Origin: Taibaiella chishuiensis
GTDB lineage: Bacteria; Bacteroidota; Bacteroidia; Chitinophagales; Chitinophagaceae
NCBI RefSeq assembly: GCF_003014535.1
Contig: NZ_PYGD01000001.1
Span: 868,001-932,000, forward strand
DNA length: 64,000 nucleotides
Reading direction: 5' to 3'
The notes under the pieces are model-generated. The model was not told the origin of the DNA. It ran no database searches and saw only the letters and a list, made by a program, of their open reading frames with translations. This document shows, piece by piece, positions 1 through 64,000 of the stretch (its first letter is position 1; each line of letters starts with the position of its first letter). Both the position numbers and the translations under genes were made by a program.

Positions 1-3000
1 CTCGCGCAGCACGGTACCGGTATCGCCGTCGGCCAGTTCACGAATGCTTTTATAACGGCGTGTTTTGCCAAACTCATGCTCCAATACCCGCCTGCCGTTG
101 TTATAGATCTTCTTCAGTTCTTTTTCCTCGGGTGTCAATACGGCTGCGCTCTTTTCGGTAAGCAGCAGCTTTTCCCGGAAGGCGGCGCGGTGATGCGCCC
201 TGATATAACGGGCATTGATGCCGAGCAGGTCCTGGTAGCGGCTTTCGATATTGGCGGTTAGCTCGTCTACCAGTTGCGTGGTTAGTTTTTCTGTTGCGGC
301 ATATTGCCGGTACAATTGTTGCAGGGTGTTTTCAAGCAGCAGCAGCTCAAGGTCGTCCGGTGTTATGGCCTGCCCGCGTACGATACGTTGCAGCTCCGGG
401 TCTGCGAGGTCCAGTTGCTCGAGGTAATGCAGCAATGCAGGCAGCTGGCCCAGGTTGCCGATCAGAGCCTGTACCTGTTGCTGCAGGGTTTCGAGTATAG
501 TATCCTGTTGGCCGGTCCAGGTATACGACAGGATCTGTTCTGCTTCGGCGAGTGGCTGTGCCTTGCTGCCCAGCCGCAAAACCAGGTCGGGATGCTCTTT
601 CCAGGTTTTGATCCTTTGCCGCGATTGCTCGTCCTGGCGGGCGCGGAAGGCAGTGATCCTGGCCCAGTCGGCTTCCAGGTCCTGCAGGCCGAAGCGTTCG
701 AGCGTATCGGTTTCGGCCCCGGTATATTCGTGTTGCAGGCGGTATTCTTCCAGCAGGTTTTTAAGTACGGTGCTGTATGCCGGCGGTACCTGGTGCGCCG
801 AAAAGTTGTAATGACTACGGATTACCTTTTTAACCCTGCGCCAGGTGCCGCTCAGGAATTTGAAGAAGGAGTGCTCCAGCCGTTCAACCTGTTCCAGCGC
901 GGTTTTGAGCTCCTGCTCCGGTAAGCGCGCAGTCCAGGCCTGGTTTTGCTGCCGGGCCTCTTCCAGTTTTTTCCGGAGCTGGCCCAGTTGCCGGATACGG
1001 CTGTTGAGCTCGCGGCTCTGGCTGTCTTTTTCATCCAGCAGGCGAAGGTTATCGTTTTGTGCGAATAGCTGTAACTGCTCCGCCTCACCGATAATCTGTT
1101 TCAGGGCGGAGAGTTCCAACGCCGGTATATCGGCGCCGGTTGCGCAAAGGCCTTCCAGCAAGGCGGCAAGCTGCTGCAGTTTAAGGCCCACTTCAGAAAG
1201 CGTCAGGCGCCGGATGCGTGTGGCTGCAGTATTGAAATGCCTTGCAGGATGCTGTGCCAGGGTCGCGTAAGGACCATCCTGTTGCAACTGCGTGGTAAGT
1301 TTACGGATCATGTCGCCCGAGTCGAGCCATGCCTTGTAAGCGGGTAGCAGCGGCATATTCAGCGGGTGCTCCGTTGTTGCGGACAACGCTTCTTTTAATT
1401 GCAGCAGGCGGTTCCATAACTGGTATACCGGTTTGCCGGCGGTTTCGAAGGCATGTCCTGCAAAATGGTGGAGCTCTTCCAGCAGGCCCAGGTCGGCCTG
1501 CAGCGCGGCTATTGCGGCATAACGTTCCCGGGTTACGAGATCGGCCGGCGGCTCCTGTTCGAGATAGCGTTCGTAGGTGGCTTTCAGGTCGGCGATCATA
1601 TTCTTTTTATCGCCCTGGCTATCGTGTATGAGGCAGCACATATCGTGCAGGCCACGGCTCTGCAGGCGGTGGTACACCACTTCTACCGCCGCCATTTTTT
1701 CGCATACGAACAATACCTTTTTGCCATTGGCAATAAAGTCGGCGACCAGGTTGGTAATGGTCTGCGATTTGCCTGTGCCCGGCGGGCCCTGGATGATATA
1801 ACTTTTATGGCCGCGCGAACGTACCACGGAATGAAGCTGCGTAGGGTCGGCAGGCACAACGGTATACTGCTGGGAAAGCCCGGTGCCGTTCAGGGGTTTG
1901 TCTTCGGCTATTTTCCGTACTTCTTCAGAAAACAGCTGGTCGAAGATGTGTTGCCCGGCGCCGGTTTCGAGGGCTTCGTTATAATCGCGTACCAGCGACA
2001 TTTTACGGTAGTTAAAGTTGCCCAGTACAACATGGCAAAGGTCAAACTCCCAATGGTAGGGATTCCCGGGACCTTCGTCGAGCACATAGGTATCCTTTAC
2101 CTCGGTAAGATGGCGTGCTCCGGGCCGGGCCGGTGTATCGCCGATAATGTGTTCGAGGTAACTGTCGCCGGGGGTAATATAATTGCGGAAAAGCTGGAGT
2201 CCCAGCGGTTGAAAGTTGTCCGCATCATAACTGTAGTCGAGGTGACTGTAACGCTGCATGCCGCGTTGCCGCTGTCTGATACGCTGGGCATAAGTACTGG
2301 CGGTACGTTGGGCAATATTATGGATCAGCCGTATGCGCGGCTTATCGACCAGCGCGATACGGATGCCTTGCCGCGCCAGTAGGATCTGCTCCTGCAATAA
2401 CTGGTAAAAAGCAGTCAGGTCGGTCGTTTCGAGGTCTATACGCTCCGGCAGTTTTATGCCGTAGGTTTCGTCGAGCATATACCGCAGTATGGGGTTGATC
2501 TCGGCCTCGGTATCTTCAAACTCCAGGATATAATCGTCGTCCTTGCGCAAGCTTTTTTTCTTTTTCAGGTTGGCTGGTATCAGTACAAGCGGCGTGGATA
2601 TGCGTTCCTTTTCGTCTTCCTTTAGGTTGTACCAATGCAGGAAGGCAACGGCCAGGCGCAGCTGGCTCATGCCATATTCGTTAATGTCTTTCTGGGTTTC
2701 CAGTCTTATCTTATCGAGCGCCGGTATGCTGTAGGGATTTTCATCGGCCCGGAGGTATACATTCAGGTGCAGGTCCTGGGCCTTGCTTACCTTTTTCGAT
2801 ATGGCTTCCTGCCAGTAGAAAAGATGTTCGGGTTTTACATAGTCCAGGTTGAGCGATAAAGGGAAAGAGGCTACCGTCAGGTTCAGGAAGCGCATATTGC
2901 TTTTGAAGTAAAGCATGCGGTTGCGCCTGCTGGTGTCGAACAGCCTGCTGCGCAGTTTTTGCAGTACTACCTTACGCCGGTCGGCCAGCGGCGCATGCCG

Positions 3001-3711
3001 GTAAGCCTCGATCGTGGTCAGGTCTATCGCTTGTTCGGGGTTATAATCCCTGAAGTTTTTCAGTTTGCCGATCGCTTCCTGCAGGTCGCGGCAGCGCATA
3101 TTGCGGTCCAGTTCGGTCATTTCCTCCACCAGGTTGGCGATAGAGGGGTGCAGCCGGTTGTTGAGCTGCATCAGCGCCGTACGGTGGTATACAAATTTGC
3201 GGCAGTCTTCGGTATCATAGAGATTAAGCCCGGTGGCAACACTCGCCAGGATAAGCCCCAGCCAATAGATGTCGGTCAGTGCATCATGATGACCCAGTAC
3301 GGCCTCATAACTCCGGTAGCCGGTCAGGTATACGGGCCGGCTGATGGCCTCAGCGTCCACGTCTTCGCTTTCGAGCAATAGCGAATCTTCGATGTCGGTA
3401 TTGCCGGCGTCGGTATCGGTACGGGCTACCTTACGGCCTGTAATATGCAGCGCTTTATTACGGTCGTCGTCGAGCGCAGCCAGGGCCGCAGGGTTGTAAA
3501 CGGGGGCGAGTATAAAGGTTTCGTCGATATCCAGGCAGCCACCGGTAACCAGTAGTGTGTCGAAACGCTGCAGGGACGCCACTTTGCCGCTGGTATGAAA
3601 ACCGGCTACTTCTTCCATCAGTGGTAACATAACCGATACCAGCTGATCGTTGCCCGGGAAACCTTGTTGTATTATCGTGTCGAGATAAGTTTCAAATTGA
3701 TTACGCATCAT
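1..3711 (-). CDS. DUF4011-type superfamily 1 DNA/RNA helicase, C-terminus cut off by window edge
   Basis: An open frame of about 1,237 codons runs on the minus strand from an ATG at 3711 to the window edge with no stop, so the gene continues outside. Near residue 250 it has the DUF4011 signature FDTSRRNRMLYFK. A region compatible with the rest of DUF4011 follows, including HWYNLKEDEKERIS and LVLIPAN near residue 350. A Walker A motif, GPPGTGKSQT, lies at about residues 642-651, followed by a long helical insertion rich in Gln and Leu. That order matches DUF4011/AAA_11 helicases; the later helicase motifs are out of view. The start overlaps the stop of the upstream M48 gene as ATGA, so the two are almost certainly translationally coupled. 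The N-terminal ~220 residues match nothing I recognise. Helicases of this class occur in stress or defence loci, but a role here is inference. Confidence 0.85.
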   Translation of the reverse strand, partial: MMRNQFETYLDTIIQQGFPGNDQLVSVMLPLMEEVAGFHTSGKVASLQRFDTLLVTGGCLDIDETFILAPVYNPAALAALDDDRNKALHITGRKVARTDTDAGNTDIEDSLLLESEDVDAEAISRPVYLTGYRSYEAVLGHHDALTDIYWLGLILASVATGLNLYDTEDCRKFVYHRTALMQLNNRLHPSIANLVEEMTELDRNMRCRDLQEAIGKLKNFRDYNPEQAIDLTTIEAYRHAPLADRRKVVLQKLRSRLFDTSRRNRMLYFKSNMRFLNLTVASFPLSLNLDYVKPEHLFYWQEAISKKVSKAQDLHLNVYLRADENPYSIPALDKIRLETQKDINEYGMSQLRLAVAFLHWYNLKEDEKERISTPLVLIPANLKKKKSLRKDDDYILEFEDTEAEINPILRYMLDETYGIKLPERIDLETTDLTAFYQLLQEQILLARQGIRIALVDKPRIRLIHNIAQRTASTYAQRIRQRQRGMQRYSHLDYSYDADNFQPLGLQLFRNYITPGDSYLEHIIGDTPARPGARHLTEVKDTYVLDEGPGNPYHWEFDLCHVVLGNFNYRKMSLVRDYNEALETGAGQHIFDQLFSEEVRKIAEDKPLNGTGLSQQYTVVPADPTQLHSVVRSRGHKSYIIQGPPGTGKSQTITNLVADFIANGKKVLFVCEKMAAVEVVYHRLQSRGLHDMCCLIHDSQGDKKNMIADLKATYERYLEQEPPADLVTRERYAAIAALQADLGLLEELHHFAGHAFETAGKPVYQLWNRLLQLKEALSATTEHPLNMPLLPAYKAWLDSGDMIRKLTTQLQQDGPYATLAQHPARHFNTAATRIRRLTLSEVGLKLQQLAALLEGLCATGADIPALELSALKQIIGEAEQLQLFAQNDNLRLLDEKDSQSRELNSRIRQLGQLRKKLEEARQQNQAWTARLPEQELKTALEQVERLEHSFFKFLSGTWRRVKKVIRSHYNFSAHQVPPAYSTVLKNLLEEYRLQHEYTGAETDTLERFGLQDLEADWARITAFRARQDEQSRQRIKTWKEHPDLVLRLGSKAQPLAEAEQILSYTWTGQQDTILETLQQQVQALIGNLGQLPALLHYLEQLDLADPELQRIVRGQAITPDDLELLLLENTLQQLYRQYAATEKLTTQLVDELTANIESRYQDLLGINARYIRAHHRAAFREKLLLTEKSAAVLTPEEKELKKIYNNGRRVLEHEFGKTRRYKSIRELADGDTGTVLRE

Positions 3712-4850
3712 ACCATCCTTATTTTCTTAAATCGTTCCTTGTATTGCTTATCGCTCAGTTTAAGTTCTTTTTTCAGCACTGCTGCGAGGTTATTGCTTAT
3801 GCCTGCCGTTCCGGCCAATACAAACGCGGCTTCCAGTACGGGTTCCTCTGTTTCTTTATCGGCAAAGGCAAAGTCGGCGAGCACATAAGCCAGGTAATCC
3901 TTACAGGCAGGGCTGCTCAGGGCAGGAGGCAAGGCCTCTGCGGCGCCTGCATGCCCCGGTTTTTCGCCGGGAAAGTATTCGTTGAACAGCTGCAGGAGAC
4001 TGGGTGTGTGTAAGGCTTCATCCCGGAGCAACTGGTCGAGGCAGGTGCGGGTATACGCCGCCAGCGCCTCCTGCGCAAAAACATCGAGCAGGTGCAGGTC
4101 GGCAGGGCCTTCTATTACCGGGCGGATCTGCTCCTGCCAGCTGGCGGCATCGGTAGCCTGCAGGTCCAGGGCATAAGCGCGTATAAACATTTCGGGATGG
4201 GTTTGCTGCCCGGTTACTACGGTATCCTGCCCAAATATTTCGCGGGCCTGCCGGATATACCCTGCGGCCGAAACCTGCTCCAGGCCGGAGGCCATCTTGA
4301 CCAGTGCGGCTACGGCGGCATGACTGTCGCCGGTTACTTTAAGCGCCATACTATCGCAAAACAGTTCGGTATAGAGATCGAACAGCCTTGCCGTTTCGAG
4401 GTAAGTATTGCCCGCACCGGGTTGGCAGGACAGTGCATTCAGTATCTTATTGCTGATATTGTAATCCTCCTGGTTAAACAACAGCACATGGCCCAGTTCG
4501 TGCCCCAGTACGGCAAGTAGTTCTTCCCTGCTCAGTAGTTTAAGGGCCTGGCCCGAAAATACGATGTGGACCGCATCGGGCAGGGTGTATACTGCGGCAT
4601 TGAGGGCATCGTTGTCCATCTGCTGGTAAAGGGTGATCTGCTGCCCGATACCCAGTGCTGCTGCAGCCTCATGGGCCGCCGCATACAGGGCAGGATCCGA
4701 TTCGGGACTGAGCCGGTAGGTGGTTTTGAGCAATTCCTGCTGAACCGGGGAAGGGTCTGTGCTGCCGGCAGGGGAGGCAAAGTATTGCCAGAGCCGTGTT
4801 TTTGCCTTGAAAAAAGCAGCAACACGTTCATGGTACGATAATATTTGCAT
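3708..4850 (-). CDS. M48-family zinc metallopeptidase with possible TerB-like C-terminal domain
   Basis: This 380-residue protein has the zinc motif HELGH at residues 117-121, inside a predicted helix. The likely third zinc ligand is Glu162 in TELFCD, as in M48 (Ste24/HtpX-like) peptidases. There is no signal peptide and no membrane segment, unlike HtpX, so it is probably cytoplasmic. The last ~65 residues are helical, begin YLAYVLADFAFADKETEE, and resemble a TerB-like module; that part is tentative. The stop overlaps the start of the helicase gene by 4 bp, making a two-gene unit. The protease substrate is unknown. The family call is firm from the zinc site; the pairing suggests a shared stress or defence function, which is inference. 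Confidence 0.8.
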   Translation of the reverse strand: MQILSYHERVAAFFKAKTRLWQYFASPAGSTDPSPVQQELLKTTYRLSPESDPALYAAAHEAAAALGIGQQITLYQQMDNDALNAAVYTLPDAVHIVFSGQALKLLSREELLAVLGHELGHVLLFNQEDYNISNKILNALSCQPGAGNTYLETARLFDLYTELFCDSMALKVTGDSHAAVAALVKMASGLEQVSAAGYIRQAREIFGQDTVVTGQQTHPEMFIRAYALDLQATDAASWQEQIRPVIEGPADLHLLDVFAQEALAAYTRTCLDQLLRDEALHTPSLLQLFNEYFPGEKPGHAGAAEALPPALSSPACKDYLAYVLADFAFADKETEEPVLEAAFVLAGTAGISNNLAAVLKKELKLSDKQYKERFKKIRMV

Positions 4851-4989
4851 GGTGCAATATCAGGATTTCTTAATACAATACCGGTCCGGCTGCTATTACC
4901 CTGTCGGGAAGGGATATAACCACGGTACAAACCGCTGCCGGAAAGGATAATTAACCCAAAAATAGGAGAATTAGCCATAATGTATTTCT

Positions 4990-5032
4990 TAACTTTGCGG
5001 TTCGTTCCCTTACCCCGTAAAAGAACGAACCG
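4990..5032 (+). promoter_or_regulatory. ispG promoter and 5' leader hairpin
   Basis: TAACTTTG at 4990-4997 fits the Bacteroidota -7 consensus TAnnTTTG. No good -33 TTTG is visible. Directly after it, 4998-5007 and 5023-5032 form a perfect 10-bp inverted repeat (CGGTTCGTTC / GAACGAACCG) with a 15-nt loop. It would sit at or near the 5' end of the ispG transcript. It lacks a T tract, so it is not an obvious terminator and may stabilise the mRNA or regulate it. Confidence 0.55.
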
Positions 5033-5088
5033 GCCGGCAGGAATACGAATCGTGGGTCCGGCACGTTATAATCATCTCATCTGAGTAT

Positions 5089-7110
5089 ATGCAAGACTAC
5101 GCGGCGTCGCTTACGCAATATAAAAGACTTAAGACCAGGGCAGTGAATGTAGGTGGTTTGCTGATCGGCGATTTTAACCCGATCCGTTTGCAAACCATGA
5201 CCACTACCGATACCATGGATACCGAAGGTACCGTGGCACAAACCATACGTTGTATCGAAGCGGGGGCGGAACTGGTCCGCATCACGGCGCCTTCTAAAAA
5301 AGAAGCCGAGAACCTGCTCCTTATTAAAAACGAACTGAACCGCAGGGGCTATCATGTACCCCTCGTGGCCGATATACACTTTACCCCCAATGCCGCAGAG
5401 ATCGCTGCCCGTATTATCGAAAAGGTGAGGGTGAACCCGGGCAACTATGTCGACAAAAAGAAATTTGAACAGATTGACTATACCGATGCCGAATACCTCG
5501 AAGAGATCGAAAGGATCAGGGAACGGTTTACGCCCCTGGTAAAGATCTGTAAGGAATACGGTACGGCCATGCGTATCGGTACCAATCACGGTTCGCTGAG
5601 CGACCGTATTATGAGCCGCTACGGCGATACGCATATCGGCATGGTCGAAAGCGCCATGGAGTTTCTGCGTATTGCACGCGACCAGAACTACCACAACATC
5701 GTGCTGAGCATGAAGGCCAGCAACCCGCAGGTAATGGTACAGGCCTATCGCCTGCTTACCTCGACCATGTACAACGAGTTTGGCGAGTGCTACCCGCTGC
5801 ACCTGGGTGTAACGGAAGCGGGCGATGGCGAGGACGGGCGCGTTAAAAGCGCCGTGGGTATGGGGACCCTGCTGGAAGACGGTATCGGCGACACGGTACG
5901 CGTAAGCCTGACCGAGGAACCCGAACTGGAAATACCGGTATGCCGCGACCTGGTGAAACGGTATACCCATGCCTGCGACCGGGAGGAGGAGGTGCCCTTT
6001 ACCGGGAGCCCCATCGTACTGCGCAGTACGCCCACTTTTACCGTAGATAACATGGGCACCGGGCATGTGCCGGTGGTGATCGCCGACCTGAGCAAACTGC
6101 CCGAAATTACGCCGGTATCGCTCGAGCGGATCGGGTATACCTATGATGCAGCAACCGATAAATGGAGCATCAGCGATACGGCAGCCGATTATGTATTTAC
6201 CGGCAAGGAGCCGCTTGGCTTTGCCCTGCCGGGTATGCTCAAAGTAATTACCTGGCCGGCCTACTGGATGCTGGCTACGGATAAGACCAAATACTTCCCG
6301 CTGTTTAGCGATACCGAATACCTGGAGACCACCGAAAAAAGCGATACGATCAATTTCGTGATGGTCGACTGTTTTAACGAAGCAGACCGGGACAAAGACC
6401 TGGCTTACCTCGAAACGCTGGGCCGCGACAAGACCGCGGTGCTTTGCCTGAACAGCACCAATACCAATGCCATGCAAAGCGTGCGGCGCATGTACAGCGT
6501 GCTGGCCGAAAAACAAGTGGGTAACCCTACGATCCTCATGACTGGCAGCAGTTGGGCTACGGCCGATGAGCACCTGATCCATTATGCCACCGAAGCGGGC
6601 GCCCTGCTGCTCGACGGGCATGGCAACGGCGTGTGCTTCGGCATGAAGCAAGAGGCCTACGATGCCTTTGCCGCCTCCTTTTCGCAGGAAACCCTGAACG
6701 GGCGCAACTACAATACCAATACCAGCATCGAACAATTTGTCAATGCAACGGCGTTCTCTATTTTACAGGCAACCCGTACCCGCATTTCCAAAACCGAATA
6801 TATTTCCTGCCCGAGCTGCGGCCGTACCCTGTTCGACCTGCAGGAAACCACAGCCAAAATACGGAGCCGTACCCACCATTTAAAAGGCGTGAAGATCGCT
6901 ATTATGGGCTGTATCGTAAACGGGCCGGGCGAAATGGCGGATGCCGATTTTGGTTATGTAGGCAGCGGTGTGGGTAAAATAACCCTGTACAAAGGTAAAG
7001 ACGTGGTGAAAAAAGGTGTGGACAGCGAGATTGCGGTAGATGAACTGATTGCCCTGCTGAAGGAGAACGGCGCCTGGGTAGAGCCTTCCACCCAGCCGCA
7101 AACGGCCTGA
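5089..7110 (+). CDS. ispG: (E)-4-hydroxy-3-methylbut-2-enyl-diphosphate synthase, long form
   Basis: IspG (GcpE) converts MEcPP to HMBPP in the penultimate step of the MEP isoprenoid pathway, using a [4Fe-4S] cluster. The 673-residue length is that of the long form of Bacteroidota, Chlamydiae and plants, in which an extra domain is inserted between the TIM barrel and the reductase domain. The N-terminal barrel begins near VNVGGLLIGDFNPIRLQTMT and contains VADIHF. The C-terminal cluster ligands are in CPSCGRTLFDL (about residues 574 and 577) and GCIVNGPGE (about 607). The ATG at 5089 lies about 90 nt after the promoter. The gene appears monocistronic. The function is secure. Confidence 0.97.
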   Translation: MQDYAASLTQYKRLKTRAVNVGGLLIGDFNPIRLQTMTTTDTMDTEGTVAQTIRCIEAGAELVRITAPSKKEAENLLLIKNELNRRGYHVPLVADIHFTPNAAEIAARIIEKVRVNPGNYVDKKKFEQIDYTDAEYLEEIERIRERFTPLVKICKEYGTAMRIGTNHGSLSDRIMSRYGDTHIGMVESAMEFLRIARDQNYHNIVLSMKASNPQVMVQAYRLLTSTMYNEFGECYPLHLGVTEAGDGEDGRVKSAVGMGTLLEDGIGDTVRVSLTEEPELEIPVCRDLVKRYTHACDREEEVPFTGSPIVLRSTPTFTVDNMGTGHVPVVIADLSKLPEITPVSLERIGYTYDAATDKWSISDTAADYVFTGKEPLGFALPGMLKVITWPAYWMLATDKTKYFPLFSDTEYLETTEKSDTINFVMVDCFNEADRDKDLAYLETLGRDKTAVLCLNSTNTNAMQSVRRMYSVLAEKQVGNPTILMTGSSWATADEHLIHYATEAGALLLDGHGNGVCFGMKQEAYDAFAASFSQETLNGRNYNTNTSIEQFVNATAFSILQATRTRISKTEYISCPSCGRTLFDLQETTAKIRSRTHHLKGVKIAIMGCIVNGPGEMADADFGYVGSGVGKITLYKGKDVVKKGVDSEIAVDELIALLKENGAWVEPSTQPQTA

Positions 7111-7200
7111 GGACAACATTGTCGCGAATCGCGTTGTGCGTAGCGGTATAATAACTCCTTATTATTTTTTAGCGCGATCGGGCAGGCAGACCTGTTTTGT

Positions 7201-7262
7201 GCCCGCAAGGCGCAGTGGTCCGTTGCCCCGCTCAAAGGTCCTGCCGGCAACACCTTGCGGGC
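7201..7262. repeat. Nested hairpin between ispG and the SET gene
   Basis: GCCCGCAAGG at 7201-7210 pairs perfectly with CCTTGCGGGC at 7253-7262. Inside it, GTTGCC at 7222-7227 pairs with GGCAAC at 7246-7251. This gives a long two-tier hairpin with an 11-nt bulge on one side. No T tract follows on the plus strand, so a simple intrinsic terminator for ispG is unlikely. It could be a processing or stability element, or a repetitive extragenic palindrome. Confidence 0.5.
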
Positions 7263-7289
7263 AGGGTATTAATATATTATAGAAAAGAT

Positions 7290-7685
7290 ATGCAGATCAA
7301 AATCGCGCACTGTCTCTTTGTCGACGAAACACCGGGTAAAGGACGCGGTGTTTTTACCCGTGAAGATATCCCCCCAATGAAAACAATAGAAACATCGTCT
7401 GTATTGGTGATGGATGCCGCGGCAAGAAAACTGCTCGACCAGACTACCCTGCACGACTACATATTTGAGTGGGGGAGCGACGAAGACCAGTGTTGCGTGG
7501 CCTGGGGCTACATTTCCCTGTATAATCATAGCTACGAAGCCAATTGCGAATACTTTATGGACTTCGAACAGAACCTGATCACCGTAAAAACGATGCGTAA
7601 GGTATTGCAGGGCGAGGAGCTGACCATCAACTATAACGGCGACTGGAACGACAGCAAGCCGGTATGGTTCGAGACACGCGATTAA
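7290..7685 (+). CDS. SET-domain protein (putative protein-lysine methyltransferase)
   Basis: This compact 131-residue protein consists almost entirely of a SET domain. It has the N-terminal GKGRGVFTREDI (about residues 16-27), the cofactor motif NHSYEANC (about 80) and the C-terminal ELTINYNGDW (about 108). SET enzymes transfer methyl groups from S-adenosylmethionine to lysine. Short bacterial versions are widespread, but their substrates are mostly unknown. I chose the ATG at 7290 because it is preceded by a purine-rich AGAAAAG and starts directly at the domain. The open frame continues upstream to 7197, through the hairpin, but that part looks non-coding. Confidence 0.82.
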   Translation: MQIKIAHCLFVDETPGKGRGVFTREDIPPMKTIETSSVLVMDAAARKLLDQTTLHDYIFEWGSDEDQCCVAWGYISLYNHSYEANCEYFMDFEQNLITVKTMRKVLQGEELTINYNGDWNDSKPVWFETRD

Positions 7686-7699
7686 AAAATTAAGGTACC

Positions 7700-8377
7700 A
7701 TGTATATGATAAGGAAAACCGCATTACTGTTATTGTTGTCCGGCTGTCTGGCCCAATCTGCACAGGCCCGGCTGGACGACGAGGCGAAAGAAATGCCGCA
7801 GCCTGCTGCCCCGGAGGCCGATGCAGGCGCTAACGTAGTGCGTATCGCTCCCCTCACGGCGATGGATATCGGCTACGGCTTCGGGCTGAGCTACGAACGT
7901 CTTCTGGGTAGCGAACAACGGGTCGGACTTATATTCCCGGTATCGATGTTGCTGGAAAAAAGGCCGGTGCCCTCGGATGCCGGCAAGACCACCAATACTT
8001 ATTTCTACTTTACCCCGGGTGTTAAGATCTATCCTTTCGGCCAGCGCCGTATTACCTATGCCGTAGGCCCATCCCTGATGTTTGGTTACGGTGAGAATGC
8101 CGACCGCTTCGGGTATTATTTCCAGAATAATGGCACCACGGTACAGGAAGATGTACTGCTGCGGAAGTTCCGTCTGGGTTTTATCGTCAATAACTACCTC
8201 AGTTTCCGGGTTACACGGGCCCTGCAGATCGGCTTCGAAGGGGGTATCGGTATGCGTTACCTCGATCGCGAAACCTTCAACTCACCCGGCGCTTATCTCG
8301 GTTCGGAAAGGGTGCAGTTCCGCAATGGCTTTAATATTACCGGGCAGTTTTCCATGACCCTGGGTCTTAAATTTTAA
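7700..8377 (+). CDS. Outer-membrane beta-barrel protein, paralogue 1 of 3
   Basis: This 225-residue protein starts with a signal peptide ending near AQSAQA. The mature part alternates aromatic and glycine residues and ends in F (TLGLKF), typical of an outer-membrane barrel. It shares with the next two genes the blocks AMDIGYGFGLSYERLLG, FTPGVKIYPFGQRR and YAVGPSLMFGYG. These three genes clearly arose by tandem duplication. The barrel type resembles small DUF3575-like or OmpW-size proteins. No enzymatic motif is visible and the cargo is unknown. The ATG at 7700 is followed closely by a second in-frame ATG (7706), which may be the true start. Confidence 0.75.
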   Translation: MYMIRKTALLLLLSGCLAQSAQARLDDEAKEMPQPAAPEADAGANVVRIAPLTAMDIGYGFGLSYERLLGSEQRVGLIFPVSMLLEKRPVPSDAGKTTNTYFYFTPGVKIYPFGQRRITYAVGPSLMFGYGENADRFGYYFQNNGTTVQEDVLLRKFRLGFIVNNYLSFRVTRALQIGFEGGIGMRYLDRETFNSPGAYLGSERVQFRNGFNITGQFSMTLGLKF

Positions 8378-8444
8378 AATAATAAGGTTACGGTAGCTGC
8401 CGTTAACCCTAATACTACATCTGCCAAACCAGAAAAATATCTTT

Positions 8445-9179
8445 ATGATGCGAAAGATTGCATTAGCCCTTGTATGTTGTTGCCTGCTTAGTACTTCCCT
8501 GTTGGCGCAAAACCGCGACTTCCGGCGTGAAAGAGAAGAGCTTGACCGTGCCGAACGCGCCGAAAAACGCCGCTTAAAAAGAGAAGGGTATATGGGCCGC
8601 CCCAAAGTGGACTATGGTTCCAATATCCTGCGCCTGTCGCCGATAACGGCTATGGATATCGGCGTGGGGTTCGGCCTTAGCTACGAGCGCATTTTCGGCC
8701 AGGAGCAAATGATCGGTATCGTAATACCGGCTGCACTGATCCTGCAGGATAAAGCAGACGGCTATAATCCGATCAACGGCACTTATAATAACGACGTGCG
8801 TTATAACGCCTATTTTTATTTTACACCCGGTCTTAAGATCTATCCTTTTGGCCAACGCCGGGTAACCTATGCCGTAGGCCCCAGCCTTATGTTTATGTAT
8901 GGCGGTGGTAAAGAATGGGTGAGCGATTACGACTCCAATACCGGGGTGACCACGTTCCGCGAATCGGAAATGACCCGCACCCGTTTCGGTATGCTGGTCA
9001 ATAACTACGTTAATTTCCAGATCACACCGGCCTTTAACCTGGGGCTCGAACTGGGTCTGGGTATGCGCTATTACGATAAAGAAAGCCGTACCAACACTTT
9101 TTATAACTATGGCGGAAGCTACAACAATGGCTTCGACGTAACCGGGCAGTTTTCGATGACCCTCGGTTACCGCTTCTGA
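8445..9179 (+). CDS. Outer-membrane beta-barrel protein, paralogue 2 of 3
   Basis: This 244-residue paralogue of the preceding gene has a signal peptide ending LLAQ. A charged linker rich in Arg and Glu (about residues 25-45) follows, then the shared barrel blocks MDIGVGFGLSYERIFG, YFTPGLKIYPFGQRR and YAVGPSLMFMYGGG. It ends in TLGYRF with a terminal aromatic residue. The basic and acidic linker is unique to this copy and could contact periplasmic partners or peptidoglycan; that is a guess. A strong terminator follows at 9199-9240, closing the paralogue 1-2 transcript. Two adjacent ATGs (8445, 8448) are possible starts. Confidence 0.75.
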   Translation: MMRKIALALVCCCLLSTSLLAQNRDFRREREELDRAERAEKRRLKREGYMGRPKVDYGSNILRLSPITAMDIGVGFGLSYERIFGQEQMIGIVIPAALILQDKADGYNPINGTYNNDVRYNAYFYFTPGLKIYPFGQRRVTYAVGPSLMFMYGGGKEWVSDYDSNTGVTTFRESEMTRTRFGMLVNNYVNFQITPAFNLGLELGLGMRYYDKESRTNTFYNYGGSYNNGFDVTGQFSMTLGYRF

Positions 9180-9198
9180 CCGGCTGCGATACCGGATT

Positions 9199-9240
9199 AA
9201 AACGGCATCCCTGTATTTTTACAGGAATGCCGTTTTTTTT
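9199..9240 (+). terminator. Intrinsic terminator after paralogue 2
   Basis: AAAACGGCAT pairs with ATGCCGTTTT, with an inner CCTGT/ACAGG stem and a run of eight T. It separates the first two outer-membrane paralogues from the third. Confidence 0.9.
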
Positions 9241-9291
9241 ATACGATTTAAAATGAACATGCGTTAGATATGCAGCAACCCTATCCTGTAT

Positions 9292-9939
9292 ATGATCCTG
9301 AAAACGGAATCTTTCCTGTCGGCAATCCTATTGCTGATGCATACCCCTGCGGCCCGCGCCGGCAGCCGCATTGCGGCCGACTCCAGCACGGGCGCCGACC
9401 CGCATTATGGCGCCCATATCCTGTCGGTAATGCCACTTATGGCCATGGACTACCGCCTGGGTATTGGCATGAGTTACGAACAGTTGCTGGGCAAAGCACA
9501 ACGGGTCGGGATGATACTGCAGGGAACCCTTATGCTGAACGGATACGAAAGACCCGGCTACCGCTACAATAAAAACAACCCGCATTATCCGGCATATTAT
9601 TTTACCCCTGGTATCAAGATCTATCCCTTTGGTCAACGCCGCGCCACGTATGCTTTCGGACCTTCGTTCATGCTTTGTTACGGCAAGGAAAAAAACGAAT
9701 GGTACCACGATTATCCCATTGAGGGCACCACGGTATCCTGGATGAAAATGGCGGCCATGTTCAGTAACTATGCCAATTTCCAGGTCACCCCCTGGTTCAG
9801 CCTCGGGCTGGAGATCGGGCTGGGCATCCGTTTTATCGACCGGCAAACCTACCTGGAGCCGGGTACGCCCGAACTGCATACCAGCGAGCGGGCCAAACCT
9901 ACGGGGCGTTTCGGGCTTAGCCTTGGCTGCCGGTTCTGA
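9292..9939 (+). CDS. Outer-membrane beta-barrel protein, paralogue 3 of 3
   Basis: This is a 215-residue divergent member of the same family. It carries LMAMDYRLGIGMSYEQLLG, FTPGIKIYPFGQRR and YAFGPSFMLCYG and ends LSLGCRF. The N-terminus holds a plausible signal sequence (hydrophobic stretch FLSAILLLMH, cleavage near ARA). It follows the terminator of the previous copy and so needs its own promoter, which I could not define. The function is unknown beyond an outer-membrane barrel. Confidence 0.72.
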   Translation: MILKTESFLSAILLLMHTPAARAGSRIAADSSTGADPHYGAHILSVMPLMAMDYRLGIGMSYEQLLGKAQRVGMILQGTLMLNGYERPGYRYNKNNPHYPAYYFTPGIKIYPFGQRRATYAFGPSFMLCYGKEKNEWYHDYPIEGTTVSWMKMAAMFSNYANFQVTPWFSLGLEIGLGIRFIDRQTYLEPGTPELHTSERAKPTGRFGLSLGCRF

Positions 9940-10046
9940 CGCGGGCCAGGCCGGCCGGCTTGCAACCGGGTGCCGGTAAGGGGCCCTGGTCCTACCATTT
10001 CTGCGATCTTTCGGCCCAGGGGCATGCAAGATGCAGGAGAATAAAG

Positions 10047-10054
10047 TACATTTG
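10047..10054 (+). promoter_or_regulatory. Promoter -7 element for gldF
   Basis: TACATTTG matches TAnnTTTG exactly and lies 53 nt before the gldF ATG in an otherwise non-coding gap. Confidence 0.5.
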
Positions 10055-10106
10055 CCTTCCGGAGTGGTAAAGCCACCCGGGTTAAAACCAGATTTACAGG
10101 GTTATC

Positions 10107-10838
10107 ATGCGCAGTATTTACTTTAAGGAACTTAAATCTTTTCTCAGCTCTATAGCGGGCTATGTGGTACTCCTGGTATTCCTGGTGGCTTCGGGCTTGT
10201 TTATGTGGGTATTGCCCGATACCAATATCCTCGACTACGGTTATGCTTCGCTGGAGCAGTTTTTCAGCATAGCGCCCTGGCTGTTGTTGTTCCTCATCCC
10301 GGCGGTAACCATGCGGTCGCTGGCCGACGAGTTCCGGGGCGGGACTATGGAATGGCTGGCTACCAAGCCGCTCAGTCTCCGGCAGATCGTACTGGGCAAG
10401 TTCTTTGCTGCGCTTAGCCTGGTCGTTATTGCCCTGCTGCCTACTTTAATCTACCTGTTCAGCATTCATTGGCTGGCTATGGACGATGCTGCGCTCGACA
10501 GCGGCGGCATTATCGGATCGTATATCGGGCTGTTGTTCCTGGCTGCGGCCTTTACCGCCATCGGTATTTTCTGCTCGGCGCTTACCGATAACCAGATCAT
10601 CGCCTTCCTGTCGTCGCTGTTCCTGTGTTTCCTGCTGTTCAGCGGTTTCGAAGCCCTGAGCCGTATTACCGCCTTCCGCGGCGGGGCCGATTACTACCTT
10701 GGGCTTATCGGTATCGATTATCATTACAGCAGTATGAGCCGTGGCGTGATCGACACCCGCGACCTGGTTTATTTCCTCTCACTTATCATCTTATTCATTG
10801 CGCTTACCCGGCTTACGCTCCAGCGGAAAAGAGGTTAG
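10107..10838 (+). CDS. gldF: Gliding-motility-type ABC transporter permease GldF
   Basis: This 243-residue integral membrane protein has about six hydrophobic segments. It has the ABC-2 permease pattern of GldF: an N-terminal FKELKSFLSSIAGYVVL, an MRSLADEFRGGTMEWLATKP cytoplasmic loop, and a C-terminal LTLQRKRG. GldF forms an ABC transporter with GldG and the ATPase GldA. In gliding flavobacteria gldF and gldG are adjacent. Here rsgA follows only 17 nt downstream and gldG is absent from the window. Many non-gliding Bacteroidota keep these genes, so motility is not implied. Confidence 0.85.
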   Translation: MRSIYFKELKSFLSSIAGYVVLLVFLVASGLFMWVLPDTNILDYGYASLEQFFSIAPWLLLFLIPAVTMRSLADEFRGGTMEWLATKPLSLRQIVLGKFFAALSLVVIALLPTLIYLFSIHWLAMDDAALDSGGIIGSYIGLLFLAAAFTAIGIFCSALTDNQIIAFLSSLFLCFLLFSGFEALSRITAFRGGADYYLGLIGIDYHYSSMSRGVIDTRDLVYFLSLIILFIALTRLTLQRKRG

Positions 10839-10855
10839 GCAAATAATTTACCGTA

Positions 10856-11770
10856 TTGATCGCGACCATATATAAATCCACCGGCAGCTTTTACCTGGCT
10901 TACGATGAGGCCGGCACCAAATGGAGTTGCCGCGTAAGAGGTAAGCTGAAGATCGATAACGCCATCTCGTCGACCAACCCGATTGCCGTGGGCGACCAGG
11001 TACAATTGCAGGCCGAAGACGAGGGCGAACGTACCGCCGTGATCAGTGCCATTCTCGACCGGCATAATTATATGGTGCGTACTTCGCCGCATAACCGGCA
11101 CCAGAAGCATATCGTAGCGGCCAACCTGGACCAGGCCCTGCTCGTGGCCACCATTCGCGAGCCCCGTACCTCGCAGGGATTTATAGACCGCTTCCTGCTT
11201 ACGGCCGAAGCCTACCATATACCTGCCATTATCGTATTCAACAAGGCCGATCTGCTCGAAGGCGACTACTACGAAGAGTGGCAGCGCCGCAAGGAAATAT
11301 TCGAGGCCATAGGTTACAAAACCTTTACGGCTACGGCCATACAGGGCGAAGGGCTCGACGCGCTCCGCCAGCAACTTAAAGATAAAACCACCCTGTTCAG
11401 CGGGCACTCCGGTGTAGGCAAAAGCACCCTGATCAATAATTTTATACCACACCAGAACCTGAGGGTACAGGAGGTGTCGGGCTGGAGCGGGAAAGGGCAG
11501 CATACCACCACCTTTGCCGAAATGTTCGACCTGCCCGGTGGCGGCCGCATTATTGATACGCCCGGGGTTAAGGAGTTTGGTATCGTGGATATGGAAGCCG
11601 ACGAACTTTCGCATTATTTTCCCGAAATGCGCGACCGGATACACGACTGCCGGTTCAACAACTGCATCCATATCAACGAGCCGGGCTGTGCCGTAAAAGA
11701 AGCCGTGGCCGCCGGCGAGGTAAGCCGCGAACGCTACGACAGCTATGTCGCCATCCTGGAAAGCCTTTAG
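10856..11770 (+). CDS. rsgA: Ribosome small-subunit-dependent GTPase A
   Basis: RsgA (YjeQ) is a circularly permuted GTPase that assists late 30S maturation. The order seen is an N-terminal OB fold (MIATIYKSTGSFYLAYDE), then G4 NKAD, then G1 GHSGVGKST, then G3 DTPG. The C-terminal zinc finger is C-x-F-N-N-C-x-H-x(5)-C (DCRFNNCIHINEPGC). The length of 304 residues is normal. The start is a TTG at 10856: it gives the standard RsgA N-terminus and no ATG lies nearby. It follows gldF by 17 nt and is probably co-transcribed with it. Confidence 0.96.
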   Translation: MIATIYKSTGSFYLAYDEAGTKWSCRVRGKLKIDNAISSTNPIAVGDQVQLQAEDEGERTAVISAILDRHNYMVRTSPHNRHQKHIVAANLDQALLVATIREPRTSQGFIDRFLLTAEAYHIPAIIVFNKADLLEGDYYEEWQRRKEIFEAIGYKTFTATAIQGEGLDALRQQLKDKTTLFSGHSGVGKSTLINNFIPHQNLRVQEVSGWSGKGQHTTTFAEMFDLPGGGRIIDTPGVKEFGIVDMEADELSHYFPEMRDRIHDCRFNNCIHINEPGCAVKEAVAAGEVSRERYDSYVAILESL

Positions 11771-11809
11771 CTTAACATACACTTACCAAATAAATCCTCC
11801 CTTCGGGCT

Positions 11810-11817
11810 TACCTTTG
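11810..11817 (+). promoter_or_regulatory. Promoter -7 element for the SCO1 gene
   Basis: TACCTTTG fits the Bacteroidota consensus exactly and lies 23 nt before the ATG at 11841. Confidence 0.6.
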
Positions 11818-11840
11818 CGGTTCTTTATCTGGTTTTTGAA

Positions 11841-12497
11841 ATGAAAAAGCAACGTATTACCGTATTTTTAGTTACATTTTTTATACTGCTCTCCGCCGGT
11901 TTTTCTTTTTACTACTACAGCCAGAGCAAGCAGATGAAAAAGCCTGAAATCGCGATTACCGGTCAGCCCGGACAGGCTATCCGGCCCTTTGCTTTTATCA
12001 ACCAGGAAGGCGATACCATTACCAATAAAAATATCAAGGATAAGATCGTTGTGGTCGAATACTTCTTTACCACCTGTAAAAGCATTTGTCCGAAGATGAA
12101 TGAAAACATGGCAAAGGTGTACCAGGCGTTCCGCAGCGACGACGATGTGGTGATCCTGTCGCATACGGTAGATCCTAAAAATGATACCGTAGCCGCCATG
12201 AAGGCCTACAGCCTGCGTTTCGACGCCGATCCCAAACGCTGGATGTTCCTTACCGGCGATAAAAAAGCCCTGTACGACCAGGCCCGCTACAGCTACAACA
12301 TTACCGCGGTAGAAGAAGATACCGTCGATATCCAATCCGACTTTATCCATACCAATGTGTTTGTACTGGTGGACAAACAAGGCCGCCTGAGAATGCGCCT
12401 GAATAAAGAAGGCAACCCCGAAGCCTATGACGGTACCAGCGAAAAGTCGGTAGCGCAGATGATCGAGGATATCAAAATACTCGACGCCGAAAAATAA
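11841..12497 (+). CDS. SCO1/SenC-family copper chaperone, membrane anchored
   Basis: SCO proteins deliver copper to the CuA site of cytochrome oxidase or act as thiol reductases. This 218-residue protein has one N-terminal membrane helix (about residues 7-27). A thioredoxin fold follows, with the copper-binding pair CKSIC (Cys79, Cys83) and a conserved His in DFIHTNVFVL. All three copper ligands are therefore present. The start at 11841 was chosen because the promoter element lies between it and the earlier in-frame ATG at 11745, which sits inside rsgA. The MazG gene follows by 20 nt. Confidence 0.92.
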   Translation: MKKQRITVFLVTFFILLSAGFSFYYYSQSKQMKKPEIAITGQPGQAIRPFAFINQEGDTITNKNIKDKIVVVEYFFTTCKSICPKMNENMAKVYQAFRSDDDVVILSHTVDPKNDTVAAMKAYSLRFDADPKRWMFLTGDKKALYDQARYSYNITAVEEDTVDIQSDFIHTNVFVLVDKQGRLRMRLNKEGNPEAYDGTSEKSVAQMIEDIKILDAEK

Positions 12498-12517
12498 ATT
12501 CTATAACCTTCTTCCCT

Positions 12518-12877
12518 ATGCCCGAAGCCGGATTAACCTTAGCACAGGCCCAGCAACAAGTAGACGAATGGATCAGGACGATAGGGGTGCGCTACTTCGA
12601 ACCCCTGACCAACCTGGGCATCCTGATGGAAGAAACCGGCGAACTGGCCCGGCTTATGGTACGCCGCTACGGCGAACAATCCTTTAAAAAGAACGAACAG
12701 GAGCAGGACCTCGGCGACGAAATGGCCGATGTGCTCTGGGTACTGTTATGCCTCGCCAACCAGTGCGATATCGACCTGACGGCTGCACTCCGCAAGAACT
12801 TTGACAAAAAGACCGGCCGGGATGCCGACCGCCATCGTAACAACGATAAGCTGCAAACGCCCGGCGCCGGGAAATAA
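12518..12877 (+). CDS. MazG-like nucleotide pyrophosphohydrolase
   Basis: This 119-residue all-alpha NTP pyrophosphatase of the MazG superfamily has the metal-binding motif EETGE at residues 38-42 and the second motif GDEMADVLW about 30 residues later. Single-domain members hydrolyse (d)NTPs to monophosphates and serve in house-cleaning. It lies 20 nt after the SCO1 gene and probably shares its transcript. The Lys/Asp/Arg-rich C-terminus (KKTGRDADRHR) is typical of the family. Confidence 0.88.
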   Translation: MPEAGLTLAQAQQQVDEWIRTIGVRYFEPLTNLGILMEETGELARLMVRRYGEQSFKKNEQEQDLGDEMADVLWVLLCLANQCDIDLTAALRKNFDKKTGRDADRHRNNDKLQTPGAGK

Positions 12878-12920
12878 GTATTTCATAGCATCGTAACAGC
12901 ATAGAGATTAAACTATTCTC

Positions 12921-12928
12921 TATCTTTA
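12921..12928 (+). promoter_or_regulatory. Promoter -7 element for the 12950 gene
   Basis: TATCTTTA is a one-mismatch fit to TAnnTTTG and lies 21 nt before the ATG at 12950. Confidence 0.4.
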
Positions 12929-12949
12929 CCGTCTAAAAACGCACCAACT

Positions 12950-13546
12950 ATGAAAAACAAATTATTATTCCTCTTTGCAGTGATCGGCCTGTGGACGGTA
13001 CAAACCGTTTCCGCACAAAAAATAAAAGTGATCTCCGGCAGTACCGATGTGATAAAGGGTGTGGCGAAAATGAATGTAACCTTCGACTACAGCCAGATGA
13101 GCGTAGGTAAGTTCGACCAGGAAGCCGATTATATTGCCAAGAAAAAAGCAGAATACAATAAAAAGGAAGCCGGTAAAGGCGAGGCCTGGGAGAAAGACTG
13201 GGTCGGCGACCGTACCGAACGGTATGCACCCCAGTTCAAAGAGTTGTTCAACAAGAGCAGCGATGTGTTGAAAGTGGGTGATTACCCTTCCGAAAAATAT
13301 ACTATGATTGTGAAGACGACCCGTACCGAGCCGGGGTATAACATTGCCATTTCCCGGAAAAATGCGGAAATAGCCGGCGAAATACAGGTTGTGGAAACGG
13401 CAAACCCAGGGAATATTGTCCTGAAGTTGTCTTTTGATAAAGCGTTGGGCCGTAGCTTCGGTGGTTATGATTACGATACCGGTTTCCGCATCCAGGAGGC
13501 TTATGCCGACCTGGGTAAGGCCCTGGGAAAATACATGAGCAAATAG
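12950..13546 (+). CDS. Secreted protein of unknown function
   Basis: This 198-residue protein has a clear signal peptide (MKNKLLFLFAVIGLW, cleavage after VSA). The mature part begins QKIKVISGSTDVIKGV and contains a Lys/Glu-rich helix (about residues 63-90). A region rich in beta structure follows, with GEIQVVETANPGNIVLKLSF. I recognise no catalytic motif and no lipobox, so a periplasmic or exported soluble protein is most likely. Similar proteins of unknown function occur in other Bacteroidota. It stands alone with its own promoter. Confidence 0.7.
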   Translation: MKNKLLFLFAVIGLWTVQTVSAQKIKVISGSTDVIKGVAKMNVTFDYSQMSVGKFDQEADYIAKKKAEYNKKEAGKGEAWEKDWVGDRTERYAPQFKELFNKSSDVLKVGDYPSEKYTMIVKTTRTEPGYNIAISRKNAEIAGEIQVVETANPGNIVLKLSFDKALGRSFGGYDYDTGFRIQEAYADLGKALGKYMSK

Positions 13547-13607
13547 TCTTTTTTTATGGAACCGGGGATCTTTAAAAAAAGGTGCCTGATTTCTTTAAAT
13601 CTTGTTT

Positions 13608-13615
13608 TACTTTTA
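13608..13615 (+). promoter_or_regulatory. Promoter -7 element for the crotonase gene
   Basis: TACTTTTA is a near match to TAnnTTTG and lies 29 nt before the ATG at 13645. Confidence 0.4.
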
Positions 13616-13644
13616 CGCACTCAAAAAAATAGCAGAATAACACT

Positions 13645-14418
13645 ATGACAACCAAACATCCTGAAGGATATGTACATACTTCCATTGAAAATGGAATCGG
13701 GAAAATCGAATTTTATCACCCCTCCAGCAATTCCCTGCCCGGAGCGATACTGACCGATCTGGCACATGCCATTAATGATGTGGGTACTGACGAGCGTGCA
13801 AAAGTGATTGTGCTGCAAAGCGCAGGCGAGCGTTCTTTTTGCGCCGGCGCTTCATTCGACGAGCTGATCGCGATCAGCAACGAAGTCGAGGGTCATAAGT
13901 TTTTCAGCGGTTTTGCACTGGTTATCAATGCCATGCGCAAATGCCACAAGTTTATCATTGCAAGAGTACAGGGTAAGGCCGTAGGTGGCGGCGTAGGTAT
14001 CATTTCTGCTGCAGATTACGCAATTGCGGTCGATACGGCTTCCATCAAACTGAGCGAACTGGCCGTAGGTATCGGTCCCTTCGTGGTAGGACCTGCCGTA
14101 GAGCGCAAAATAGGCGTTTCGGCTTTCTCTCAACTGGCGATCGACGCTACCGAGTGGCGCAGCGCCGACTGGGCCCGTAAACGCGGCCTGTACTCCGAGA
14201 TCCATACCGACATTGCAAGCACGGACGAAGCGGTATCTGTACTGGCCAACAAGCTGGCACACGCTAATCCCGAAGCCATGACCCAATTGAAAAAAGTTTT
14301 CTGGGAAGGCACAGAGAACTGGGATGAGTTGCTGACCAAACGCGCAGCGATCAGCGGTAAGCTGGTACTGAGCGAGTTTACACGGAATGCAATCCATTCA
14401 TTTAAGAAAAAAAGCTAA
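13645..14418 (+). CDS. Enoyl-CoA hydratase/isomerase (crotonase) family protein
   Basis: This 257-residue protein has the crotonase fold. The first oxyanion-hole segment is SFCAGASFDEL (about residues 54-64) and the second is GKAVGGGVGIISAADY (about 112-127). A C-terminal helical region is also present. The family hydrates or isomerises acyl-CoA esters in fatty acid or branched amino acid breakdown. The exact substrate cannot be read from the sequence. The position usually held by the first catalytic Glu (the AxxG..E segment) is not obviously conserved (LAVGIGPFVVGPAVERK), so it may be an isomerase or decarboxylase-type member. It is monocistronic, with infC starting 64 nt downstream from its own promoter. 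Confidence 0.85.
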   Translation: MTTKHPEGYVHTSIENGIGKIEFYHPSSNSLPGAILTDLAHAINDVGTDERAKVIVLQSAGERSFCAGASFDELIAISNEVEGHKFFSGFALVINAMRKCHKFIIARVQGKAVGGGVGIISAADYAIAVDTASIKLSELAVGIGPFVVGPAVERKIGVSAFSQLAIDATEWRSADWARKRGLYSEIHTDIASTDEAVSVLANKLAHANPEAMTQLKKVFWEGTENWDELLTKRAAISGKLVLSEFTRNAIHSFKKKS

Positions 14419-14427
14419 TTTTTATAA

Positions 14428-14455
14428 TTTGATTTTAGTTTAAAGCCTATCTTTG
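14428..14455 (+). promoter_or_regulatory. infC promoter
   Basis: TTTG at 14428-14431 and TATCTTTG at 14448-14455, separated by 16 nt, form one of the clearest -33/-7 pairs in the window. They lie 27 nt before the infC ATG. Confidence 0.7.
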
Positions 14456-14482
14456 CTATAATATTTAACACTAAAACATTTA

Positions 14483-15031
14483 ATGCAGAAAAGAGTAAAA
14501 CCCAGGTTGCCAATCAAAAGAGAGGCGGAACACCGTATTAATCAACACATTAGAGCCACCCAGGTACGTGTAGTAGGAGAGAACATCGAACCCGGCGTTT
14601 ATTCGCTGGAAGAAGCACGCCGTATGGCCGAAGAGCTGGAAGTGGACCTGGTGGAGATTTCACCCAACGCGGACCCGCCCGTTTGTCGCCTGGTTGACTA
14701 TAACAAGTTCCTCTACGAAAAGAAGAAAAAAGATAAAGAGCAAAAAGCCAAAGCTAAACAAACCGAGGTAAAAGAGATTCGCTTTACACCGAATACCGAT
14801 GACCACGACTTTGATTTTAAAGCCAAACACGCAGAAAAGTTCCTGCAGGAAGGTAATAAAGTAAAATGCTTTGTTCAGTTTAAAGGACGTTCCATCCTGT
14901 TCCAGGACAGGGGGCAGTTATTACTGCTTAAATTCGCGGAACGCCTTACAGAATGGGGATCGCTGGAGTCTATGCCTAAAATGGAAGGTCGTAGAATGTT
15001 AGCGATGTTCACACCGAAGAAGAAGAAATAA
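14483..15031 (+). CDS. infC: Translation initiation factor IF-3
   Basis: IF-3 binds the 30S subunit, prevents premature 50S joining and checks start-codon pairing. The 182-residue protein has the N-terminal domain (INQHIRATQVRVVGENIEPG), the Lys-rich linker helix (YEKKKKDKEQKAKAKQ) and the C-terminal domain (KEIRFTPNTDDHDFDFKAKH). The start is an ATG, unlike the AUU of Escherichia coli infC, so classical IF-3 autoregulation at the start codon is not expected. The usual downstream partners rpmI (L35) and rplT (L20) are not present in either strand of the following 0.9 kb. Confidence 0.98.
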   Translation: MQKRVKPRLPIKREAEHRINQHIRATQVRVVGENIEPGVYSLEEARRMAEELEVDLVEISPNADPPVCRLVDYNKFLYEKKKKDKEQKAKAKQTEVKEIRFTPNTDDHDFDFKAKHAEKFLQEGNKVKCFVQFKGRSILFQDRGQLLLLKFAERLTEWGSLESMPKMEGRRMLAMFTPKKKK

Positions 15032-15288
15032 TTCTTCGTTTTAGTAGGGCAATGTTGTCTTAACATTACCTTATTAAAAAAAAATTTTTACGGATAAATA
15101 TTTTGCCGTAATTTTACACTTTGTTTTCATGGTGATAGGGTTTATAGGGGCTGGCTCATTCTTGGGCCGGCTTTCTTTTTTTATACCCGGCCCATTCCGC
15201 ACCGGGTGACTTTCTCTTCTCTCTCTTTTTCTCTTCTTTGCGCCAGCATCTTGCTCAGCTATGCTGATAAAATTCCTTTTCGCTTAGC

Positions 15289-15353
15289 TATTCGTTGCGG
15301 CTCACTACGAATTTACCTGGCCTGGCAGCTGCTGCTATTTGCAGCAATGGAAT
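15289..15353. repeat. 65-bp dispersed repeat, copy A
   Basis: This 65-bp sequence, starting TATTCGTTGCGGCTCACTAC and ending GCAGCAATGGAAT, recurs at 15671-15735 in the same orientation with three differences. It holds a degenerate inverted repeat (ATTCGT...ACGAAT) and a second one (CTGCTGC...GCAGC). Imperfect palindromes of this kind are typical of small non-coding dispersed elements. Confidence 0.7.
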
Positions 15354-15670
15354 ATGATTTTTCCCGCAGCGACACGGCGATGTAGCGAACCTTTAAAAAA
15401 TTCAGGTAAGTTTCGTCGCGACTGCTACTGTAAAAGGCGTTTTAATCAGGCTTATAGCTCTGCCCCGGGATCGGTAGTGATAAGTGTTTGATGCTATTTA
15501 TTGCTGTTGTTGCCTGACTTCCACAAGGTCCCTTTGCAGGAGACCCTGTGGGGACATCTAAAATCCCTTTTTTCGCTGCGATCGCTGCGCCACTGTGTGC
15601 CTTTAAATAGAACCAACCGAATATCATCCGCAGTAACACTTGCTGGAGCGGCTGCGGAAGGCATCTTTGT

Positions 15671-15735
15671 TATTCGTAGCGGCTCGCTACGAATTTACCT
15701 GGCCTGGCAGCTGCTACTATTTGCAGCAATGGAAT
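15671..15735. repeat. 65-bp dispersed repeat, copy B
   Basis: This is the second copy of the element at 15289. Here the first inverted repeat is perfect: ATTCGTAGCG and CGCTACGAAT, 10 bp each, separated by GCT. Copy A carries two changes that break this stem. Confidence 0.7.
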
Positions 15736-15944
15736 GCGAGTTTTTTTCTCGCAGCGAATGCTATTGCGCCTTGGGATCTTAAAAGATCGACCTGGAAATC
15801 AAGGACGAAGCAAACCTGCCTGCCACACCGCCCCGGCCGTATCAGTCCGCTAAATGGACCGCCTCCTGCCCTAATAACCTCCGTTTAGCATAATTTACGT
15901 TTAAATGATTTCAGTTCCTTAGATCGAATGTGTATTTTTATCGC

Positions 15945-17090
15945 ATGAAGCAATCTTTACTCCTGATAATTTTATTGGCGTTTATGGGTATACAGGCTGA
16001 GGCGCAGCCTTTATCCGCTTATACCAGTTTCCAGAACCAGTTTATGGTATGGGACAATGGAATGATCCGTAAAGTTGAATATCTCGTGCCGCTGCAGGTA
16101 GGGATCGGGCGCAGCGCAATTCCCTATATCGATAACTCCCGCAACTTTAAAATATACTACCAGGGGGCTTCCCGCAAGGTTAACGACGGCTTTACACAGG
16201 CATTCCAGGTTACTGACAATATTGTAACCTACCAGAACTCCAAAGCCCTGTTTGTATGGGAAAGAGGCAATACCACCAACCTGTCGAAATATTGCGAACA
16301 ATTTTATATCGGCGATAGTCTCGTGGTGTTCTTCGATGGGGTACAGCGCGAGTTCAGGGCTTATTACGACGGACGGATCTTCCCGATCGAGGGTTTCCTG
16401 GCGGGCAACAGCGTTTCCAATATATTCGATACCAGCACCACGTCTATCCGCAACAGCATGGATATCTCTTCCGGCCAGCTACCCAGCATAAAAGTGTCGG
16501 ATAATATTGCCGCCTATGTTAATTACGCCAACCAGTTCCGTATTTTTTACCACGGCGAAATCGTAGAGCAGGAAAACTACCTCGTAAACAGTTTTGATGT
16601 GGGGCGCAACAATGTGGCCTATGTGGACGCCAACCGGGAATTTAAAATTTTCAGTAACGGTAAAACGACCACCATCGATAACTTCCCTCCGTATACTTAT
16701 ACCGCCGGCGACAACGTGGTGGCCTATGTCGGGTATGATAATTATTTCAAGATCTATTATAACGACTCCCTGTACACGATCGGTTATTTTCAGCCCGACT
16801 TCGTGGTAAAAGATAACGTAGTGGCCTTCCAGGATGCTACCGGGTATTTCAAGGTGTTTTATAAAGGACAGATTTATACCCTCGAAAGCTATTATCCTAC
16901 CGACTTTAAGGCGGGTTACAACTCGGTGGCCTATGTAAACCGTGCCAATGTGCTGCGTTTGTTTACCGAAGGCGACATATACGATGTTACCAATGCCGAT
17001 GTCGCCACCTGGCGTCTCGATTACGACGTAATACAGTATCGCTTCGGGGCCAATATGTTCAAGGTATTCTACAAGGGGAAAACGTATTAA
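15945..17090 (+). CDS. Secreted protein built from ~35-residue repeats (propeller-like)
   Basis: This 381-residue protein has a signal peptide (LLLIILLAFMGIQAEA) and then nine to ten degenerate repeats of about 35 residues. The repeat pattern is A-Y-x(5)-N-x-F-K-I-Y-Y-x-G, a short turn, then E-x-Y, then F-x-V-x-D-N-V-V. The clearest units start near AYVNYANQFRIFYHGE, AYVDANREFKIFSNGK, AYVGYDNYFKIYYN and AFQDATGYFKVFYKG. Such repeats suggest a beta-propeller or beta-solenoid. I recognise no named family. I took the ATG at 15945; an earlier in-frame ATG at 15930 lies inside a TATTTTTA promoter-like element. The stop overlaps the stop of the convergent miaA. Confidence 0.75.
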   Translation: MKQSLLLIILLAFMGIQAEAQPLSAYTSFQNQFMVWDNGMIRKVEYLVPLQVGIGRSAIPYIDNSRNFKIYYQGASRKVNDGFTQAFQVTDNIVTYQNSKALFVWERGNTTNLSKYCEQFYIGDSLVVFFDGVQREFRAYYDGRIFPIEGFLAGNSVSNIFDTSTTSIRNSMDISSGQLPSIKVSDNIAAYVNYANQFRIFYHGEIVEQENYLVNSFDVGRNNVAYVDANREFKIFSNGKTTTIDNFPPYTYTAGDNVVAYVGYDNYFKIYYNDSLYTIGYFQPDFVVKDNVVAFQDATGYFKVFYKGQIYTLESYYPTDFKAGYNSVAYVNRANVLRLFTEGDIYDVTNADVATWRLDYDVIQYRFGANMFKVFYKGKTY

Positions 17091-18001
17091 CCCGTACCCA
17101 GCTGTTGTTTGATATAGCGAATAATGCCGGCCGTGTCTGATGGGGCAAACCATTGGTAGTCCTTGTCTTTACGGAACCAGGTAAGTTGGCGTTTGGCATA
17201 GTTCCGGCTATGCTGTTTTACCAATTCTATCCCTTTTTCGAGGCTTATATGGCCGTCGAGCCAGTCGAAAAGTTCGCTGTAGCCCACGGTCTGCAGATTT
17301 TTGAGCTGCCGTTGGGGATATAATCCCCGGACTTCGTCCAGCAGCCCGGCGTCCACCATCTGGTCTACACGCTGGTTGATGCGTTCGTAAAGCAATTCGC
17401 GGGGCAGCTCCAGCGCGATCTTAATGATGCGGAAAGGGCGCTCCTTGATCCTGCCGCTCCGGTACTGCATAATCGACTGCCCGGTTGTCCGTTTAAAAGC
17501 CAGGGCCCTGATCAGCCTGGCGGGGTTTTGCTGTTCGGCTGCGGTATAAAACTCGGGGTCCTCGCGCTGTACCTGCTCCTGCAGCCAGCAGATACCCCGT
17601 TCGTCTGCTTTGGCTTGCAGGGCCTGTTCTATGGCGCGGTCGCTCTCCGGCATTTCGTCTATACCTTCACATAATGCTTTAATGTAGAGGCCCGTGCCCC
17701 CGCATACTACAGCAGTATCGTGCTGCCGTAAAATACCGTCGGCGTAGGCCAGCGCCAGCCGCTCGTAGTCGGCGGCGTTCAATGCTTCGGTAATGCTGTG
17801 GGAGTCTATAAAGTAGTGGGGCACCCGGGCAAGTTCCCCCGCATCGGGTTTAGCCGTGCCGATGCTCATTTCGCGGTAGCACTGCCGCGAATCTGCCGAA
17901 ATGATATCGGTGCCAAAATGTTGCGCTACCTGTATGGCAACGGCAGTTTTGCCCACCGCGGTAGGCCCGGCAATAACGATAAGGTGCCCGGGTTGGGACA
18001 T
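17087..18001 (-). CDS. miaA: tRNA dimethylallyltransferase
   Basis: MiaA adds a dimethylallyl group from DMAPP to A37 of tRNAs reading UNN codons. The 304-residue protein has the P-loop GPTAVGKT (residues 12-19), the DSRQCYREMSIGTAKP motif and CGGTGLYIKAL. It also has RLIRALAFKRTTGQS and the C-terminal QHSRNYAKRQLTWFRKD. The start at 18001 (MSQPGHLIVI) gives the normal N-terminus; the frame is open further upstream but has no MiaA-like sequence. Its stop TAA shares the TTAA at 17087-17090 with the stop of the convergent repeat-protein gene, leaving no room for a terminator. Confidence 0.96.
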   Translation of the reverse strand: MSQPGHLIVIAGPTAVGKTAVAIQVAQHFGTDIISADSRQCYREMSIGTAKPDAGELARVPHYFIDSHSITEALNAADYERLALAYADGILRQHDTAVVCGGTGLYIKALCEGIDEMPESDRAIEQALQAKADERGICWLQEQVQREDPEFYTAAEQQNPARLIRALAFKRTTGQSIMQYRSGRIKERPFRIIKIALELPRELLYERINQRVDQMVDAGLLDEVRGLYPQRQLKNLQTVGYSELFDWLDGHISLEKGIELVKQHSRNYAKRQLTWFRKDKDYQWFAPSDTAGIIRYIKQQLGTG

Positions 18002-18080
18002 AAGAGGGGATAAAAAATAAAAAGGAGCAGGCAAATTGCAATGCACTGCTCCCGGTATGTAAAAAGAGGTATTTAAACTA

Positions 18081-18665
18081 TTAATAATCTTCGTTGCCGC
18101 TATCGCCGCCTTCATCGCCGGCAAAACCGCTGCTGTCGCTTTCTCCTTCCTCGTCATCGCCCTCGTTGCCAAAGCCCTCGGCCATATCCTCGTTGCTCAG
18201 GTCGTACTTTTCTTCGATCTCCAGCAGGCGTTCGTTGGCCAGTCCTTTTACACCGGTCTGGGCAGGGGCTACACCTTCTTTCTTTACGCAAAGCGGGTAT
18301 TCCTTTTTGCTGTCTTCATCCTTCTCTACCCCGATCAGTTCCACCAGGAACGTCCATTTTTTTACCGGGTCGTAGGTATAGATAAATTTCTTGTCGGGGT
18401 TATCTACCAGCGCCGACACCGGCGTCTTGATCATAGCTAAAGCCGGGGCATCCTTTTTATTGACAAGCACTTCGGAGGATATTTCTCTTCCCCTCAGCCA
18501 CTTATCATTGCTTTCAAAAAAAGATGCGGCATGTTTATTATCGAACTCGAACGATTTTAAAATACTCTCGTGAAAAGCGTGGAATGTTTGGCCGGTTTGC
18601 AAAACAATATCTCGGTAAATATTATCATCATCCTCCCAGTAAACCCTGAATTTAAGTAACGGCAT
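18081..18665 (-). CDS. Plasmid pRiA4b ORF-3-like protein
   Basis: This 194-residue protein starts MPLLKFRVYWEDDDNIYRDI, with the domain of pRiA4b ORF-3-like proteins, sometimes named IS1096 passenger TnpR. It continues with FHESILKSFEFDNKHAASFF and YTYDPVKKWTFLVELIGVE. The C-terminus is a low-complexity acidic tail rich in Asp, Glu, Gly and Ser. The biochemical role is unknown. No transposase or terminal repeats are nearby, so it is not part of an insertion sequence here. It lies 79 nt upstream of miaA on the same strand and may be co-transcribed. I rejected the open upstream extension because the domain begins at 18665. Confidence 0.8.
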   Translation of the reverse strand: MPLLKFRVYWEDDDNIYRDIVLQTGQTFHAFHESILKSFEFDNKHAASFFESNDKWLRGREISSEVLVNKKDAPALAMIKTPVSALVDNPDKKFIYTYDPVKKWTFLVELIGVEKDEDSKKEYPLCVKKEGVAPAQTGVKGLANERLLEIEEKYDLSNEDMAEGFGNEGDDEEGESDSSGFAGDEGGDSGNEDY

Positions 18666-18811
18666 GGTCGTTTTGTTTTCAGCAACAAAAGTAATGATTA
18701 TTTGATAGAATGGCGGTCTAATTGCCTTTGCTTCCCCGGGTGCTGTCGCGGGCTTCCAAGTTTTTATTTCGTTAATTTTATTGCTACTGAGTTGCATTTG
18801 AATAAATACTG

Positions 18812-18819
18812 TAGCTTTG
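18812..18819 (+). promoter_or_regulatory. Promoter -7 element for the metal-uptake locus
   Basis: TAGCTTTG is an exact TAnnTTTG match. A TTG lies at 18792-18794, 17 nt upstream. It overlaps an in-frame ATG at 18817, which argues that translation starts at 18835. Confidence 0.6.
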
Positions 18820-18834
18820 CAGCCTGCAGCCTTT

Positions 18835-19170
18835 ATGTTGAAGCGGATCGGAAATATCATTACTTACCTCACGCTGGTATCCTTACTATTGCTGAACGGC
18901 ACTGCGCACGAATTCGTGCACTCTTTTGCCGGGCACGAGGATACCATCGACTGTACCACGAGGTCGCATTCCGATCACCATGCAGCATTCGAGCCGGAAC
19001 ACCATCACTGCGATTTTCTTGATCTGGTCGTTCCGGTATTTACGGCTTCCTTCTTTACTTTCGAACTCCATACGCAACTGCTGCATCCCGATTACTTCGT
19101 ATTACCGGAGTACAGCTGCTTTACGCGTGATATCGTCCATACCACCTCCCGTGGTCCTCCTGCCTGCTGA
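18835..19170 (+). CDS. Small His-rich membrane-anchored protein (probable metal binding)
   Basis: This 111-residue protein has one N-terminal hydrophobic segment (IITYLTLVSLLLLNGTA). The soluble stretch after it is unusually rich in His, Cys and acidic residues, with HEFVHSFAGHEDTIDC, HSDHH and EPEHHHCDFLD. Such stretches bind divalent metals. A second hydrophobic region (VVPVFTASFFTFEL) follows. The gene lies 84 nt upstream of a TonB-dependent receptor gene and is probably in the same operon. A role in zinc, copper, nickel or cobalt handling is inferred from composition and context only. Confidence 0.65.
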   Translation: MLKRIGNIITYLTLVSLLLLNGTAHEFVHSFAGHEDTIDCTTRSHSDHHAAFEPEHHHCDFLDLVVPVFTASFFTFELHTQLLHPDYFVLPEYSCFTRDIVHTTSRGPPAC

Positions 19171-19254
19171 ATGGTTTTGAACATTACAGCCTGCTGGTCT
19201 TAAGACCGGCAAGGTAGCTGTGTATACAGCAAGGAACCACAAATTTTCTATTTA

Positions 19255-21579
19255 ATGTACTTTTTGAAACAAGTGGCAACACTGGCGGTTGCTGCATGCG
19301 GTATCGTTCCGTGCACTGCCCTGGCGCAGCAGCAGGAATGTAACGGCCGCCTGCATGTACTCGTATTGGAAGCGCAGACTGGCGAAGTATTGCCGGGGGC
19401 GCTCGTAAGCATAGGCGAGCGGCAATCGATCAGCGACGAAAACGGCCTGAGCCAGCTCGAAGGGCTTTGCCCGGGCCAGCAGCACCTGCATGTGCAGGAA
19501 CTCGGTTATGTAACGATCGATCGCGATATCAGCTTTGCGGCGGGCGATACCCTGCGTATCAGCCTCAGGTCGGCGGGCAAAACGCTGGATGCTGTCGAAA
19601 TACTCGATCATAAGCAGGCCCTGAATACCACCACATCGGTAACCACCCTGCATGCCGAGGACCTGGATAAGCTGAAAGGCAATAACCTGGCCAATGTACT
19701 GAAAGCAATACCGGGCGTGACCATGATCCAGACCGGGGCTACGATTGCCAAACCCGTTATCAACGGGCAATACAGCAACCGTATCCTGATCCTGAACAAC
19801 GGCATACGCCAGGAAGGCCAGCAATGGGGCTCGGAACATGCGCCCGAAATCGATCCTTTTATCGCGCAGAACATCAGCGTGGTGAAAGGTGCGGAGGCGA
19901 TCCGTTACGGCGCCGATGCGATGGGGGGCGTGGTCATTATCGAGCCGCCGGCATTGCCTGCAGACAGTACCATACATGGCGAGCTCAACCTGGTAGGCGC
20001 CTCCAACGGCCGGTCGGGCACAGCTTCGGGCATGTTAAGCGGTAACTTTAAAAAAGTACCGGCTCTGGCCTGGCGCGTGCAGGGCACAGCCAAACAGAGC
20101 GGCGATTTCAGAACCGCCGATTATTTTCTCGAAAATACCGGCGCCAAAGAGCTGAACTACTCGGCCGCACTGGGGTATACTAAGGAGCACTTCGGACTGG
20201 GGGCCTTTTACAGTCACTTCAATACGAAGCTGGGCATCTTTAACGGATCGCATATCGGTAGTACCGACGATCTTAACGCTGCCCTGGCTCATGGTACGCC
20301 TTTTATATACCGCCCGTTTTCCTACGCGATCAATGCGCCGCGGCAGGAAGTGATCCACGACCTGCTAAAACTCAATGCACATGTACACCTGAACGACTAC
20401 CTGCATCTTAACGTGCAGTACGGTTTTCAGCGCGACAGCCGTAAGGAATTCGATATACGCAGGGGCGGGCGCACCAGCCTGCCTTCGCAGGACCTGAGCC
20501 TGTATACCCAGACCCTGAATATCGCTATGGAGTACTTTAACGGTACCCACTGGAAAGCGACCTTCGGCCTGGATGGCCTGTACCAGAACAACGAGAATGT
20601 ACCCGGAACCCTGACGGTGCCTATTATCCCTGATTATATAGCCAAAGGAGCCGGGGCACATGCCATAGGCCGCTACCTGCACGACAACTACGAGCTGGAG
20701 GCCGGGCTGCGGTACGATTATAAAAGAGTAGATGCTGCGGGTTATAACCGGGACCAGGACCTGTACGGTGATACGCGCACCTTTCACAATGTGACGAGCA
20801 GCCTCGGGGCAGTATGGCATGCCAGCCGGGAGCTGGATCTGCGCACAAACATCGGTACGGCGTTTCGCCCGGCCACCGTCAACGAACTGTTCAGCAACGG
20901 TATTCACCAATCGGTTAATGCCTGGGAACAGGGCGACAGCACATTGGTATCGGAAAAGAGCCTGAAATGGATCAGTTCCCTGCAGTACAATAATGCACCG
21001 GGCTGGCTATCGGTGCTCCTGGATGTATATGCCAATTACTTTAATAATTATATCTACCTGGACCCTACCGGCACGGTACATGAAAGCCTGAGCGGTGCGT
21101 TCCCGGTTTACAAACAAAGACAGGTCAATGCCCGTTTCCTGGGCGCCGACCTGACGGCAAACCTACGTTTTGCGAAGCATTTCGAATACACGCTTAAAGG
21201 CTCGGTAGTTCGGGCTAAGAATACGACCGACAACGCATTCCTGCCCATGGTACCGGCCGACCGGCTGGAGCAGGCCCTGCAATACAAATACGATCCGCTG
21301 CCTTTCCTGCATGAGTCTTACCTGCAGCTGGCCCACGTATATGTGGCCCGGCAAAACCGGTATGACATGGCCAGCGAAATAGCGCCGCCGCCAGATGCTT
21401 ACCACTTGCTCAACCTGAACATAGGTACCAGGCTGGCCTGGGGCAAGCAAAGCCTGAATGTAAACTTCGCAGTCGAAAACCTTACCAATACCCTGTATAA
21501 AGACTACCTGAACCGCTTCCGGTACTTTGCGCACGACCTGGGCAGGAACTTCGTACTGCGGCTTACCTACAGGATATAA
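19255..21579 (+). CDS. TonB-dependent outer-membrane receptor
   Basis: This 774-residue protein has a signal peptide and then a carboxypeptidase-like regulatory domain (GRLHVLVLEAQTGEVLPGAL...). The plug domain begins LNTTTSVTTLHAEDLDKLKG and includes LANVLKAIPGVTM and VVKGAEAIRYGADAMGGVV. A 22-strand barrel ends in LRLTYRI. The N-terminal CNA-like domain is normal for Bacteroidota receptors. There is no SusD partner, so this is not a polysaccharide locus. The flanking His-rich protein and lipoprotein suggest uptake of a metal or metal chelate. The barrel has GSHIGSTDDL and HGTPF loops but no substrate signature I can read. Confidence 0.93.
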   Translation: MYFLKQVATLAVAACGIVPCTALAQQQECNGRLHVLVLEAQTGEVLPGALVSIGERQSISDENGLSQLEGLCPGQQHLHVQELGYVTIDRDISFAAGDTLRISLRSAGKTLDAVEILDHKQALNTTTSVTTLHAEDLDKLKGNNLANVLKAIPGVTMIQTGATIAKPVINGQYSNRILILNNGIRQEGQQWGSEHAPEIDPFIAQNISVVKGAEAIRYGADAMGGVVIIEPPALPADSTIHGELNLVGASNGRSGTASGMLSGNFKKVPALAWRVQGTAKQSGDFRTADYFLENTGAKELNYSAALGYTKEHFGLGAFYSHFNTKLGIFNGSHIGSTDDLNAALAHGTPFIYRPFSYAINAPRQEVIHDLLKLNAHVHLNDYLHLNVQYGFQRDSRKEFDIRRGGRTSLPSQDLSLYTQTLNIAMEYFNGTHWKATFGLDGLYQNNENVPGTLTVPIIPDYIAKGAGAHAIGRYLHDNYELEAGLRYDYKRVDAAGYNRDQDLYGDTRTFHNVTSSLGAVWHASRELDLRTNIGTAFRPATVNELFSNGIHQSVNAWEQGDSTLVSEKSLKWISSLQYNNAPGWLSVLLDVYANYFNNYIYLDPTGTVHESLSGAFPVYKQRQVNARFLGADLTANLRFAKHFEYTLKGSVVRAKNTTDNAFLPMVPADRLEQALQYKYDPLPFLHESYLQLAHVYVARQNRYDMASEIAPPPDAYHLLNLNIGTRLAWGKQSLNVNFAVENLTNTLYKDYLNRFRYFAHDLGRNFVLRLTYRI

Positions 21580-21632
21580 GCAACCCCGCAGCCGTTTTTT
21601 AATTATTTATCCATCTTATTTAAAACAACACA

Positions 21633-22205
21633 ATGAAAAAAATAACATCCCGTCTTGCTTTTATCGCTGCTATTGCCGGCATTATCACCATCAGCTCCTG
21701 CTCTAAAGACAAACCGACCCCTACGCCCGAACCGGCACAGGAAGAGTATGACGCTGCACGTATCCAGTTTATTGCCCTCGATGCCAGCGGTAACCAGACC
21801 ACCGATACCACTACGGTGAACTTCGGTAAGGACGGCGTACCTTCTCCGTCGCACAGCCACCTGGCGCCCGGCGGCAAATACCGTACCCTGATCACCCTGT
21901 TCTACAAAGGCAATTCGATCAACCAGGAGATTATCGATGAAGGTACCGAGCATAAATTCTTCTTTATTCCTTCGGTAGCAGCCGGCGTTACCAATTTTGT
22001 GTATAACGACAAGGATAAAGACAATCGTGGTATCGGTCTCGATGGTACCATGACCATCGGCAGCGGCGAGTTCGATCTGAAGATCGTATTGCGCCATGCG
22101 CTCGATAAATCGAAACCGGAAGCGCAAGCCTGGAACAGTCCTAACTATACCGCAGCAGGTGGCGAAGACGACCTGAACGTAGCATTTGAAATACACGCAG
22201 AATAA
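21633..22205 (+). CDS. Lipoprotein associated with the TonB-dependent receptor
   Basis: This 190-residue protein has a type II signal peptide with lipobox ISSC (Cys23) and a following SKDKP(T) linker rich in Pro and Thr. The mature domain is beta-rich, with YDAARIQFIALDASG and a His-containing segment SPSHSHLAPGGKY. It also contains DKDKDNRGIGLDGTM. It lies 53 nt after the receptor gene and before a strong terminator, so the three-gene unit ends here. It is probably the surface or periplasmic ligand-binding partner of the receptor. I do not recognise a named family. Confidence 0.75.
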   Translation: MKKITSRLAFIAAIAGIITISSCSKDKPTPTPEPAQEEYDAARIQFIALDASGNQTTDTTTVNFGKDGVPSPSHSHLAPGGKYRTLITLFYKGNSINQEIIDEGTEHKFFFIPSVAAGVTNFVYNDKDKDNRGIGLDGTMTIGSGEFDLKIVLRHALDKSKPEAQAWNSPNYTAAGGEDDLNVAFEIHAE

Positions 22206-22224
22206 GGCCAAGGCCTGAAATGCG

Positions 22225-22260
22225 AAAAGGGCACAACGGCTTATCCGTTTGTGCCCTTTT
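22225..22260 (+). terminator. Intrinsic terminator after the lipoprotein gene
   Basis: AAAAGGGCACAA pairs with TTGTGCCCTTTT, with an inner ACGG/CCGT extension, ending in T4. It separates the metal-uptake operon from the precursor-peptide cassettes. Confidence 0.85.
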
Positions 22261-22297
22261 ATGTTTTGTATGCATTCTGTTTTTTAAGAATAAGTAT

Positions 22298-22374
22298 TAT
22301 ATTTGTATTGATTTAGATTATATGCATTAGTGCATGTGCCGAAAACTGTCCCGGGGCGTTAAAGACAGGGGCAG
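22298..22374 (+). promoter_or_regulatory. Cassette 1: promoter and conserved leader hairpin
   Basis: TATATTTG at 22298-22305 is an exact -7 element. Downstream, CTGTCCC at 22346-22352 pairs with GGGGCAG at 22368-22374 (7 bp, one G-U pair) around a 15-nt loop with the constant core GGCGTTAAAGACA. The same hairpin lies in front of all four precursor genes. Confidence 0.7.
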
Positions 22375-22403
22375 CTTATTCTTAATCTTAAATTTTACAA
22401 ACC

Positions 22404-22607
22404 ATGAAAAAGAAAAACATCACCCTGGACAAAAAACTGTTCTTTGGCAAAACGACGCTTGCCGAGCTAAACAAAGATGCAGCAGCCCAAATCGGTGGCG
22501 GCGCCGGTAATACCGGTACCGGTTGCGAATGTGTAGTAAAGACCTGTGGCATCATTGTATGCAGTGCTGTTACCTGTAATTTTACGTTGTCCCTTCCCTG
22601 CTGTTAA
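22404..22607 (+). CDS. Lanthipeptide-like double-glycine precursor peptide 1
   Basis: This 67-residue peptide has a Lys-rich leader (MKKKNITLDKKLF, then LAELNKDAAAQIGGG) ending in a Gly-Gly site at residues 31-33, followed by a Cys/Thr-rich core. The core carries the shared motif GTGCxCxVxTCGIxxC and an extra tail CSAVTCNFTLSLPCC, so it has seven to eight cysteines in total. The leader closely resembles Bacteroidota class I lanthipeptide and GG-type natural product precursors. No LanB, LanC, protease or transporter gene is near. The product may be modified in trans, or may be an unmodified disulfide peptide. The family call rests on the leader pattern; the modification is inference. Confidence 0.75.
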   Translation: MKKKNITLDKKLFFGKTTLAELNKDAAAQIGGGAGNTGTGCECVVKTCGIIVCSAVTCNFTLSLPCC

Positions 22608-22627
22608 GGTAAGGCCGTATTGAAGAC

Positions 22628-22664
22628 TGAGGGTAGAGGCGCATGCTTCCGCCCTCATTTTTTT
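22628..22664 (+). terminator. Terminator of precursor cassette 1
   Basis: TGAGGG at 22628 pairs with CCCTCA at 22652-22657 with additional inner pairs, followed by seven T. Confidence 0.8.
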
Positions 22665-22685
22665 GTGCGCGGGTTGAAATATATG

Positions 22686-22787
22686 TTGTTTTTGTTTATA
22701 TTAAGCCTATATTTGTAAGGCTGTAAAAAAAGATACGATTACCCGGAAACGCTGAAAACTGTCCCATGGCGTTAAAGACAGGGGCAG
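22686..22787 (+). promoter_or_regulatory. Cassette 2: promoter and conserved leader hairpin
   Basis: TTG at 22686-22688 and TATATTTG at 22708-22715 (19-nt spacer) form the promoter. CTGTCCC at 22759-22765 pairs with GGGGCAG at 22781-22787 around a 15-nt loop (ATGGCGTTAAAGACA). From the hairpin through the first 13 codons the sequence is nearly identical to cassette 1. Confidence 0.75.
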
Positions 22788-22816
22788 GTTATTCTTAATC
22801 TTAAATTTTACAAACC

Positions 22817-23041
22817 ATGAAAAAGAAAAACATCACCCTGAACAAAAAACTGTTCCTGGACAAAGCAACCCTCGTTGAACTGAACAAAGATGCTGCTGCG
22901 CAAATAGGCGGCGGTCAGGCCATCGGCGGCACCGTAAAACCACCATTGGGTACCGGTACAGGCTGCGCATGCGCCGTTAATACCTGTGGTATCGTTGTCT
23001 GCAGGGGTATGGATCCGAATTTCGATCTGGCGGCAGGCTGA
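22817..23041 (+). CDS. Lanthipeptide-like double-glycine precursor peptide 2
   Basis: This 74-residue paralogue has leader MKKKNITLNKKLFLDKATL, then ELNKDAAAQIGGG. The core spacer is QAIGGTVKPPLGTG, followed by the conserved TGCACAVNTCGIVVC block. The tail is RGMDPNFDLAAG. It has four cysteines, all in the shared block. Its own promoter, leader hairpin and terminator make it a self-contained transcription unit. Ser residues are absent from the core, so Thr would have to supply any lanthionine-forming dehydroamino acid. Confidence 0.75.
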   Translation: MKKKNITLNKKLFLDKATLVELNKDAAAQIGGGQAIGGTVKPPLGTGTGCACAVNTCGIVVCRGMDPNFDLAAG

Positions 23042-23068
23042 TTATAAGATAGTCTATATAAAAATGAG

Positions 23069-23101
23069 GGCAGGGACGCAGGTTCCTGCCTTTCTTTTTT
23101 T
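23069..23101 (+). terminator. Terminator of precursor cassette 2
   Basis: GGCAGGGAC at 23069-23077 pairs with GTTCCTGCC at 23082-23090 (one G-U pair), followed by TTTCTTTTTTT. Confidence 0.8.
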
Positions 23102-23111
23102 GAGATATATG

Positions 23112-23213
23112 TTGTTTTTGTTTATGTCAAACCCTATATTTGTAAGGCTGTAAAAAAGTTACTATTACCTGGAAACGCTGAAAACTGTCCCAGGGCGTTA
23201 AAGACAGGGACAA
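23112..23213 (+). promoter_or_regulatory. Cassette 3: promoter and conserved leader hairpin
   Basis: TTG at 23112-23114 and TATATTTG at 23135-23142 form the promoter. CTGTCCC at 23185-23191 faces GGGACAA at 23207-23213. The fourth pair is U-A here instead of the U-G of cassettes 1 and 2; the outermost C-A does not pair. The loop AGGGCGTTAAAGACA is conserved. Confidence 0.75.
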
Positions 23214-23236
23214 GTCAACCTAAAAAATTACCAATA

Positions 23237-23461
23237 ATGAAAAAGAAGAACATCACCCTGAACAAAAAACTGTTCCTGACCAAGGAGACCATCGTTGAAC
23301 TCAACAAAGACGCTATCGCCAATATCGGCGGCGGTAAAGAGATTGGTGGCACCCTTAAGCCACCTATTGGTACGGGTACCGGTTGCGAATGTGCAGTAAA
23401 GACCTGTGGTATTATTGCATGCCGGCCGCTCGACATCGATCTCAGCCTCGGAGCGCTCTGA
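23237..23461 (+). CDS. Lanthipeptide-like double-glycine precursor peptide 3
   Basis: This 74-residue paralogue has leader MKKKNITLNKKLFLTKETI, then ELNKDAIANIGGG. The core is KEIGGTLKPPIGTGTG followed by CECAVKTCGIIAC. The tail RPLDIDLSLGAL is acidic and hydrophobic, like that of peptide 2. Its layout and flanking elements match the other cassettes. Variation is concentrated in the spacer and tail, while the leader and the Cys block are held constant. That pattern suggests the Cys block is what the maturation or target system recognises. Confidence 0.75.
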   Translation: MKKKNITLNKKLFLTKETIVELNKDAIANIGGGKEIGGTLKPPIGTGTGCECAVKTCGIIACRPLDIDLSLGAL

Positions 23462-23480
23462 TTAAGATAAGCTTGTATAA

Positions 23481-23516
23481 CAGGGCAGGAATGTATTATT
23501 CCTGCCCTGTGTCTTT
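23481..23516 (+). terminator. Terminator of precursor cassette 3
   Basis: CAGGGCAGGAAT and ATTCCTGCCCTG form a perfect 12-bp stem with a 5-nt loop, followed by a short T-rich run. Confidence 0.85.
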
Positions 23517-23529
23517 TGTGAAATATAGG

Positions 23530-23630
23530 TTTGTTTTACATATCAAATCTTATATTTGTAGGGCTGTAAAAAAAGACAGGCTTACCTGTAAACGCTGAAA
23601 ACTGCCCCAGGGCGTTAAAGACAGGGGCGG
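23530..23630 (+). promoter_or_regulatory. Cassette 4: promoter and conserved leader hairpin
   Basis: TTTG at 23530-23533 and TATATTTG at 23551-23558 (17-nt spacer) form the promoter. CTGCCCC at 23602-23608 pairs with GGGGCGG at 23624-23630. The fourth pair has become C-G, a compensatory change relative to the U-G and U-A of the other copies. The loop is identical to that of cassette 3. Confidence 0.78.
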
Positions 23631-23652
23631 ATCAACCTACAACTTACCAACA

Positions 23653-23889
23653 ATGAAAAAGAAGAACATCACCCTGAACAAAAAACTGTTCCTGGCTAAA
23701 GAAACGATCGTAGAACTGAACAAAGATGCTACGGCTCATATCGCCGGCGGTAAGGCCATCGGCACCATTAAAGACTTGCAGAAAACACCGGTAGGTACCG
23801 GTACCGGTTGCGAATGCGCGGTAAACACCTGCGGTATCGTTGTGTGCAGCTATAACGGCACCTGCGATGCGGATGTAGCAGCGTTCTGA
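23653..23889 (+). CDS. Lanthipeptide-like double-glycine precursor peptide 4
   Basis: This 78-residue paralogue has leader MKKKNITLNKKLFLAKETI, then ELNKDATAHIAGG. The core spacer is KAIGTIKDLQKTPVG and the shared block is GTGTGCECAVNTCGIVVC. The tail is SYNGTCDADVAAF, with a fifth Cys. The cleavage site is Ala-Gly-Gly rather than Gly-Gly-Gly. It is the last cassette; the convergent glycosyltransferase gene ends about 80 nt downstream, beyond a terminator. Confidence 0.75.
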   Translation: MKKKNITLNKKLFLAKETIVELNKDATAHIAGGKAIGTIKDLQKTPVGTGTGCECAVNTCGIVVCSYNGTCDADVAAF

Positions 23890-23913
23890 TCAAGATAATA
23901 TTGCATGAAAGCG

Positions 23914-23943
23914 CAAGGGCGGGAACTGGTGTTCCTGCCCTTG
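23914..23943 (+). terminator. Terminator of precursor cassette 4
   Basis: CAAGGGCGGGAAC pairs with GTTCCTGCCCTTG (one G-U pair) around TGGT. The structure may also serve the convergent glycosyltransferase gene. Confidence 0.75.
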
Positions 23944-23969
23944 TTGTATGCGGTGTAATGGATTCCGGT

Positions 23970-25004
23970 TCAGGAGAACCCGGGAATGGGTTTATGAAAA
24001 TTGTCTGCTGTTTTATTGATAAAGTCGCCGATCATTTTATGCACAGCTATGGCGGCGGTTTCTTTAGGAAAATGGACGTCTACCACCGTGCCGCTTTCGA
24101 TCCACTGGTGTACCGCTTTAAAATTGGCTGCCGATAAAGAACTGATAAAGGGCACACCCAGTGTGGCAATGGCGGCGGCATTACATTGTTGCTCGTACTG
24201 GCGCTGCATGGGTACCACCATCAGTTTCTTTTTTAGGTACAGCGCTTCGGCCGGACCTTCGAAACCGGCTCCCAGCAAGGCTGCCGAGCAGCCGGCCAGG
24301 CTCTGCAGGAAAGCTTCGTTCTCGATCGGTGCGATGCTGATATTCTCAAACTGGAAGGCCTCCTTATTGTGTTTGGAGAATACCTGCCATTCCACTTTTT
24401 TGAAGCGGTGGAGGAAACGGATCAGGGCATTATCATCATAAGCGGGAAGGTATACCGTGTAGTGTTTGCCGTTTTCGGGTTGCAACTGCTGTACTTCCTT
24501 ACGGATTACCGGGGGGAAAATATGATCGTCGAACCGCTTGAAATGAAAACCGTAATGCGTCTTGAAAGGCGCATAGTATTTCAGGATAAACCGTCCGAAC
24601 CAGCCTTTGGATCTGGGTTTGGGCGCATCGGGATGTATTACCGCCGACTGGTGGCTGAGGGCGATACAGGGTACGCCTCTTAGTTTGGCGGCCCATGCCG
24701 ATACCGGTTCAAAGTCGTTTACGACCAGGTCGTATTCCTTTATCGGGATGCGGAAGAGGTCCCTGAAAAAAGTAAGGGGGCGGAGTCTCTTAATCGTTTG
24801 CCAGAGCGATACGCCGCCATGTTTCCCGAAGATAAAGCTCAGGCCTTTGAGTCTATATTTTACGGGGAATGGAAGTTGTATATCGGCCTGGCAGCCGCTT
24901 ACCAGGATGTCCACTTCCCCGTATTTCTGTAATTCCGGATAAATATCCCTTGCCCTGGTCAGATGTCCGTTACCAGTGCCTTGTATCGCATATAATATTT
25001 TCAT
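23970..25004 (-). CDS. MurG-like glycosyltransferase family protein
   Basis: This 344-residue GT-B fold protein starts MKILYAIQGTGNGHLTRARD. The glycine-rich loop GTGNGHLTRA is typical of MurG/GT28-type enzymes. The C-terminal half has GAGFEGPAEALYLKKKLMVVP and QYEQQCNA, the nucleotide-sugar-binding pattern (the family once called CHP00661). The acceptor is unknown. It lies 39 nt downstream of the LpxH-like gene, so a role in cell-envelope glycolipids is reasonable. It is convergent with the precursor cassettes and unlikely to be part of their system, though a glycosyltransferase next to peptide precursors deserves note. Confidence 0.85.
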   Translation of the reverse strand: MKILYAIQGTGNGHLTRARDIYPELQKYGEVDILVSGCQADIQLPFPVKYRLKGLSFIFGKHGGVSLWQTIKRLRPLTFFRDLFRIPIKEYDLVVNDFEPVSAWAAKLRGVPCIALSHQSAVIHPDAPKPRSKGWFGRFILKYYAPFKTHYGFHFKRFDDHIFPPVIRKEVQQLQPENGKHYTVYLPAYDDNALIRFLHRFKKVEWQVFSKHNKEAFQFENISIAPIENEAFLQSLAGCSAALLGAGFEGPAEALYLKKKLMVVPMQRQYEQQCNAAAIATLGVPFISSLSAANFKAVHQWIESGTVVDVHFPKETAAIAVHKMIGDFINKTADNFHKPIPGFS

Positions 25005-25043
25005 GTAGTCGTGTGCTTAGGCAGTACGATGTAAATCCCGTTC

Positions 25044-25886
25044 CTATTTGGCAAGTTTCATTTCTGCCATCAGGCTGTTGAATAATTCTTTGTGACTTTC
25101 TTTCCTGATCTGTTTTTCATTCAGCGCTACTGCCTGCGCCACCGGGTCTTCGTTGTAGCGGTAGAGCTTCCACTCGCGGTTGTTGTATTCCAGCGCAGTA
25201 AGGTTTTCGATCCAGTCGCCGGAGTTGAGGTAGGAAACGGGCCCATGTTCGGTAACCATCGTTTTCATTACCGGTTCGTGGATGTGGCCGCAGATCACAT
25301 ACTTGTAATCGTTGGATGCAGCGATCTCACAAACCGTGGATTCGAACTTGTTGATAAAGGCAACGGCACTTTTTACACCGTTCTTGATCCGCTTGGAGAG
25401 CGATATTTTGCCCCTGCCCATTTTCTGAGCCAGGAAATTAACGAAGCGGTTAATGAGGATAAGGGTATCGTAACCCACGGCGCCCAGCCTGGCCAGCCAT
25501 TTGGAGTGTTGCATCACCACATCGAATGCATCGCCATGGAAGATCCAGACCTTTTGCCCGTTTAGTTTTATCGATAATTTATTGCAGATGCGCAGCGAGC
25601 CCAGTTGGAACCCTTTGAACCGGCGCAACATTTCATCGTGGTTGCCGGGAATGTAATAAATGGGCACACCTTTAGCGATCAGGCCCACAAAATGTTTGAC
25701 AACCATCATGTGGGAAGTGGGCCAATAGCGTTTGCTGAATTGCCAGATATCGATGATATCGCCGTTCAGGATCACCGCTTTGGGTTTGATGCTCTTCAGG
25801 TATTGCAGCAGCTCCTTCGCATGACAGCCATATGTGCCAAGATGGATATCCGATAATACGAGTAAGTCTATTTCTCTCTTTGCCAT
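25044..25886 (-). CDS. LpxH-like UDP-2,3-diacylglucosamine diphosphatase / calcineurin-like phosphoesterase
   Basis: This 280-residue metallophosphoesterase has the full set of dimetal motifs: SDIHLG (about residues 12-17), NGDIIDIWQ, PGNHDE, FHGD and CGHIHEP. The spacing and the DIIDIWQ motif match the LpxH-like family that cleaves UDP-2,3-diacylglucosamine in lipid A synthesis. Many Bacteroidota carry several paralogues, so the substrate is not certain. It is the first gene of a two-gene unit with the glycosyltransferase. Confidence 0.85.
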   Translation of the reverse strand: MAKREIDLLVLSDIHLGTYGCHAKELLQYLKSIKPKAVILNGDIIDIWQFSKRYWPTSHMMVVKHFVGLIAKGVPIYYIPGNHDEMLRRFKGFQLGSLRICNKLSIKLNGQKVWIFHGDAFDVVMQHSKWLARLGAVGYDTLILINRFVNFLAQKMGRGKISLSKRIKNGVKSAVAFINKFESTVCEIAASNDYKYVICGHIHEPVMKTMVTEHGPVSYLNSGDWIENLTALEYNNREWKLYRYNEDPVAQAVALNEKQIRKESHKELFNSLMAEMKLAK

Positions 25887-26044
25887 AAGTTCGATGCGCA
25901 GGCTGGTTTTGCAGGATCTTTATACCCCTATTCGCAAAGAGAAGATTTATATATTGCTTAATTATTAAATGAAAGTAAAGTAATTATTAAAAGTGGAGCT
26001 GTAATCCTCTGCCAGCTTGCTTTTGGGCGCATTATACAAAAAGT

Positions 26045-26071
26045 TGTGCCCGTCTCTTAAAGACGGGCACA
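26045..26071 (-). terminator. Terminator after the 26110-26817 gene
   Basis: A perfect 11-bp stem (AGACGGGCACA and its complement) with a 5-nt loop is followed on the minus strand by ACTTTTTG. It terminates the outer-membrane protein gene. Confidence 0.75.
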
Positions 26072-26109
26072 GGTAAGGCTAAGCAAGGGTCAGTAAGTGT
26101 TTACTCCTA

Positions 26110-26817
26110 TCAGAAGTTGTAGACCAGTGCAACGAAAATAGTGCTGAAGGCATCCTTGTTTTTATTGCTGGGCCAGGTAGGCGTATAACCGTCAAGCTTA
26201 TCAGAGAATGCGAAGTTGTGCCGGTAACCTATATTGAGCGACAGTAGCGACTTGCTGTAGGCAGCCTGGCTCTTGTCGAGGTGGGCAAGCGGCAGGTTAT
26301 ACCCCAGTTCTACGGGCAATACGATCTGCATACCGTCTGCGTCGGTTACCAGACCGGCGCCGTTGGCCGTTGTAGCAAATGCTTCGGGCTTGCTGGATAT
26401 AAAACCCAGGCCCACGCCGGCATACAGGCCGCCGAGGTAACGGGCTGCCATAGGCTCGGGCAACAGGCGCAGCGGGTATACGCGGCCGGTAAGGGCGCCA
26501 TAGAAATAGTTGTTTTTAAACTCCATATTTGACACCTCCGCTTTGCTGCGGTCGCCGGCTTTTAAAGTACCGTACTGCAGGTCGAGGTTGATGCCCAGCC
26601 AGGGCAGCGGTGTGTATTGGATGCCCGCGCCGAATACCGGTGCGCTTTTGCTTTCTTTTACATCGGTAAAGGCAAAAGTCATACCGCCGCCTACAGATAC
26701 GCCGAACACCGGTGCATATGCGGGTTTTGCTACTGCTGTATCGATAATGGTATCCTGTGCGGAGGCTGCCCCTGCCAGTAAGGAAAGGGCTGTGAATAAG
26801 GTAAGCGTTCTTTTCAT
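26110..26817 (-). CDS. Outer-membrane beta-barrel (porin-like) protein
   Basis: This 235-residue protein has a signal peptide (LTLFTALSLLAGAASAQ) and alternating barrel strands such as VFGVSVGGGMTFAFTD and LGINLDLQYGTLKAG. It also contains LGGLYAGVGLGF and ends in FVALVYNF, with terminal aromatic residues. This is the OmpA-barrel-size family common in Bacteroidota (PF13568-like). Function and ligand are unknown. It is monocistronic, between a terminator and the aminotransferase gene. Confidence 0.8.
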   Translation of the reverse strand: MKRTLTLFTALSLLAGAASAQDTIIDTAVAKPAYAPVFGVSVGGGMTFAFTDVKESKSAPVFGAGIQYTPLPWLGINLDLQYGTLKAGDRSKAEVSNMEFKNNYFYGALTGRVYPLRLLPEPMAARYLGGLYAGVGLGFISSKPEAFATTANGAGLVTDADGMQIVLPVELGYNLPLAHLDKSQAAYSKSLLSLNIGYRHNFAFSDKLDGYTPTWPSNKNKDAFSTIFVALVYNF

Positions 26818-26901
26818 ATTGCGTTAGTTTGGGCGGCAAATTATTCCATTATTCCTCATTTTTAAAGAATAACAGATAGTTTTTTTGTAACCAATACTTT
26901 A

Positions 26902-28044
26902 TCAAACCTGCTTCAGCCGGGCAACGGCGGCCTCCAGGGTGGCTTCCTGCTTGGCAAAACAGAAGCGTACCCGCCGGCTGTTGACCGGTTGGCTGCAAAA
27001 CGAGCTTAGCGGTATGGTGGCAACGCCATGCTCGCGGGTAAGCCAGATGGCAAACTCCTTGTCCGGCAGGTCCGACAGCGCCGAATAGTCCATAACCTGG
27101 AAATAGCTGCCCTGTGCGGGTTGCAGCCAGGTAAACCGGGTTTGCGCCATCTCCTGCAGAAAATAATCCCGCTTCTTTTGCAGGAAGGAGGCGGTGGCCT
27201 GCAACTGGTCGAAGTCCTGCAGGTAACCGGCAATAGCCTGCTGCATGGGAGTATTCACACTAAAGGCGAGGTATTGGTGCATCTGCCGGAAGGCCTGGCT
27301 GAGTTCGGGCGGCGCTACCATATACCCGATCTTCCAGCCGGTGCTGTGCAGCGCCTTGCCGAAAGAATACGTAACGAAACTGCGGGCCCTGAGTTCGGGG
27401 TAGCGCAGTACCGATAAATGTTGTGCGCCGTCATAAACAAGATGTTCGTATACCTCGTCGGCGATAACATACAGGTTATGTTGTACCGCCAGCTCCTGCA
27501 GTTGCAGCAGGTCCTGCTCCTGTAAGGTACTGCCCGAGGGGTTATGCGGGTTGTTGACGATGATGGCTTTGGTACGGGGCGTTATGGCCGCTGCAATCTT
27601 GTCCCAGTCTATGCTGAAGTCGGCGGGGTCGAGGCTTACCGGTACCGGCACGCCGCCGCTGCTGATGATGTTGGGAATATAACTGTCGTAAGCAGGTTCG
27701 GGTACGATCACTTCATCGCCGGGTTGCAGCAGGGTACAGAACGCCGTGTAAATGGCATAGGTGGCGCCCGGGGTGATGGTGATCTCGGTATCCGGGTCGA
27801 CCGTTACCTGCTGGAACCGGGCGATCTTGGCAGCCAGTACCTGGCGTAATGCAGGCAGGCCGGTCATCGGGGCATATTGGTTGTAACCCTGGTTAATGGC
27901 TTCGGCTACCAGGGCGCCGAGTTTCGGATCGATCGGAAAGTCGGGGAAACCCTGCGACAGGTTGATCGCAGCATGCTCCTGGGCAAGCGCACTCATTACC
28001 GTAAAGATGGTGGTGCCTGTAGATGGAAATTTAGGTTGCAACAT
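26902..28044 (-). CDS. Methionine aminotransferase (class I/II PLP aminotransferase)
   Basis: This 380-residue fold-type I aminotransferase is close to YbdL/methionine aminotransferase. It has NLSQGFPDFPIDPKL (about residues 28-42), GATYAIYTAFCTLLQPGDEV, the Asn of NNPHNPSG, and DEVYEHL. The PLP lysine is in SFGKALHSTGWKIGY and the carboxylate-binding Arg in SRRVRFCFA. The family transfers the amino group of Met, and of aromatic residues, to 2-oxo acids, often in methionine salvage. I chose 28044 (MLQPKFPSTG) over an upstream ATG because it matches the family N-terminus. Confidence 0.88.
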   Translation of the reverse strand: MLQPKFPSTGTTIFTVMSALAQEHAAINLSQGFPDFPIDPKLGALVAEAINQGYNQYAPMTGLPALRQVLAAKIARFQQVTVDPDTEITITPGATYAIYTAFCTLLQPGDEVIVPEPAYDSYIPNIISSGGVPVPVSLDPADFSIDWDKIAAAITPRTKAIIVNNPHNPSGSTLQEQDLLQLQELAVQHNLYVIADEVYEHLVYDGAQHLSVLRYPELRARSFVTYSFGKALHSTGWKIGYMVAPPELSQAFRQMHQYLAFSVNTPMQQAIAGYLQDFDQLQATASFLQKKRDYFLQEMAQTRFTWLQPAQGSYFQVMDYSALSDLPDKEFAIWLTREHGVATIPLSSFCSQPVNSRRVRFCFAKQEATLEAAVARLKQV

Positions 28045-28094
28045 AAGGTATAAAGAAAAGTGCCGCCTGTACAGCGGCAATAATAATACTGGGT

Positions 28095-28445
28095 TTAATC
28101 GATGTCGAAATACTCGAGTATATATTCCTTCAGCAGCATTTCCTGCGCGTTAAGGGCATGCTCGCTGGTCTCTACTTTTTTAAGCTCGCGGTAATGCGGC
28201 CAGCCTTCGTCGTCATAACCTTCCAGTACGTAATAACCGCCCTTGCTGAGCAGGGCGCATACGGCCACGTGCATCAGGTCCTGTTTCTGCTCCTTCGAAA
28301 ATTTGATTTTGGGAATGCGTCCCTTGTATTCGTTGGCGCCGATCAGGAAAAGGATGGCTTCCATATTGGGTTTTTTACCGAAACGTTCTACGAGTTCGGC
28401 TTCCAGTATAATCCAGCGTTCAAATAATGATTTCTTCTGTTCCAT
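28095..28445 (-). CDS. Conserved protein of unknown function
   Basis: This 116-residue, charged, probably cytoplasmic protein has no signal peptide or membrane segment. It begins MEQKKSLFERWIILEAELVE and contains PNMEAILFLIGANEYKGR and a Tyr/Glu-rich C-terminus ending LEYFDID. The pattern looks like a small alpha/beta protein. It sits between moxR and the aminotransferase gene on the same strand, 50 nt upstream of the latter. I do not recognise the family. Confidence 0.7.
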   Translation of the reverse strand: MEQKKSLFERWIILEAELVERFGKKPNMEAILFLIGANEYKGRIPKIKFSKEQKQDLMHVAVCALLSKGGYYVLEGYDDEGWPHYRELKKVETSEHALNAQEMLLKEYILEYFDID

Positions 28446-28466
28446 GAGCTATATGCTTGTTTTGGC

Positions 28467-28496
28467 AAACGGCACCCCTGTACAGAGATGCCGTTT
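28467..28496 (-). terminator. Hairpin between moxR and the 28095 gene
   Basis: AAACGGCA and TGCCGTTT (8 bp) enclose a CTGTACAG palindrome. It lies 27 nt after the moxR stop on the minus strand and probably ends or attenuates that transcript. Confidence 0.6.
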
Positions 28497-28522
28497 TAAA
28501 GTCTGTGCGGTAAGCGCTGTTA

Positions 28523-29488
<966 letters not shown>

Positions 29489-29530
29489 ACTTCAAAATAA
29501 GTTCTTAATTGGGAAATCAGCAAATGTGAA

Positions 29531-29566
29531 ATATGCCAATGTTCCTTACGGAAAACATTGGCATAT
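29531..29566. terminator. Perfect 13-bp inverted repeat between mqnC and moxR
   Basis: ATATGCCAATGTT at 29531-29543 and AACATTGGCATAT at 29554-29566 pair perfectly, with an additional CC/GG inside. It lies between the end of mqnC and the start of moxR. On the minus strand it lacks a long T tract, so it may be a processing or stability hairpin rather than a full terminator. Confidence 0.5.
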
Positions 29567-29633
29567 CCCGGGGGTAAAACGGTAAGCACTTGTCTGCCAG
29601 CGGCTATTCGAAAAGGCTTTCCCCGTTAATTAT

Positions 29634-30755
29634 TTAATAATCGATCACCTGCTCCTGGTGCTCCGGCATTTCGCGGAACTCGTATTGCTGGTTACGGAGC
29701 TGCGGTTCGAAACCGGCTTCCCGTATGGCATCCTGTATGCCCTGGGCCGTAAACCGGTGCGGTGCGCCCGCTGCGCTTACCACGTTCTCTTCGATCATAA
29801 TGGAGCCGAAGTCGTTGGCGCCGGCATGCAGGCAAAGCTGGGCCGTTTGTTTACCCACCGTAAGCCAGCTGGCCTGTATGTTCTTTACATTGGGCAGCAT
29901 AATACGGCTCATCGCGATCATACGGATATATTCTTCGGCCGTGGTATCGTTTTTGGCGCGGCGTATACGGCGCAGCAGGGTATCCACGTCCTGGAAGGTC
30001 CAGGGGATAAAGGCTACGAAGCCTTTGGCATCGGCAGGTTTTTTAGCCTGCACATCGCGCAGTTTTACCAGGTGCTCAAAGCGTTCCAGTATCGTTTCCA
30101 CGTGGCCAAACATCATGGTGGCGCTGGTGGTAAGACCAATCTGGTGGGCTACTTCCATAATGTCGAGCCATTCCTGTGCACCGCATTTGCCTTTAGAGAT
30201 CAGGCGGCGTACGCGGTCGTCGAGTATCTCGGCGCCGGGCCCGGGCATGCTGTCCATACCCGCTGCTTTAAGCGTCGTAAGGGCCTCGTGGTAGCTTACT
30301 TTGGATACTTTACAGATATGGGCTATTTCGGGCGGGCCGAGCGCATGCAATTTCAGGTTAGGATATAAGGCCTTCAGCTGTTTGAACAGGCCGGCATAAT
30401 AATCCAGGCCCAGGTCGGGATGGTGCCCGCCCTGCAGCAGCAATTGCTCGCCGCCATAGCGGAAGGTTTCGTCGATCTTGCGCTTATAGGTTTCGATATC
30501 GGTCGTATACCCTTCGGCATGTCCGGGTATGCGGTAGAAGTTGCAAAACTTGCAATTGGCCGTACACACATTCGTGGTATTCATATTCCGGTCGATGATC
30601 CAGGTTACCTTATTGTACGGTACCTGTTTCTTCCGCAATTCGTTGGCGATATAAGACAACTCCGCCAGCGGCGCATTTTCAAAAAGAAATACGCCTTCTT
30701 CCGCCGACAAAAACTCAAAATTCAGCGCGCGTTGATATAGATTCGAAAGATCCAT
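29634..30755 (-). CDS. mqnC: Cyclic dehypoxanthinyl futalosine synthase (radical SAM)
   Basis: MqnC catalyses the radical SAM cyclisation in the futalosine route to menaquinone. The 373-residue protein has the cluster motif CTANCKFC (CxxxCxxC). The MqnC pattern continues with RNMNTTNVCTANC, GGHHPDLGLDYY and DSMPGPGAEILDD, and then NDFGSIMIEENVV near the C-terminus. The start at 30755 (MDLSNLYQRAL) is preferred over an upstream ATG that would include non-family sequence. Its presence indicates menaquinone synthesis by the futalosine pathway rather than the classical MenF-D-H-C-E route; other mqn genes are not in the window. Confidence 0.93.
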   Translation of the reverse strand: MDLSNLYQRALNFEFLSAEEGVFLFENAPLAELSYIANELRKKQVPYNKVTWIIDRNMNTTNVCTANCKFCNFYRIPGHAEGYTTDIETYKRKIDETFRYGGEQLLLQGGHHPDLGLDYYAGLFKQLKALYPNLKLHALGPPEIAHICKVSKVSYHEALTTLKAAGMDSMPGPGAEILDDRVRRLISKGKCGAQEWLDIMEVAHQIGLTTSATMMFGHVETILERFEHLVKLRDVQAKKPADAKGFVAFIPWTFQDVDTLLRRIRRAKNDTTAEEYIRMIAMSRIMLPNVKNIQASWLTVGKQTAQLCLHAGANDFGSIMIEENVVSAAGAPHRFTAQGIQDAIREAGFEPQLRNQQYEFREMPEHQEQVIDY

Positions 30756-30813
30756 GGGGTATAATATCAGTTCGGTATAAAACACCCGGCAATGCCCGGT
30801 GTTCAAAACAAGG

Positions 30814-30821
30814 CAAAGTTA
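30814..30821 (-). promoter_or_regulatory. Promoter -7 element for mqnC
   Basis: On the minus strand TAACTTTG matches the consensus exactly and lies about 58 nt before the chosen start at 30755. Confidence 0.5.
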
Positions 30822-31030
30822 GCATAAATTGATGTTGGCTGTTATCATAGATTTTGATAGCAACCTTTGTTCCTGCCTTATTTTCGAGCGTCGCCACAGT
30901 GCATGTTCCGTTTTATTGTGGAAAAATGTAATCGCCTGTAATGCTTTGTGGAATTGTGTTCCAGTAATTAATGAATTCCCGGGGCTGCCTGTTTTTGAAA
31001 ATATATTTTTTAGTTTGAAAATTTAGTGTA

Positions 31031-31038
31031 TAACTTTG
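31031..31038 (+). promoter_or_regulatory. Promoter -7 element for the RNA ligase leader region
   Basis: TAACTTTG is an exact consensus match 33 nt before the first leader ORF. A TTTG lies at 31014-31017, a little closer than usual. Confidence 0.5.
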
Positions 31039-31071
31039 TCCCCGCAAAAAAAGCACGAAAATTAATTCGAG

Positions 31072-31176
31072 ATGAAACAGGTGAATCAACATAACGCAGC
31101 ATTTAAAAGCTTGAGTCCGGTTTGGGCTTATAGCGCGTGCGGGGCTGTTCCTGTTTTTATCTTCAGCAACTTTTAG
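31072..31176 (+). CDS. Leader peptide 1 of the RNA ligase region (34 aa)
   Basis: This short ORF starts ATGAAACAGGTG and encodes 34 residues, including SLSPVWAYSACGAVPVF. It lies directly after a promoter element. Its codons 23-27 contain GCGGGGC and GTTCC, which can pair with GGAAC and GCCCCGC just upstream of and within the terminator at 31203. The ORF therefore spans the antiterminator strand, the hallmark of a ribosome-controlled attenuator. Three of its Ser codons (13, 15 and 21) precede or abut the antiterminator and all four in the peptide are AGC or AGT. Those codons are read by the tRNA-Ser(GCT) encoded downstream. No protein homology is recognised, and its role as a leader is inferred from structure. 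Confidence 0.6.
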   Translation: MKQVNQHNAAFKSLSPVWAYSACGAVPVFIFSNF

Positions 31177-31231
31177 TAGTAAAAAACTGATCATATGGAA
31201 CGAGCCCCGCAATAAAAGCGGGGCTTTTTTT
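31139..31231 (+). promoter_or_regulatory. Attenuator 1: antiterminator/terminator pair
   Basis: Antiterminator: GCGGGGC (31139-31145) plus GTTCC (31147-31151) pairs with GGAAC (31197-31201) plus GCCCCGC (31204-31210), 12 bp in all. Terminator: AGCCCCGC (31203-31210) pairs with GCGGGGCT (31218-31225), followed by a run of seven T. The two are mutually exclusive because both use 31204-31210. The antiterminator strand is within leader ORF 1. Confidence 0.7.
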
Positions 31232-31296
31232 ATGTTGCCCTTCCCGGGTTTCAACAAGGCAGTAAATTAAAATATTAAAGCAAAACATCCTATAAC

Positions 31297-31461
31297 ATGT
31301 CGCTGACCAACAAACATCATAATACAACATCCTGGTTTACGCTGCAAAGTAGCGCATTGCCGGTGGCGCCTTTTATGAAAAGTGCGGGCCAGGGTAGTTT
31401 TATGCTGTATGCATATATACGTAAAATCAAACGACTGAGTTGTTTTGTCTTGCAGGATTAA
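31297..31461 (+). CDS. Leader peptide 2 of the RNA ligase region (54 aa)
   Basis: This second short ORF follows the first terminator and encodes 54 residues, including TTSWFTLQSSALPVAPF and KSAGQGSFMLYAYIRK. Codons 29-31 contain AGTGCGGG, which can pair with CCCGCAGT in the second terminator. Two adjacent AGT-AGC Ser codons (18-19) lie about 30 nt before the antiterminator. A ribosome stalled there would leave that strand free. The stop codon lies inside a small GCAGG/CCTGC hairpin. It resembles leader 1 in layout but not in sequence. Confidence 0.5.
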   Translation: MSLTNKHHNTTSWFTLQSSALPVAPFMKSAGQGSFMLYAYIRKIKRLSCFVLQD

Positions 31462-31512
31462 CCTGCTTTCGAAAGAGATGAACCCCGCAGTCTGACCACT
31501 GCGGGGTTTTTT
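31381..31512 (+). promoter_or_regulatory. Attenuator 2: antiterminator/terminator pair
   Basis: AGTGCGGG (31381-31388) can pair with CCCGCAGT (31484-31491), seven of eight positions. The competing terminator is a perfect 11-bp stem, AACCCCGCAGT (31481-31491) with ACTGCGGGGTT (31498-31508), followed by a T run to 31512. The RNA ligase ATG lies 40 nt beyond. Confidence 0.6.
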
Positions 31513-31552
31513 ATGTTAACCCGATTCTTCTAAAACGAAAAGATTAAATATC

Positions 31553-32533
31553 ATGAGAAAATTAGCATCGATCCAGCGGATAAGAAGCCTGGAGCGTATT
31601 GAAGGGGCCGACGTCATTGAAAAAGCCACCGTACTGGGCTGGCAACTTGTCGTTAAAAAAGAGGAGTTCAAGGTTGGTGAATTGTGCGTGTATATTGAAA
31701 TAGACAGCGTGTTGCCGGAGACCGCGATGTTCGAATTCCTGAGGAGCAAGAACTTCAGGATAAAAACAATGAAGCTGCGGGGGCAGGTATCACAAGGTAT
31801 CTGTTTCCCCTTGAGCATCCTGCCTGCTGGCACTGCTATCGAAGAGGGTATGGAGGTAACCGGCTTGCTGGGCATCAAAAAATTTGAACCCCTTATTCCA
31901 TCATCGTTGTCCGGTTTAATGAAAGGAAATTTCCCTTCGTTTATTCCCAGGACTGATGAAACAAGGGTGCAACTTTTAGAAGAACTGTTGTTAGAACATG
32001 CCGGAAGGCCTTGTTACATCACGGAAAAACTGGATGGCACCTCAGCCACATATTTTGTAAAAGACGGGGAGTTCGGCGTATGCAGCCGCAATATGGAACT
32101 GCACCGGGAGGACCGGAACATATACTGGCAGATGGCCGATACGCTTGACCTGGAGCGGAAACTGAAGCGCCTGGGTGATAACATAGCTATCCAGGGTGAG
32201 CTTGTTGGGGAGCAAATCCAGGGGAATAAGCTAAAACTGCAAGGACAGCAATTGTTTGTTTTCAGTGTATTCCTGATCGATGAATACCGTTATGCATCTC
32301 TTTCCCGGATGAAAGAGCTGGCAGCGCAGATGGATGTACAGCTGGCGCCGGTATTGGATGAGGACTATGCCCTGGATGCCGGTATCCGCAATATCCTGGA
32401 AATGGCCGAACGCAACTCGGTACTCTGCCCAGAGGCAAAAGCCGAGGGTATTGTTATACGGGTTAAGGATGCAAAGGAGCATATTTCCTTTAAGGTGATC
32501 AGCAATACATTTTTACTCCAATACGATGAATAA
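31553..32533 (+). CDS. RNA ligase, DRB0094/Rnl5 family
   Basis: This 326-residue ATP-dependent RNA ligase is like Deinococcus radiodurans DRB0094. The N-terminal OB-fold-like module (about residues 1-120) includes GELCVYIEIDSVLPE and MKLRGQVSQGICFPL. The nucleotidyltransferase domain has motif I TEKLDGTSATYF with the adenylated Lys159. It also has motif III-like AIQGELVGEQIQGNK, motif IV AEGIVIRVK and motif V SFKVISN. This order, OB module first, is the family signature. The Deinococcus enzyme seals 3'-OH/5'-phosphate breaks in nicked duplexes. Here the gene is preceded by two leader-peptide attenuators and followed by three tRNA-Ser genes and an RNase H-like gene, which points to tRNA or RNA repair. 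The physiological substrate is unknown. Confidence 0.9.
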   Translation: MRKLASIQRIRSLERIEGADVIEKATVLGWQLVVKKEEFKVGELCVYIEIDSVLPETAMFEFLRSKNFRIKTMKLRGQVSQGICFPLSILPAGTAIEEGMEVTGLLGIKKFEPLIPSSLSGLMKGNFPSFIPRTDETRVQLLEELLLEHAGRPCYITEKLDGTSATYFVKDGEFGVCSRNMELHREDRNIYWQMADTLDLERKLKRLGDNIAIQGELVGEQIQGNKLKLQGQQLFVFSVFLIDEYRYASLSRMKELAAQMDVQLAPVLDEDYALDAGIRNILEMAERNSVLCPEAKAEGIVIRVKDAKEHISFKVISNTFLLQYDE

Positions 32534-32538
32534 TAAAA

Positions 32539-32573
32539 CGGGCATATAGCGGCAAATGGTCTGTCGCTGCCCG
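32539..32573 (+). terminator. Hairpin after the RNA ligase gene (repeated in each unit)
   Basis: CGGGC (32539-32543) pairs with GCCCG (32569-32573), and inside it AGCGGC (32548-32553) pairs with GTCGCT (32563-32568). Unit 2 has GCCGCT in the second strand, which changes a G-U pair to G-C. The T run is weak (CTTTA). It may be a leaky terminator or a processing signal, allowing read-through into the tRNA. Confidence 0.5.
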
Positions 32574-32614
32574 CTTTACAGGATGGCGCGGGTCAATATT
32601 TCTCAAAGTAACCC

Positions 32615-32699
32615 GGTAGATTACTCAAATGGTCAAGAGGGCAGTTTGCTAAACTGTTAGGGCCGCAAGGCTGCATTGGTTCGAATCCAATATCTACCG
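32615..32699 (+). tRNA. tRNA-Ser (anticodon GCT), copy 1
   Basis: The acceptor stem is GGTAGAT/ATCTACC (7 bp) and the D stem is CTC/GAG. The anticodon stem is GCAGT/ACTGT with loop TTGCTAA, so the anticodon is GCT (32648-32650). A long variable arm (type II, GGCC-GCAA-GGCT) is present. The T stem is ATTGG/CCAAT with loop TTCGAAT. The discriminator is G and the 3' CCA is not encoded. It reads AGC and AGU codons. All structural positions look functional. Confidence 0.95.
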
Positions 32700-32950
32700 C
32701 AAAAAATAATCAACCCGAATAGCCCGGTATAATAGCCGGCTGTGTAAGAATATGAAAATTGCTCCAATACGATGAATAGTAAAACGGGCATATAGCGGCA
32801 AATGGCCTGCCGCTGCCCGCTTTACAGGATTGCAGGAAGAAGTCGTCTCTAACTTATGAGGTAAAGGGGCGCAAATGGATGCGGAGCACAGGCTTCAGGC
32901 GCCGGCGAGGACCCGCAATTAAGGCGGATCAATATTTCTCAAAGTAACCC

Positions 32951-33035
32951 GGTAGATTACTCAAATGGTCAAGAGGGCAGTTTGCTAAACTGTTAGGGCC
33001 GCAAGGCTGCATTGGTTCGAATCCAATATCTACCG
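32951..33035 (+). tRNA. tRNA-Ser (anticodon GCT), copy 2
   Basis: The 85 nt are identical to copy 1, with the same type II cloverleaf and GCT anticodon. The upstream 25 nt (TCAATATTTCTCAAAGTAACC) are conserved in all three copies, but the region before them differs in this unit because of its ~90-bp extra sequence. Confidence 0.95.
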
Positions 33036-33196
33036 CAAAAAATAATCAACCCGAATAGCCCGGTATAATAGCCGGCTGTGTAAGAATATGAAAATTGCTC
33101 CAATACGATGAATAATAAAACGGGCATATAGCGGCAAATGGCCTGTCGCTGCCCGCTTTACAGGATGGCGCGGGTCAATATTTCTCAAAGTAACCC

Positions 33197-33281
33197 GGTA
33201 GATTACTCAAATGGTCAAGAGGGCAGTTTGCTAAACTGTTAGGGCCGCAAGGCTGCATTGGTTCGAATCCAATATCTACCG
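33197..33281 (+). tRNA. tRNA-Ser (anticodon GCT), copy 3
   Basis: The 85 nt are identical to copies 1 and 2. The RNase H-like gene starts 52 nt downstream, so this tRNA lies in its 5' region and may be released from a longer transcript. Confidence 0.95.
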
Positions 33282-33333
33282 CAAAAAATAATCACCCCGA
33301 ATAGCCCGGTACAACAACCGGCTGTGTAAGAAC

Positions 33334-33822
33334 ATGAAAACAGAAATAACATCCTGGCGGCGGCTTGCCGGGCACCGGATCGAAATGCCGATCGAAGAAG
33401 AGATCCGCAGGGCAATCGTGCGCGAACATGCTGCAGGGCATAAGCTGAAAGCCTGCATTGGTACAGACAGCCAGGTTAAAGGCGGGGATATAGCAATAGC
33501 AACCGTTATCGTATTGTTGCGGCAAGGTTGCGGTGGCTTTATGTATATCCACAAAGAGGTTTTAAATAAAGAGATGCGTATCCGGGAGCGGATGCTGTAC
33601 GAGGTATCGAAGAGTGTTTCGGTCGCTTACGCGTTATGTGGTTTGTTTACGGCACACGGCATTGCCATGGAGGTGCATGCAGACATCAATACCGACCCCT
33701 TATTTAAAAGTAATGCTGCACTGAAAGATGCCATGGGATACATTACCGGCATGGGCTTTACCTTCAAAGCCAAGCCCGATGCTTTTGCCAGTACCAGCTG
33801 TGCCAATAAAATCGTGCATTAA
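33334..33822 (+). CDS. RNase H-like protein of the YkuK family
   Basis: This 162-residue protein has the YkuK/DUF458 ribonuclease H-like fold. The first strand with its acidic residue is ACIGTDSQVKGGDIAIATVI. The second acidic region is EVHADINTDPLF, and the C-terminal helix contains KPDAFASTSCANKIVH. Bacillus YkuK has no established substrate. The ATG at 33334 is in the third copy of the tandem segment. Its start region is duplicated at the two upstream junctions as dead-end mini-ORFs. Placement after an RNA ligase and tRNA genes suggests an RNA-processing role; that is inference. Confidence 0.8.
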   Translation: MKTEITSWRRLAGHRIEMPIEEEIRRAIVREHAAGHKLKACIGTDSQVKGGDIAIATVIVLLRQGCGGFMYIHKEVLNKEMRIRERMLYEVSKSVSVAYALCGLFTAHGIAMEVHADINTDPLFKSNAALKDAMGYITGMGFTFKAKPDAFASTSCANKIVH

Positions 33823-33854
33823 AAAAGGCAGCAGTACACTTACTGCTGCCTTTT
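33823..33854. terminator. Bidirectional terminator
   Basis: A perfect 14-bp stem (AAAAGGCAGCAGTA / TACTGCTGCCTTTT) with a 4-nt loop lies between the convergent ykuK-like and MATE genes and can serve both. Confidence 0.9.
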
Positions 33855-33872
33855 GCTTATCGTGCAGAATAC

Positions 33873-35297
33873 CTAAACTTTTATCTTTTTCCAGCGTCCT
33901 TTTTTAAACAGGATAAACGCTGCCACACTGATCGCCGTTTCGGCAACGGGGATGGCAATAAACACGCCTTCCGGCCCCATATCGATGTATTTGGCCAGGA
34001 ACCAGGCCAGGGGCACCTGGAACAGCCAGAAGCCGCAAAGGTTTACCCAGGTGGGCGTCCAGGTATCGCCGGCGCCGTTAAAGGTATTGATCATCACCAT
34101 GCCGATACCATAGAAGATATAACCGGCGCTCATGATGCGCAGGGCCTGCCGGCCCACGGCCTTGATGGCTTCGTCCTGGGTAAAGAACGATACCAGCCAG
34201 TTGCCGAAGAAGAAGAACAGCACAGTCACGAAGAGCATGAACACTACATTGTACCGCACCGTCTTCATTACCGACTCTTCGGCCCGGTCGATGCGCTCTG
34301 CACCCAGGTTCTGACCTACCAGGGTGGAGGCGGCATTGCTCATACCCCAGGCCGGCAACATAAAGAACATCATCAGGCGCAGCGCCGTCTGGTAACCGGC
34401 CGAACCGTTGTCGCCGCCGGTAGTGGCCACCAGCTGCGCCAGGAAGATCCAGCTGCAGGAAGCGATCACGAACTGGAAGATGCCGGGAGTGGCGATACCC
34501 ACCAGCGATTTGATGACGGGGAACTCGGGTTTGAAATGACTGATCCGGATCTTGAGCTGGTGCTTGCCATAGAACAGGTGATAGGCCTGGTAAGCCACGC
34601 CGGTAGCCCTGCCTATGGTGGTGGCCATGGCTGCGCCGGTAAGTCCGAAGGCCGGTATAAAGCCGAAGCCGTTGATCAGCAGCGGACACAGCACGATGTT
34701 ACAGATATTGGCCAGCCACAGGCTTTTCATGGCGATGGCTGCATTACCCGCACCGCGGAATATACCATTGATCAGGAATAACAACATGACCACGATGCTA
34801 CCGCCCATAGTAATGCGGATAAAGGGCGTGCCCTTGGTTACCGTTTCGGGCGAAGCGCCCATGATCTTTAAAATCTCAGGGGAGTAATAAAGCCCGGCAA
34901 GGCTAAGCAGTACCGTTACGGCAGAAGCTACGATAATGGCCTGAACGCCTGCCTGGGCAGCCTTTTCGGGGTTTTTCTCACCGACACGCCGCGCTACCAC
35001 CGCGGTGGCGGCCATACTCATGCCTATGGCGATAGAGTACATAATGGTCAGTACGGATTCGGTAAGACCCACGGTCTGGATGGCATGGCTGCTGTCTTCC
35101 AGGTGGCCTACAAAGTAGAGGTCCACCAGGGCGAATACAGACTCCATGATCATTTCAAGCATCATGGGTACAGCCAGCATAATGACGGCTTTGCGGATGC
35201 TGCCCTGGGTATAATCCATCTCTTCGCCGCGCAGGGCTTGTTTGAACAATGTAATATAGTTCGATGCTTTGGAAGCACCGTTAGTCGGATGGGACAT
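33873..35297 (-). CDS. MATE-family efflux transporter
   Basis: This 474-residue protein has about twelve hydrophobic helices. It has MATE features such as MLAVPMMLEMIMESVFALVD, the GAGNAAIAMKS motif of the first half and FNGAGDTWTPTWVNL in the second. The family exports cationic drugs and metabolites using H+ or Na+ gradients. The N-terminal ~30 residues are hydrophilic. It ends close to the bidirectional terminator and appears monocistronic. The substrate cannot be inferred. Confidence 0.93.
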   Translation of the reverse strand: MSHPTNGASKASNYITLFKQALRGEEMDYTQGSIRKAVIMLAVPMMLEMIMESVFALVDLYFVGHLEDSSHAIQTVGLTESVLTIMYSIAIGMSMAATAVVARRVGEKNPEKAAQAGVQAIIVASAVTVLLSLAGLYYSPEILKIMGASPETVTKGTPFIRITMGGSIVVMLLFLINGIFRGAGNAAIAMKSLWLANICNIVLCPLLINGFGFIPAFGLTGAAMATTIGRATGVAYQAYHLFYGKHQLKIRISHFKPEFPVIKSLVGIATPGIFQFVIASCSWIFLAQLVATTGGDNGSAGYQTALRLMMFFMLPAWGMSNAASTLVGQNLGAERIDRAEESVMKTVRYNVVFMLFVTVLFFFFGNWLVSFFTQDEAIKAVGRQALRIMSAGYIFYGIGMVMINTFNGAGDTWTPTWVNLCGFWLFQVPLAWFLAKYIDMGPEGVFIAIPVAETAISVAAFILFKKGRWKKIKV

Positions 35298-35595
35298 AAA
35301 AGTGTAAAACGATTAGAATGAAAAATTGGGATACAGCGATACCATTTGGAACGGATCCATCAGGTATCAGGTGTCGGAGGAAATGGCCGCGTAGCTAGCG
35401 TACTACGATCTCGGCCCCGTAAATTTTCATCGTTCTGAGAGTTGAGGTTGCGAAGATATAAATAATCAGGATACGAAAAGTAAACAGATCGTAAAAAAAA
35501 TAACAGGTCAGTTCCTGGTGGCTACGCTGGCCTGTAACCCTTGCGAGCCGGTCTTTACAGGCAGGGGTCAGGCCAAAGCCCGACCTGCTGCAAGG
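35298..35595. other. Intergenic region without a recognised gene
   Basis: About 300 bp lie between the MATE start and the WYL gene end. It contains a short near-palindrome (CGTAG...CTACG, about 35389-35406) and a possible minus-strand -7 (TATATCTTCG) for the MATE gene. I see no coding potential and no RNA gene. Confidence 0.5.
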
Positions 35596-36507
35596 CTAAA
35601 GCGGGTAATAAGCGCCGGCTTTATCCAGTATTTTCTTCATCGTTTTGCGCAGCGAAACGGGTTTCAATATCTCTACATCAGCCCCGTGCGAGAGCAGTTC
35701 CATCACCAGGTCGTAAGTAATATACAATTCCAGTTCGATCACCAATCCTTTTTCGTCATCCTGCCTGATCTGCTGCGAATCGTGCAGCGGCAGGCTTTTG
35801 ATATACTTGCCTTTGTCGGGCCCGAAGAAGAGCTGGATGATTTGCGGTTTGGCGCCCGGTTCGGAGGGACGGATGATGCCGAAGCAATTCCGGAAATAGT
35901 CCGATACGCGAAATCCCGCTTCTGCTTTGTATTTCTGCCGGGTTACCTCCAGTTCTGAAATACGATCGAGCGCAAATACCTTGGTGGTATTGTCTTTGCT
36001 GTCTTTGGCAAGGAGGTACCAGCGGCTTTTAAATTCCTTAAGCGCCAGGGGGGCTACGCTACGCTCGGTAATATTACCGTCCATGTATTTTTCGTAGGTA
36101 AACCGGATCATCACTTTATTGCGCAGGGCATGCATCAGGCTATGAAAATGTTCCATACCCTGGGGTCTGCGTTTTTCGAGATGTACAAACTCGGCTATAC
36201 CATCCGACATATTCAGCGCCTGGTAGGTATTGTAGGCATCGGCGATGCGGTTGCCGAAATCGTCGGGTATGGCATCTTCTTCCAGGTAATACTTGCGGAG
36301 CGACGTATTGTACTGGATATCTTTTTTATGCAGGGAAAGGATCTCCTCCTTGTCGCGGAGAAAAGTACGGTTGGAGAAAACAAAATTATAGCCATGTGTC
36401 TCGCATTCCCGTTCATAGTAATCCTTTATCTCCTGCTGGCTGGCCGGGGATCGTTGCAGTTTCCTGATTATACACTGGTGCCGGAAATAGGTATCGGAGA
36501 GTGACAT
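35596..36507 (-). CDS. WYL-domain transcriptional regulator
   Basis: This 303-residue protein has an N-terminal helical DNA-binding region (YFRHQCIIRKLQRSPASQQEI). The middle has VMIRFTYEKYMDGNITERSVAPLAL, and the WYL motif is KSRWYLLAKDSKDNTTKVFALDRI. WYL domains sense nucleic acid or nucleotide ligands, and such regulators often control DNA-damage or defence genes. I chose the start at 36507 (MSLSDTYFRH), just after an exact promoter element. No defence gene is adjacent, so the target is unknown. Confidence 0.85.
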   Translation of the reverse strand: MSLSDTYFRHQCIIRKLQRSPASQQEIKDYYERECETHGYNFVFSNRTFLRDKEEILSLHKKDIQYNTSLRKYYLEEDAIPDDFGNRIADAYNTYQALNMSDGIAEFVHLEKRRPQGMEHFHSLMHALRNKVMIRFTYEKYMDGNITERSVAPLALKEFKSRWYLLAKDSKDNTTKVFALDRISELEVTRQKYKAEAGFRVSDYFRNCFGIIRPSEPGAKPQIIQLFFGPDKGKYIKSLPLHDSQQIRQDDEKGLVIELELYITYDLVMELLSHGADVEILKPVSLRKTMKKILDKAGAYYPL

Positions 36508-36533
36508 AGCTTTTTGTTTCCTTTGGTGCTTTG

Positions 36534-36541
36534 CAAATATA
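36534..36541 (-). promoter_or_regulatory. Promoter -7 element for the WYL gene
   Basis: TATATTTG on the minus strand matches the consensus exactly, 26 nt before the chosen start. Confidence 0.55.
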
Positions 36542-36590
36542 AATAAACTGGTGACGGCCGCGAAAAACGGCTTCGTCAAAGGGCTTACAG

Positions 36591-36627
36591 AAAAAAAGAG
36601 GCCGGTACCCCCTCCTAGATACCGGCC
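36591..36627 (-). terminator. Terminator of the 36664-37131 gene
   Basis: GGCCGGTA/TACCGGCC (8 bp) with a 12-nt loop is followed on the minus strand by CTCTTTTTTT. Confidence 0.85.
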
Positions 36628-36663
36628 CTGGTGACAGGCTGTTTATAGAGGTGCTGTTTGGGT

Positions 36664-37131
36664 TTAGTGGCTGATAAGGTCTTTTTTACTGTTCAATCCG
36701 CCCAGGGTCTTATACTGCTCGTTGAAGTGGCGGGTGTTCCAATAGCTGCGTACCCATTGCAACAGGGTGTCCGCCTTTTCCGTCTGGAGGTGGGCCGGTG
36801 GATGGAATTTGTTTTCCTGCTCGAACTGTTCGCCGATCTGTTCGTCGAAGAACAGGGTATGCAGGCAGTACTTATGCATCAGTTCGTGCTGCTCGCTGTT
36901 CGGGAAGCGGAACAGGGCGGTATGGCGCAGCTGGCCCGTAGGCTGGTAATAGGCTTCTGTATAATAGATAGCCTGGTTGCTGTTCCGGTTTTCAAAAGCA
37001 TACACCTTAAGTTCCAGCGGCTCCCCGTTACGGATACAGCGGAAGGTGGCCGGTGTGCCGGTTTCGCGGAAGCCGAGGCGGACAATAAAATCGGAACTGT
37101 AATGTGGCACTGCAGGATATAATGCGTTCAT
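36664..37131 (-). CDS. Hypothetical cytoplasmic protein
   Basis: This 155-residue protein without signal or membrane segments begins MNALYPAVPHYSSDFIVRLG. It contains LELKVYAFENRNSNQ and a His-rich helical region EQHELMHKYCLHTLFFDEQI. Its own promoter (37193-37200) and terminator make it a single-gene unit. I do not recognise the family, and the His/Glu pattern is not a clear metal site. Confidence 0.65.
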   Translation of the reverse strand: MNALYPAVPHYSSDFIVRLGFRETGTPATFRCIRNGEPLELKVYAFENRNSNQAIYYTEAYYQPTGQLRHTALFRFPNSEQHELMHKYCLHTLFFDEQIGEQFEQENKFHPPAHLQTEKADTLLQWVRSYWNTRHFNEQYKTLGGLNSKKDLISH

Positions 37132-37430
37132 AACGATCTGTTTTTAATTATCTTTTAAATAACCGGCGATCTCTTACCGACGATTGATAAAGCAAAGGTA
37201 GACCGGGGGTACGCCGTTACCCGGCGTAGTGCGGGGCACTGCGGAAAATAAAAAGGAGCGATTTTTTTTATTGCTATTTCATGCAGGGTGCTTTGTCCAT
37301 ATATTTCACAATGCCTATGCAACAATTTTTCCTATTGGTTGTCATACAGCAGGTTCCCGATTTTTAACGCAACGGAGTTATTAGCCGAAACCACCTTAGC
37401 TTTACCTTTTTAAAACAAGAAGAATAAATT
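37132..37430. other. Divergent intergenic region with two promoters
   Basis: About 300 bp hold an exact minus-strand -7 element (TACCTTTG, 37193-37200) for the 37131 gene. A plus-strand TAGCTTTA at 37397-37404, or TACCTTTT at 37403-37410, serves the AI-2E-family gene. Between them I see no gene or clear structure. Confidence 0.5.
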
Positions 37431-38624
37431 ATGGGCATATTTTTTAACTGGAAAAGAAACAAAGACAATACCCCGGATGAGGGCGGCCTGATGAGCGCCA
37501 AACATACCTATCCTTTTTACATCAAAGCGCCGATGGTCATTATCGGCATCTACCTTTTCTTTTACATCCTTTTCCTGTTACAGGATATTATTGTGCCCTT
37601 TGCCTTTGCGGGGCTTATAGCCGTATTGCTCAACCCGCTGTACAATAAACTGCAACAGTGGCGGGTCAATAAAATCGTGGCGATCTGTATCACCATCCTG
37701 GTGGCTATCCTGGTATTGGGTGCGGTCCTGTTTTTCCTGTCTGCGCAGATCGCGCAGTTTGGCGAGATGATCCCGCAACTGAAAGCCAAATCCATGAGCT
37801 TGCTGCACCAGGCGCAAAGCTGGCTTTCTTCCAGTTTCGGCATCTCTACCGAAAAGCAGATGACTATGGTCAACGAGGCGATGAACAACAGTAAGGCTTA
37901 CCTGGGCGCTACCATCAATACCGTTTTCGGCATGCTGGGTGTGTTTGTGCTCATCCCGCTGTATGTATTCCTGCTGCTGTATTACAAGCCGCTTATCCTC
38001 AATTTTATTTTCGAGGTTTTTGAAGAAGATAACTCCGACCAGGTAGCCGAGATATTACAGGAAACCAAAAGCGCGGTGCAGAGTTATATTGTGGGCCTGA
38101 TGATCGAGACCTCCATCATTGCGGTAATGAATTCCGCAGCCCTGCTTATCCTTGGCGTCAAATACGCGATATTGCTGGGCGTGATCGGCGCCATCCTCAA
38201 CCTGATCCCTTATATCGGTGGGGTAGTCGCCATCCTGTTGCCTGTGCTGATGTCGTTCGTAACCAAGGACGGGTTTACGACGCCTTTGCTTATTGTCGGC
38301 GCTTATACGCTCATCCAGTTTGTCGACAACAATATTATCGTTCCCCGGGTAGTCTCTTCCAAGGTATCGGTCAATGCCCTGATTTCGATCATCGTCGTGT
38401 TGCTGGGCGGTACGCTTTGGGGCGTAAGCGGTATGTTCCTTTCGATACCTTTTGTGGCCGTACTGAAAATTATATTCGACCGTATCGACGAGCTCAAGCC
38501 CTGGGGCAAATTGCTGGGCGATAAAATGCCCAAGCACCCCAACCGCAGCGTGGTGAATGCCACGGAAGCCGATGATACCGATGCCGGTGATGAGGAGCAA
38601 GAAAAGGAGCAAGGAAAAAAATAG
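37431..38624 (+). CDS. AI-2E-family transporter
   Basis: This 397-residue membrane protein of the AI-2E (PF01594) family has about eight hydrophobic segments. It has the conserved IPYIGGVVAILLPVL region and the FVDNNIIVPRVV / GGTLWGVSGMFLSIPF motifs of the C-terminal half. Members transport autoinducer-2, sodium/proton or other small solutes; the substrate here is unknown. The C-terminus is an acidic soluble tail rich in Asp, Glu and Lys. The start at 37431 gives a 37-residue hydrophilic N-terminus; a second ATG at 37491 is a possible alternative. Confidence 0.9.
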   Translation: MGIFFNWKRNKDNTPDEGGLMSAKHTYPFYIKAPMVIIGIYLFFYILFLLQDIIVPFAFAGLIAVLLNPLYNKLQQWRVNKIVAICITILVAILVLGAVLFFLSAQIAQFGEMIPQLKAKSMSLLHQAQSWLSSSFGISTEKQMTMVNEAMNNSKAYLGATINTVFGMLGVFVLIPLYVFLLLYYKPLILNFIFEVFEEDNSDQVAEILQETKSAVQSYIVGLMIETSIIAVMNSAALLILGVKYAILLGVIGAILNLIPYIGGVVAILLPVLMSFVTKDGFTTPLLIVGAYTLIQFVDNNIIVPRVVSSKVSVNALISIIVVLLGGTLWGVSGMFLSIPFVAVLKIIFDRIDELKPWGKLLGDKMPKHPNRSVVNATEADDTDAGDEEQEKEQGKK

Positions 38625-38646
38625 TTCCACTTTAAAAAAAGCAATA

Positions 38647-38654
38647 TACCTTTG
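38647..38654 (+). promoter_or_regulatory. Promoter -7 element for the AAA ATPase leader
   Basis: TACCTTTG matches TAnnTTTG exactly and lies 31 nt before leader ORF 3. Confidence 0.6.
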
Positions 38655-38685
38655 CAACGCCTCCGGGCAGATTAAATCTAAAACA

Positions 38686-38778
38686 ATGCAACGCAACAAC
38701 TTCATACTGACACTTGCCGGTAACCGGTACAGCCCGCTGGGTTGTGCTTTTGGCGGGATGTTATATGCAGTCGGATAG
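38686..38778 (+). CDS. Leader peptide upstream of the AAA ATPase (30 aa)
   Basis: This short ORF encodes 30 residues including NRYSPLGCAFGGMLYAVG. It lies between an exact promoter element and a strong terminator at 38803-38834. Its codons 17-20 contain GCTGGGTTG, which can pair with TAACCCCGC, the 5' strand of that terminator. This is the same architecture as the two leaders before the RNA ligase. The sequence match between leaders is limited to an S-P pair and Cys/Gly residues at the antiterminator, which partly reflects the shared G-rich strand. The role as a regulatory leader is inferred. Confidence 0.6.
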   Translation: MQRNNFILTLAGNRYSPLGCAFGGMLYAVG

Positions 38779-38834
38779 TTGTCGATCTTATCATACTGTA
38801 CGTAACCCCGCTTTCCCGGCGGGGTTATTTTTTT
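38736..38834 (+). promoter_or_regulatory. Attenuator 3: antiterminator/terminator pair before the AAA ATPase
   Basis: GCTGGGTTG (38736-38744) can pair with TAACCCCGC (38803-38811): seven Watson-Crick pairs, one G-U and one mismatch. The competing terminator is TAACCCCGC with GCGGGGTTA (38819-38827), a perfect 9-bp stem followed by seven T. The ATPase start lies 71 nt beyond. Confidence 0.65.
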
Positions 38835-38904
38835 GCCCGTATCCCGGCCCAAGGCCCGTGGTTAGCGGTTGCTCCCTTATTTATTTACGATCAAAAATTA
38901 CAAA

Positions 38905-39984
38905 ATGAACCCTTCATTTTCCGATAAAACATTTACAAGGCCCGAGGTTTTCGACTACCGCTTTATCGATGTCAAGTCCTTTTACCTTTCGTTGTTCCAT
39001 ACCCTGCCCAATGTCAACTTTATGGGTAATATGGATGGCGAGAAAGCCTATAAGGCCTTTATGGACCAGTATGCCGGCCTGGTAATCAGTACGCATACGT
39101 ACCGCTGGTACGAGAAGCGCAAGAAGCGTTATAGCTTCGACCGCACCGTGCTGGTATTGCAGCATAATTATGTGCTCGAGTTTAACGACGAATATTTCAA
39201 GATCCTGCACGACGGTACCGAACCGGAATGGCTGGAAAAGTTTACGGTCCTGGCCGGTAAGTTTCTTCAAAAAGCAAGGCAGCAACAGCCGGAGGTAAGC
39301 CTGGTGGTAAGAGGTACCGAAGGCCTGGAGCTGAAAGATATGGAGATCAAACGCAGCCGGCTGGATATCGATCTGTACTACGACGATGACTTCAAACCCG
39401 TAGATGAACTGATCCGCAAAAGGTTGAATAAAAAAGCGGACAAAGGCATCGTGCTGCTGCATGGCTTGCCGGGTACAGGCAAAACTACATACCTGCGTTA
39501 CCTGATCGGCAAGATCAAAAAGCGGGTATTATTTCTCTCGGCCGATATCGCGGGCAATCTAATGGATCCTGCATTTATAGAGCTGCTGATCGATAACCCC
39601 GACTCCGTAATCATTATCGAAGATGCGGAGCAGCTGATCATGGATCGCCGCAGCCACGGCGGGTCGCCGGTTTCGGGCCTGCTGAATATTTCGGATGGCC
39701 TGCTGGCCGATTTCCTGAATGCACAATTGATCTGCACCTTCAATAGCTCGTTGTCGCAGGTCGACAGTGCGCTGTTGCGTAAGGGCAGGCTGATTGCCCA
39801 ATACGAGTTTGGTAAATTGCCGGTAGCCAAGGCGCAACGGCTCAGCGATCATGCGGGTAAGAACCAGGTGGTTACCGGGCCGCTTACCCTCGCAGAGGCG
39901 ATGAGCACGGAGGAGATACCGGCCGCAGTACCCGCTACCCGCGTCATCGGTTTCAGGAGGGCCGCCGAAGAAATAAATAGCTAA
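38905..39984 (+). CDS. BCS1-like AAA ATPase
   Basis: This 359-residue protein has a soluble N-terminal domain of about 180 residues. An AAA module follows with Walker A HGLPGTGKTTY (about residues 188-198), Walker B SVIIIEDAEQL (about 233-243), and sensor-1/arginine-finger region FNSSLSQVDSALLRKGRL. The ED instead of DE in Walker B and the C-terminal layout resemble Bcs1-type ATPases. There is no membrane anchor, unlike mitochondrial Bcs1. The first ATG after the terminator with a sensible N-terminus is 38905 (MNPSFSDKTF). Control by leader attenuation suggests induction when translation is impaired. The client is unknown. Confidence 0.85.
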   Translation: MNPSFSDKTFTRPEVFDYRFIDVKSFYLSLFHTLPNVNFMGNMDGEKAYKAFMDQYAGLVISTHTYRWYEKRKKRYSFDRTVLVLQHNYVLEFNDEYFKILHDGTEPEWLEKFTVLAGKFLQKARQQQPEVSLVVRGTEGLELKDMEIKRSRLDIDLYYDDDFKPVDELIRKRLNKKADKGIVLLHGLPGTGKTTYLRYLIGKIKKRVLFLSADIAGNLMDPAFIELLIDNPDSVIIIEDAEQLIMDRRSHGGSPVSGLLNISDGLLADFLNAQLICTFNSSLSQVDSALLRKGRLIAQYEFGKLPVAKAQRLSDHAGKNQVVTGPLTLAEAMSTEEIPAAVPATRVIGFRRAAEEINS

Positions 39985-40099
39985 GACGGGGCGCGCTCTT
40001 GGGAGCTATTACCGGGTTATTCCGCGCAGCGGCTAAATTTTTGGCATCATACTTGTATATATTCCGTAGGAAACATTTTTCACACAAAAAAAATCCTAT

Positions 40100-40960
40100 A
40101 TGGTCTTTTTACAAATCAATGAAACTTTACAAGCCGGTACTACTGCGTTGAATACCGGGGGCGTATGGCTCGACAAGATGAAGGCAATGGCTATCGCCTA
40201 TGCACCTAAACTCGTGGGCGCCATCCTGGTATATCTTATCGGTTCCTGGCTTATCGGTAAGATCAATGCTTTGTTCCGCAGGGTGCTTACGGGTCGCAAC
40301 TTCGACGCTTCGCTGCAAAAGTTCCTGCTGTCGCTGGTGCGGGTAATGCTTACGCTGTTGCTGTTCCTGGCCATTGCCGGTATGATCGGCGTGGACATTA
40401 CCGGTTTTGCGGCATTATTGGCGGGTGCGGGTTTGGCTATCGGGGCTGCGCTTAACGGTTCGCTGGGCAACCTGGCCGGAGGTGTTATGATTATGGTATT
40501 TAAACCATTTAAGGTAAATGATATGATAGAAGCCCAGGGTATGGTCGGTATCGTACAGGAGATCGGTATTTTTAACACGGTTGTCCTGTCGCCCGAGAAC
40601 AAGACCATTATCCTGCCCAATGGGGCCTTGTCTACCGGGGTCATCACCAACTATACCACACATGGCAACCTGCGTGTCGACCTTTCCATTGCCGTAGCGC
40701 TAGATGTGGATATCGACAAAGCCCGGCGTGTAGCGATCGGCGCCATGCGGGCGCATCCTAAAGTGTTGCAGACACCGGCCCCGGAGGTAAGCGTGCTTAA
40801 AGTCGCCGATGGTATGACCACCCTGGCCATTCGCCCCTATACCCTGCAGGCCGACTATTGGGATGTGTATTTTGGTGTACAGGAACTGGTGAAAAAAGCC
40901 TTTGATGCCCATAGTATCGCAGGGCCTATACCGACCCGCGTACTGATCAATAAAGTCTGA
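40100..40960 (+). CDS. MscS-family mechanosensitive channel
   Basis: This 286-residue protein has three N-terminal membrane helices. The third, pore-lining helix has the Gly/Ala pattern GFAALLAGAGLAIGAALNGSLGNLAGGVMIM of MscS. A beta domain follows (FKVNDMIEAQGMVGIVQEIGIFNTVVLSPENKTIILPNG) and then the alpha/beta C-terminal domain. MscS opens under membrane tension and releases solutes on hypo-osmotic shock. It is monocistronic and ended by a strong terminator. The length is that of the small E. coli MscS type. Confidence 0.95.
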   Translation: MVFLQINETLQAGTTALNTGGVWLDKMKAMAIAYAPKLVGAILVYLIGSWLIGKINALFRRVLTGRNFDASLQKFLLSLVRVMLTLLLFLAIAGMIGVDITGFAALLAGAGLAIGAALNGSLGNLAGGVMIMVFKPFKVNDMIEAQGMVGIVQEIGIFNTVVLSPENKTIILPNGALSTGVITNYTTHGNLRVDLSIAVALDVDIDKARRVAIGAMRAHPKVLQTPAPEVSVLKVADGMTTLAIRPYTLQADYWDVYFGVQELVKKAFDAHSIAGPIPTRVLINKV

Positions 40961-40982
40961 TGCCGTTCAGGATGCAAATACG

Positions 40983-41014
40983 CAAAAAGGCTTCCCCTGC
41001 GGGAAGCCTTTTTG
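40983..41014 (+). terminator. Terminator after the MscS gene
   Basis: A perfect 14-bp stem (CAAAAAGGCTTCCC / GGGAAGCCTTTTTG) with loop CTGC and a T5 end. Confidence 0.92.
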
Positions 41015-41072
41015 TCAACCGGTAGCCGGTTGAAATATGATGTATCGCTGCTGTTTTAATTGCAGCGGGGTA

Positions 41073-41282
41073 TTATGCCCTGTTGCGTTTCCACCAGATA
41101 AATCCTACGGTACCCATAAAGGCCAGCGGGATAGCGGCCAGGTAAAGAATACCGTTGTTAAGACCACTGGCGCTGCTCTGGCCCAGTCCGGCTGCAGTTT
41201 TGGTACATACCGCACAACCCTGTGCCCAGGTATCGGTAGCGCAGCAAGCGGCGGCTGTAAGCAGGAAAAGTATCTTTTTCAT
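41073..41282 (-). CDS. Small membrane protein with a CxxC motif
   Basis: This 69-residue protein has a signal peptide (KKILFLLTAAACCATDTWA), then CAVC near the mature N-terminus. One membrane helix follows (YLAAIPLAFMGTVGFIWW) with a basic tail KRNRA. The CxxC suggests redox or metal/heme binding in the periplasm. Similar small proteins occur near respiratory genes in Bacteroidota, but none are adjacent here; the neighbour is metF, 23 nt away on the same strand. The start at 41282 is preferred because an exact -7 element lies just before it. That placement implies a leaderless or nearly leaderless transcript. Confidence 0.65.
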   Translation of the reverse strand: MKKILFLLTAAACCATDTWAQGCAVCTKTAAGLGQSSASGLNNGILYLAAIPLAFMGTVGFIWWKRNRA

Positions 41283-41286
41283 GAGG

Positions 41287-41294
41287 CAAAGGTA
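41287..41294 (-). promoter_or_regulatory. Promoter -7 element for the small CxxC protein
   Basis: TACCTTTG on the minus strand ends only four bases before the ATG at 41282, so the transcript would start at or near the start codon. Confidence 0.45.
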
Positions 41295-41305
41295 CAACAA
41301 TCCGG

Positions 41306-42259
41306 TTAAAGAATAGCTTTCACTACATTGTAAACGACCTGGGGTTTACCCAGGGTGTAAAAATGTAATACCGGTACTTTGCGCGCCAGCAGTTCCCTGC
41401 ACTGGGCAATCAGCCATTCGGTGCCCAGTTGCTCGCAGGCTGCATCGGTCTTGCATTGCAGCATTTCGGAGGCAAACTCGTTGGGAATATCAACGTGGAA
41501 GATGCTGGGCAGTATGCTCAGCTGGCGTTTATTGGTAATGGGTTTCAGGCCGGGAATGATCGGCACATGGATATTGGCGCTTTTGCAATTGTCTACATAA
41601 GCGAAGTATTTCGCATTGTCGAAAAACATTTGCGTGGTGATATATCCTGCACCGGCGGCAATCTTTTGCTGCAGGTAATGCAGGTCGAGGTTCATATTGG
41701 CGGCTTCGAAGTGCTTTTCGGGATAACCGGCAACGCCGATACAGAAATCGGTTTTACCTGCATCCACGATATCGTCTTCCAGGTAACGGCCGTTATTCAT
41801 ATTCGTGATCTGGTCGACCAGGTCTACGGCATACCGGTGGCCCTGCGGGTGCGGGGTGAAGAACTTCTCGTTGGCCGGGGAGTCGCCTCTCAGGGCCAGT
41901 ACATTGTCTACGCCCAGGTAACGGAGATCGATCAGTGCATTTTCGGTTTCTTCTTTGGCAAACCCGCCACAGATCAGGTGCGGCACGGCATCTACGCGGT
42001 AGCGGTTCATCAATGCGGCACAGATGCCTACGGTTCCGGGGCGTTTGCGGATCTCTACCCGGTCGAAACTGCCATCGGTGCGTTTTTTGAATATCTGCTC
42101 TGCCCTGTGGTACGTAACATTTACGAAGGCTGGCTTGAATTCCATCAGGGGATCGAGTATCTTGAAGATGCTGTCGATGCCCTTGCCTTTCATCGGTGGC
42201 AGGATCTCAAAGGAAATCAGGGGCTTGTCCGCCTGGCTGATGTGGTCGGTAACTTTCAT
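41306..42259 (-). CDS. metF: Methylenetetrahydrofolate reductase
   Basis: MetF reduces 5,10-methylene-THF to 5-methyl-THF for methionine synthesis, using FAD and NADH. The 317-residue TIM-barrel protein has the N-terminal SFEILPPMKGKG and FVNVTYHRA, then the folate-binding DNVLALRGDSP. It also has CIGVAGYPEKHFEA and ITTQMFFDNAKYF. The C-terminal VPVLHFYTLGK is complete. An exact minus-strand -7 element lies upstream at 42308-42315. No SAM riboswitch is recognisable in the short leader. Confidence 0.96.
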   Translation of the reverse strand: MKVTDHISQADKPLISFEILPPMKGKGIDSIFKILDPLMEFKPAFVNVTYHRAEQIFKKRTDGSFDRVEIRKRPGTVGICAALMNRYRVDAVPHLICGGFAKEETENALIDLRYLGVDNVLALRGDSPANEKFFTPHPQGHRYAVDLVDQITNMNNGRYLEDDIVDAGKTDFCIGVAGYPEKHFEAANMNLDLHYLQQKIAAGAGYITTQMFFDNAKYFAYVDNCKSANIHVPIIPGLKPITNKRQLSILPSIFHVDIPNEFASEMLQCKTDAACEQLGTEWLIAQCRELLARKVPVLHFYTLGKPQVVYNVVKAIL

Positions 42260-42307
42260 CTTAAGTGTAAATACAGTTGGTAAAAAGCGTGGTGTTTAAA
42301 CAGGTAA

Positions 42308-42315
42308 CAAAGATA
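42308..42315 (-). promoter_or_regulatory. Promoter -7 element for metF
   Basis: TATCTTTG on the minus strand matches the consensus exactly, 49 nt before the metF ATG. Confidence 0.55.
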
Positions 42316-42404
42316 ATGAAGCAGGGCTAATACGTTCTGTAAATTTTTAAACAGCTGTTAAAGGGAGCGACCGGGGCTGTGTAGCCGAACACGGGTACAA
42401 GCGA

Positions 42405-42427
42405 AAAGGCGCCGTGCTGGCGCCTTT
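42405..42427 (-). terminator. Terminator of the 42431 gene
   Basis: AAAGGCGCC/GGCGCCTTT (9 bp) with a 5-nt loop lies directly after the stop of the small minus-strand gene. Confidence 0.75.
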
Positions 42428-42430
42428 GGT

Positions 42431-42694
42431 TTACCGGTAATAAGAAAAAACCTCCTCGGCTTTAAACCGGACGAAGTTGCTGTGATCAAGCTTTAGTTTG
42501 GCCAGGATATCCTTGTCGTTATTGGGACTGATATGCATAAAGAAAGCGATGACCCTGCCTTCTATATCCTTAAAGTCCTCCATAGGCCTGTGGCTGAGCT
42601 TGTGGTACTCCCCGAGGCTAAGCCCCAGTAACTGGGCTATGGCGCTGTCGGGCAACCGGATCTGTTGTTCGGGTACTGGTTTTACGGATTGCAT
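42431..42694 (-). CDS. Small protein of unknown function
   Basis: This 87-residue soluble protein begins MQSVKPVPEQQIRLPDSAIA. It has a helical LLGLSLGEYHKLSHRPMEDF region and a C-terminus KLKLDHSNFVRFKAEEVFSYYR. A near-consensus minus-strand -7 (TAACTTTA, 42717-42724) and a terminator flank it, which supports a real single-gene unit. I do not recognise the family. Confidence 0.6.
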   Translation of the reverse strand: MQSVKPVPEQQIRLPDSAIAQLLGLSLGEYHKLSHRPMEDFKDIEGRVIAFFMHISPNNDKDILAKLKLDHSNFVRFKAEEVFSYYR

Positions 42695-42816
42695 TGTGGT
42701 TGGTGTTGGTTCTCCGTAAAGTTAAGGTATTAAGCCTGCAAGCGGCATCAGCCGGCCAGATTTAAAGCTTCTTTAGAATTTGGTAATACCGGCCGGCGCC
42801 CGTTCCTGACAACCCA

Positions 42817-43740
42817 TCAGGCCCTTGCTGCCGGGCAGATACAGACCATCTCTTCTTTAAAGATCGCCTTTACCCGCGCAATCTCTTTTTCGAACATCGT
42901 ACGCTTGCGGCTACCAAAGTACAGGGTGTTCTCAATCGGGCTGTTGCCCTCCCATACCAGCTGCAGGCCGCCGGTCGCTATCTCTTCGCGGCAAAGAAAA
43001 TCGGGGATCACCGAAAAGCCCGTTTGGCCGCTCAGGCAGCGTACGATCGAGCTGATATTGGGCACGATGTAATTGGGTTTGAAATCAAGATGATGCCTGA
43101 AGTTCGTTTGCCAGAACCGTTTCAGATGGCTCATATCGGCTGCAGTGCTGTACCAGAGCTGCTGTTTGAGCAATTGCCCGGCTTCTTTTATCTTTTGTTT
43201 TTTCAGCAGAGCCCTGATCTCGCCGGCATCGGTATCCGATCCGCAAACCATCACGATGCTTTCCTTCGAAAATGCCTCGTATTCAAGGTTGCTCTGGTCG
43301 CCCTTTTGCGGGGTGATGATCAGGTCCAGTACGCCCTTGTCCAGGTCATGAAGCATTTGCGGGTAGTCGCCGAATTTGATAATCACGTTAAAAGGCAGCG
43401 ACGAAATATAACGCTCCAGCGTAAACTGGAAGGTCTCGAAACACATGCCGATACTGATCGTCGTACGGTCTTCTTTCGAACTCCGGTGAAACAGCTGCTC
43501 GGCCGTTTCCAGCTTACTGAGCGGCTCCAGTATGAAGTTATACAACACTTTGCCCCGCTCGGTAGGTACCATTTTCTTGGCCGAACGGTCAAACAGTTTA
43601 TAGCCGGTATAGGCTTCCAGGGAGTTGAGGTGCAGGCTTACGCCGGGCTGGGATACAAAGAGGGCCTGGGCGGCGCTGGTGAGCGTGCCGTGGTCGTAGA
43701 TCGCTTTGAAGGTCCGGAGCCATTCCAGGTTCAATAACAT
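42817..43740 (-). CDS. LysR-family transcriptional regulator
   Basis: This 307-residue protein has an N-terminal winged helix (LEWLRTFKAIYDHGTLTSAAQALFVSQPGVSLHLNSLE) and a two-lobed effector domain (ISIGMCFETFQFTLERY...). The C-terminus contains SGQTGFSVIPDFLC. LysR proteins usually control the divergently transcribed neighbour, here the aldo/keto reductase-led operon starting at 43837. The effector could be an electrophile or quinone; this is inferred from the target operon. Confidence 0.92.
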   Translation of the reverse strand: MLLNLEWLRTFKAIYDHGTLTSAAQALFVSQPGVSLHLNSLEAYTGYKLFDRSAKKMVPTERGKVLYNFILEPLSKLETAEQLFHRSSKEDRTTISIGMCFETFQFTLERYISSLPFNVIIKFGDYPQMLHDLDKGVLDLIITPQKGDQSNLEYEAFSKESIVMVCGSDTDAGEIRALLKKQKIKEAGQLLKQQLWYSTAADMSHLKRFWQTNFRHHLDFKPNYIVPNISSIVRCLSGQTGFSVIPDFLCREEIATGGLQLVWEGNSPIENTLYFGSRKRTMFEKEIARVKAIFKEEMVCICPAARA

Positions 43741-43760
43741 AACCTATCATTTTTATAATG

Positions 43761-43768
43761 CAAAGATA
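43761..43768 (-). promoter_or_regulatory. LysR promoter in the divergent region
   Basis: TATCTTTG on the minus strand matches the consensus and lies 20 nt before the lysR ATG. The 96-bp divergent region is AT-rich with T-N11-A-like patterns, too degenerate for me to define an operator. Confidence 0.5.
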
Positions 43769-43836
43769 TGATTTAAGTTATTAGGATAATAATAAATCCC
43801 GGCGGAATTTTGCCCTGTAAAATAAAAATCATTCAA

Positions 43837-44820
43837 ATGGAATACAGAAAACTGGGCGATAGCCCGCTCGAATTACCGGCCATCACTTACGGAGCATTCG
43901 CCATCGGCGGCAATATGTGGGGCGGCAATGAAAAGCAGGACTCGCTCGATGCGATCAGGGCATCGATCGATAATGGGGTAACAGCGCTTGATACCGCACC
44001 GTTTTATGGTTTTGGCCTGAGCGAGTCCCTGATCGGCGAGGCCATTAAGGGAAGGGATCGCAGCAAGATACAGGTGCTGACCAAATTCGGGCTGGTATGG
44101 GATGGCAGCAATGCGGGCAAGGGGGAATTCTTTTTCGATGCCGGCGACGGGGATAAAAAGATCCCAGTTTATAAATACGCCTCCAAACAAAACGTGATCA
44201 AAGAAACGGAAGAAAGTCTGAAACGCCTCGGCACCGACTATATAGACCTGCTGCAACTGCACTGGCCCGACGGTACCACACCGATACCCGAGACTATGGA
44301 AGCCCTGGACCTGCTGGTGCAGCAAGGCAAGATAAGGGCGGCAGGAGTATCGAACTACAGCAGGGAGCAGCTGGACATGGCAGCGCCGGCGATAAAGCTG
44401 GCATCCGACCAAGTGGCGTATAGTATGCTCAACAGGGGTATAGAACAGGAGCTCGTGCCTTATGCTTTGGAACACAACATCGGCATTATCGCCTACAGTC
44501 CTATGGAACGCGGTTTACTGACCGGTAAATATTTCCGCGAAGGACAATTAAAAAACGACGATCACCGTAACGGCTATTTCGGACAGTTTGAACTGGCTAA
44601 AGTAAAAGCCTTCCTGCAACAGATAGAGCCGCTGGCGCAGGACAAAGGCGCCAGCCTGGCCCAACTGGTACTGCGCTGGACTACCCTGCAGCCCGGTATT
44701 ACCGTGGTACTGGCGGGTGCGCGCAATGCAGCACAGGCCGAAAGCAATGCCCGTGCTATGGATATCAGCCTGGATGCCGGTGAGCTGGCCTTTATCAACG
44801 CAGCGCTCGACAAGCTGTAA
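43837..44820 (+). CDS. Aldo/keto reductase
   Basis: This 327-residue (beta/alpha)8 NADPH-dependent oxidoreductase has the catalytic Asp and Tyr in DTAPFYGFGLSE, the Lys in VLTKFG and the His in LLQLHWPDG. Cofactor-binding segments are SNYSREQLD, YSMLNRGIE and the C-terminal AGARNAAQAESNA. The family reduces aldehydes and ketones such as methylglyoxal. The start at 43837 (MEYRKLGDSP) matches the family N-terminus. It is the first gene of the presumed detoxification operon and is divergent from lysR. Confidence 0.93.
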   Translation: MEYRKLGDSPLELPAITYGAFAIGGNMWGGNEKQDSLDAIRASIDNGVTALDTAPFYGFGLSESLIGEAIKGRDRSKIQVLTKFGLVWDGSNAGKGEFFFDAGDGDKKIPVYKYASKQNVIKETEESLKRLGTDYIDLLQLHWPDGTTPIPETMEALDLLVQQGKIRAAGVSNYSREQLDMAAPAIKLASDQVAYSMLNRGIEQELVPYALEHNIGIIAYSPMERGLLTGKYFREGQLKNDDHRNGYFGQFELAKVKAFLQQIEPLAQDKGASLAQLVLRWTTLQPGITVVLAGARNAAQAESNARAMDISLDAGELAFINAALDKL

Positions 44821-44836
44821 CACAAGCCCGGACAAC

Positions 44837-45415
44837 ATGCAAAGACGATCATTCCTCACAACGGCAACATGGGGAGCGGCAGGGCTGATTGCAGCAGGAC
44901 CGCTTGCCACGCTGGCCGGAACCATAAAAAGAAAACCTATGAACAATACAGGGTTCAGCCGCGTAAACCACGTCGGCATCGTAGTAGCCGACCTGGACCG
45001 GGCGGTTACCTTTTACGAAACACTGACCGGCCGTAAGGTGAGTAATACCGACGAGATCGGTGGCAGCCGCATGGCCCAGGTACTGGGACTCGATAAGACC
45101 CTGATCCGGTATGCCAACCTGCACCTCGATAACATCAATATCGACCTGTTGGAATACAAACAACCCGAGCCCAGCCGAGCACATTATGAAAACAACCAGA
45201 TCAGCGCCATGCACCTCTGTTTCGAGGTAGACGATATCCACGAGGCCGTAAAACGCCTGAAGGATGCGGGTATCAGGCTTTCTGGCGAACCCATTGTTTT
45301 TGAAGAGGCCGATGGCCTGAAATCGGGCTGGGGCACTGCGGTAGCTTACTTCGACGATCCGGATGGCACGCATCTCGAGATCATAGCGCCCCAAGGCCCT
45401 TTTAAAAGAGCATGA
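44837..45415 (+). CDS. VOC-family (glyoxalase-like) protein with Tat-type signal
   Basis: This 192-residue protein has an N-terminal twin-arginine-type sequence (QRRSFLTTATWGAAGLIAAG). A vicinal-oxygen-chelate domain follows: VNHVGIVVADLDRAVTFYETL, with metal-ligand candidates in the first His and in HLCFEVDDIHEAVKRL. The end is DDPDGTHLEII. This is the glyoxalase I/dioxygenase fold. It lies 16 nt after the aldo/keto reductase. A second start near 44939 would omit the signal and leave a cytoplasmic protein, so localisation is uncertain. Confidence 0.85.
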   Translation: MQRRSFLTTATWGAAGLIAAGPLATLAGTIKRKPMNNTGFSRVNHVGIVVADLDRAVTFYETLTGRKVSNTDEIGGSRMAQVLGLDKTLIRYANLHLDNINIDLLEYKQPEPSRAHYENNQISAMHLCFEVDDIHEAVKRLKDAGIRLSGEPIVFEEADGLKSGWGTAVAYFDDPDGTHLEIIAPQGPFKRA

Positions 45416-45461
45416 AATTAAGTGATCAGGGCATTGCAATTAAATTAAAAAAGTATCTACC

Positions 45462-46592
45462 ATGTTATTCAACACATATCAGTTAGGGAAGCTTCACCTG
45501 AAAAACAGGATCGTAATGCCCCCGATGACCCGCTCGCGCTCCGGCGCCGGCGAAGTTGCCAACGACCTGATGGCACAGTATTACAGCCAGCGCGCCGGTG
45601 CGGGCCTGATCATTTCGGAAGGCACGCAGATCAGCAGGCAGGGCCAGGGTTATGCCTGGACGCCGGGTATCTACACGCCGGAGCAGGTGGCAGGCTGGCA
45701 AAAGGTAACGGCAGCCGTACATGCCGCAGGCGGTGTAATCTTTGCCCAGTTGTGGCATGTGGGCCGTGTATCGCATACCTCCCTGCAGGAACAAGGCCAG
45801 GCGCCCGTTGCGCCTTCAGCGATTGTGGCCGAAGGGGTAAAAGTGTTTGTCGATCCCGAAGGAAAAGGGCCGCAGGGTGGCGCTGGTGCGATGTTGCAGC
45901 ATTCTGCCCCCCGCGAGCTTACCGTGCCGGAGATCAGGGCGATCGTTCAGGACTATGCCGCAGCGGCACGTAATGCTATTGCAGCGGGCTTCGATGGGGT
46001 AGAGCTGCATGGCGCCAACGGTTACCTGATCGAACAGTTTATCGACTCGCAAACCAACCGGCGTACCGACGCATATGGCGGCAGCCTCGCCAACCGCCTG
46101 CGCTTCCTGGAAGAGGTGACCAGGGCGGTAGCCGATGCTATCGGTAAGGAAAGAGTAGGGGTACGCCAGGCCCCGTTGACCACTCTGATGGGAGCGGTAG
46201 ATGATAACCCGGAGGAGACCTATATAGCGGCGGCGAAGGTGCTGAACGACATTGGTATCGCTTATATCCATATTGCAGAAGCCGACTGGGACAATGCACC
46301 GGTAATGCCGGTTGCGTTTAAAGAAGCCTATCGCCAGGCTTTTAAGGGCACCCTGATCTATGCAGGCAAGTACACCAAAGCCCGTGCAGAAGAGGCGCTG
46401 GCGCAGGGCTGGGCCGACCTGGTCGCCTTTGGCCGTCCCTTTATTGCCAATCCCGACCTGCCCGACCGCCTGGCACAGGATATACCGCTGAACACGCCCG
46501 ATAACCGTACATTTTTCGGTGGCGATGCAGGCGGTTATACCGATTATCCTTTGGCGGAAGAACTGAAGGTTCATCCCGCTTCTATTGTATAA
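45462..46592 (+). CDS. Old Yellow Enzyme-type alkene reductase 1
   Basis: This 376-residue FMN flavoprotein begins MLFNTYQLGKLHLKNRIVMPPMTRSR. It has the active-site His/Asn pair region GVELHGANGYLIEQF and GRPFIANPDL at the phosphate-binding end. The family uses NADPH to reduce activated C=C bonds of enals, enones, maleimides and nitro compounds. The segment normally R-L-x-P-x-G is VRQAPLTTLMG here, a change near the FMN phosphate region that separates this copy from its neighbour. It is separated from OYE 2 by 24 nt. Confidence 0.93.
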   Translation: MLFNTYQLGKLHLKNRIVMPPMTRSRSGAGEVANDLMAQYYSQRAGAGLIISEGTQISRQGQGYAWTPGIYTPEQVAGWQKVTAAVHAAGGVIFAQLWHVGRVSHTSLQEQGQAPVAPSAIVAEGVKVFVDPEGKGPQGGAGAMLQHSAPRELTVPEIRAIVQDYAAAARNAIAAGFDGVELHGANGYLIEQFIDSQTNRRTDAYGGSLANRLRFLEEVTRAVADAIGKERVGVRQAPLTTLMGAVDDNPEETYIAAAKVLNDIGIAYIHIAEADWDNAPVMPVAFKEAYRQAFKGTLIYAGKYTKARAEEALAQGWADLVAFGRPFIANPDLPDRLAQDIPLNTPDNRTFFGGDAGGYTDYPLAEELKVHPASIV

Positions 46593-46616
46593 AAACACAA
46601 AAAAAATATCCATATC

Positions 46617-47741
46617 ATGTTATTCGAATCATTTGAAAAAGGAACATTGAAACTGCACAACCGGGTAGTGATGGCGCCCATGACCCGCGCCCGTAATCCC
46701 GATCGTATACCCAACGAATTGACCGCCCTTTATTACCGGCAGCGCGCCGGGCAGGAAGGCGCCGGCCTTATCGTTACCGAAGGCACCGCTATATCCGCTA
46801 CTGCGGCTGGTGTGCTGCATATTCCGGGTTTGTTTACACCCGAACAGGTGGCAGGCTGGAAATTGGTTACGCAGGCCGTGCACGAAGCCGGCAGCGTTAT
46901 ATTCAACCAGTTGTGGCATGTAGGGCGCATATCCCATACCAGCAATCAGCCCGATGGTATAGCGCCGGTAGGAGCATCCGGTATACGGGCGGCCCAATCC
47001 TCTGCCTGGGGCTACGACGAATCGGGTAAAGAAAATTTTGTACCCGCCTCACAACCAAGAGCCCTCACCACCGCAGAAGTAAAGGTCGTTGCCGGCGATT
47101 TTGCTGCGGCCGCGGTAAACGCGATAGCTGCGGGTTTCGACGGTGTCGAGTTGCATGGCGCTAACGGTTACCTGATCGAACAATTCCTGAACCCGTTTGT
47201 AAATAACCGGGATGATGCATACGGCGGTAGCGTGGAAAACAGGAGCCGTTTCCTGCTCGAAGCGGTCGATGCCACGATTGCAGCCATCGGCGCCGAAAAA
47301 GTAGCGATCAGGCTTACGCCTTACGGTGGCCTGCATGAACTACCCCACTACGACGAGTTGGAGGCTACGTATGCCTACCTGGCTGCCGAACTTAATAAAA
47401 GAGGCCTGGCTTATGTGCACCTGATGGACCAGCAATCGAGAGGCAGTTTTGCCATACCCGAGGGCTTCCTGCAACGCTTCCGCGATTGGTACAGGGGCGT
47501 GATCATACTGGCAGGTGGCATGGACCGGCAAAAGTCAGAAGCCTTGATCGAGGCCGGGGTTATTGACCTGGCGGGCTTTGGCGAACCGTTTATCGCTAAT
47601 CCCGACCTGGTAAGCCGGCTCAAAAACAACTGGCCGCTCACCCAGCCCGACCGCAGCCTGCACTATGGCGGCGGCGCTAAAGGATATACTGACTATGCAA
47701 CTTACAGGGCAGCCGCTGCAGTGGAAGTTGCCGGGAATTAA
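46617..47741 (+). CDS. Old Yellow Enzyme-type alkene reductase 2
   Basis: This 374-residue paralogue of the preceding gene begins MLFESFEKGTLKLHNRVVMAPMTRAR. It has FNQLWHVGRISHTSNQ, GVELHGANGYLIEQF, the canonical RLTPYGGLHE and GEPFIANPDLVSR. The two copies are clearly homologous but diverged throughout, so the duplication is not recent. They probably differ in substrate range. The downstream DJ-1 gene begins 16 nt after the stop. Confidence 0.93.
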   Translation: MLFESFEKGTLKLHNRVVMAPMTRARNPDRIPNELTALYYRQRAGQEGAGLIVTEGTAISATAAGVLHIPGLFTPEQVAGWKLVTQAVHEAGSVIFNQLWHVGRISHTSNQPDGIAPVGASGIRAAQSSAWGYDESGKENFVPASQPRALTTAEVKVVAGDFAAAAVNAIAAGFDGVELHGANGYLIEQFLNPFVNNRDDAYGGSVENRSRFLLEAVDATIAAIGAEKVAIRLTPYGGLHELPHYDELEATYAYLAAELNKRGLAYVHLMDQQSRGSFAIPEGFLQRFRDWYRGVIILAGGMDRQKSEALIEAGVIDLAGFGEPFIANPDLVSRLKNNWPLTQPDRSLHYGGGAKGYTDYATYRAAAAVEVAGN

Positions 47742-47757
47742 AAAAGATAAAGCGCTT

Positions 47758-48531
47758 ATGAAACATATATTGAAACTGACGCTGGCCGGTATGTTCGCTG
47801 TAATGGCCGTTCTGCCTGCATTTACAGCGCAGGCACAAAACAAAAAAACTATGGCTATGAAAAAGAAAATCCTGTTCGTGGTAACGAGCCATGATAAAAA
47901 AGGAAGTACCGGGCAGCCCACGGGTTATTATTTATCCGAGGTTACCCATCCCTGGGAAGTGTTGCATGGAGCGGGTTACGAGATCGATTTTGTAAGTCCG
48001 CAGGGGGGTAAAGCCCCGGTCGATGGCTTCGACCTCGAGGATAAAGTAAATGCAGCGTTCTGGAACAATGAGCAGGAGCGCTATAAAGTAGAGCATACCA
48101 AAAAGCCTGCCGATATTAATCCTGCAGACTATGTTGCGATCCATTATGCCGGTGGCCATGGCGCTATGTGGGACCTGCCTGAAAATAAGGAACTGGCGGC
48201 CATTGCAGCCAGCATCTATGAGCAGGGCGGTGTGGTGAGTGCGGTATGTCATGGCCCGTCCGGCCTGGTCAATATCCAACTGAAAGACGGTTCGTACCTT
48301 GTGGCAGGTAAAAAGGTGAACGGGTTTACCAATGAAGAAGAAGTAGCCGTGAAGCTCGATAAAATAGTGCCTTTCCTGCTGGAAGATAAACTGAAAGCGC
48401 GCGGCGGTAAATTTGAAAAATCGGGGATGTGGCAAAGTCATGTGGTTACCGACCAGCGTTTGGTAACCGGCCAGAACCCGCAATCGGCAAAGGCTGTAGG
48501 CGAGGCCTTGTTGAAAGAGTTAGGTAAATAA
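47758..48531 (+). CDS. DJ-1/PfpI (Hsp31-like) protein with signal peptide
   Basis: This 257-residue protein has a signal peptide (LKLTLAGMFAVMAVLPAFTAQAQ). The DJ-1/PfpI domain of Hsp31/YajL glyoxalase III-like proteins follows: ILFVVTSHDKKGSTGQPTGY with EVTHPWEVL, the nucleophile elbow AVCHGPSGL, and AIHYAGGHGAMWDLP. Hsp31-type enzymes convert methylglyoxal to lactate without a cofactor. An internal ATG (47854, MAMKKKIL) could give a cytoplasmic form. It closes the operon before a terminator. Confidence 0.9.
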   Translation: MKHILKLTLAGMFAVMAVLPAFTAQAQNKKTMAMKKKILFVVTSHDKKGSTGQPTGYYLSEVTHPWEVLHGAGYEIDFVSPQGGKAPVDGFDLEDKVNAAFWNNEQERYKVEHTKKPADINPADYVAIHYAGGHGAMWDLPENKELAAIAASIYEQGGVVSAVCHGPSGLVNIQLKDGSYLVAGKKVNGFTNEEEVAVKLDKIVPFLLEDKLKARGGKFEKSGMWQSHVVTDQRLVTGQNPQSAKAVGEALLKELGK

Positions 48532-48551
48532 TAACAGGTGTCGGCATAAAT

Positions 48552-48584
48552 GGGGGATAATCATTACGGTTATCCCTCTTTTTT
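48552..48584 (+). terminator. Terminator of the detoxification operon
   Basis: GGGATAA (48554-48560) pairs with TTATCCC (48570-48576), followed by TCTTTTTT. The stop of the convergent MFS gene lies just beyond. Confidence 0.75.
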
Positions 48585-48599
48585 ATACCGGTAATAACC

Positions 48600-49916
48600 T
48601 CAGTTATCTTCATTCAGTTTCGAAGTCGAGCGGGTATCTTTCATAAACACATATACCAGTAACGAACAGAAGATACAGCCCGTAATATACCAGTAGAACA
48701 GCGATTCATGTCCCCAATCCTTTAGCCATAAAGCAATGTACTCGGCGGTGCCGCCAAAAATGGCAACCGTAAGGGCATAGGGTAGCCCTACACCCAGGGC
48801 GCGTACCCCGGCGGGGAACAGCTCCGCTTTTACCACGGCATTGATACTGGTATAACCGCTTACGATAACCAGTGCACAAAGCAGCAGGAAGAAGGCCGTC
48901 CAGGCGTTATCGGTATGACTGAGCAGGGTAAGCAGGGGTATTGTAAACAGGGTGCCCAATACCCCGAAGCCGATCAGTAGCGGCCTGCGGCCTATGCGGT
49001 CGGATAGAGCCCCGAATGCCGGTTGCAGCAAGGCAAAGATCAGCAGGCTTACAAAGGAGATCAGGGTAGATTGCCCTTTGGTCAGGTGTACGGTATTGAC
49101 CAGGAATTTTTGCATATACGTGGTATACGTATAAAATGCCAGCGTACCGCCAAGGGTCAGGCCCACTACCGTCAGTACCGCGCGCGGATGCTGTAACAAG
49201 GCTTTGATCGTCCCCTTACGCTTTTCTGCTTCTTTTTTCGTGGTTTCGAATGCATGCGTTTCCCGCAGGTTTTTACGCAGGTAGAGCGCTACCACAGAAA
49301 GCAGGGCGCCGATTACAAAGGGTATGCGCCACCCCCAGGCCTGTAGTTGCTCTTCGCTGAGTAATAGTTTTTGCAGTATAAGCTGGATGCCCAGGGCGAT
49401 CAGCTGTCCGCCGATGAGTGTTACATACTGGAAGCTGGAATAGAAGCCCCGCCTGTTTTTACTGGCCATCTCGCTCAGGTAGGTCGCCGAAACACCGTAT
49501 TCGCCGCCCACGCTAAGTCCCTGCAGCAGGCGGGCCAGCAACAGCAGCACCGGCGCCAGTATGCCTATGCTTTGATAAGTAGGCGTAAAGGCGATGAGCA
49601 GCGAACCCAGCGACATCAGCAATACGGAGAGCGTCATACTCTGTTTGCGCCCGACCTTATCCGCAATACGGCCAAATATCCAACCGCCTATAGGTCGCAT
49701 CAGGAAACCCAGGGCAAATATGCCCGCCGTATTCAGCAGTTGTGCCGTCGGGTTGCCTGCCGGGAAGAAGGCCGCGGAAAAATACAGGGCAAAGGCCGAA
49801 TAGGCATACCAGTCGTACCATTCCACCAGGTTGCCTACCGACCCGCCGATGATCGCTTTCAGCGTGCTTCCCGATATCTTTTCCGTAGCTGCAGTCGTTG
49901 TTGTTGCTTTGTCCAT
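48600..49916 (-). CDS. MFS transporter, metabolite:H+ symporter type
   Basis: This 438-residue twelve-helix carrier has the MHS-family start IGGSVGNLVEWYDWYAYSAF. The MFS loop motif is GRIADKVGRKQSM and its second-half copy is GALSDRIGRRPLL. RLLQGLSVGGEYGVSATYLSE also fits. The best-known relatives (KgtP, ProP, ShiA) import 2-oxoglutarate, proline/betaine or shikimate. The substrate here is unknown. An exact minus-strand promoter element lies at 49945-49952. Confidence 0.93.
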   Translation of the reverse strand: MDKATTTTAATEKISGSTLKAIIGGSVGNLVEWYDWYAYSAFALYFSAAFFPAGNPTAQLLNTAGIFALGFLMRPIGGWIFGRIADKVGRKQSMTLSVLLMSLGSLLIAFTPTYQSIGILAPVLLLLARLLQGLSVGGEYGVSATYLSEMASKNRRGFYSSFQYVTLIGGQLIALGIQLILQKLLLSEEQLQAWGWRIPFVIGALLSVVALYLRKNLRETHAFETTKKEAEKRKGTIKALLQHPRAVLTVVGLTLGGTLAFYTYTTYMQKFLVNTVHLTKGQSTLISFVSLLIFALLQPAFGALSDRIGRRPLLIGFGVLGTLFTIPLLTLLSHTDNAWTAFFLLLCALVIVSGYTSINAVVKAELFPAGVRALGVGLPYALTVAIFGGTAEYIALWLKDWGHESLFYWYITGCIFCSLLVYVFMKDTRSTSKLNEDN

Positions 49917-49944
49917 AGCGTTGCCGGTATTGCTCCCGGGGCTA

Positions 49945-49952
49945 CAAATGTA
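49945..49952 (-). promoter_or_regulatory. Promoter -7 element for the MFS gene
   Basis: TACATTTG on the minus strand matches the consensus exactly, 28 nt before the ATG. Confidence 0.5.
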
Positions 49953-50036
49953 AAACGCTTATATTCCTGTACAAGATTATATCCTGATTATTCCCGGAAT
50001 ATGGTTTCCGGGCTTGCCCGAACGCGGCCGTTCTTT

Positions 50037-50044
50037 TAGTTTTG
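50037..50044 (+). promoter_or_regulatory. Promoter -7 element for the 50063 gene
   Basis: TAGTTTTG matches TAnnTTTG exactly, 18 nt before the ATG at 50063. Confidence 0.5.
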
Positions 50045-50062
50045 TAAGGCAAGCAAACAGTT

Positions 50063-50632
50063 ATGGAAACAAGGGGTTATAATTTTAGCATCGACGCCGG
50101 GGGACCGGTATCCGGCTTGTTCCGGCAACAGGGTATTACCAGCTTTGCCGCTGCTGCGACCCGGGTAAGCAGCTGGCCGTATAAACGGAACCGCGATAAG
50201 AGCGACCTGGCTGCGGTATTTGCGGAGGGTTGTGGTACCTGCAGTACCAAACATGCATTGCTGTATACGCTGGCCGCTGAGCAGGGCCGGCACGAAGTAA
50301 GCCTGGTATTGGGTATCTTTAAAATGAGCGCCGTATCAACGCCTAAGATCAAGGCCAGGCTCGACCGGCATGGCCTGGACTATATGCCCGAAGCGCATAA
50401 TTACCTGCGGATAAATGGTGTGATAGCCGATTATACCTGGCCCGATGCGCCCGGTTTCAGCAATGATATCCTTACCGAGCAGGTAATCGTACCGGCGCAG
50501 ATCACCGGGTTTAAAGTGGCTTTTCACCGCGCCTTTTTGGAGCAGTGGTTATCGGAAAACCCCACTGTACCCTACAATCTTGACGAGCTCTGGATGATCC
50601 GGGAGCAATGCATCAGGGATCTTGCCGGCTGA
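50063..50632 (+). CDS. Transglutaminase-like conserved protein
   Basis: This 189-residue protein has a candidate papain/transglutaminase-type triad. The Cys is in EGCGTCSTKHALLYTLA (about residues 55-71). The His and Asp are in the later segment AHNYLRINGVIADYTWPDA (about 112-130), spaced as in bacterial transglutaminase-like proteins. There is no signal peptide. It is convergent with the araC gene, with 12 bp between the stops. The specific function is unknown, and the fold call rests on the Cys/His/Asp spacing only. Confidence 0.65.
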   Translation: METRGYNFSIDAGGPVSGLFRQQGITSFAAAATRVSSWPYKRNRDKSDLAAVFAEGCGTCSTKHALLYTLAAEQGRHEVSLVLGIFKMSAVSTPKIKARLDRHGLDYMPEAHNYLRINGVIADYTWPDAPGFSNDILTEQVIVPAQITGFKVAFHRAFLEQWLSENPTVPYNLDELWMIREQCIRDLAG

Positions 50633-50644
50633 TTGCCGAGAGCC

Positions 50645-51445
50645 TTATACTCTTGAGGGCGATATGCCGTATACCTTTTTGAAAGCGAAAGAAAAATGGG
50701 AAAGGTCCTCGAAACCCAGGTCCAGGTAGACATCAGAAGGCGCCCTGCCTTTGTTCTTAATCTGGTAATACGCTTCTTCCAGCCTGCGTTGTACCAGCCA
50801 TTTGCCCGGCGATGTATGGAAGATCTTTTCGAAATCGCGTTTAAACGCGGCCAGGCTGCGACCGGTAAGGTAGGCGAAGCGGCTGAGCTGTACATTGAAA
50901 TGAAAGTTGCGATTCATAAAAGCGGCCAGGTCGATCTTACCCGGAGGGTCGAAGTCGAAGAGCACGTCTTTCAATTCCGGTGCGGTTTGCAGCAATACCA
51001 GGATGGCCTCTTTCAGTTTCAGGGCCAGCAGCGAAGGACTGAAAGGCGCCTGCGCATTTTCATAGGGTAACAGCGATTCGATATAACTCCGCAAAAGCGG
51101 GCTGGACGGTAGTTCCAGCACGGCGTCGCCCGATGCCCGCGGTACTGCGCTGTAAGGATATTCTTTGCAGAAGTCCTGTAAAACCTCCTGGCTGAGATAG
51201 ATGGATAAAGACCGGAACTCACCATTTTCGGGTGGTTGTTTGCTGAACTTAACCAGGCGGTTGCGTTTCACGAAGCGCAGATCGCCGGGTTGATACACAT
51301 AAGTTTTATGGCCGTCGTTCAATTCCAGTGTGCCCGATAGCTGATAGCTGAGCACATGTTCGGGTACAAACTGTTCGCCTTCCCTGCTGCGTTCATAGTA
51401 GCAGGAATAAACAATCGCGTTATCGTGAATACCGTTGGTCTCCAT
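50645..51445 (-). CDS. AraC-family transcriptional regulator
   Basis: This 266-residue protein has an N-terminal cupin-like sensor domain (EHVLSYQLSGTLELNDGHKTYVYQPGDLRFV). The C-terminal double helix-turn-helix comprises LSRFAYLTGRSLAAFKRDFE and PSDVYLDLGFEDLSHFSFAFKKVYGISP. It lies downstream of the SDR gene on the same strand, with an operator-like inverted repeat in the 90-bp gap, so it may control itself and the SDR gene. The effector is unknown. Confidence 0.92.
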   Translation of the reverse strand: METNGIHDNAIVYSCYYERSREGEQFVPEHVLSYQLSGTLELNDGHKTYVYQPGDLRFVKRNRLVKFSKQPPENGEFRSLSIYLSQEVLQDFCKEYPYSAVPRASGDAVLELPSSPLLRSYIESLLPYENAQAPFSPSLLALKLKEAILVLLQTAPELKDVLFDFDPPGKIDLAAFMNRNFHFNVQLSRFAYLTGRSLAAFKRDFEKIFHTSPGKWLVQRRLEEAYYQIKNKGRAPSDVYLDLGFEDLSHFSFAFKKVYGISPSRV

Positions 51446-51457
51446 AAGGTAAAAGTA

Positions 51458-51490
51458 AGCAGTATTGCTCTATACTGTGGCAATACTGCT
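51458..51490. promoter_or_regulatory. Operator-like inverted repeat upstream of araC
   Basis: AGCAGTATTGC (51458-51468) and GCAATACTGCT (51480-51490) are perfect 11-bp arms separated by 11 bp, centred about 30 bp upstream of the araC start. A TACTTTTA -7-like element overlaps its promoter-proximal edge on the minus strand. No T tract follows, so it is more likely a protein-binding site than a terminator. Confidence 0.55.
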
Positions 51491-51535
51491 GTTGGTTAGG
51501 TTAAAAGATGCAATGATGGCTGCGCACTCCCCGGA

Positions 51536-52432
51536 CTAGGAACGGTCTGCTCCTTCCTGTTTTACCAGGATCTTGCCAAAGCTGGTGCTCAGGAAGTCGA
51601 CGGCTTCATCGTGGTCGGTACTTTTGCTTACCGCGATCCACTGTTCCAGTTCGGCCTGTCTTTCTTTTTGTGCGGCCTGTACCATGGCTACCGCTTCGCT
51701 GCCCAATAGCAGGTGTACCGGTGGCTCGGGGCTTTCGGTAAGGCGGATCATGGCTTGGGCGGCCTTATCGGGATCGCCCATCGGAACAAAGTTCCCGTCT
51801 TTGATAAAGTCGGCACGCTGGTCTACCGATTGTTCATAACCGGGCACCTGCGGTGCATAACTCATCGAGGCGCCGGCCCAATCGGTACTGAAGCCACCGG
51901 GCTCTACGCTGGTTACAAAAATGCCCAGGGGGGCTACCTCTTTGGCCAGGGCCTCGCTAAAGCCACCCAGGCCGAACTTGGCCGCCTGGTACATGGTAAG
52001 TCCTGCATTGCCTACACGGCCGCCTACCGAACTGATCTGGAGGATACGGCCCGAGCGCTGCCGGCGCATATGCGGCAATACGGCCCTGGTAATGGCGATA
52101 GGCGCATACAGATTGGTTTCCAGTTGACTGCGCATCTGCTCCTCGGTATAGGCTTCTGCAGCGCCTATAATGCCAAAGCCTGCGTTGTTGACCAATACAT
52201 CGATCCTGCCGAAACGGGCTATAGCCTGCGCTACCGCCTGCCCGATCTGTTGCGTGTTGTTGACGTCGAGCGAGAGGGGCAGTACCTGGTCCGGGTATTG
52301 TTGGCGGAGCGTTTCGAGCCCCGTAATGTCCCGGGCGGTGGCGATTACCAGGTCGCCCTGGGCTAATACTGCGTTGGTAAGGCTGCGTCCCAATCCGCGG
52401 GAGCTACCGGTTATGAACCATACTTTTTTCAT
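51536..52432 (-). CDS. SDR-family oxidoreductase
   Basis: This 298-residue classical short-chain dehydrogenase has the Rossmann motif TGSSRGLGR (residues 8-16) and LVNNAGFG. The catalytic Ser lies near QISSVGGRVG, with YQAAKFG as the Tyr-x-x-x-Lys motif. It uses NAD(P)H to reduce or oxidise carbonyl substrates. The C-terminus, ~45 residues longer than the core, is typical of this subgroup. The gene precedes araC on the same strand, and a pair of 15-bp direct repeats lies upstream of its promoter region. Confidence 0.93.
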   Translation of the reverse strand: MKKVWFITGSSRGLGRSLTNAVLAQGDLVIATARDITGLETLRQQYPDQVLPLSLDVNNTQQIGQAVAQAIARFGRIDVLVNNAGFGIIGAAEAYTEEQMRSQLETNLYAPIAITRAVLPHMRRQRSGRILQISSVGGRVGNAGLTMYQAAKFGLGGFSEALAKEVAPLGIFVTSVEPGGFSTDWAGASMSYAPQVPGYEQSVDQRADFIKDGNFVPMGDPDKAAQAMIRLTESPEPPVHLLLGSEAVAMVQAAQKERQAELEQWIAVSKSTDHDEAVDFLSTSFGKILVKQEGADRS

Positions 52433-52487
52433 GTTTTAATTTTTTTGTTTTACAACACAAAGGTGGTACATAAACGCCCCTGGCTGG

Positions 52488-52525
52488 TTTGTTGAAAGGC
52501 TCAGTTTTTGTTTGTTGAAAAGCTC
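52488..52525. promoter_or_regulatory. 15-bp direct repeats upstream of the SDR gene
   Basis: TTTGTTGAAAGGCTC (52488-52502) and TTTGTTGAAAAGCTC (52511-52525) differ at one position and repeat with a 23-bp period, about two helical turns. They lie just beyond a CCTTTG -7-like element of the SDR gene (about 52460). Such a placement is typical of an AraC-type activator binding as a dimer upstream of -33. Confidence 0.55.
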
Positions 52526-52611
52526 GTGTTTCTATTCCCCGCGAGCGGTCATAAACAGTTTGTGCCGCTTTGTTGTTTAGATCAACGTATCATTGCAAAA
52601 AGACAGGAATT

Positions 52612-53103
52612 ATGATCAGAACACTACTACTATCCGGTATAATGGCGTTTGGCCTTTTGGTGCAGCAGCAGGCAGCGGCTCAGCAATCGGTTACCATCAA
52701 CAGGCAAAGCTTTGGCGGCGGTTATCCCGCGGTATTGCTCGATGTAAAAAGCGGCAAGATCACGAAGCTGGCTAAGGATTTCAGGGAAGAGGACCTGGCT
52801 GGCGATGCCGATCTCTGGATCGAACCCCGCGACCCGGAGATCAATTGCCTGGAGCGCGCCGAAGATGCTAAGTTGAAAGGGCTGAGCCCGCACCTGCTGG
52901 TCGCAGAACAGGCTTTCGACGCTATGGATGAAAAAAGTATACCCAAACAGATCGACCGCGATGCTTTGCGGAAGGACCAGATCGTTGCCGGCACGGTGTT
53001 CTGGCTGCAGGCCAGCAATAACTCGGTATATAAAGTAAGGATCGACCGGGTTGAACCGGGCGCTGAAACCCTGGTACTGACCATTGCCCTGGTACGCCGT
53101 TAG
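52612..53103 (+). CDS. Secreted protein of unknown function
   Basis: This 163-residue protein has a signal peptide (LLLSGIMAFGLLVQQQAAA). The mature domain contains VTINRQSFGGGYPAVLLDVKSG and LWIEPRDPEINCLERAE, and ends LVLTIALVRR. No catalytic motif or lipobox is seen. The start at 52612 is preferred over the in-frame upstream ATG (52570) because it begins directly with the signal peptide. It is convergent with the MocR-like gene. I do not recognise the family. Confidence 0.65.
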   Translation: MIRTLLLSGIMAFGLLVQQQAAAQQSVTINRQSFGGGYPAVLLDVKSGKITKLAKDFREEDLAGDADLWIEPRDPEINCLERAEDAKLKGLSPHLLVAEQAFDAMDEKSIPKQIDRDALRKDQIVAGTVFWLQASNNSVYKVRIDRVEPGAETLVLTIALVRR

Positions 53104-53135
53104 GGGTTACCGGCGCTGTTTGCGGTGTTTAAGCA

Positions 53136-54614
53136 TTATGTGCCGGTAAGGCGTAAAGCGGCCTGCAGGATATCTACTGCTTTTTCGAGACCGGCGGTAT
53201 CGAGCGAGGCGAAACCAAAACGAAACGCATTGAAATCAGCGCCTTTACCCGGGTGATATACGGTGCCCGCAATCCGGAGTCCGCGGCTAGCCGCCCGGGC
53301 AATTACCTTTTCCAGCGGCACACCGGGTTTAAACTGCAGCCACATGGCCATACCGCCATCCGGTTTTTTAAATTCTATGGTTTCTCCAAACGTTGTGCTG
53401 AGCAGGTTGCCCAGGTAATCGCAGCGTTGGCAATACAACTTATTTGCTTTTTGTATCAACCGGGTAAGATCCCCGTTTTCGATCAGGCCGGCAACCACCT
53501 GCTCCGAGAATACATCGCCCCTGAGGTCGATCAGTATGCGCTTCCTGGCGGCGGCATGTATAAATTTTTCGGCCGCCACGATGTAACCCAGGCGGAACGG
53601 GGTGCCCAGCACCTTGGTCAGTGATCCGATATAGATAATATTGCCCTCGTGGTGCCCGCTGGCGAGGGGGAGATAGGGGTCGGATTGAAACTGGAAGTCG
53701 TAATCATAATCATCTTCAATAACGGCCAGTTGGTAATTACGTACCAGCTGCAGTAAGTGATTGCGTCGCTCCACACCCAGGGTTACCGTAGTGGGATGAT
53801 GATGATGGGGAATAACGTACAGTAATTTAACCGCTTGTGTTTTAAGCACCTCTTCGACCATATCGGTACGCATACCCTGGTCGTCTACCGGTATCCGGAT
53901 CAGCTCTGCGCCCAGGTTTTCAAAAATCATATTGGCGAAAAAATAACTGGGGTCGCTGACGATCACCTTGTCACCCGGTTTGATAATGAGTGCGGCAGCG
54001 ACGTAGATGGCCATTTGCGCGCCTCTCGTGGTCAGCAGGTGTTCCACACGGATGTCGAGCCCCCGTGTCTGGGTTAAAAAGCCGCACAGTGCCGATCTGA
54101 AGTCTGCCGATCCTTCCAGCTCCCAACCCGAACTTATCTTTTTCAGCATAGGGTATTCCAGCGCCCTCCGGTATTCTTTAAGCATGGCATCGGCCGGCAA
54201 CAGGCTAATGTCCGGGAAGCCGTCGTCTACTACTATTTCCGGGCCACGGGAGACGGATGCCGGGTAGCTGAAGTCGGGGAATTGCTCATAGGAGAAGCCC
54301 GGGCCGGTATTGTAGCCGCCCTGGCGATGGTTATGATAAGACCTTGGTTTGGTTACGGGCAACTGTGGCGATACGATAAATCCCTTGCGGGGCAGGCTGT
54401 CCAGCCAGTTGCCGGCTACCAGGTAGTCGTAGGCCGCGGTAATCGTTTTCCGGTGCAATCCCAGGTCGGTGGCCAGTATGCGGGTACTGGGCAGTTCGGT
54501 TCCCGGCAACAGCTTTCCCTCCTGTATCAGGCGGATAAAATGCAGCGCAATCTGTTTGAAAACGGCCGTGTGGCTGCTTTTATCAATGGCAAGCAGGTTT
54601 TTGTAGGGAAGCAT
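53136..54614 (-). CDS. MocR-type regulator (GntR HTH fused to aminotransferase domain)
   Basis: This 492-residue protein has an N-terminal GntR winged helix (LPSTRILATDLGLHRKTITAAYDYLVAGNW). A fold-type I aminotransferase domain follows, with TTRGAQMAIYVAA, SDPSYFF and EDDYDYDFQF, and the PLP lysine in IGSLTKVLGTPFRLGY. MocR/PdxR/GabR regulators bind PLP and control B6 or amino acid genes. The gene is divergent from the DoxX gene. The B6 genes pdxS and pdxT are not present here. It has a clear promoter (TAAATTTG with TTTG 19 bp upstream). Confidence 0.92.
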   Translation of the reverse strand: MLPYKNLLAIDKSSHTAVFKQIALHFIRLIQEGKLLPGTELPSTRILATDLGLHRKTITAAYDYLVAGNWLDSLPRKGFIVSPQLPVTKPRSYHNHRQGGYNTGPGFSYEQFPDFSYPASVSRGPEIVVDDGFPDISLLPADAMLKEYRRALEYPMLKKISSGWELEGSADFRSALCGFLTQTRGLDIRVEHLLTTRGAQMAIYVAAALIIKPGDKVIVSDPSYFFANMIFENLGAELIRIPVDDQGMRTDMVEEVLKTQAVKLLYVIPHHHHPTTVTLGVERRNHLLQLVRNYQLAVIEDDYDYDFQFQSDPYLPLASGHHEGNIIYIGSLTKVLGTPFRLGYIVAAEKFIHAAARKRILIDLRGDVFSEQVVAGLIENGDLTRLIQKANKLYCQRCDYLGNLLSTTFGETIEFKKPDGGMAMWLQFKPGVPLEKVIARAASRGLRIAGTVYHPGKGADFNAFRFGFASLDTAGLEKAVDILQAALRLTGT

Positions 54615-54642
54615 AATAAGACCGGGTAAACGATACCGGAAC

Positions 54643-54673
54643 CAAATTTAGTTGAAATGCAGGACCGGTCAAA
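54643..54673 (-). promoter_or_regulatory. Promoter of the MocR-like gene
   Basis: On the minus strand, TTTG (54670-54673) and TAAATTTG (54643-54650) are separated by 19 bp, matching the Bacteroidota -33/-7 layout exactly. Confidence 0.65.
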
Positions 54674-54826
54674 ATGAGCAAATTGGCTATTAACGGACTA
54701 TTCCCGGCGGGGTTGTGACTACAATCGTTGCCGGGCACGGTGTTCAGGCGCAGCATCCCGGGCGTGGCTGTAACTGGACTACCTGGGGCGGCACATCTGG
54801 CCGGTCAACCGGGTATCGCGGCCGGT

Positions 54827-54834
54827 TACCTTTG
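54827..54834 (+). promoter_or_regulatory. Promoter -7 element for the DoxX gene
   Basis: TACCTTTG is an exact consensus match, 20 nt before the ATG at 54855. Confidence 0.55.
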
Positions 54835-54854
54835 TATCCTAATATAGAAACAGT

Positions 54855-55319
54855 ATGAAAGGGCTTTACCCGATTGCTCAATTCCTGCTCCGGTGCGCAT
54901 TAGGCATCGGCTTCCTACTGCCCGTGCTGGATCGCCTGGGTTATTTTGGCGCAGCCGGGTCGGAACATGTGGCCTGGGGCGATTGGCCGAGTTTTGTAGC
55001 ATATACGCACCAGCTCATGCCTTATCTCGGTGTGCAGGTAGCATCTTTTTTCGGCTTTATCGCCACCTGTCTCGAAGTGCTTTTCGGTATCCTGTTGCTC
55101 GCAGGGTATAAGACCAGGTTGATGGCTTTAGGCAGTTCCGGGCTTACCCTCGTGTTTGCCTTAAGTATGCTGCTCTTCCTGCATTTCCGGGCGCCGTTTA
55201 ATTACTCCGTTTTTGTCGTCAGCTTTTCGGGTTTATTGCTGGCCTCCGGCTCCCGTTTTCCCTGGAGTATCGATGCTTACCTGGAGCGCAGCAGGAAAAA
55301 TCCTCGGGCTAACGAATAA
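54855..55319 (+). CDS. DoxX-family membrane protein
   Basis: This 154-residue four-helix membrane protein has the DoxX/DoxD pattern: LLRCALGIGFLLPVLDRLGYFG, then FFGFIATCLEVLFGILLLAGYKTRLMALGSSGLTL. The C-terminal helix is VFVVSFSGLLLASGSRF. DoxX proteins take part in thiosulfate:quinone oxidoreduction or oxidative stress complexes; the function here is not known. It is divergent from the MocR-like regulator, a common arrangement for a regulated target. Confidence 0.88.
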   Translation: MKGLYPIAQFLLRCALGIGFLLPVLDRLGYFGAAGSEHVAWGDWPSFVAYTHQLMPYLGVQVASFFGFIATCLEVLFGILLLAGYKTRLMALGSSGLTLVFALSMLLFLHFRAPFNYSVFVVSFSGLLLASGSRFPWSIDAYLERSRKNPRANE

Positions 55320-55489
55320 TACCGATTAGGAAGCTAGCGCCATATGGCGATAAGAGCAGGTTCCTCCGGCCTGGCTTAAGGGGAAGCGTATGCCCTCGAA
55401 ATCCGCTCTGGTAGACCTTTACGCGGGGCATTACGTGGGACATGCAGGATATTTATTTCTTTTTTTTAACCACTAAATATAAACAGTAA

Positions 55490-56110
55490 ATGGCTAAGGT
55501 ATTGATTGTAAACGCCAGTGCGCGTAAGGAGCGATCGTTAAGCAGGTTTATGACGAATGTATTTGCAGAAACATGGAAAAACAAACACCCGGATGATAAG
55601 ATCAGCTACAGGGAGGTGGGACAGGCGCCTGTGCCACATGTTACGGAGGCCTGGATAGCCGGGGCTTTCAAGCCACCGGCGCTCAGAACGGCCGAAGACC
55701 TGGAAGCACTGAAGGTAAGCGATGAGCTGGTGGCTGAGTTAAAGGAAACTGATGTGATCGTTTTGGGTACGCCCATGTACAACTGGTCGGTGCCCAGTGC
55801 CTTGAAAGCTTATATAGACCAGGTTTTACGGGTCAATGAAACGGTATTGATCAGCAGCGACAATCCCCGTAATCCTTACCAGGGACTGTTGAAAGACAAA
55901 AAGGTCTACCTCTTGATGGCCCGGGGCAATAACGGTTATGATCCCGGCGATTTCTACGAGTACATGGATTTTCAGACTAATTATTTGAAGACGGTCTTCC
56001 GCATTATGGGCATCGAGGATATCACGGATCTTGCTATAAACGGGGTGGGCCTGGTGCAGGAGTCCCTGGACTTTGCCACTGCAAAAGTTGCGGGACTGAT
56101 CCGGAACTAG
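55490..56110 (+). CDS. azoR: FMN-dependent NADH-azoreductase (flavodoxin-fold quinone reductase)
   Basis: This 206-residue flavodoxin-like protein has the AzoR pattern: an N-terminal phosphate loop VNASARKERSLSRFM, GTPMYNWSVPSALKAYIDQV at the flavin site, and MARGNNGYDPGDF. The family reduces quinones and azo bonds by two electrons at the expense of NADH. It has a 170-bp leader region upstream, including the palindrome CGCCATATGGCG near 55340. It is followed by an acetyltransferase gene 75 nt downstream. Confidence 0.9.
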   Translation: MAKVLIVNASARKERSLSRFMTNVFAETWKNKHPDDKISYREVGQAPVPHVTEAWIAGAFKPPALRTAEDLEALKVSDELVAELKETDVIVLGTPMYNWSVPSALKAYIDQVLRVNETVLISSDNPRNPYQGLLKDKKVYLLMARGNNGYDPGDFYEYMDFQTNYLKTVFRIMGIEDITDLAINGVGLVQESLDFATAKVAGLIRN

Positions 56111-56185
56111 TATCCGTTTTTTATAAAAAATAAAGCCGGAACCAGCAGCAGTCATGTATCCCCGGCTTTTAAAACAACCGATCTT

Positions 56186-56641
56186 ATGGATTTTTTAATA
56201 GCGAACAACCGCGCGGAAATTGCTTTTTGTAAAGATGCGCTTTTTGCCTTCAGGACCAATCTTGAAGCCGCTTCCTATATCGACCTGGTGATGCATATGA
56301 TCACCTATGAAAACTTCAAACTGGTTTATATTCCCAACGACGATCATACCGGCGCCGCGGCATTTATAGGTTACCGGGTTATGCATACACTCCGTACGGG
56401 CTGGATGATCTATGTCGATGACCTGTATACCGACCCGGCTTGCAGGGGCAAAGGCAATGCGGGCGCCTTACTGGATTATGTGCACCGGGAAGCGGCCACA
56501 GCCGGTATCAAAACCGTGCATCTCGATAGCGGGTATATGTTACACGATGCGCACCGGCTTTACCTCAATAAAGGGTATGTGCTGGCCTGTAATCATTTTG
56601 CAAAAACGTTAGCTGCCCCGGAACATAAGGAACACTTATAA
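56186..56641 (+). CDS. GNAT-family N-acetyltransferase
   Basis: This 151-residue GNAT has the acetyl-CoA site motif A VDDLYTDPACRGKGNAGALLDYV (about residues 75-97, with the R/Q-G-x-G/A signature RGKGNAG). Motif B is TVHLDSGYMLHDAHRLYLNKGYV. The acceptor is unknown. It lies between the azoreductase and sdhC genes on the same strand, 31 nt before the latter, so the three may form one transcript. Confidence 0.88.
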   Translation: MDFLIANNRAEIAFCKDALFAFRTNLEAASYIDLVMHMITYENFKLVYIPNDDHTGAAAFIGYRVMHTLRTGWMIYVDDLYTDPACRGKGNAGALLDYVHREAATAGIKTVHLDSGYMLHDAHRLYLNKGYVLACNHFAKTLAAPEHKEHL

Positions 56642-56672
56642 CCGGATCTGAATACCGTAAAAAAGAAAAATT

Positions 56673-57344
56673 ATGAAACCATTGCTCCGGGCATTTAAAA
56701 GTTCTGTCGGGAAAAAGATCACGATGGCATTGACCGGTTTATTCCTGGTCAGTTTCCTGGTGGTGCATGCCGGTGTTAATGCGCTCATCTTTTACAACGA
56801 TGGTGGTGCCACCTTCAACAGGGGCGCGCATTTTATGGGTACCAATCCCATTATCCGGACAATTGAAGTGGCACTAGTCGCCGGTTTGCTGTTGCATATT
56901 ATCCAGTCGCTCCTGCTTTGGCGCGCCAATAAGGCTGCACGCACGCGCCGGTATGCGATGGTGAAGCATGCTCCGCGGCAACGCTGGTACAGCAGGAGCA
57001 TGACCCTGTTGGGTATCCTGATCCTCTTTTTCCTTATCGTGCATACTTCGGGCTTCTGGATCCCTAACCGGGTACACCAGCTCAGGTATGGCGAAGAGTT
57101 GCCTTTATATACAATGATGCTGGCTAAGTTTGCCGACCCGGCTACGGTGGTCATTTACCTGGCTGGTGTATGCGCGCTCTTCTGGCATCTGTTGCATGGC
57201 TTCAGCAGCGCTTTTCAAAGCCTGGGACTAAGCCACAGGAAGTACGGTCCTCTTATAAAATTTGCAGGCATGGCATTTTCAGGTATCCTCTGTACTGCCT
57301 TCGCTATGATGCCGGTTGCCATGTTGCTGAAGTGGATCAACTGA
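56673..57344 (+). CDS. sdhC: Succinate dehydrogenase cytochrome b subunit (b558 family)
   Basis: This 223-residue, five-helix diheme-type cytochrome b subunit begins FKSSVGKKITMALTGLFLVSFLVVHAGVNALIF. Conserved His residues lie in each main helix (VVHAG, LLLHIIQSL, FLIVHTSGFW, FWHLLHGFSSAF), fitting two b hemes. The subunit anchors SdhA/SdhB to the membrane and reduces menaquinone. No sdhA or sdhB follows: the next gene is on the other strand. So this is an orphan or second copy, or the operon is split. Confidence 0.9.
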   Translation: MKPLLRAFKSSVGKKITMALTGLFLVSFLVVHAGVNALIFYNDGGATFNRGAHFMGTNPIIRTIEVALVAGLLLHIIQSLLLWRANKAARTRRYAMVKHAPRQRWYSRSMTLLGILILFFLIVHTSGFWIPNRVHQLRYGEELPLYTMMLAKFADPATVVIYLAGVCALFWHLLHGFSSAFQSLGLSHRKYGPLIKFAGMAFSGILCTAFAMMPVAMLLKWIN

Positions 57345-57382
57345 TGCAAAGCGGGCTACAGGCTAAGCGTACAATCCTGTTA

Positions 57383-57955
57383 TTAACCCTTGCCGGCCGG
57401 CAACAGTAATGATACATCCAGCTCCAGGTGGATGTCCAGCGGTTCCAGTTGTACCAGTTCGGGGTCAGGTTCGGTTGCCGGCCTGGCCCCCTGGCTTATA
57501 TAGAAGTCGACGGTACGCCGGGTGGGCGTTGCCGATATATAGAGGTGTTGTGCACCAAAGCCTGCGGCAATTTTCCTGGTCCGGTCCAGCAATTGCAGGG
57601 CTATATGGCGGCCACGGTAGGTACGGCTTACATAGAGGATATCCATTTTACAATATTGTTGCCGGCTGCCCCTGCGTTGCCGTTCTACCGAGGCCATGCC
57701 GGCAATCAGGGTACCGTCGAAACACCCGATCACACGGCCTCCTGTCCGGATTATCTCTTTTTGCCGGCTTATCATATCCTGCAGCTCCTGCTCGTCAAAC
57801 CCGGTTACTTCCTGGTAGTCCGGGGCCAGTTGTAATATGCCGTCCCGGTACCGGTACGATTCCCAAAACGTTTCGCTGCGGTCTATTTCCCCCAGTCTTA
57901 TCACCTCTTCAGACTCCAATTCCCGGAAGAGCAGTGCATCCTGTGTTAACATCAT
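57383..57955 (-). CDS. GNAT-family N-acetyltransferase
   Basis: This 190-residue GNAT has the acetyl-CoA signature RTYRGRHIALQLLDRTRKIA (R-G-x-x-I-A type) and a motif B-like HLYISATPTRRTVDFYISQG. The N-terminal region (LFRELESEEVIRLGEIDRSE) is unlike the other GNAT at 56186, so the two are not close paralogues. The substrate is unknown. It is convergent with sdhC, with 38 bp between the stops and no clear terminator. Confidence 0.88.
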   Translation of the reverse strand: MMLTQDALLFRELESEEVIRLGEIDRSETFWESYRYRDGILQLAPDYQEVTGFDEQELQDMISRQKEIIRTGGRVIGCFDGTLIAGMASVERQRRGSRQQYCKMDILYVSRTYRGRHIALQLLDRTRKIAAGFGAQHLYISATPTRRTVDFYISQGARPATEPDPELVQLEPLDIHLELDVSLLLPAGKG

Positions 57956-58119
57956 GGGCTACTGTTTTTAAGGTCGCGTTTTATTTTCTTGCAAAGTTAG
58001 CAAGGCGGGGCGAACCCTGGCGGGTTCCTTTATTTGTACCGGATGTAAAGCCGGGATAGAGGAAGCTGTTACCTGAATTTTTTTCTAACCGGTTGTTGTT
58101 ACAGATCATGTTTTTAATC

Positions 58120-58127
58120 TAGATTTG
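58120..58127 (+). promoter_or_regulatory. Promoter -7 element for the first GEVED protein
   Basis: TAGATTTG matches the consensus exactly, 69 nt before the ATG at 58197, with TTG pairs about 21 nt upstream. Confidence 0.5.
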
Positions 58128-58196
58128 CGTCGCAAAAACTGTTGTAAATCAACGGTAAGCACCAATTTTTAAACCACAAACCACAAACCGCATCTT

Positions 58197-60596
58197 ATGT
58201 TCCGCTCCACTTTTAAGCGACCGCTTAAATTCATGCTCCTATGCATGGTACTCTCGTTGTCTTTATCCAGGGCCGGTGCGCAGTTTATCTGTTCGCCCCA
58301 GGTAACAGCAACCAATTTCTACATCAGTAATGTCATGTTTAACTACAGTGGCGCGGGTCTTACCTGGCCTACGGGTAACAATGGCTATTCGGCCAATGTC
58401 AGCGCCTCTTCGAAAACGATCCCCAGGTACTATGCCCATACTGCTACCTTCTGGTTTGAACTGAAGAATACCTCGGCCGCAGCGATTACCGTTTACTTCC
58501 GTTTTTTTGCAGACTGGAACCAAAATGGCGGATTTACCGATGGTGCCTATGAAATGGGGAATTCTGTCCCGGTAATTATCCCGGCCAATTCCAGTACAGG
58601 CGCCAGTTATAGCATGGCTCCCCCGGTTGATGCCAAGTATGGTTTCATCCGTGTGCGCCTGGTGGTAAGTCAGAACAGTAACCTGACCGATCCCTGTGGG
58701 ACCATTGCCGGGGAAGTGGAGGATTACAAGATTACGGTACTGAGCAACAGTGCGCCCGTAATGCCTGCTACGGCCAGCATTTTCATGAATCCTATGCTAA
58801 CCACACAGACGGCTTCCGAAGGCTTCTCGGTTAACCAGATCATTACCGGCTCCCAACCCGAAACAGCATTGATTACGGATGCGGACGACAGTACGGGCTA
58901 CTATGTGCCCCGGGGTATTGCAATCTACGGGGTTGGAGGCACCGGTTACTGGCAATATAAGACTACCTCGTCCGATGCCTGGGCCAATCTCGGGCTTCCC
59001 TCGCCAAGCAGTGCAATGTTACTTCTTGGAGACTCTAAGACCGATACCCGCTATCAGCCGGGCGCCAGGCTACGCTTTTTGCCTACCGGTCCAGGTAATG
59101 CCGGGATTACATTCCAGGCCTGGGACGGTACTTCCTCCGGTCCTCATGGCTCTTTCAATGGCGTCATGGGGAGCGGCGGTGTTTCTGCTTTCAGTACTGT
59201 CGCAAGAGGTATAAACATACCCGTTACTACCGTTATGCCTACCCATAAATTCTATTTAGCCTCGCCTTCGGCCGACAATATTATTGCAGCACCGTTCAAT
59301 CCTGCGACTGGCGTGGCTTACGATCCTGCTCCTATCGTATCGAATAATACCAACCTGACCAATATCACCGATATGGACCTGGATGTTACGAATAATAAGT
59401 TGGTATGGACAGAAAGTGCGGCGGTCGATAAAATCGTTAGCGCGAACATGGATGGCAGCAATGTAACCGTATTGTATACCTTTCCGAATACGGCAAGCGA
59501 CCCCAGGGGTATTGCTTTCGGTGGTGGCAGAATGTACTATACCGATAACGGGGGCACCGGCAAAGGCATTTACAAGGCAAACCTGAACGGTACGGGGCGT
59601 CAGCTCATTACCGGGGGCGCAGGGCAATTACCTACACCAACCGAAATCAAGGATATTGAATACTACAACAATAAGCTCTACGTTGCCGCCGGCCCGGTAA
59701 ATGGTTTTTACAACATTTACCAGATAGATACAACAGGGGCTAACCCGGTTGTCGTTATTGGCTCAACCAGTAATATCGAGCAACTTGACGTAAAAGCCGG
59801 CATGGTTTTCTGGACGGAAAATGGCACAACCTCAAGGGTACAGGTAAAGCTGTTGTCACAAATAAATACAATCACACTGGTATCCGCTAATAACCGGACC
59901 TTCCGCGATATTCAGCTGGATTCTGCAAATAGCAGGGTGTACTACCTGGATGAGATGCCGGCTGCCAACAGGCCGAGCGACCGTTACCTGATGTATGTAC
60001 CGCTTGCCGGCGGCTTACCGGTTAAGGTATTGAATCTGCCTGAGGCCTATACTTCCCTGGTGTCGGCCTTCAACCCGGCTTCCCTGGCCATTACCCTGGA
60101 GGACTTTAACGGTAAGGCCCTGGCTAAAACAAACAGGCTGCAATGGCTGGTTGGTAGCGAAGGCCCGGGCGCCCGGTATAGCCTGGAACGTAGTGCCGAT
60201 GGAACAAGTTTTGTACCGCTTGCTGTTATTGCAGGAGCAAAGGCGAGGCAGTATCAATATGAAGATGCTTCGCCGCTGCAGGGCACTTCCTTCTACCGCC
60301 TGCACTTGCAGGATGATGCCGGCGAGGACAGCTATAGCAAAACAATAGCCCTGCAAAGAGGCGCGGGTAACAATAACACCGTGGTGGTATATCCCAACCC
60401 GGCAAAGGATGTGCTGCAGGTATTGGGCGCCGAGGTGCAACTGCTGGAATTGTATAATATTATGGGACAGAAAGTGGCCGGATCCGGTGGCATGAACATG
60501 CTCTCGCTGGCGCATCTGCCGGCGGGTATCTACAACCTGCGCATTACCCTGGCGGGTTCGCAGGAAGTGATCAGCGAAAAAGTGATCAAACAATAA
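58197..60596 (+). CDS. GEVED/beta-propeller surface protein with T9SS sorting domain, copy 1
   Basis: This 799-residue secreted protein has a signal peptide ending near RAGA. A GEVED domain (about residues 35-190) follows with FFADWNQNGGF and the motif GEVEDYKITV. The middle domain (about 200-345) contains TASEGFSVNQIITGSQPE and FQAWDGT. A YWTD/NHL-like propeller region (about 350-650) has repeats such as NLTNITDMDLDVTNNKLVWT and GIAFGGGRMYYTDNG. A fibronectin-like segment follows. The T9SS type A sorting domain begins VVVYPNPAKDVLQVLG and ends KVIKQ. It is therefore exported by T9SS and anchored or released at the surface. The role may be adhesion or carbohydrate binding; no catalytic site is seen. 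Confidence 0.9.
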   Translation: MFRSTFKRPLKFMLLCMVLSLSLSRAGAQFICSPQVTATNFYISNVMFNYSGAGLTWPTGNNGYSANVSASSKTIPRYYAHTATFWFELKNTSAAAITVYFRFFADWNQNGGFTDGAYEMGNSVPVIIPANSSTGASYSMAPPVDAKYGFIRVRLVVSQNSNLTDPCGTIAGEVEDYKITVLSNSAPVMPATASIFMNPMLTTQTASEGFSVNQIITGSQPETALITDADDSTGYYVPRGIAIYGVGGTGYWQYKTTSSDAWANLGLPSPSSAMLLLGDSKTDTRYQPGARLRFLPTGPGNAGITFQAWDGTSSGPHGSFNGVMGSGGVSAFSTVARGINIPVTTVMPTHKFYLASPSADNIIAAPFNPATGVAYDPAPIVSNNTNLTNITDMDLDVTNNKLVWTESAAVDKIVSANMDGSNVTVLYTFPNTASDPRGIAFGGGRMYYTDNGGTGKGIYKANLNGTGRQLITGGAGQLPTPTEIKDIEYYNNKLYVAAGPVNGFYNIYQIDTTGANPVVVIGSTSNIEQLDVKAGMVFWTENGTTSRVQVKLLSQINTITLVSANNRTFRDIQLDSANSRVYYLDEMPAANRPSDRYLMYVPLAGGLPVKVLNLPEAYTSLVSAFNPASLAITLEDFNGKALAKTNRLQWLVGSEGPGARYSLERSADGTSFVPLAVIAGAKARQYQYEDASPLQGTSFYRLHLQDDAGEDSYSKTIALQRGAGNNNTVVVYPNPAKDVLQVLGAEVQLLELYNIMGQKVAGSGGMNMLSLAHLPAGIYNLRITLAGSQEVISEKVIKQ

Positions 60597-60990
60597 ATAT
60601 ATTTTCCCGGTTGCGTTATAACAACTGCAACAAGGTTACGAAAGCCCGCGTAGAACGCGGGCTTTCGTGTGTCCGGGATAGGAAGCAAAACGGGGTGGGT
60701 TTAGGGTAATTTACCATCAATAGTCCTTAATGCCGGAAGCCTTTATCGGGTGAAACAAGTATATGGATGCTGATAATTGGCTTTAATCTTGATCTGTAGT
60801 CTATGGTACATCAGCCGCTAAGCAACTTCCTTTACGTACATGGCGTTTAGGACCGGACATCGCGGAGCGATACCTGAAGGTTTTTATGCTCCCTTGTGGT
60901 AACAGGCCATCTTTTTTGGCTTATTTTTGCGGCGCAGAAATGTTTACAAACCAATAGTAGACATTTATTTAGAACCACAAACCGCAATTT
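60597..60990. other. Intergenic region between the two GEVED genes
   Basis: This 394-bp gap begins with a strong terminator (60639-60667). The rest has no coding potential that I can support. An exact -7 element, TATTTTTG at 60922-60929, lies 62 nt before the second GEVED gene. Both copies share the leader sequence ACCACAAACCGCA near their starts, which marks the duplication boundary. Confidence 0.55.
60639..60667 (+). terminator. Terminator after GEVED copy 1
   Basis: A perfect 13-bp stem (CGAAAGCCCGCGT / ACGCGGGCTTTCG) with loop AGA; the T run is short. Confidence 0.85.
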
Positions 60991-63387
60991 ATGATCCAAC
61001 CTTACTTTAAGCGTTCGCTTAAATGCATGCTCCTGTGCCTGCCACTTTCGTTGTCTTTATCAAAGGCGGGTGCACAGACTTATTGTACCCCCCAGGTTAC
61101 GGCTACCAACTTTTACATCAGCAATGCGATGTTTAACTATGGTAGTCCCGGCGTCAACTGGCCGACGGGCAATAACGGATATTCTGCCACCCTGAGCAGC
61201 TCTTCGAAAACCATACCGCGTTACTATACTCATACTGCAGCATTCTGGTATTATGCAACCAATACCACTGCAGCTCCTATTACGGTTTATATCCGGTTTT
61301 TTGCAGATTGGAACCATGACGGCGACTTCTCCGATCCCGGTGAAACGGGTTATTCCGCACAGCAGGTCCTTGCTCCCAATACAGGTACCGGTACGGGTTA
61401 TAACGTGTATCCGCCGCTTAATGCCCTTACCGGTACTACACGCGTAAGAATTATCCTGAGCCAGAACAGTGATGTTACCGATCCCTGTGCCCCTGTTACC
61501 GGCGAAGTAGAAGATTATATCTTCACCATACAGAACAGCAGTGCACCCGTACTGTCGACCACGGCCAATGTGTTCCTGAATAGTTTGCTGACTACGCAGA
61601 CGGCTTCTGAAGGTTTTACGATCAACCAGCTGATCACCGGCTCCCAGCCCGATATGCCGCTTATTACCGACCCGGACGATAGTACCGGTTATTATGTGCC
61701 CCGCGGTATCGCGATTACCGGCGCTACGGGTACCGGCACCTGGCAGTACAAGGCCACGCCGGCCAGCACCTGGACCAATGTGGGTGCAGTCACCGGGCTT
61801 AATGCCCTGCTCCTGATGGGCGATGCGGCAGACAACCGTTACCTGCCCGGCGGCAGGCTGCGTTTTATACCGACCGGCGCCGGTAACCCGGCACTTACAT
61901 TCCGGGCCTGGGATGGTACAACCGGTACCCACGGCGCTTATGGCACCGCTGTGGTAAGTGGTGGTACCTCGGCCTTTAGTACCGCGGTACGGAGCGTGTC
62001 GTTGCCTGTAGTTACGGCTAACCCTACCCGTCACTTCTATATGGCCTCAGCATCGGCCGACAATATCCTTGCTTCGTTCTTCGACCCTGCGGGCGGACTG
62101 GCTTATACGCCTGCTACCATTGTATCGGACAATACCAACCTGACCAATGTAACCGATATTGATCTCGATGCTGCGAACAACAGGCTGGTATGGACCGAGA
62201 GCGCCGTGGTCGATAAGATCGTAAGTGCCGACTTCGATGGCAGCAATGTAACGGTACTGTACACCTTCCCCACCTCGGGCAGCGCGCCCAATGGCATCGC
62301 TATAGGCGGCGGTAAAATGTTTTATACCGATAACGGGCTTACGGCTAAAGGCGTGTACAAGGCTACGCTTAGCGGCGGCGGAAACGTACGTATTACCGGT
62401 AATGCAGGTCAGCTGGCCATGCCCAACCAGGTGCGCGATATCGAGTACTACAACAACAAGCTGTACGTGATTGCCCGCGCCACGCCAATCGGCAATTACT
62501 CCGTTTACCAGATGGATACTACCGGCGCTAACCCGGTTGAAGTCGTATCTACACCCAATGTGATCCAACACTTGGAGGTAGCTGCAGGTAATGTATACTG
62601 GACAGAATTAGTCAACAACAATGCGGCGCTGTATGTTAAGCCTATTGCGGGTACAACCGTTACAACACTGGCAACCGGTACCGGCCGCCAGTTCCGGGAT
62701 ATTGAAGTAGACTCGGCTAACAATAAGGTATATTATATAGACCTGATGAGTGGCTCCGCCCAGCCGGCCGACCGCGCCCTGATGGCGGTACCGATGACCG
62801 GCGGCAGCCCGGTTAAAGTGTTGAGCCTGCCGGAAAATTATATTACCCTGGTATCGGATATCGCCCCGACGGCACTGGCCATTACCCTGCAGGACTTCTC
62901 CGGCAAGGCCCTGGCCCGTACAAACCACCTGCAATGGCAGGTAGGTAACGAAGGTCCTGGCGCCCGTTATACCCTGGAGCGCAGCGCCGATGGGACTACC
63001 TTTGCACCGCTTGCGCTTATCGCGGGTAAGGCAGCGCATCAGTACCAATACGAAGATGCCAATCCTTTGCCCGGTGTGTCTTTCTACCGCCTGCACCTGC
63101 AGGACGCAGCCGGCCAGGACAGCTATAGCAAGACAATAGCGTTGCAGCGTTCAGCTGCCATTAAGGACAATATCCTGGTTTACCCTAACCCCGTAACCGA
63201 TGTGGTTAAGGTGCTGGGCGACGAGCTGCAACTGCTCGAGTTATATAATATTATGGGACAAAAGGTCGCAGCGGTAAGCGGCGCCAACAGTCTTTCGATG
63301 GCACACCTGCCTGCTGGTATCTATAACCTGCGCATTACCCTGGCGGGTACGGAAACCGTGATCAGCCAGAGGGTAATTAAACAATAG
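60991..63387 (+). CDS. GEVED/beta-propeller surface protein with T9SS sorting domain, copy 2
   Basis: This 798-residue paralogue of the previous gene has the same domain order throughout. It has a signal peptide ending KAGA, then a GEVED domain with FFADWNHDGDFSDPGE and GEVEDYIFTI. The TASEGFTINQLITGSQPD domain follows, then the propeller region (NLTNVTDIDLDAANNRLVWT). A T9SS type A tail begins ILVYPNPVTDVVKVLG. The two proteins align without large gaps and look about 70 percent identical by eye, indicating a fairly recent tandem duplication. Divergence is greatest in the middle domain and inner propeller loops, which may bear ligand specificity. Copy 2 ends at a palindromic terminator. Confidence 0.9.
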   Translation: MIQPYFKRSLKCMLLCLPLSLSLSKAGAQTYCTPQVTATNFYISNAMFNYGSPGVNWPTGNNGYSATLSSSSKTIPRYYTHTAAFWYYATNTTAAPITVYIRFFADWNHDGDFSDPGETGYSAQQVLAPNTGTGTGYNVYPPLNALTGTTRVRIILSQNSDVTDPCAPVTGEVEDYIFTIQNSSAPVLSTTANVFLNSLLTTQTASEGFTINQLITGSQPDMPLITDPDDSTGYYVPRGIAITGATGTGTWQYKATPASTWTNVGAVTGLNALLLMGDAADNRYLPGGRLRFIPTGAGNPALTFRAWDGTTGTHGAYGTAVVSGGTSAFSTAVRSVSLPVVTANPTRHFYMASASADNILASFFDPAGGLAYTPATIVSDNTNLTNVTDIDLDAANNRLVWTESAVVDKIVSADFDGSNVTVLYTFPTSGSAPNGIAIGGGKMFYTDNGLTAKGVYKATLSGGGNVRITGNAGQLAMPNQVRDIEYYNNKLYVIARATPIGNYSVYQMDTTGANPVEVVSTPNVIQHLEVAAGNVYWTELVNNNAALYVKPIAGTTVTTLATGTGRQFRDIEVDSANNKVYYIDLMSGSAQPADRALMAVPMTGGSPVKVLSLPENYITLVSDIAPTALAITLQDFSGKALARTNHLQWQVGNEGPGARYTLERSADGTTFAPLALIAGKAAHQYQYEDANPLPGVSFYRLHLQDAAGQDSYSKTIALQRSAAIKDNILVYPNPVTDVVKVLGDELQLLELYNIMGQKVAAVSGANSLSMAHLPAGIYNLRITLAGTETVISQRVIKQ

Positions 63388-63433
63388 CATTTTGATTGCC
63401 TGGTATCATTTTGTAACCGGGTAGTAAGTAATA

Positions 63434-63461
63434 AAGCCCGCGCTGTATACAGCGCGGGCTT
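63434..63461. terminator. Palindromic terminator between GEVED copy 2 and the convergent gene
   Basis: AAGCCCGCGCTGTA and TACAGCGCGGGCTT form a perfect 28-bp palindrome that can terminate transcription from both sides. Confidence 0.85.
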
Positions 63462-63491
63462 GTTGTTTTGATACGTTTTACCTTGTATTAC

Positions 63492-64000
63492 TTAGAGATC
63501 ATCAAGAACGATCAGCTCCAGGTTGACGAGCGCATCTGCGCCGGTAATCTCAACAACAAATTGCTGGTCGGTTTGTGAAAGCGAGGTAAAGGGTAAAAGA
63601 TCAGTGCCGGTAGTTTGCCATTTTGCCACGACCCCGAAGGTGCCGCTCAGGAAAGAACCGGGTGTAGCGATCTGGTTAAAGAGCTCTTTGTATACCAGGG
63701 CAAACTGCAACGCGGAAGCCGTATAGGTGCCGTTGATGCGCAGTATGCCTACGATGCCGCCCGAGTACATCGAGCTGCCTCCCAGCAGCGGGTCGCCGCT
63801 AAAGCGTAATAAAAAGGTTTTATCTTTTAAACCGTTATAGAAGCCGGCGGCAAGATCGAAGGTATAAGTAGATACATTGCCGCTAAGCGTTGTTGCACTT
63901 TGGGGCAATACCGGCCTTCTCCTGTTGGGCCACAACGATTCGTTGGTCCGGGCGAAGGGATAAAGCTGTTCGGGAATATAGGCCAGCTGCGGTTTTTGCG
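63492..64000 (-). CDS. C-terminal part of a protein of unknown function (cut by window edge)
   Basis: An open frame of 169 codons runs from the right edge of the window to a stop at 63492 on the minus strand, so the start lies outside. The visible part reads like an all-beta domain: TYTFDLAAGFYNGLKDKTFL, GGIVGILRINGTYTASALQF and QQFVVEITGADALVNLEL. It ends IVLDDL. Just inside the edge it has FARTNESLWPNRRRPVLPQ. There is no T9SS tail. I do not recognise the family. Confidence 0.65.
   Translation of the reverse strand, partial: QKPQLAYIPEQLYPFARTNESLWPNRRRPVLPQSATTLSGNVSTYTFDLAAGFYNGLKDKTFLLRFSGDPLLGGSSMYSGGIVGILRINGTYTASALQFALVYKELFNQIATPGSFLSGTFGVVAKWQTTGTDLLPFTSLSQTDQQFVVEITGADALVNLELIVLDDL

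Follow-up and report, generated by a model that had tools for sequence, protein, structure and literature searches.

A candidate spare-tRNA operon behind two putative serial attenuators in Chitinophagaceae

In Taibaiella chishuiensis, an RNA ligase gene, three tRNA genes and ykuK lie in a row behind two short ORFs and two terminators. Which of these parts form the core of the unit, and what would the two leaders respond to? We analysed a window of 64,000 nt (contig NZ_PYGD01000001.1) in which the locus spans positions 31031-33822, all coordinates being positions of this whole stretch. A first-pass annotation had read the locus as an RNA-repair operon. The anatomy that it described was partly confirmed and appears largely real.

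Anatomy of the locus

As annotated, all parts of the locus lie on one strand:

31031..31038, + strand: TAACTTTG, possible -7 box in a promoter of Bacteroidota type (sequence pattern; weak)
31072..31176, + strand: leader ORF 1, 34 codons (34 aa), with S-P (AGT CCG) and four AGC/AGT codons (ORF reading)
31138..31151, + strand: strand 2 of attenuator 1, predicted to act as antiterminator, TGCGGGGCTGTTCC (duplex test; ribosome-masking models)
31197..31210, + strand: strand 3, overlapping the 5' arm of terminator 1 (duplex test)
31202..31226, + strand: terminator 1, stem-loop of 9 pairs (7 GC), then a T-run (terminator/hairpin scans)
31297..31461, + strand: leader ORF 2, 54 codons (54 aa), with 19 of the 20 amino acids and five AGC/AGT codons (ORF reading)
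31480..31509, + strand: terminator 2, stem-loop of 12 pairs (7 GC), then a T-run (terminator/hairpin scans)
31553..32533, + strand: Rnl5/DRB0094-family RNA ligase (TIGR02306), an add-on to the unit (profile match)
32513..33340, + strand: direct repeats of 246 nt at spacings of 336 and 246 nt, one tRNA-Ser in each (sequence)
32615..32700, + strand: array tRNA-Ser(GCT), copy 1 (tRNA searches)
32951..33036, + strand: array tRNA-Ser(GCT), copy 2 (tRNA searches)
33197..33282, + strand: array tRNA-Ser(GCT), copy 3 (tRNA searches)
33334..33822, + strand: ykuK (PF04308, RNase H-like), final gene of the unit (profile match)

Of the annotated promoter, a -7-like element resembling the Bacteroidota consensus stands as a candidate, but a good -33 partner was not established. 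Both leader ORFs are present as described. The two terminators called strong are indeed the two on the + strand with the most GC pairs, among 11 terminator-like sites in all, compared with 4.4 +/- 2.3 sites in shuffles of the region. Between the leader and the first gene, an intrinsic terminator is present by sequence. An Rfam search of the window at gathering thresholds found three tRNAs only, with no T-box riboswitch match upstream.

The family and active site given for the ligase also held. The protein scored 185.6 bits against TIGR02306 (cut-off 151.15), matched PF21189 and PF09414 as well, has KLDGT, a KxDG nucleotidyl-transferase motif, in its translation and is close to NgrRnl, a solved structure. 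Rnl5/DRB0094 ligases seal 3'-OH/5'-phosphate ends. The YkuK-type gene was likewise borne out (111.9 bits against PF04308; gathering 25 bits). Its D45, E90 and D117 were kept in 97% or more of the 66 proteins compared and are candidate RNase H-like catalytic positions on our own reading of part of PMC3985635.

The array of the window consists of tRNA-Ser(GCT) only, in three identical copies as annotated, and the first 246-nt repeat already starts within the ligase gene, near its 3' end. A tRNA array unit is a large, dense array of about 20 or more tRNA genes, and the 3 in the window fall below that size. The array copies differ from the housekeeping tRNA-Ser copies in the tRNA body. Around the anticodon both have GTTTGCTAAAC, and since these surroundings are identical while the body differs, the idea that the array supplies a tRNA-Ser with a cleavage-resistant anticodon loop is without support.

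Recurrence of the unit and place of the ligase

We read 66 ykuK loci, for which 60 had been added by hand from the listed best places, spread over genera and not at random. At least two leader/terminator pairs were found in 32 of the 37 loci with upstream tRNAs vs 3 of the 26 without them (Fisher 2e-9; three of the 66 loci, with less than 900 nt upstream, were excluded from this count). On this comparison, the recurrent unit in Chitinophagaceae is tandem leader/terminator pairs with a tRNA array and ykuK. The 39 ykuK-linked arrays held 1-18 tRNA genes each, by ARAGORN calls only and with single tRNAs counted as arrays.

The ligase was present in five of the 66 loci, and five of the 32 loci with at least two pairs carried it. 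For 34 of the 39 ykuK-linked arrays there was no ligase in the stretch examined, and 27 of these 34 had at least two leader and terminator pairs, again excluding loci with less than 900 nt upstream. Among 41 ligase-bearing genomes, found with limits that differed by search (E 1e-3, 1e-20 or 1e-60), 30 lacked a tRNA array next to the ligase on the same strand. One of these 30 has two tRNAs 2-3 kb upstream (L077) and another has two on the other strand (L101); a scan of 1.2 kb upstream in 29 of them gave a single hairpin (L074). Within the genus of the window, two of four genomes carry the ligase, and in a ligase-free one (G001) the unit sits between the same neighbours as in the window. ykuK was found in 359 of 394 Chitinophagaceae genomes and is thus too common to mark the ligase specifically.

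These counts apply the refutation test that the first-pass annotation had set for itself, and they bear on its view of the ligase as the centre of the locus, in which the leaders sense tRNA breakage, the ligase mends it, and the tRNAs and ykuK help. The curated-model match and the closeness to NgrRnl speak for such a repair operon. So does another taxonomic order, where the ligase lies beside arrays, with a Thg1-like gene in one locus (L139) and near TROVE/Ro60 in another (L123). The array-free ligases and the ligase-free arrays argue against it, and on the same grounds we reject the ligase as founder of the unit. We therefore regard an Rnl5-centred operon as improbable. On this comparison, the ligase is an optional addition to the unit, and the Thg1-like and Ro60 genes are optional too.

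Leader ORFs and predicted antiterminators

A script took as leader the longest ATG ORF of at most 75 aa whose end lay between -45 and +8 nt from a perfect-stem terminator. Some of its choices are clearly wrong, among them those at hairpin 3 of L181 and L185 and at hairpin 1 of L189 and L231. Leader 1 was analysed at lengths of 28-35 aa (n=35, L198 omitted) and leader 2 at 46-60 aa (n=33, L220 omitted). These limits were chosen after the lengths had been seen and excluded, among others, leader 2 of L067, L198 and L201 and leader 1 of L179.

Each leader ORF had been annotated as overlapping an antiterminator strand. For leader 1 of the window this holds: pairing of 31138-31151 with 31197-31210 gave a duplex dG of -25.4 vs -13.5 +/- 2.5 for shuffled leaders, and none of 400 shuffles reached it. 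In leader 2 of the window, by contrast, there was no significant internal antiterminator (39% of 400 shuffles as good; p 0.76 in a second test). Duplexes with p<0.05 were found for leader 1 in 30 of 35 loci and for leader 2 in only 12 of 33. From the end of strand 2 to the end of the leader-1 ORF, the distance was 19 nt in 24 of 35 loci and 19-20 nt in 28, compared with 30 nt in the window.

In a cut masking model, the leader stayed paired to the terminator 5' arm while a ribosome sat on early codons, and a ribosome over later codons freed that arm, in most of 13 leaders; this behaviour was not seen for leader 2 of the window or the L123 leaders. A ribosome at the stop codon left some strands free. 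For most leaders, equilibrium folding of full-length transcripts did not reproduce the switch: the terminator was preferred almost wherever the ribosome was placed.

The leaders are rich in different amino acids. Leader 1 held on average 18.2 distinct amino acids of 20, vs 14.9-15.5 expected (n=35), and leader 2 held 19.3 vs 17.5-18.1 (n=33). The excess in leader 1 was confined to codons 2-18, upstream of the antiterminator strand (13.23 distinct vs 11.97 +/- 0.19 in column shuffles, 0/4000), with none in codons 19-30 (8.27 vs 8.42). The stall zones of the window, set by eye from the cut masking model, had no diversity signal (leader 1, 11 distinct of 18 residues, p 0.73; leader 2, 16 of 40, p 0.68). 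All 20 amino acids occurred in 5 of 35 leader-1 and 17 of 33 leader-2 peptides, and the L123 leaders had 15 and 18. A pure pangram, with all 20 in every leader, thus has average support in Chitinophagaceae but fails for the window and L123, and we prefer a match between codons and array.

A different account takes the terminators as ordinary or protein-controlled, the leaders as untranslated and the array as a mobile or phage-derived group of tRNA genes that is decaying and retained for codon usage. Two viral contigs that resemble each other around the site do carry the same type of terminator directly before a tRNA array. Presence is also patchy, as with the ligase in the genus of the window; one genome (G174) had neither tRNA nor ykuK in the 1.5 kb examined beside mqnC. 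Yet leader 1 is exactly 30 codons long in 22 of 35 loci, amino acids compensate for one another in codons 2-18, and the distances from the leader stop to strand 2 and to the terminator fall in a narrow range. Such fixed length, compensating content and spacing are not expected of untranslated DNA, and we hold this account to be the least probable of those weighed here. Conserved length and compensating content point to leaders that are translated.

Leader codons and the array

Both leaders contained the codon family of an array tRNA in 196 of 207 cases vs 173.3 +/- 4.0 with permuted arrays, and in 67 of 70 vs 57.7 +/- 2.6 after loci were thinned to <50% identity (0/2000); because the loci are related, these permutation values are not strict probabilities. 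The match was strongest in the early zones, the late zones having a weaker excess (z 2.1). Presence in at least one leader is near its ceiling (207/207 vs 203.9; thinned, 70/70 vs 68.1, 0.08), so the case depends on presence in both. The sole separate set is five loci of the other order, the remaining tests having been run successively on the same Chitinophagaceae loci. There, both leaders held 42 of 48 array families vs 31 of 72 non-array families, with leader starts set by eye (leader 1 of L142 with GTG) and every same-strand tRNA in the stretch taken as array.

For single codon families, only 7 of 19 reached p<0.05. Lys and Phe codons were not enriched where their tRNA was present, and array presence did not correlate with leader enrichment across amino acids (Spearman 0.26, p 0.26). 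The window leaders ranked first of 39 for AGC/AGT codons. Sensing of charged tRNA-Ser only captures this tendency; given the many tRNAs and varied leaders of relatives, it is a special case. As in attenuators, the putative control codons are related to the operon product.

The leaders might instead form a general translation-stress switch that answers any slowed elongation, for example under ribosome-targeting antibiotics and perhaps at S-P. The array would then be a general reserve, and the codon match a by-product of near-complete coverage or shared ancestry. The leaders with all 20 amino acids fit this, and S-P occurs in 23 of the 35 leader-1 peptides, 21 of which have its Pro codon 20-23 nt ahead of strand 2. 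A precedent is the trn operon of Anabaena PCC 7120, with 26 tRNAs, described in part of PMC10272220 as silent and induced by translation-targeting antibiotics. However, the both-leader match exceeds that of permuted arrays even among the thinned loci, and extends to another order whose leaders are less complete, as in L123. We consider a general switch unlikely.

Discussion

The anatomy, its recurrence and conservation, the amino acid diversity limited to the predicted stall zone and the codon-array match are all sequence-based. From them we infer leader translation, stalling, termination control, AND logic and all protein functions discussed here. We think it likely that the locus is a spare-tRNA operon opened by stress, in which ribosome stalling at codons of depleted tRNAs would open two serial attenuators. 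Transcription would begin before leader 1. As long as the cell is healthy, a ribosome would trail RNA polymerase through each leader and mask the antiterminator strand near the ORF 3' end, so that each terminator forms and the operon stays off. Were a tRNA with a codon early in the leader depleted (uncharged, cut or titrated), the ribosome would stall before the strand, which could then pair with the terminator 5' arm and let transcription continue. Two such units in series would act as an AND gate, and full sensing would therefore need the codon in both leaders. As the leaders carry the codon families of the array tRNAs, the operon would sense shortage of its own supply; a shortage of array-read tRNAs would probably switch on their own replacement. 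In the window, the array would have narrowed to three tRNA-Ser(GCT) genes and the leaders become rich in AGC/AGT.

With somewhat better than even confidence, we extend this to a self-inventory circuit: silent spare tRNAs behind two attenuators, leaders selected for array codons before the decision point, co-evolution of leaders and array, and a window narrowed to AGC/AGU-serine tRNA. Each spare tRNA would be released when its housekeeping counterpart is short, for example after anticodon nuclease cleavage. The first-pass interpretation is partly supported. Its expectation that stalling in the leaders should favour antitermination agrees with the comparison, and of the causes it named, tRNA damage or shortage, the comparison makes shortage the likely signal. 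Instead of sensing and mending broken tRNA, 'sense and replace' fits the core better; at loci that gained a ligase or Thg1-like gene, mending is plausible, and an added ligase could re-seal cut tRNAs as well.

Ribosome-mediated transcription attenuation is well established for amino acid operons such as trp and his. The loci described here share with these a short leader ORF, a predicted antiterminator strand near its 3' end, an intrinsic terminator and a presumed stall-dependent switch. They differ in that tRNA genes and not biosynthesis would be controlled, in having two units in series, and in leaders with many different codons matched to the array in place of single-codon runs. A tRNA operon under the control of leaders spelling out its own codons is not known to us, and none appeared among the papers listed in a limited search of the open-access literature.

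The Anabaena trn operon is likewise a silent reserve array beside housekeeping tRNAs and linked to translation stress; there the TrcR repressor acts on the promoter, whereas here there are two putative leader attenuators and, in Chitinophagaceae, a ykuK partner (PMC10272220). FLSHclust linked tRNA arrays to RNase H and other nucleases and may include the same pairing with ykuK; passages of that account mention no leaders, attenuators or codon match (PMC10910872). RtcR-controlled rtcBA is also an RNA ligase operon reacting to tRNA damage, but there a CARF activator binds tRNA fragments as the signal, its ligase family differs, and its abstract mentions neither reserve tRNAs nor leader attenuators (PMC7790460). 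Mycobacterial tRNA array units, on chromosomes, phages and plasmids, similarly cluster extra tRNA genes, and the openings of their abstracts mention no attenuator (PMC5966550, PMC12803027).

If the proposed control is true, it would constitute a feedback loop for tRNA supply and explain the silent upkeep of extra tRNA arrays. It would connect the widespread but unassigned ykuK family, by way of its operon, with tRNA stress and offer ready-made sensors of tRNA depletion, testable codon by codon. It would also indicate tRNA-cutting toxins or phage defence as the selective pressure on these arrays.

The unit in the window

On the plus strand, the window unit runs from leader ORF 1 and terminator 1 through leader ORF 2 and terminator 2 to an Rnl5-family RNA ligase gene, three identical tRNA-Ser(GCT) genes (the array) and ykuK. 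It is flanked by two genes:

29637-30755, minus strand, mqnC (TIGR03699)
33876-35297, minus strand, MATE transporter

The first-pass annotation described a candidate RNA-repair locus with an Rnl5 ligase that could sense and mend broken tRNA via leader attenuators. What it observed largely holds: the leaders, terminators, ligase, tRNAs and ykuK are all present, but the antiterminator of leader 2 found no support in a shuffle test. Each tRNA-Ser(GCT) lies inside a 246-nt direct repeat, with repeat spacings of 336 and 246 nt. Used as a DNA query against the whole genome (G000), the array tRNA-Ser matched the three window copies only. A separate tRNA-Ser(GCT) at G000:C6:46929-47017 shares the anticodon arm and differs in its body, and by eye the array tRNA is nearer to array copies of two same-genus genomes than to this copy. 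The second terminator in this genus is of its own kind (CCCCGCAGT and alike). At G000:C10:99482-99634 (locus L048:183-335), ARAGORN calls two neighbouring tRNAs with four-base anticodons (cttg and cttt).

The ligase is not the core of the unit

The window ligase resembles the solved NgrRnl (E 1.2e-59). Relatives were found in 41 distinct genomes over all searches, which did not share a uniform E limit: 13 matches among 394 genomes of the family (Chitinophagaceae), 19 among 396 of the order (Chitinophagales), 8 among 395 of the class, 7 among 87 of the order of genome G715, and 2, 1 and 2 in three genera (4, 10 and 12 genomes). A same-strand tRNA array adjoins the ligase in 11 of the 41 (the window and loci L067, L068, L069, L122, L123 and L138-L142). 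Two of the remaining 30 have tRNAs placed otherwise: a pair 2-3 kb upstream in L077 and a pair on the opposite strand in L101. Upstream of 29 of these array-less ligases, a hairpin scan reaching at most 1.2 kb returned a single hairpin (L074); L143, truncated by a contig end, was left out. The scan was strict and short and also missed the L069 leaders, which lie farther upstream. Ligase and ykuK occur together in the window and in four loci whose ligases share 61-66% identity with the window ligase; for the six remaining array-linked ligases (54-55% identity, all from another order), the stretch examined contained no ykuK match. Given those 11 of 41 genomes, and a ligase in 5 of 66 ykuK loci, the ligase is not the core of the unit, and a reading centred on it is not the principal one.

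In that other order (L123 and L138-L142), a Thg1-like gene is in line with or near the ligase array of two loci:

L139:7738-8496, minus strand, Thg1-like gene (PF04446)
L140:5434-6147, plus strand, Thg1-like gene (by resemblance)

Both have tandem leaders upstream of this gene and the Rnl5 ligase and tRNA array on its other side. Such an add-on could repair tRNA 5' ends. TROVE/Ro60 and WYL-regulator genes adjoin the ligase-tRNA array in L123 (2048-3562 and 3801-4817; tested), and similar ORFs are found in L139 and L142. A WYL gene also lies at L069:1491-2504. L123, L138, L141 and L142 share a GGTG(T/G)CTCAGTA motif and, after it, a GC hairpin, about 150 nt or less upstream of the ligase and in addition to the leaders. 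A protein of 261-265 aa adjoins ykuK in three ligase-bearing loci (L068, L069 and L122), with an AAA ATPase gene nearby; its L069 copy (L069:4228-5022) had no Pfam or PHROG match. L069:6931-7708 (genome G358) contains several tRNA-like stretches with extra palindromic inserts (e.g. CCCGATAGCTATCGGG), some of which ARAGORN does not call.

A recurrent ykuK-tRNA unit

ykuK was found in 359 of 394 family genomes. At the mqnC-MATE site of a same-genus genome without the ligase (G001), leader 1, a terminator, leader 2 and a terminator precede tRNA-Gln, His, Ser(GCT) and Phe and then ykuK. In genome G174, the 1.5 kb examined beside mqnC contains neither tRNA nor ykuK. We read 66 ykuK loci, six already in hand and 60 of our choosing. 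At least one tRNA is chained upstream of ykuK in 39 of them (271 tRNAs in total). Two or more leader-terminator pairs were present in 32/37 loci with tRNAs versus 3/26 without, counting the 63 loci that extend 900 nt or more upstream. Most terminators belong to one of two kinds, with cores GCCCCGC and GCCCGGTCG. The content of the 39 arrays is skewed towards Phe (30 loci), Lys (26), His (22), Asn (22), Gln (21) and Arg (21), and Ala (2), Cys (1) and Thr (0) are rare. The same kind of terminator stands directly ahead of a tRNA array, with a short GTG ORF upstream, in two viral contigs that resemble each other around the site (L236:1087-1113 and L237:9648-9674); the L237 array has 19 tRNAs.

YkuK is assigned to the RNase H-like superfamily in a section of PMC3985635, and a sequence search for a solved YkuK relative found none. 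Residues D45, E90 and D117 are shared by at least 97% of the 66 proteins. Our guess is that YkuK processes array tRNAs or clears tRNA fragments.

Leaders resembling coding sensors

Leader 1 has 30 codons in 22 of 35 loci. The antiterminator strand of leader 1, commonly GCGGGGC, stops 19 nt short of the ORF end in 24/35 and 19-20 nt short of it in 28/35 (30 nt in the window). Leader-1 duplexes were better than mononucleotide shuffles at p<0.05 in 30/35 loci, and the leader strand and the terminator have changed in concert in L178 and L200. Leader-2 duplexes were weaker (12/33). We modelled the RNA cut before the terminator 3' arm and masked from 18 nt upstream to 14 nt downstream of the A-site start. 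For most of 13 leaders, a ribosome on early codons lets the terminator 5' arm pair with the leader, and this pairing is lost at later codons; the picture is less clear for window leader 2 and the L123 leaders. A ribosome at the stop codon leaves some strands free again. An equilibrium model of the whole transcript gave no switch for most leaders.

The leaders are also rich in different amino acids. Leader 1 (n=35) averages 18.2 distinct residues versus 14.9 expected from window protein composition and 15.5 from pooled leaders; leader 2 (n=33) averages 19.3 versus 17.5 and 18.1. All 20 occur in 5/35 and 17/33, respectively. We permuted residues within alignment columns, keeping each position's composition, for the 22 leader-1 peptides of 30 aa. 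The entire excess lay in codons 2-18 (13.23 observed, 11.97 null, sd 0.19), with none in codons 19-30 (8.27 observed, 8.42 null); this boundary had been taken from the masking model of a few loci before the shuffle. The leader-1 excess was kept after thinning to <50% identity (n=9, 0.0008), and leader 2 gave 19.33 versus 18.58 (sd 0.16).

Leader codons match the array

Across the 29 loci that have an array and the full leader pair, array codon families are present in both leaders in 196/207 cases versus 173.3 when arrays are permuted among loci (sd 4.0; 0/2000 reach this). The loci are related to one another, which is a caveat on this and all match statistics below. Thinned sets gave 103/110 (17 loci; 90.2 permuted) and 67/70 (13 loci; 57.7), with 0/2000 each. 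Requiring the family in only one leader or more brings the counts close to the ceiling and tells little (207/207 versus 203.9; for 13 loci, 70/70 versus 68.1, 0.08). By zone, leader 1 matched in 175/207 early (154.3, z 5.4) and 62/207 late (54.8, z 2.1), and leader 2 in 202/207 early (191.2, z 3.5) and 97/207 late (87.8, z 2.1). A test on amino acid frequency agrees, also with the window removed. Mean frequency was higher in loci with the cognate tRNA for 17 of 19 codon families (exceptions Lys and Phe), seven of the 19 reaching p<0.05 alone. In five loci of the other order, both leaders contained 42/48 array families versus 31/72 others; the same count in the ykuK set was 196/209 versus 354/487.

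The diversity signal is absent in the window. Of the 86 codons in its leaders, nine (10.5%) are AGC/AGT, the highest share among 39 loci (mean 4.4%); the same-genus locus L145 comes second. An array of tRNA-Ser(GCT) only, with AGC/AGT-rich leaders, fits array and sensor having narrowed together in this single case.

Relation to known systems

Among the open-access papers listed by our literature searches, none described attenuated tRNA operons. Nearest in purpose is the Anabaena trn operon, which in the relevant part of PMC10272220 is controlled by a repressor, unlike the leader attenuators here. FLSHclust, as excerpted from PMC10910872, reports RNase H-type genes linked to tRNA arrays, a link that may correspond to the tRNA-ykuK pairing; attenuators are not mentioned in that excerpt. 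What the comparison uncovered appears to be spare tRNAs under a recurring form of codon-matched attenuation, whose proposed mechanism rests on sequence statistics.
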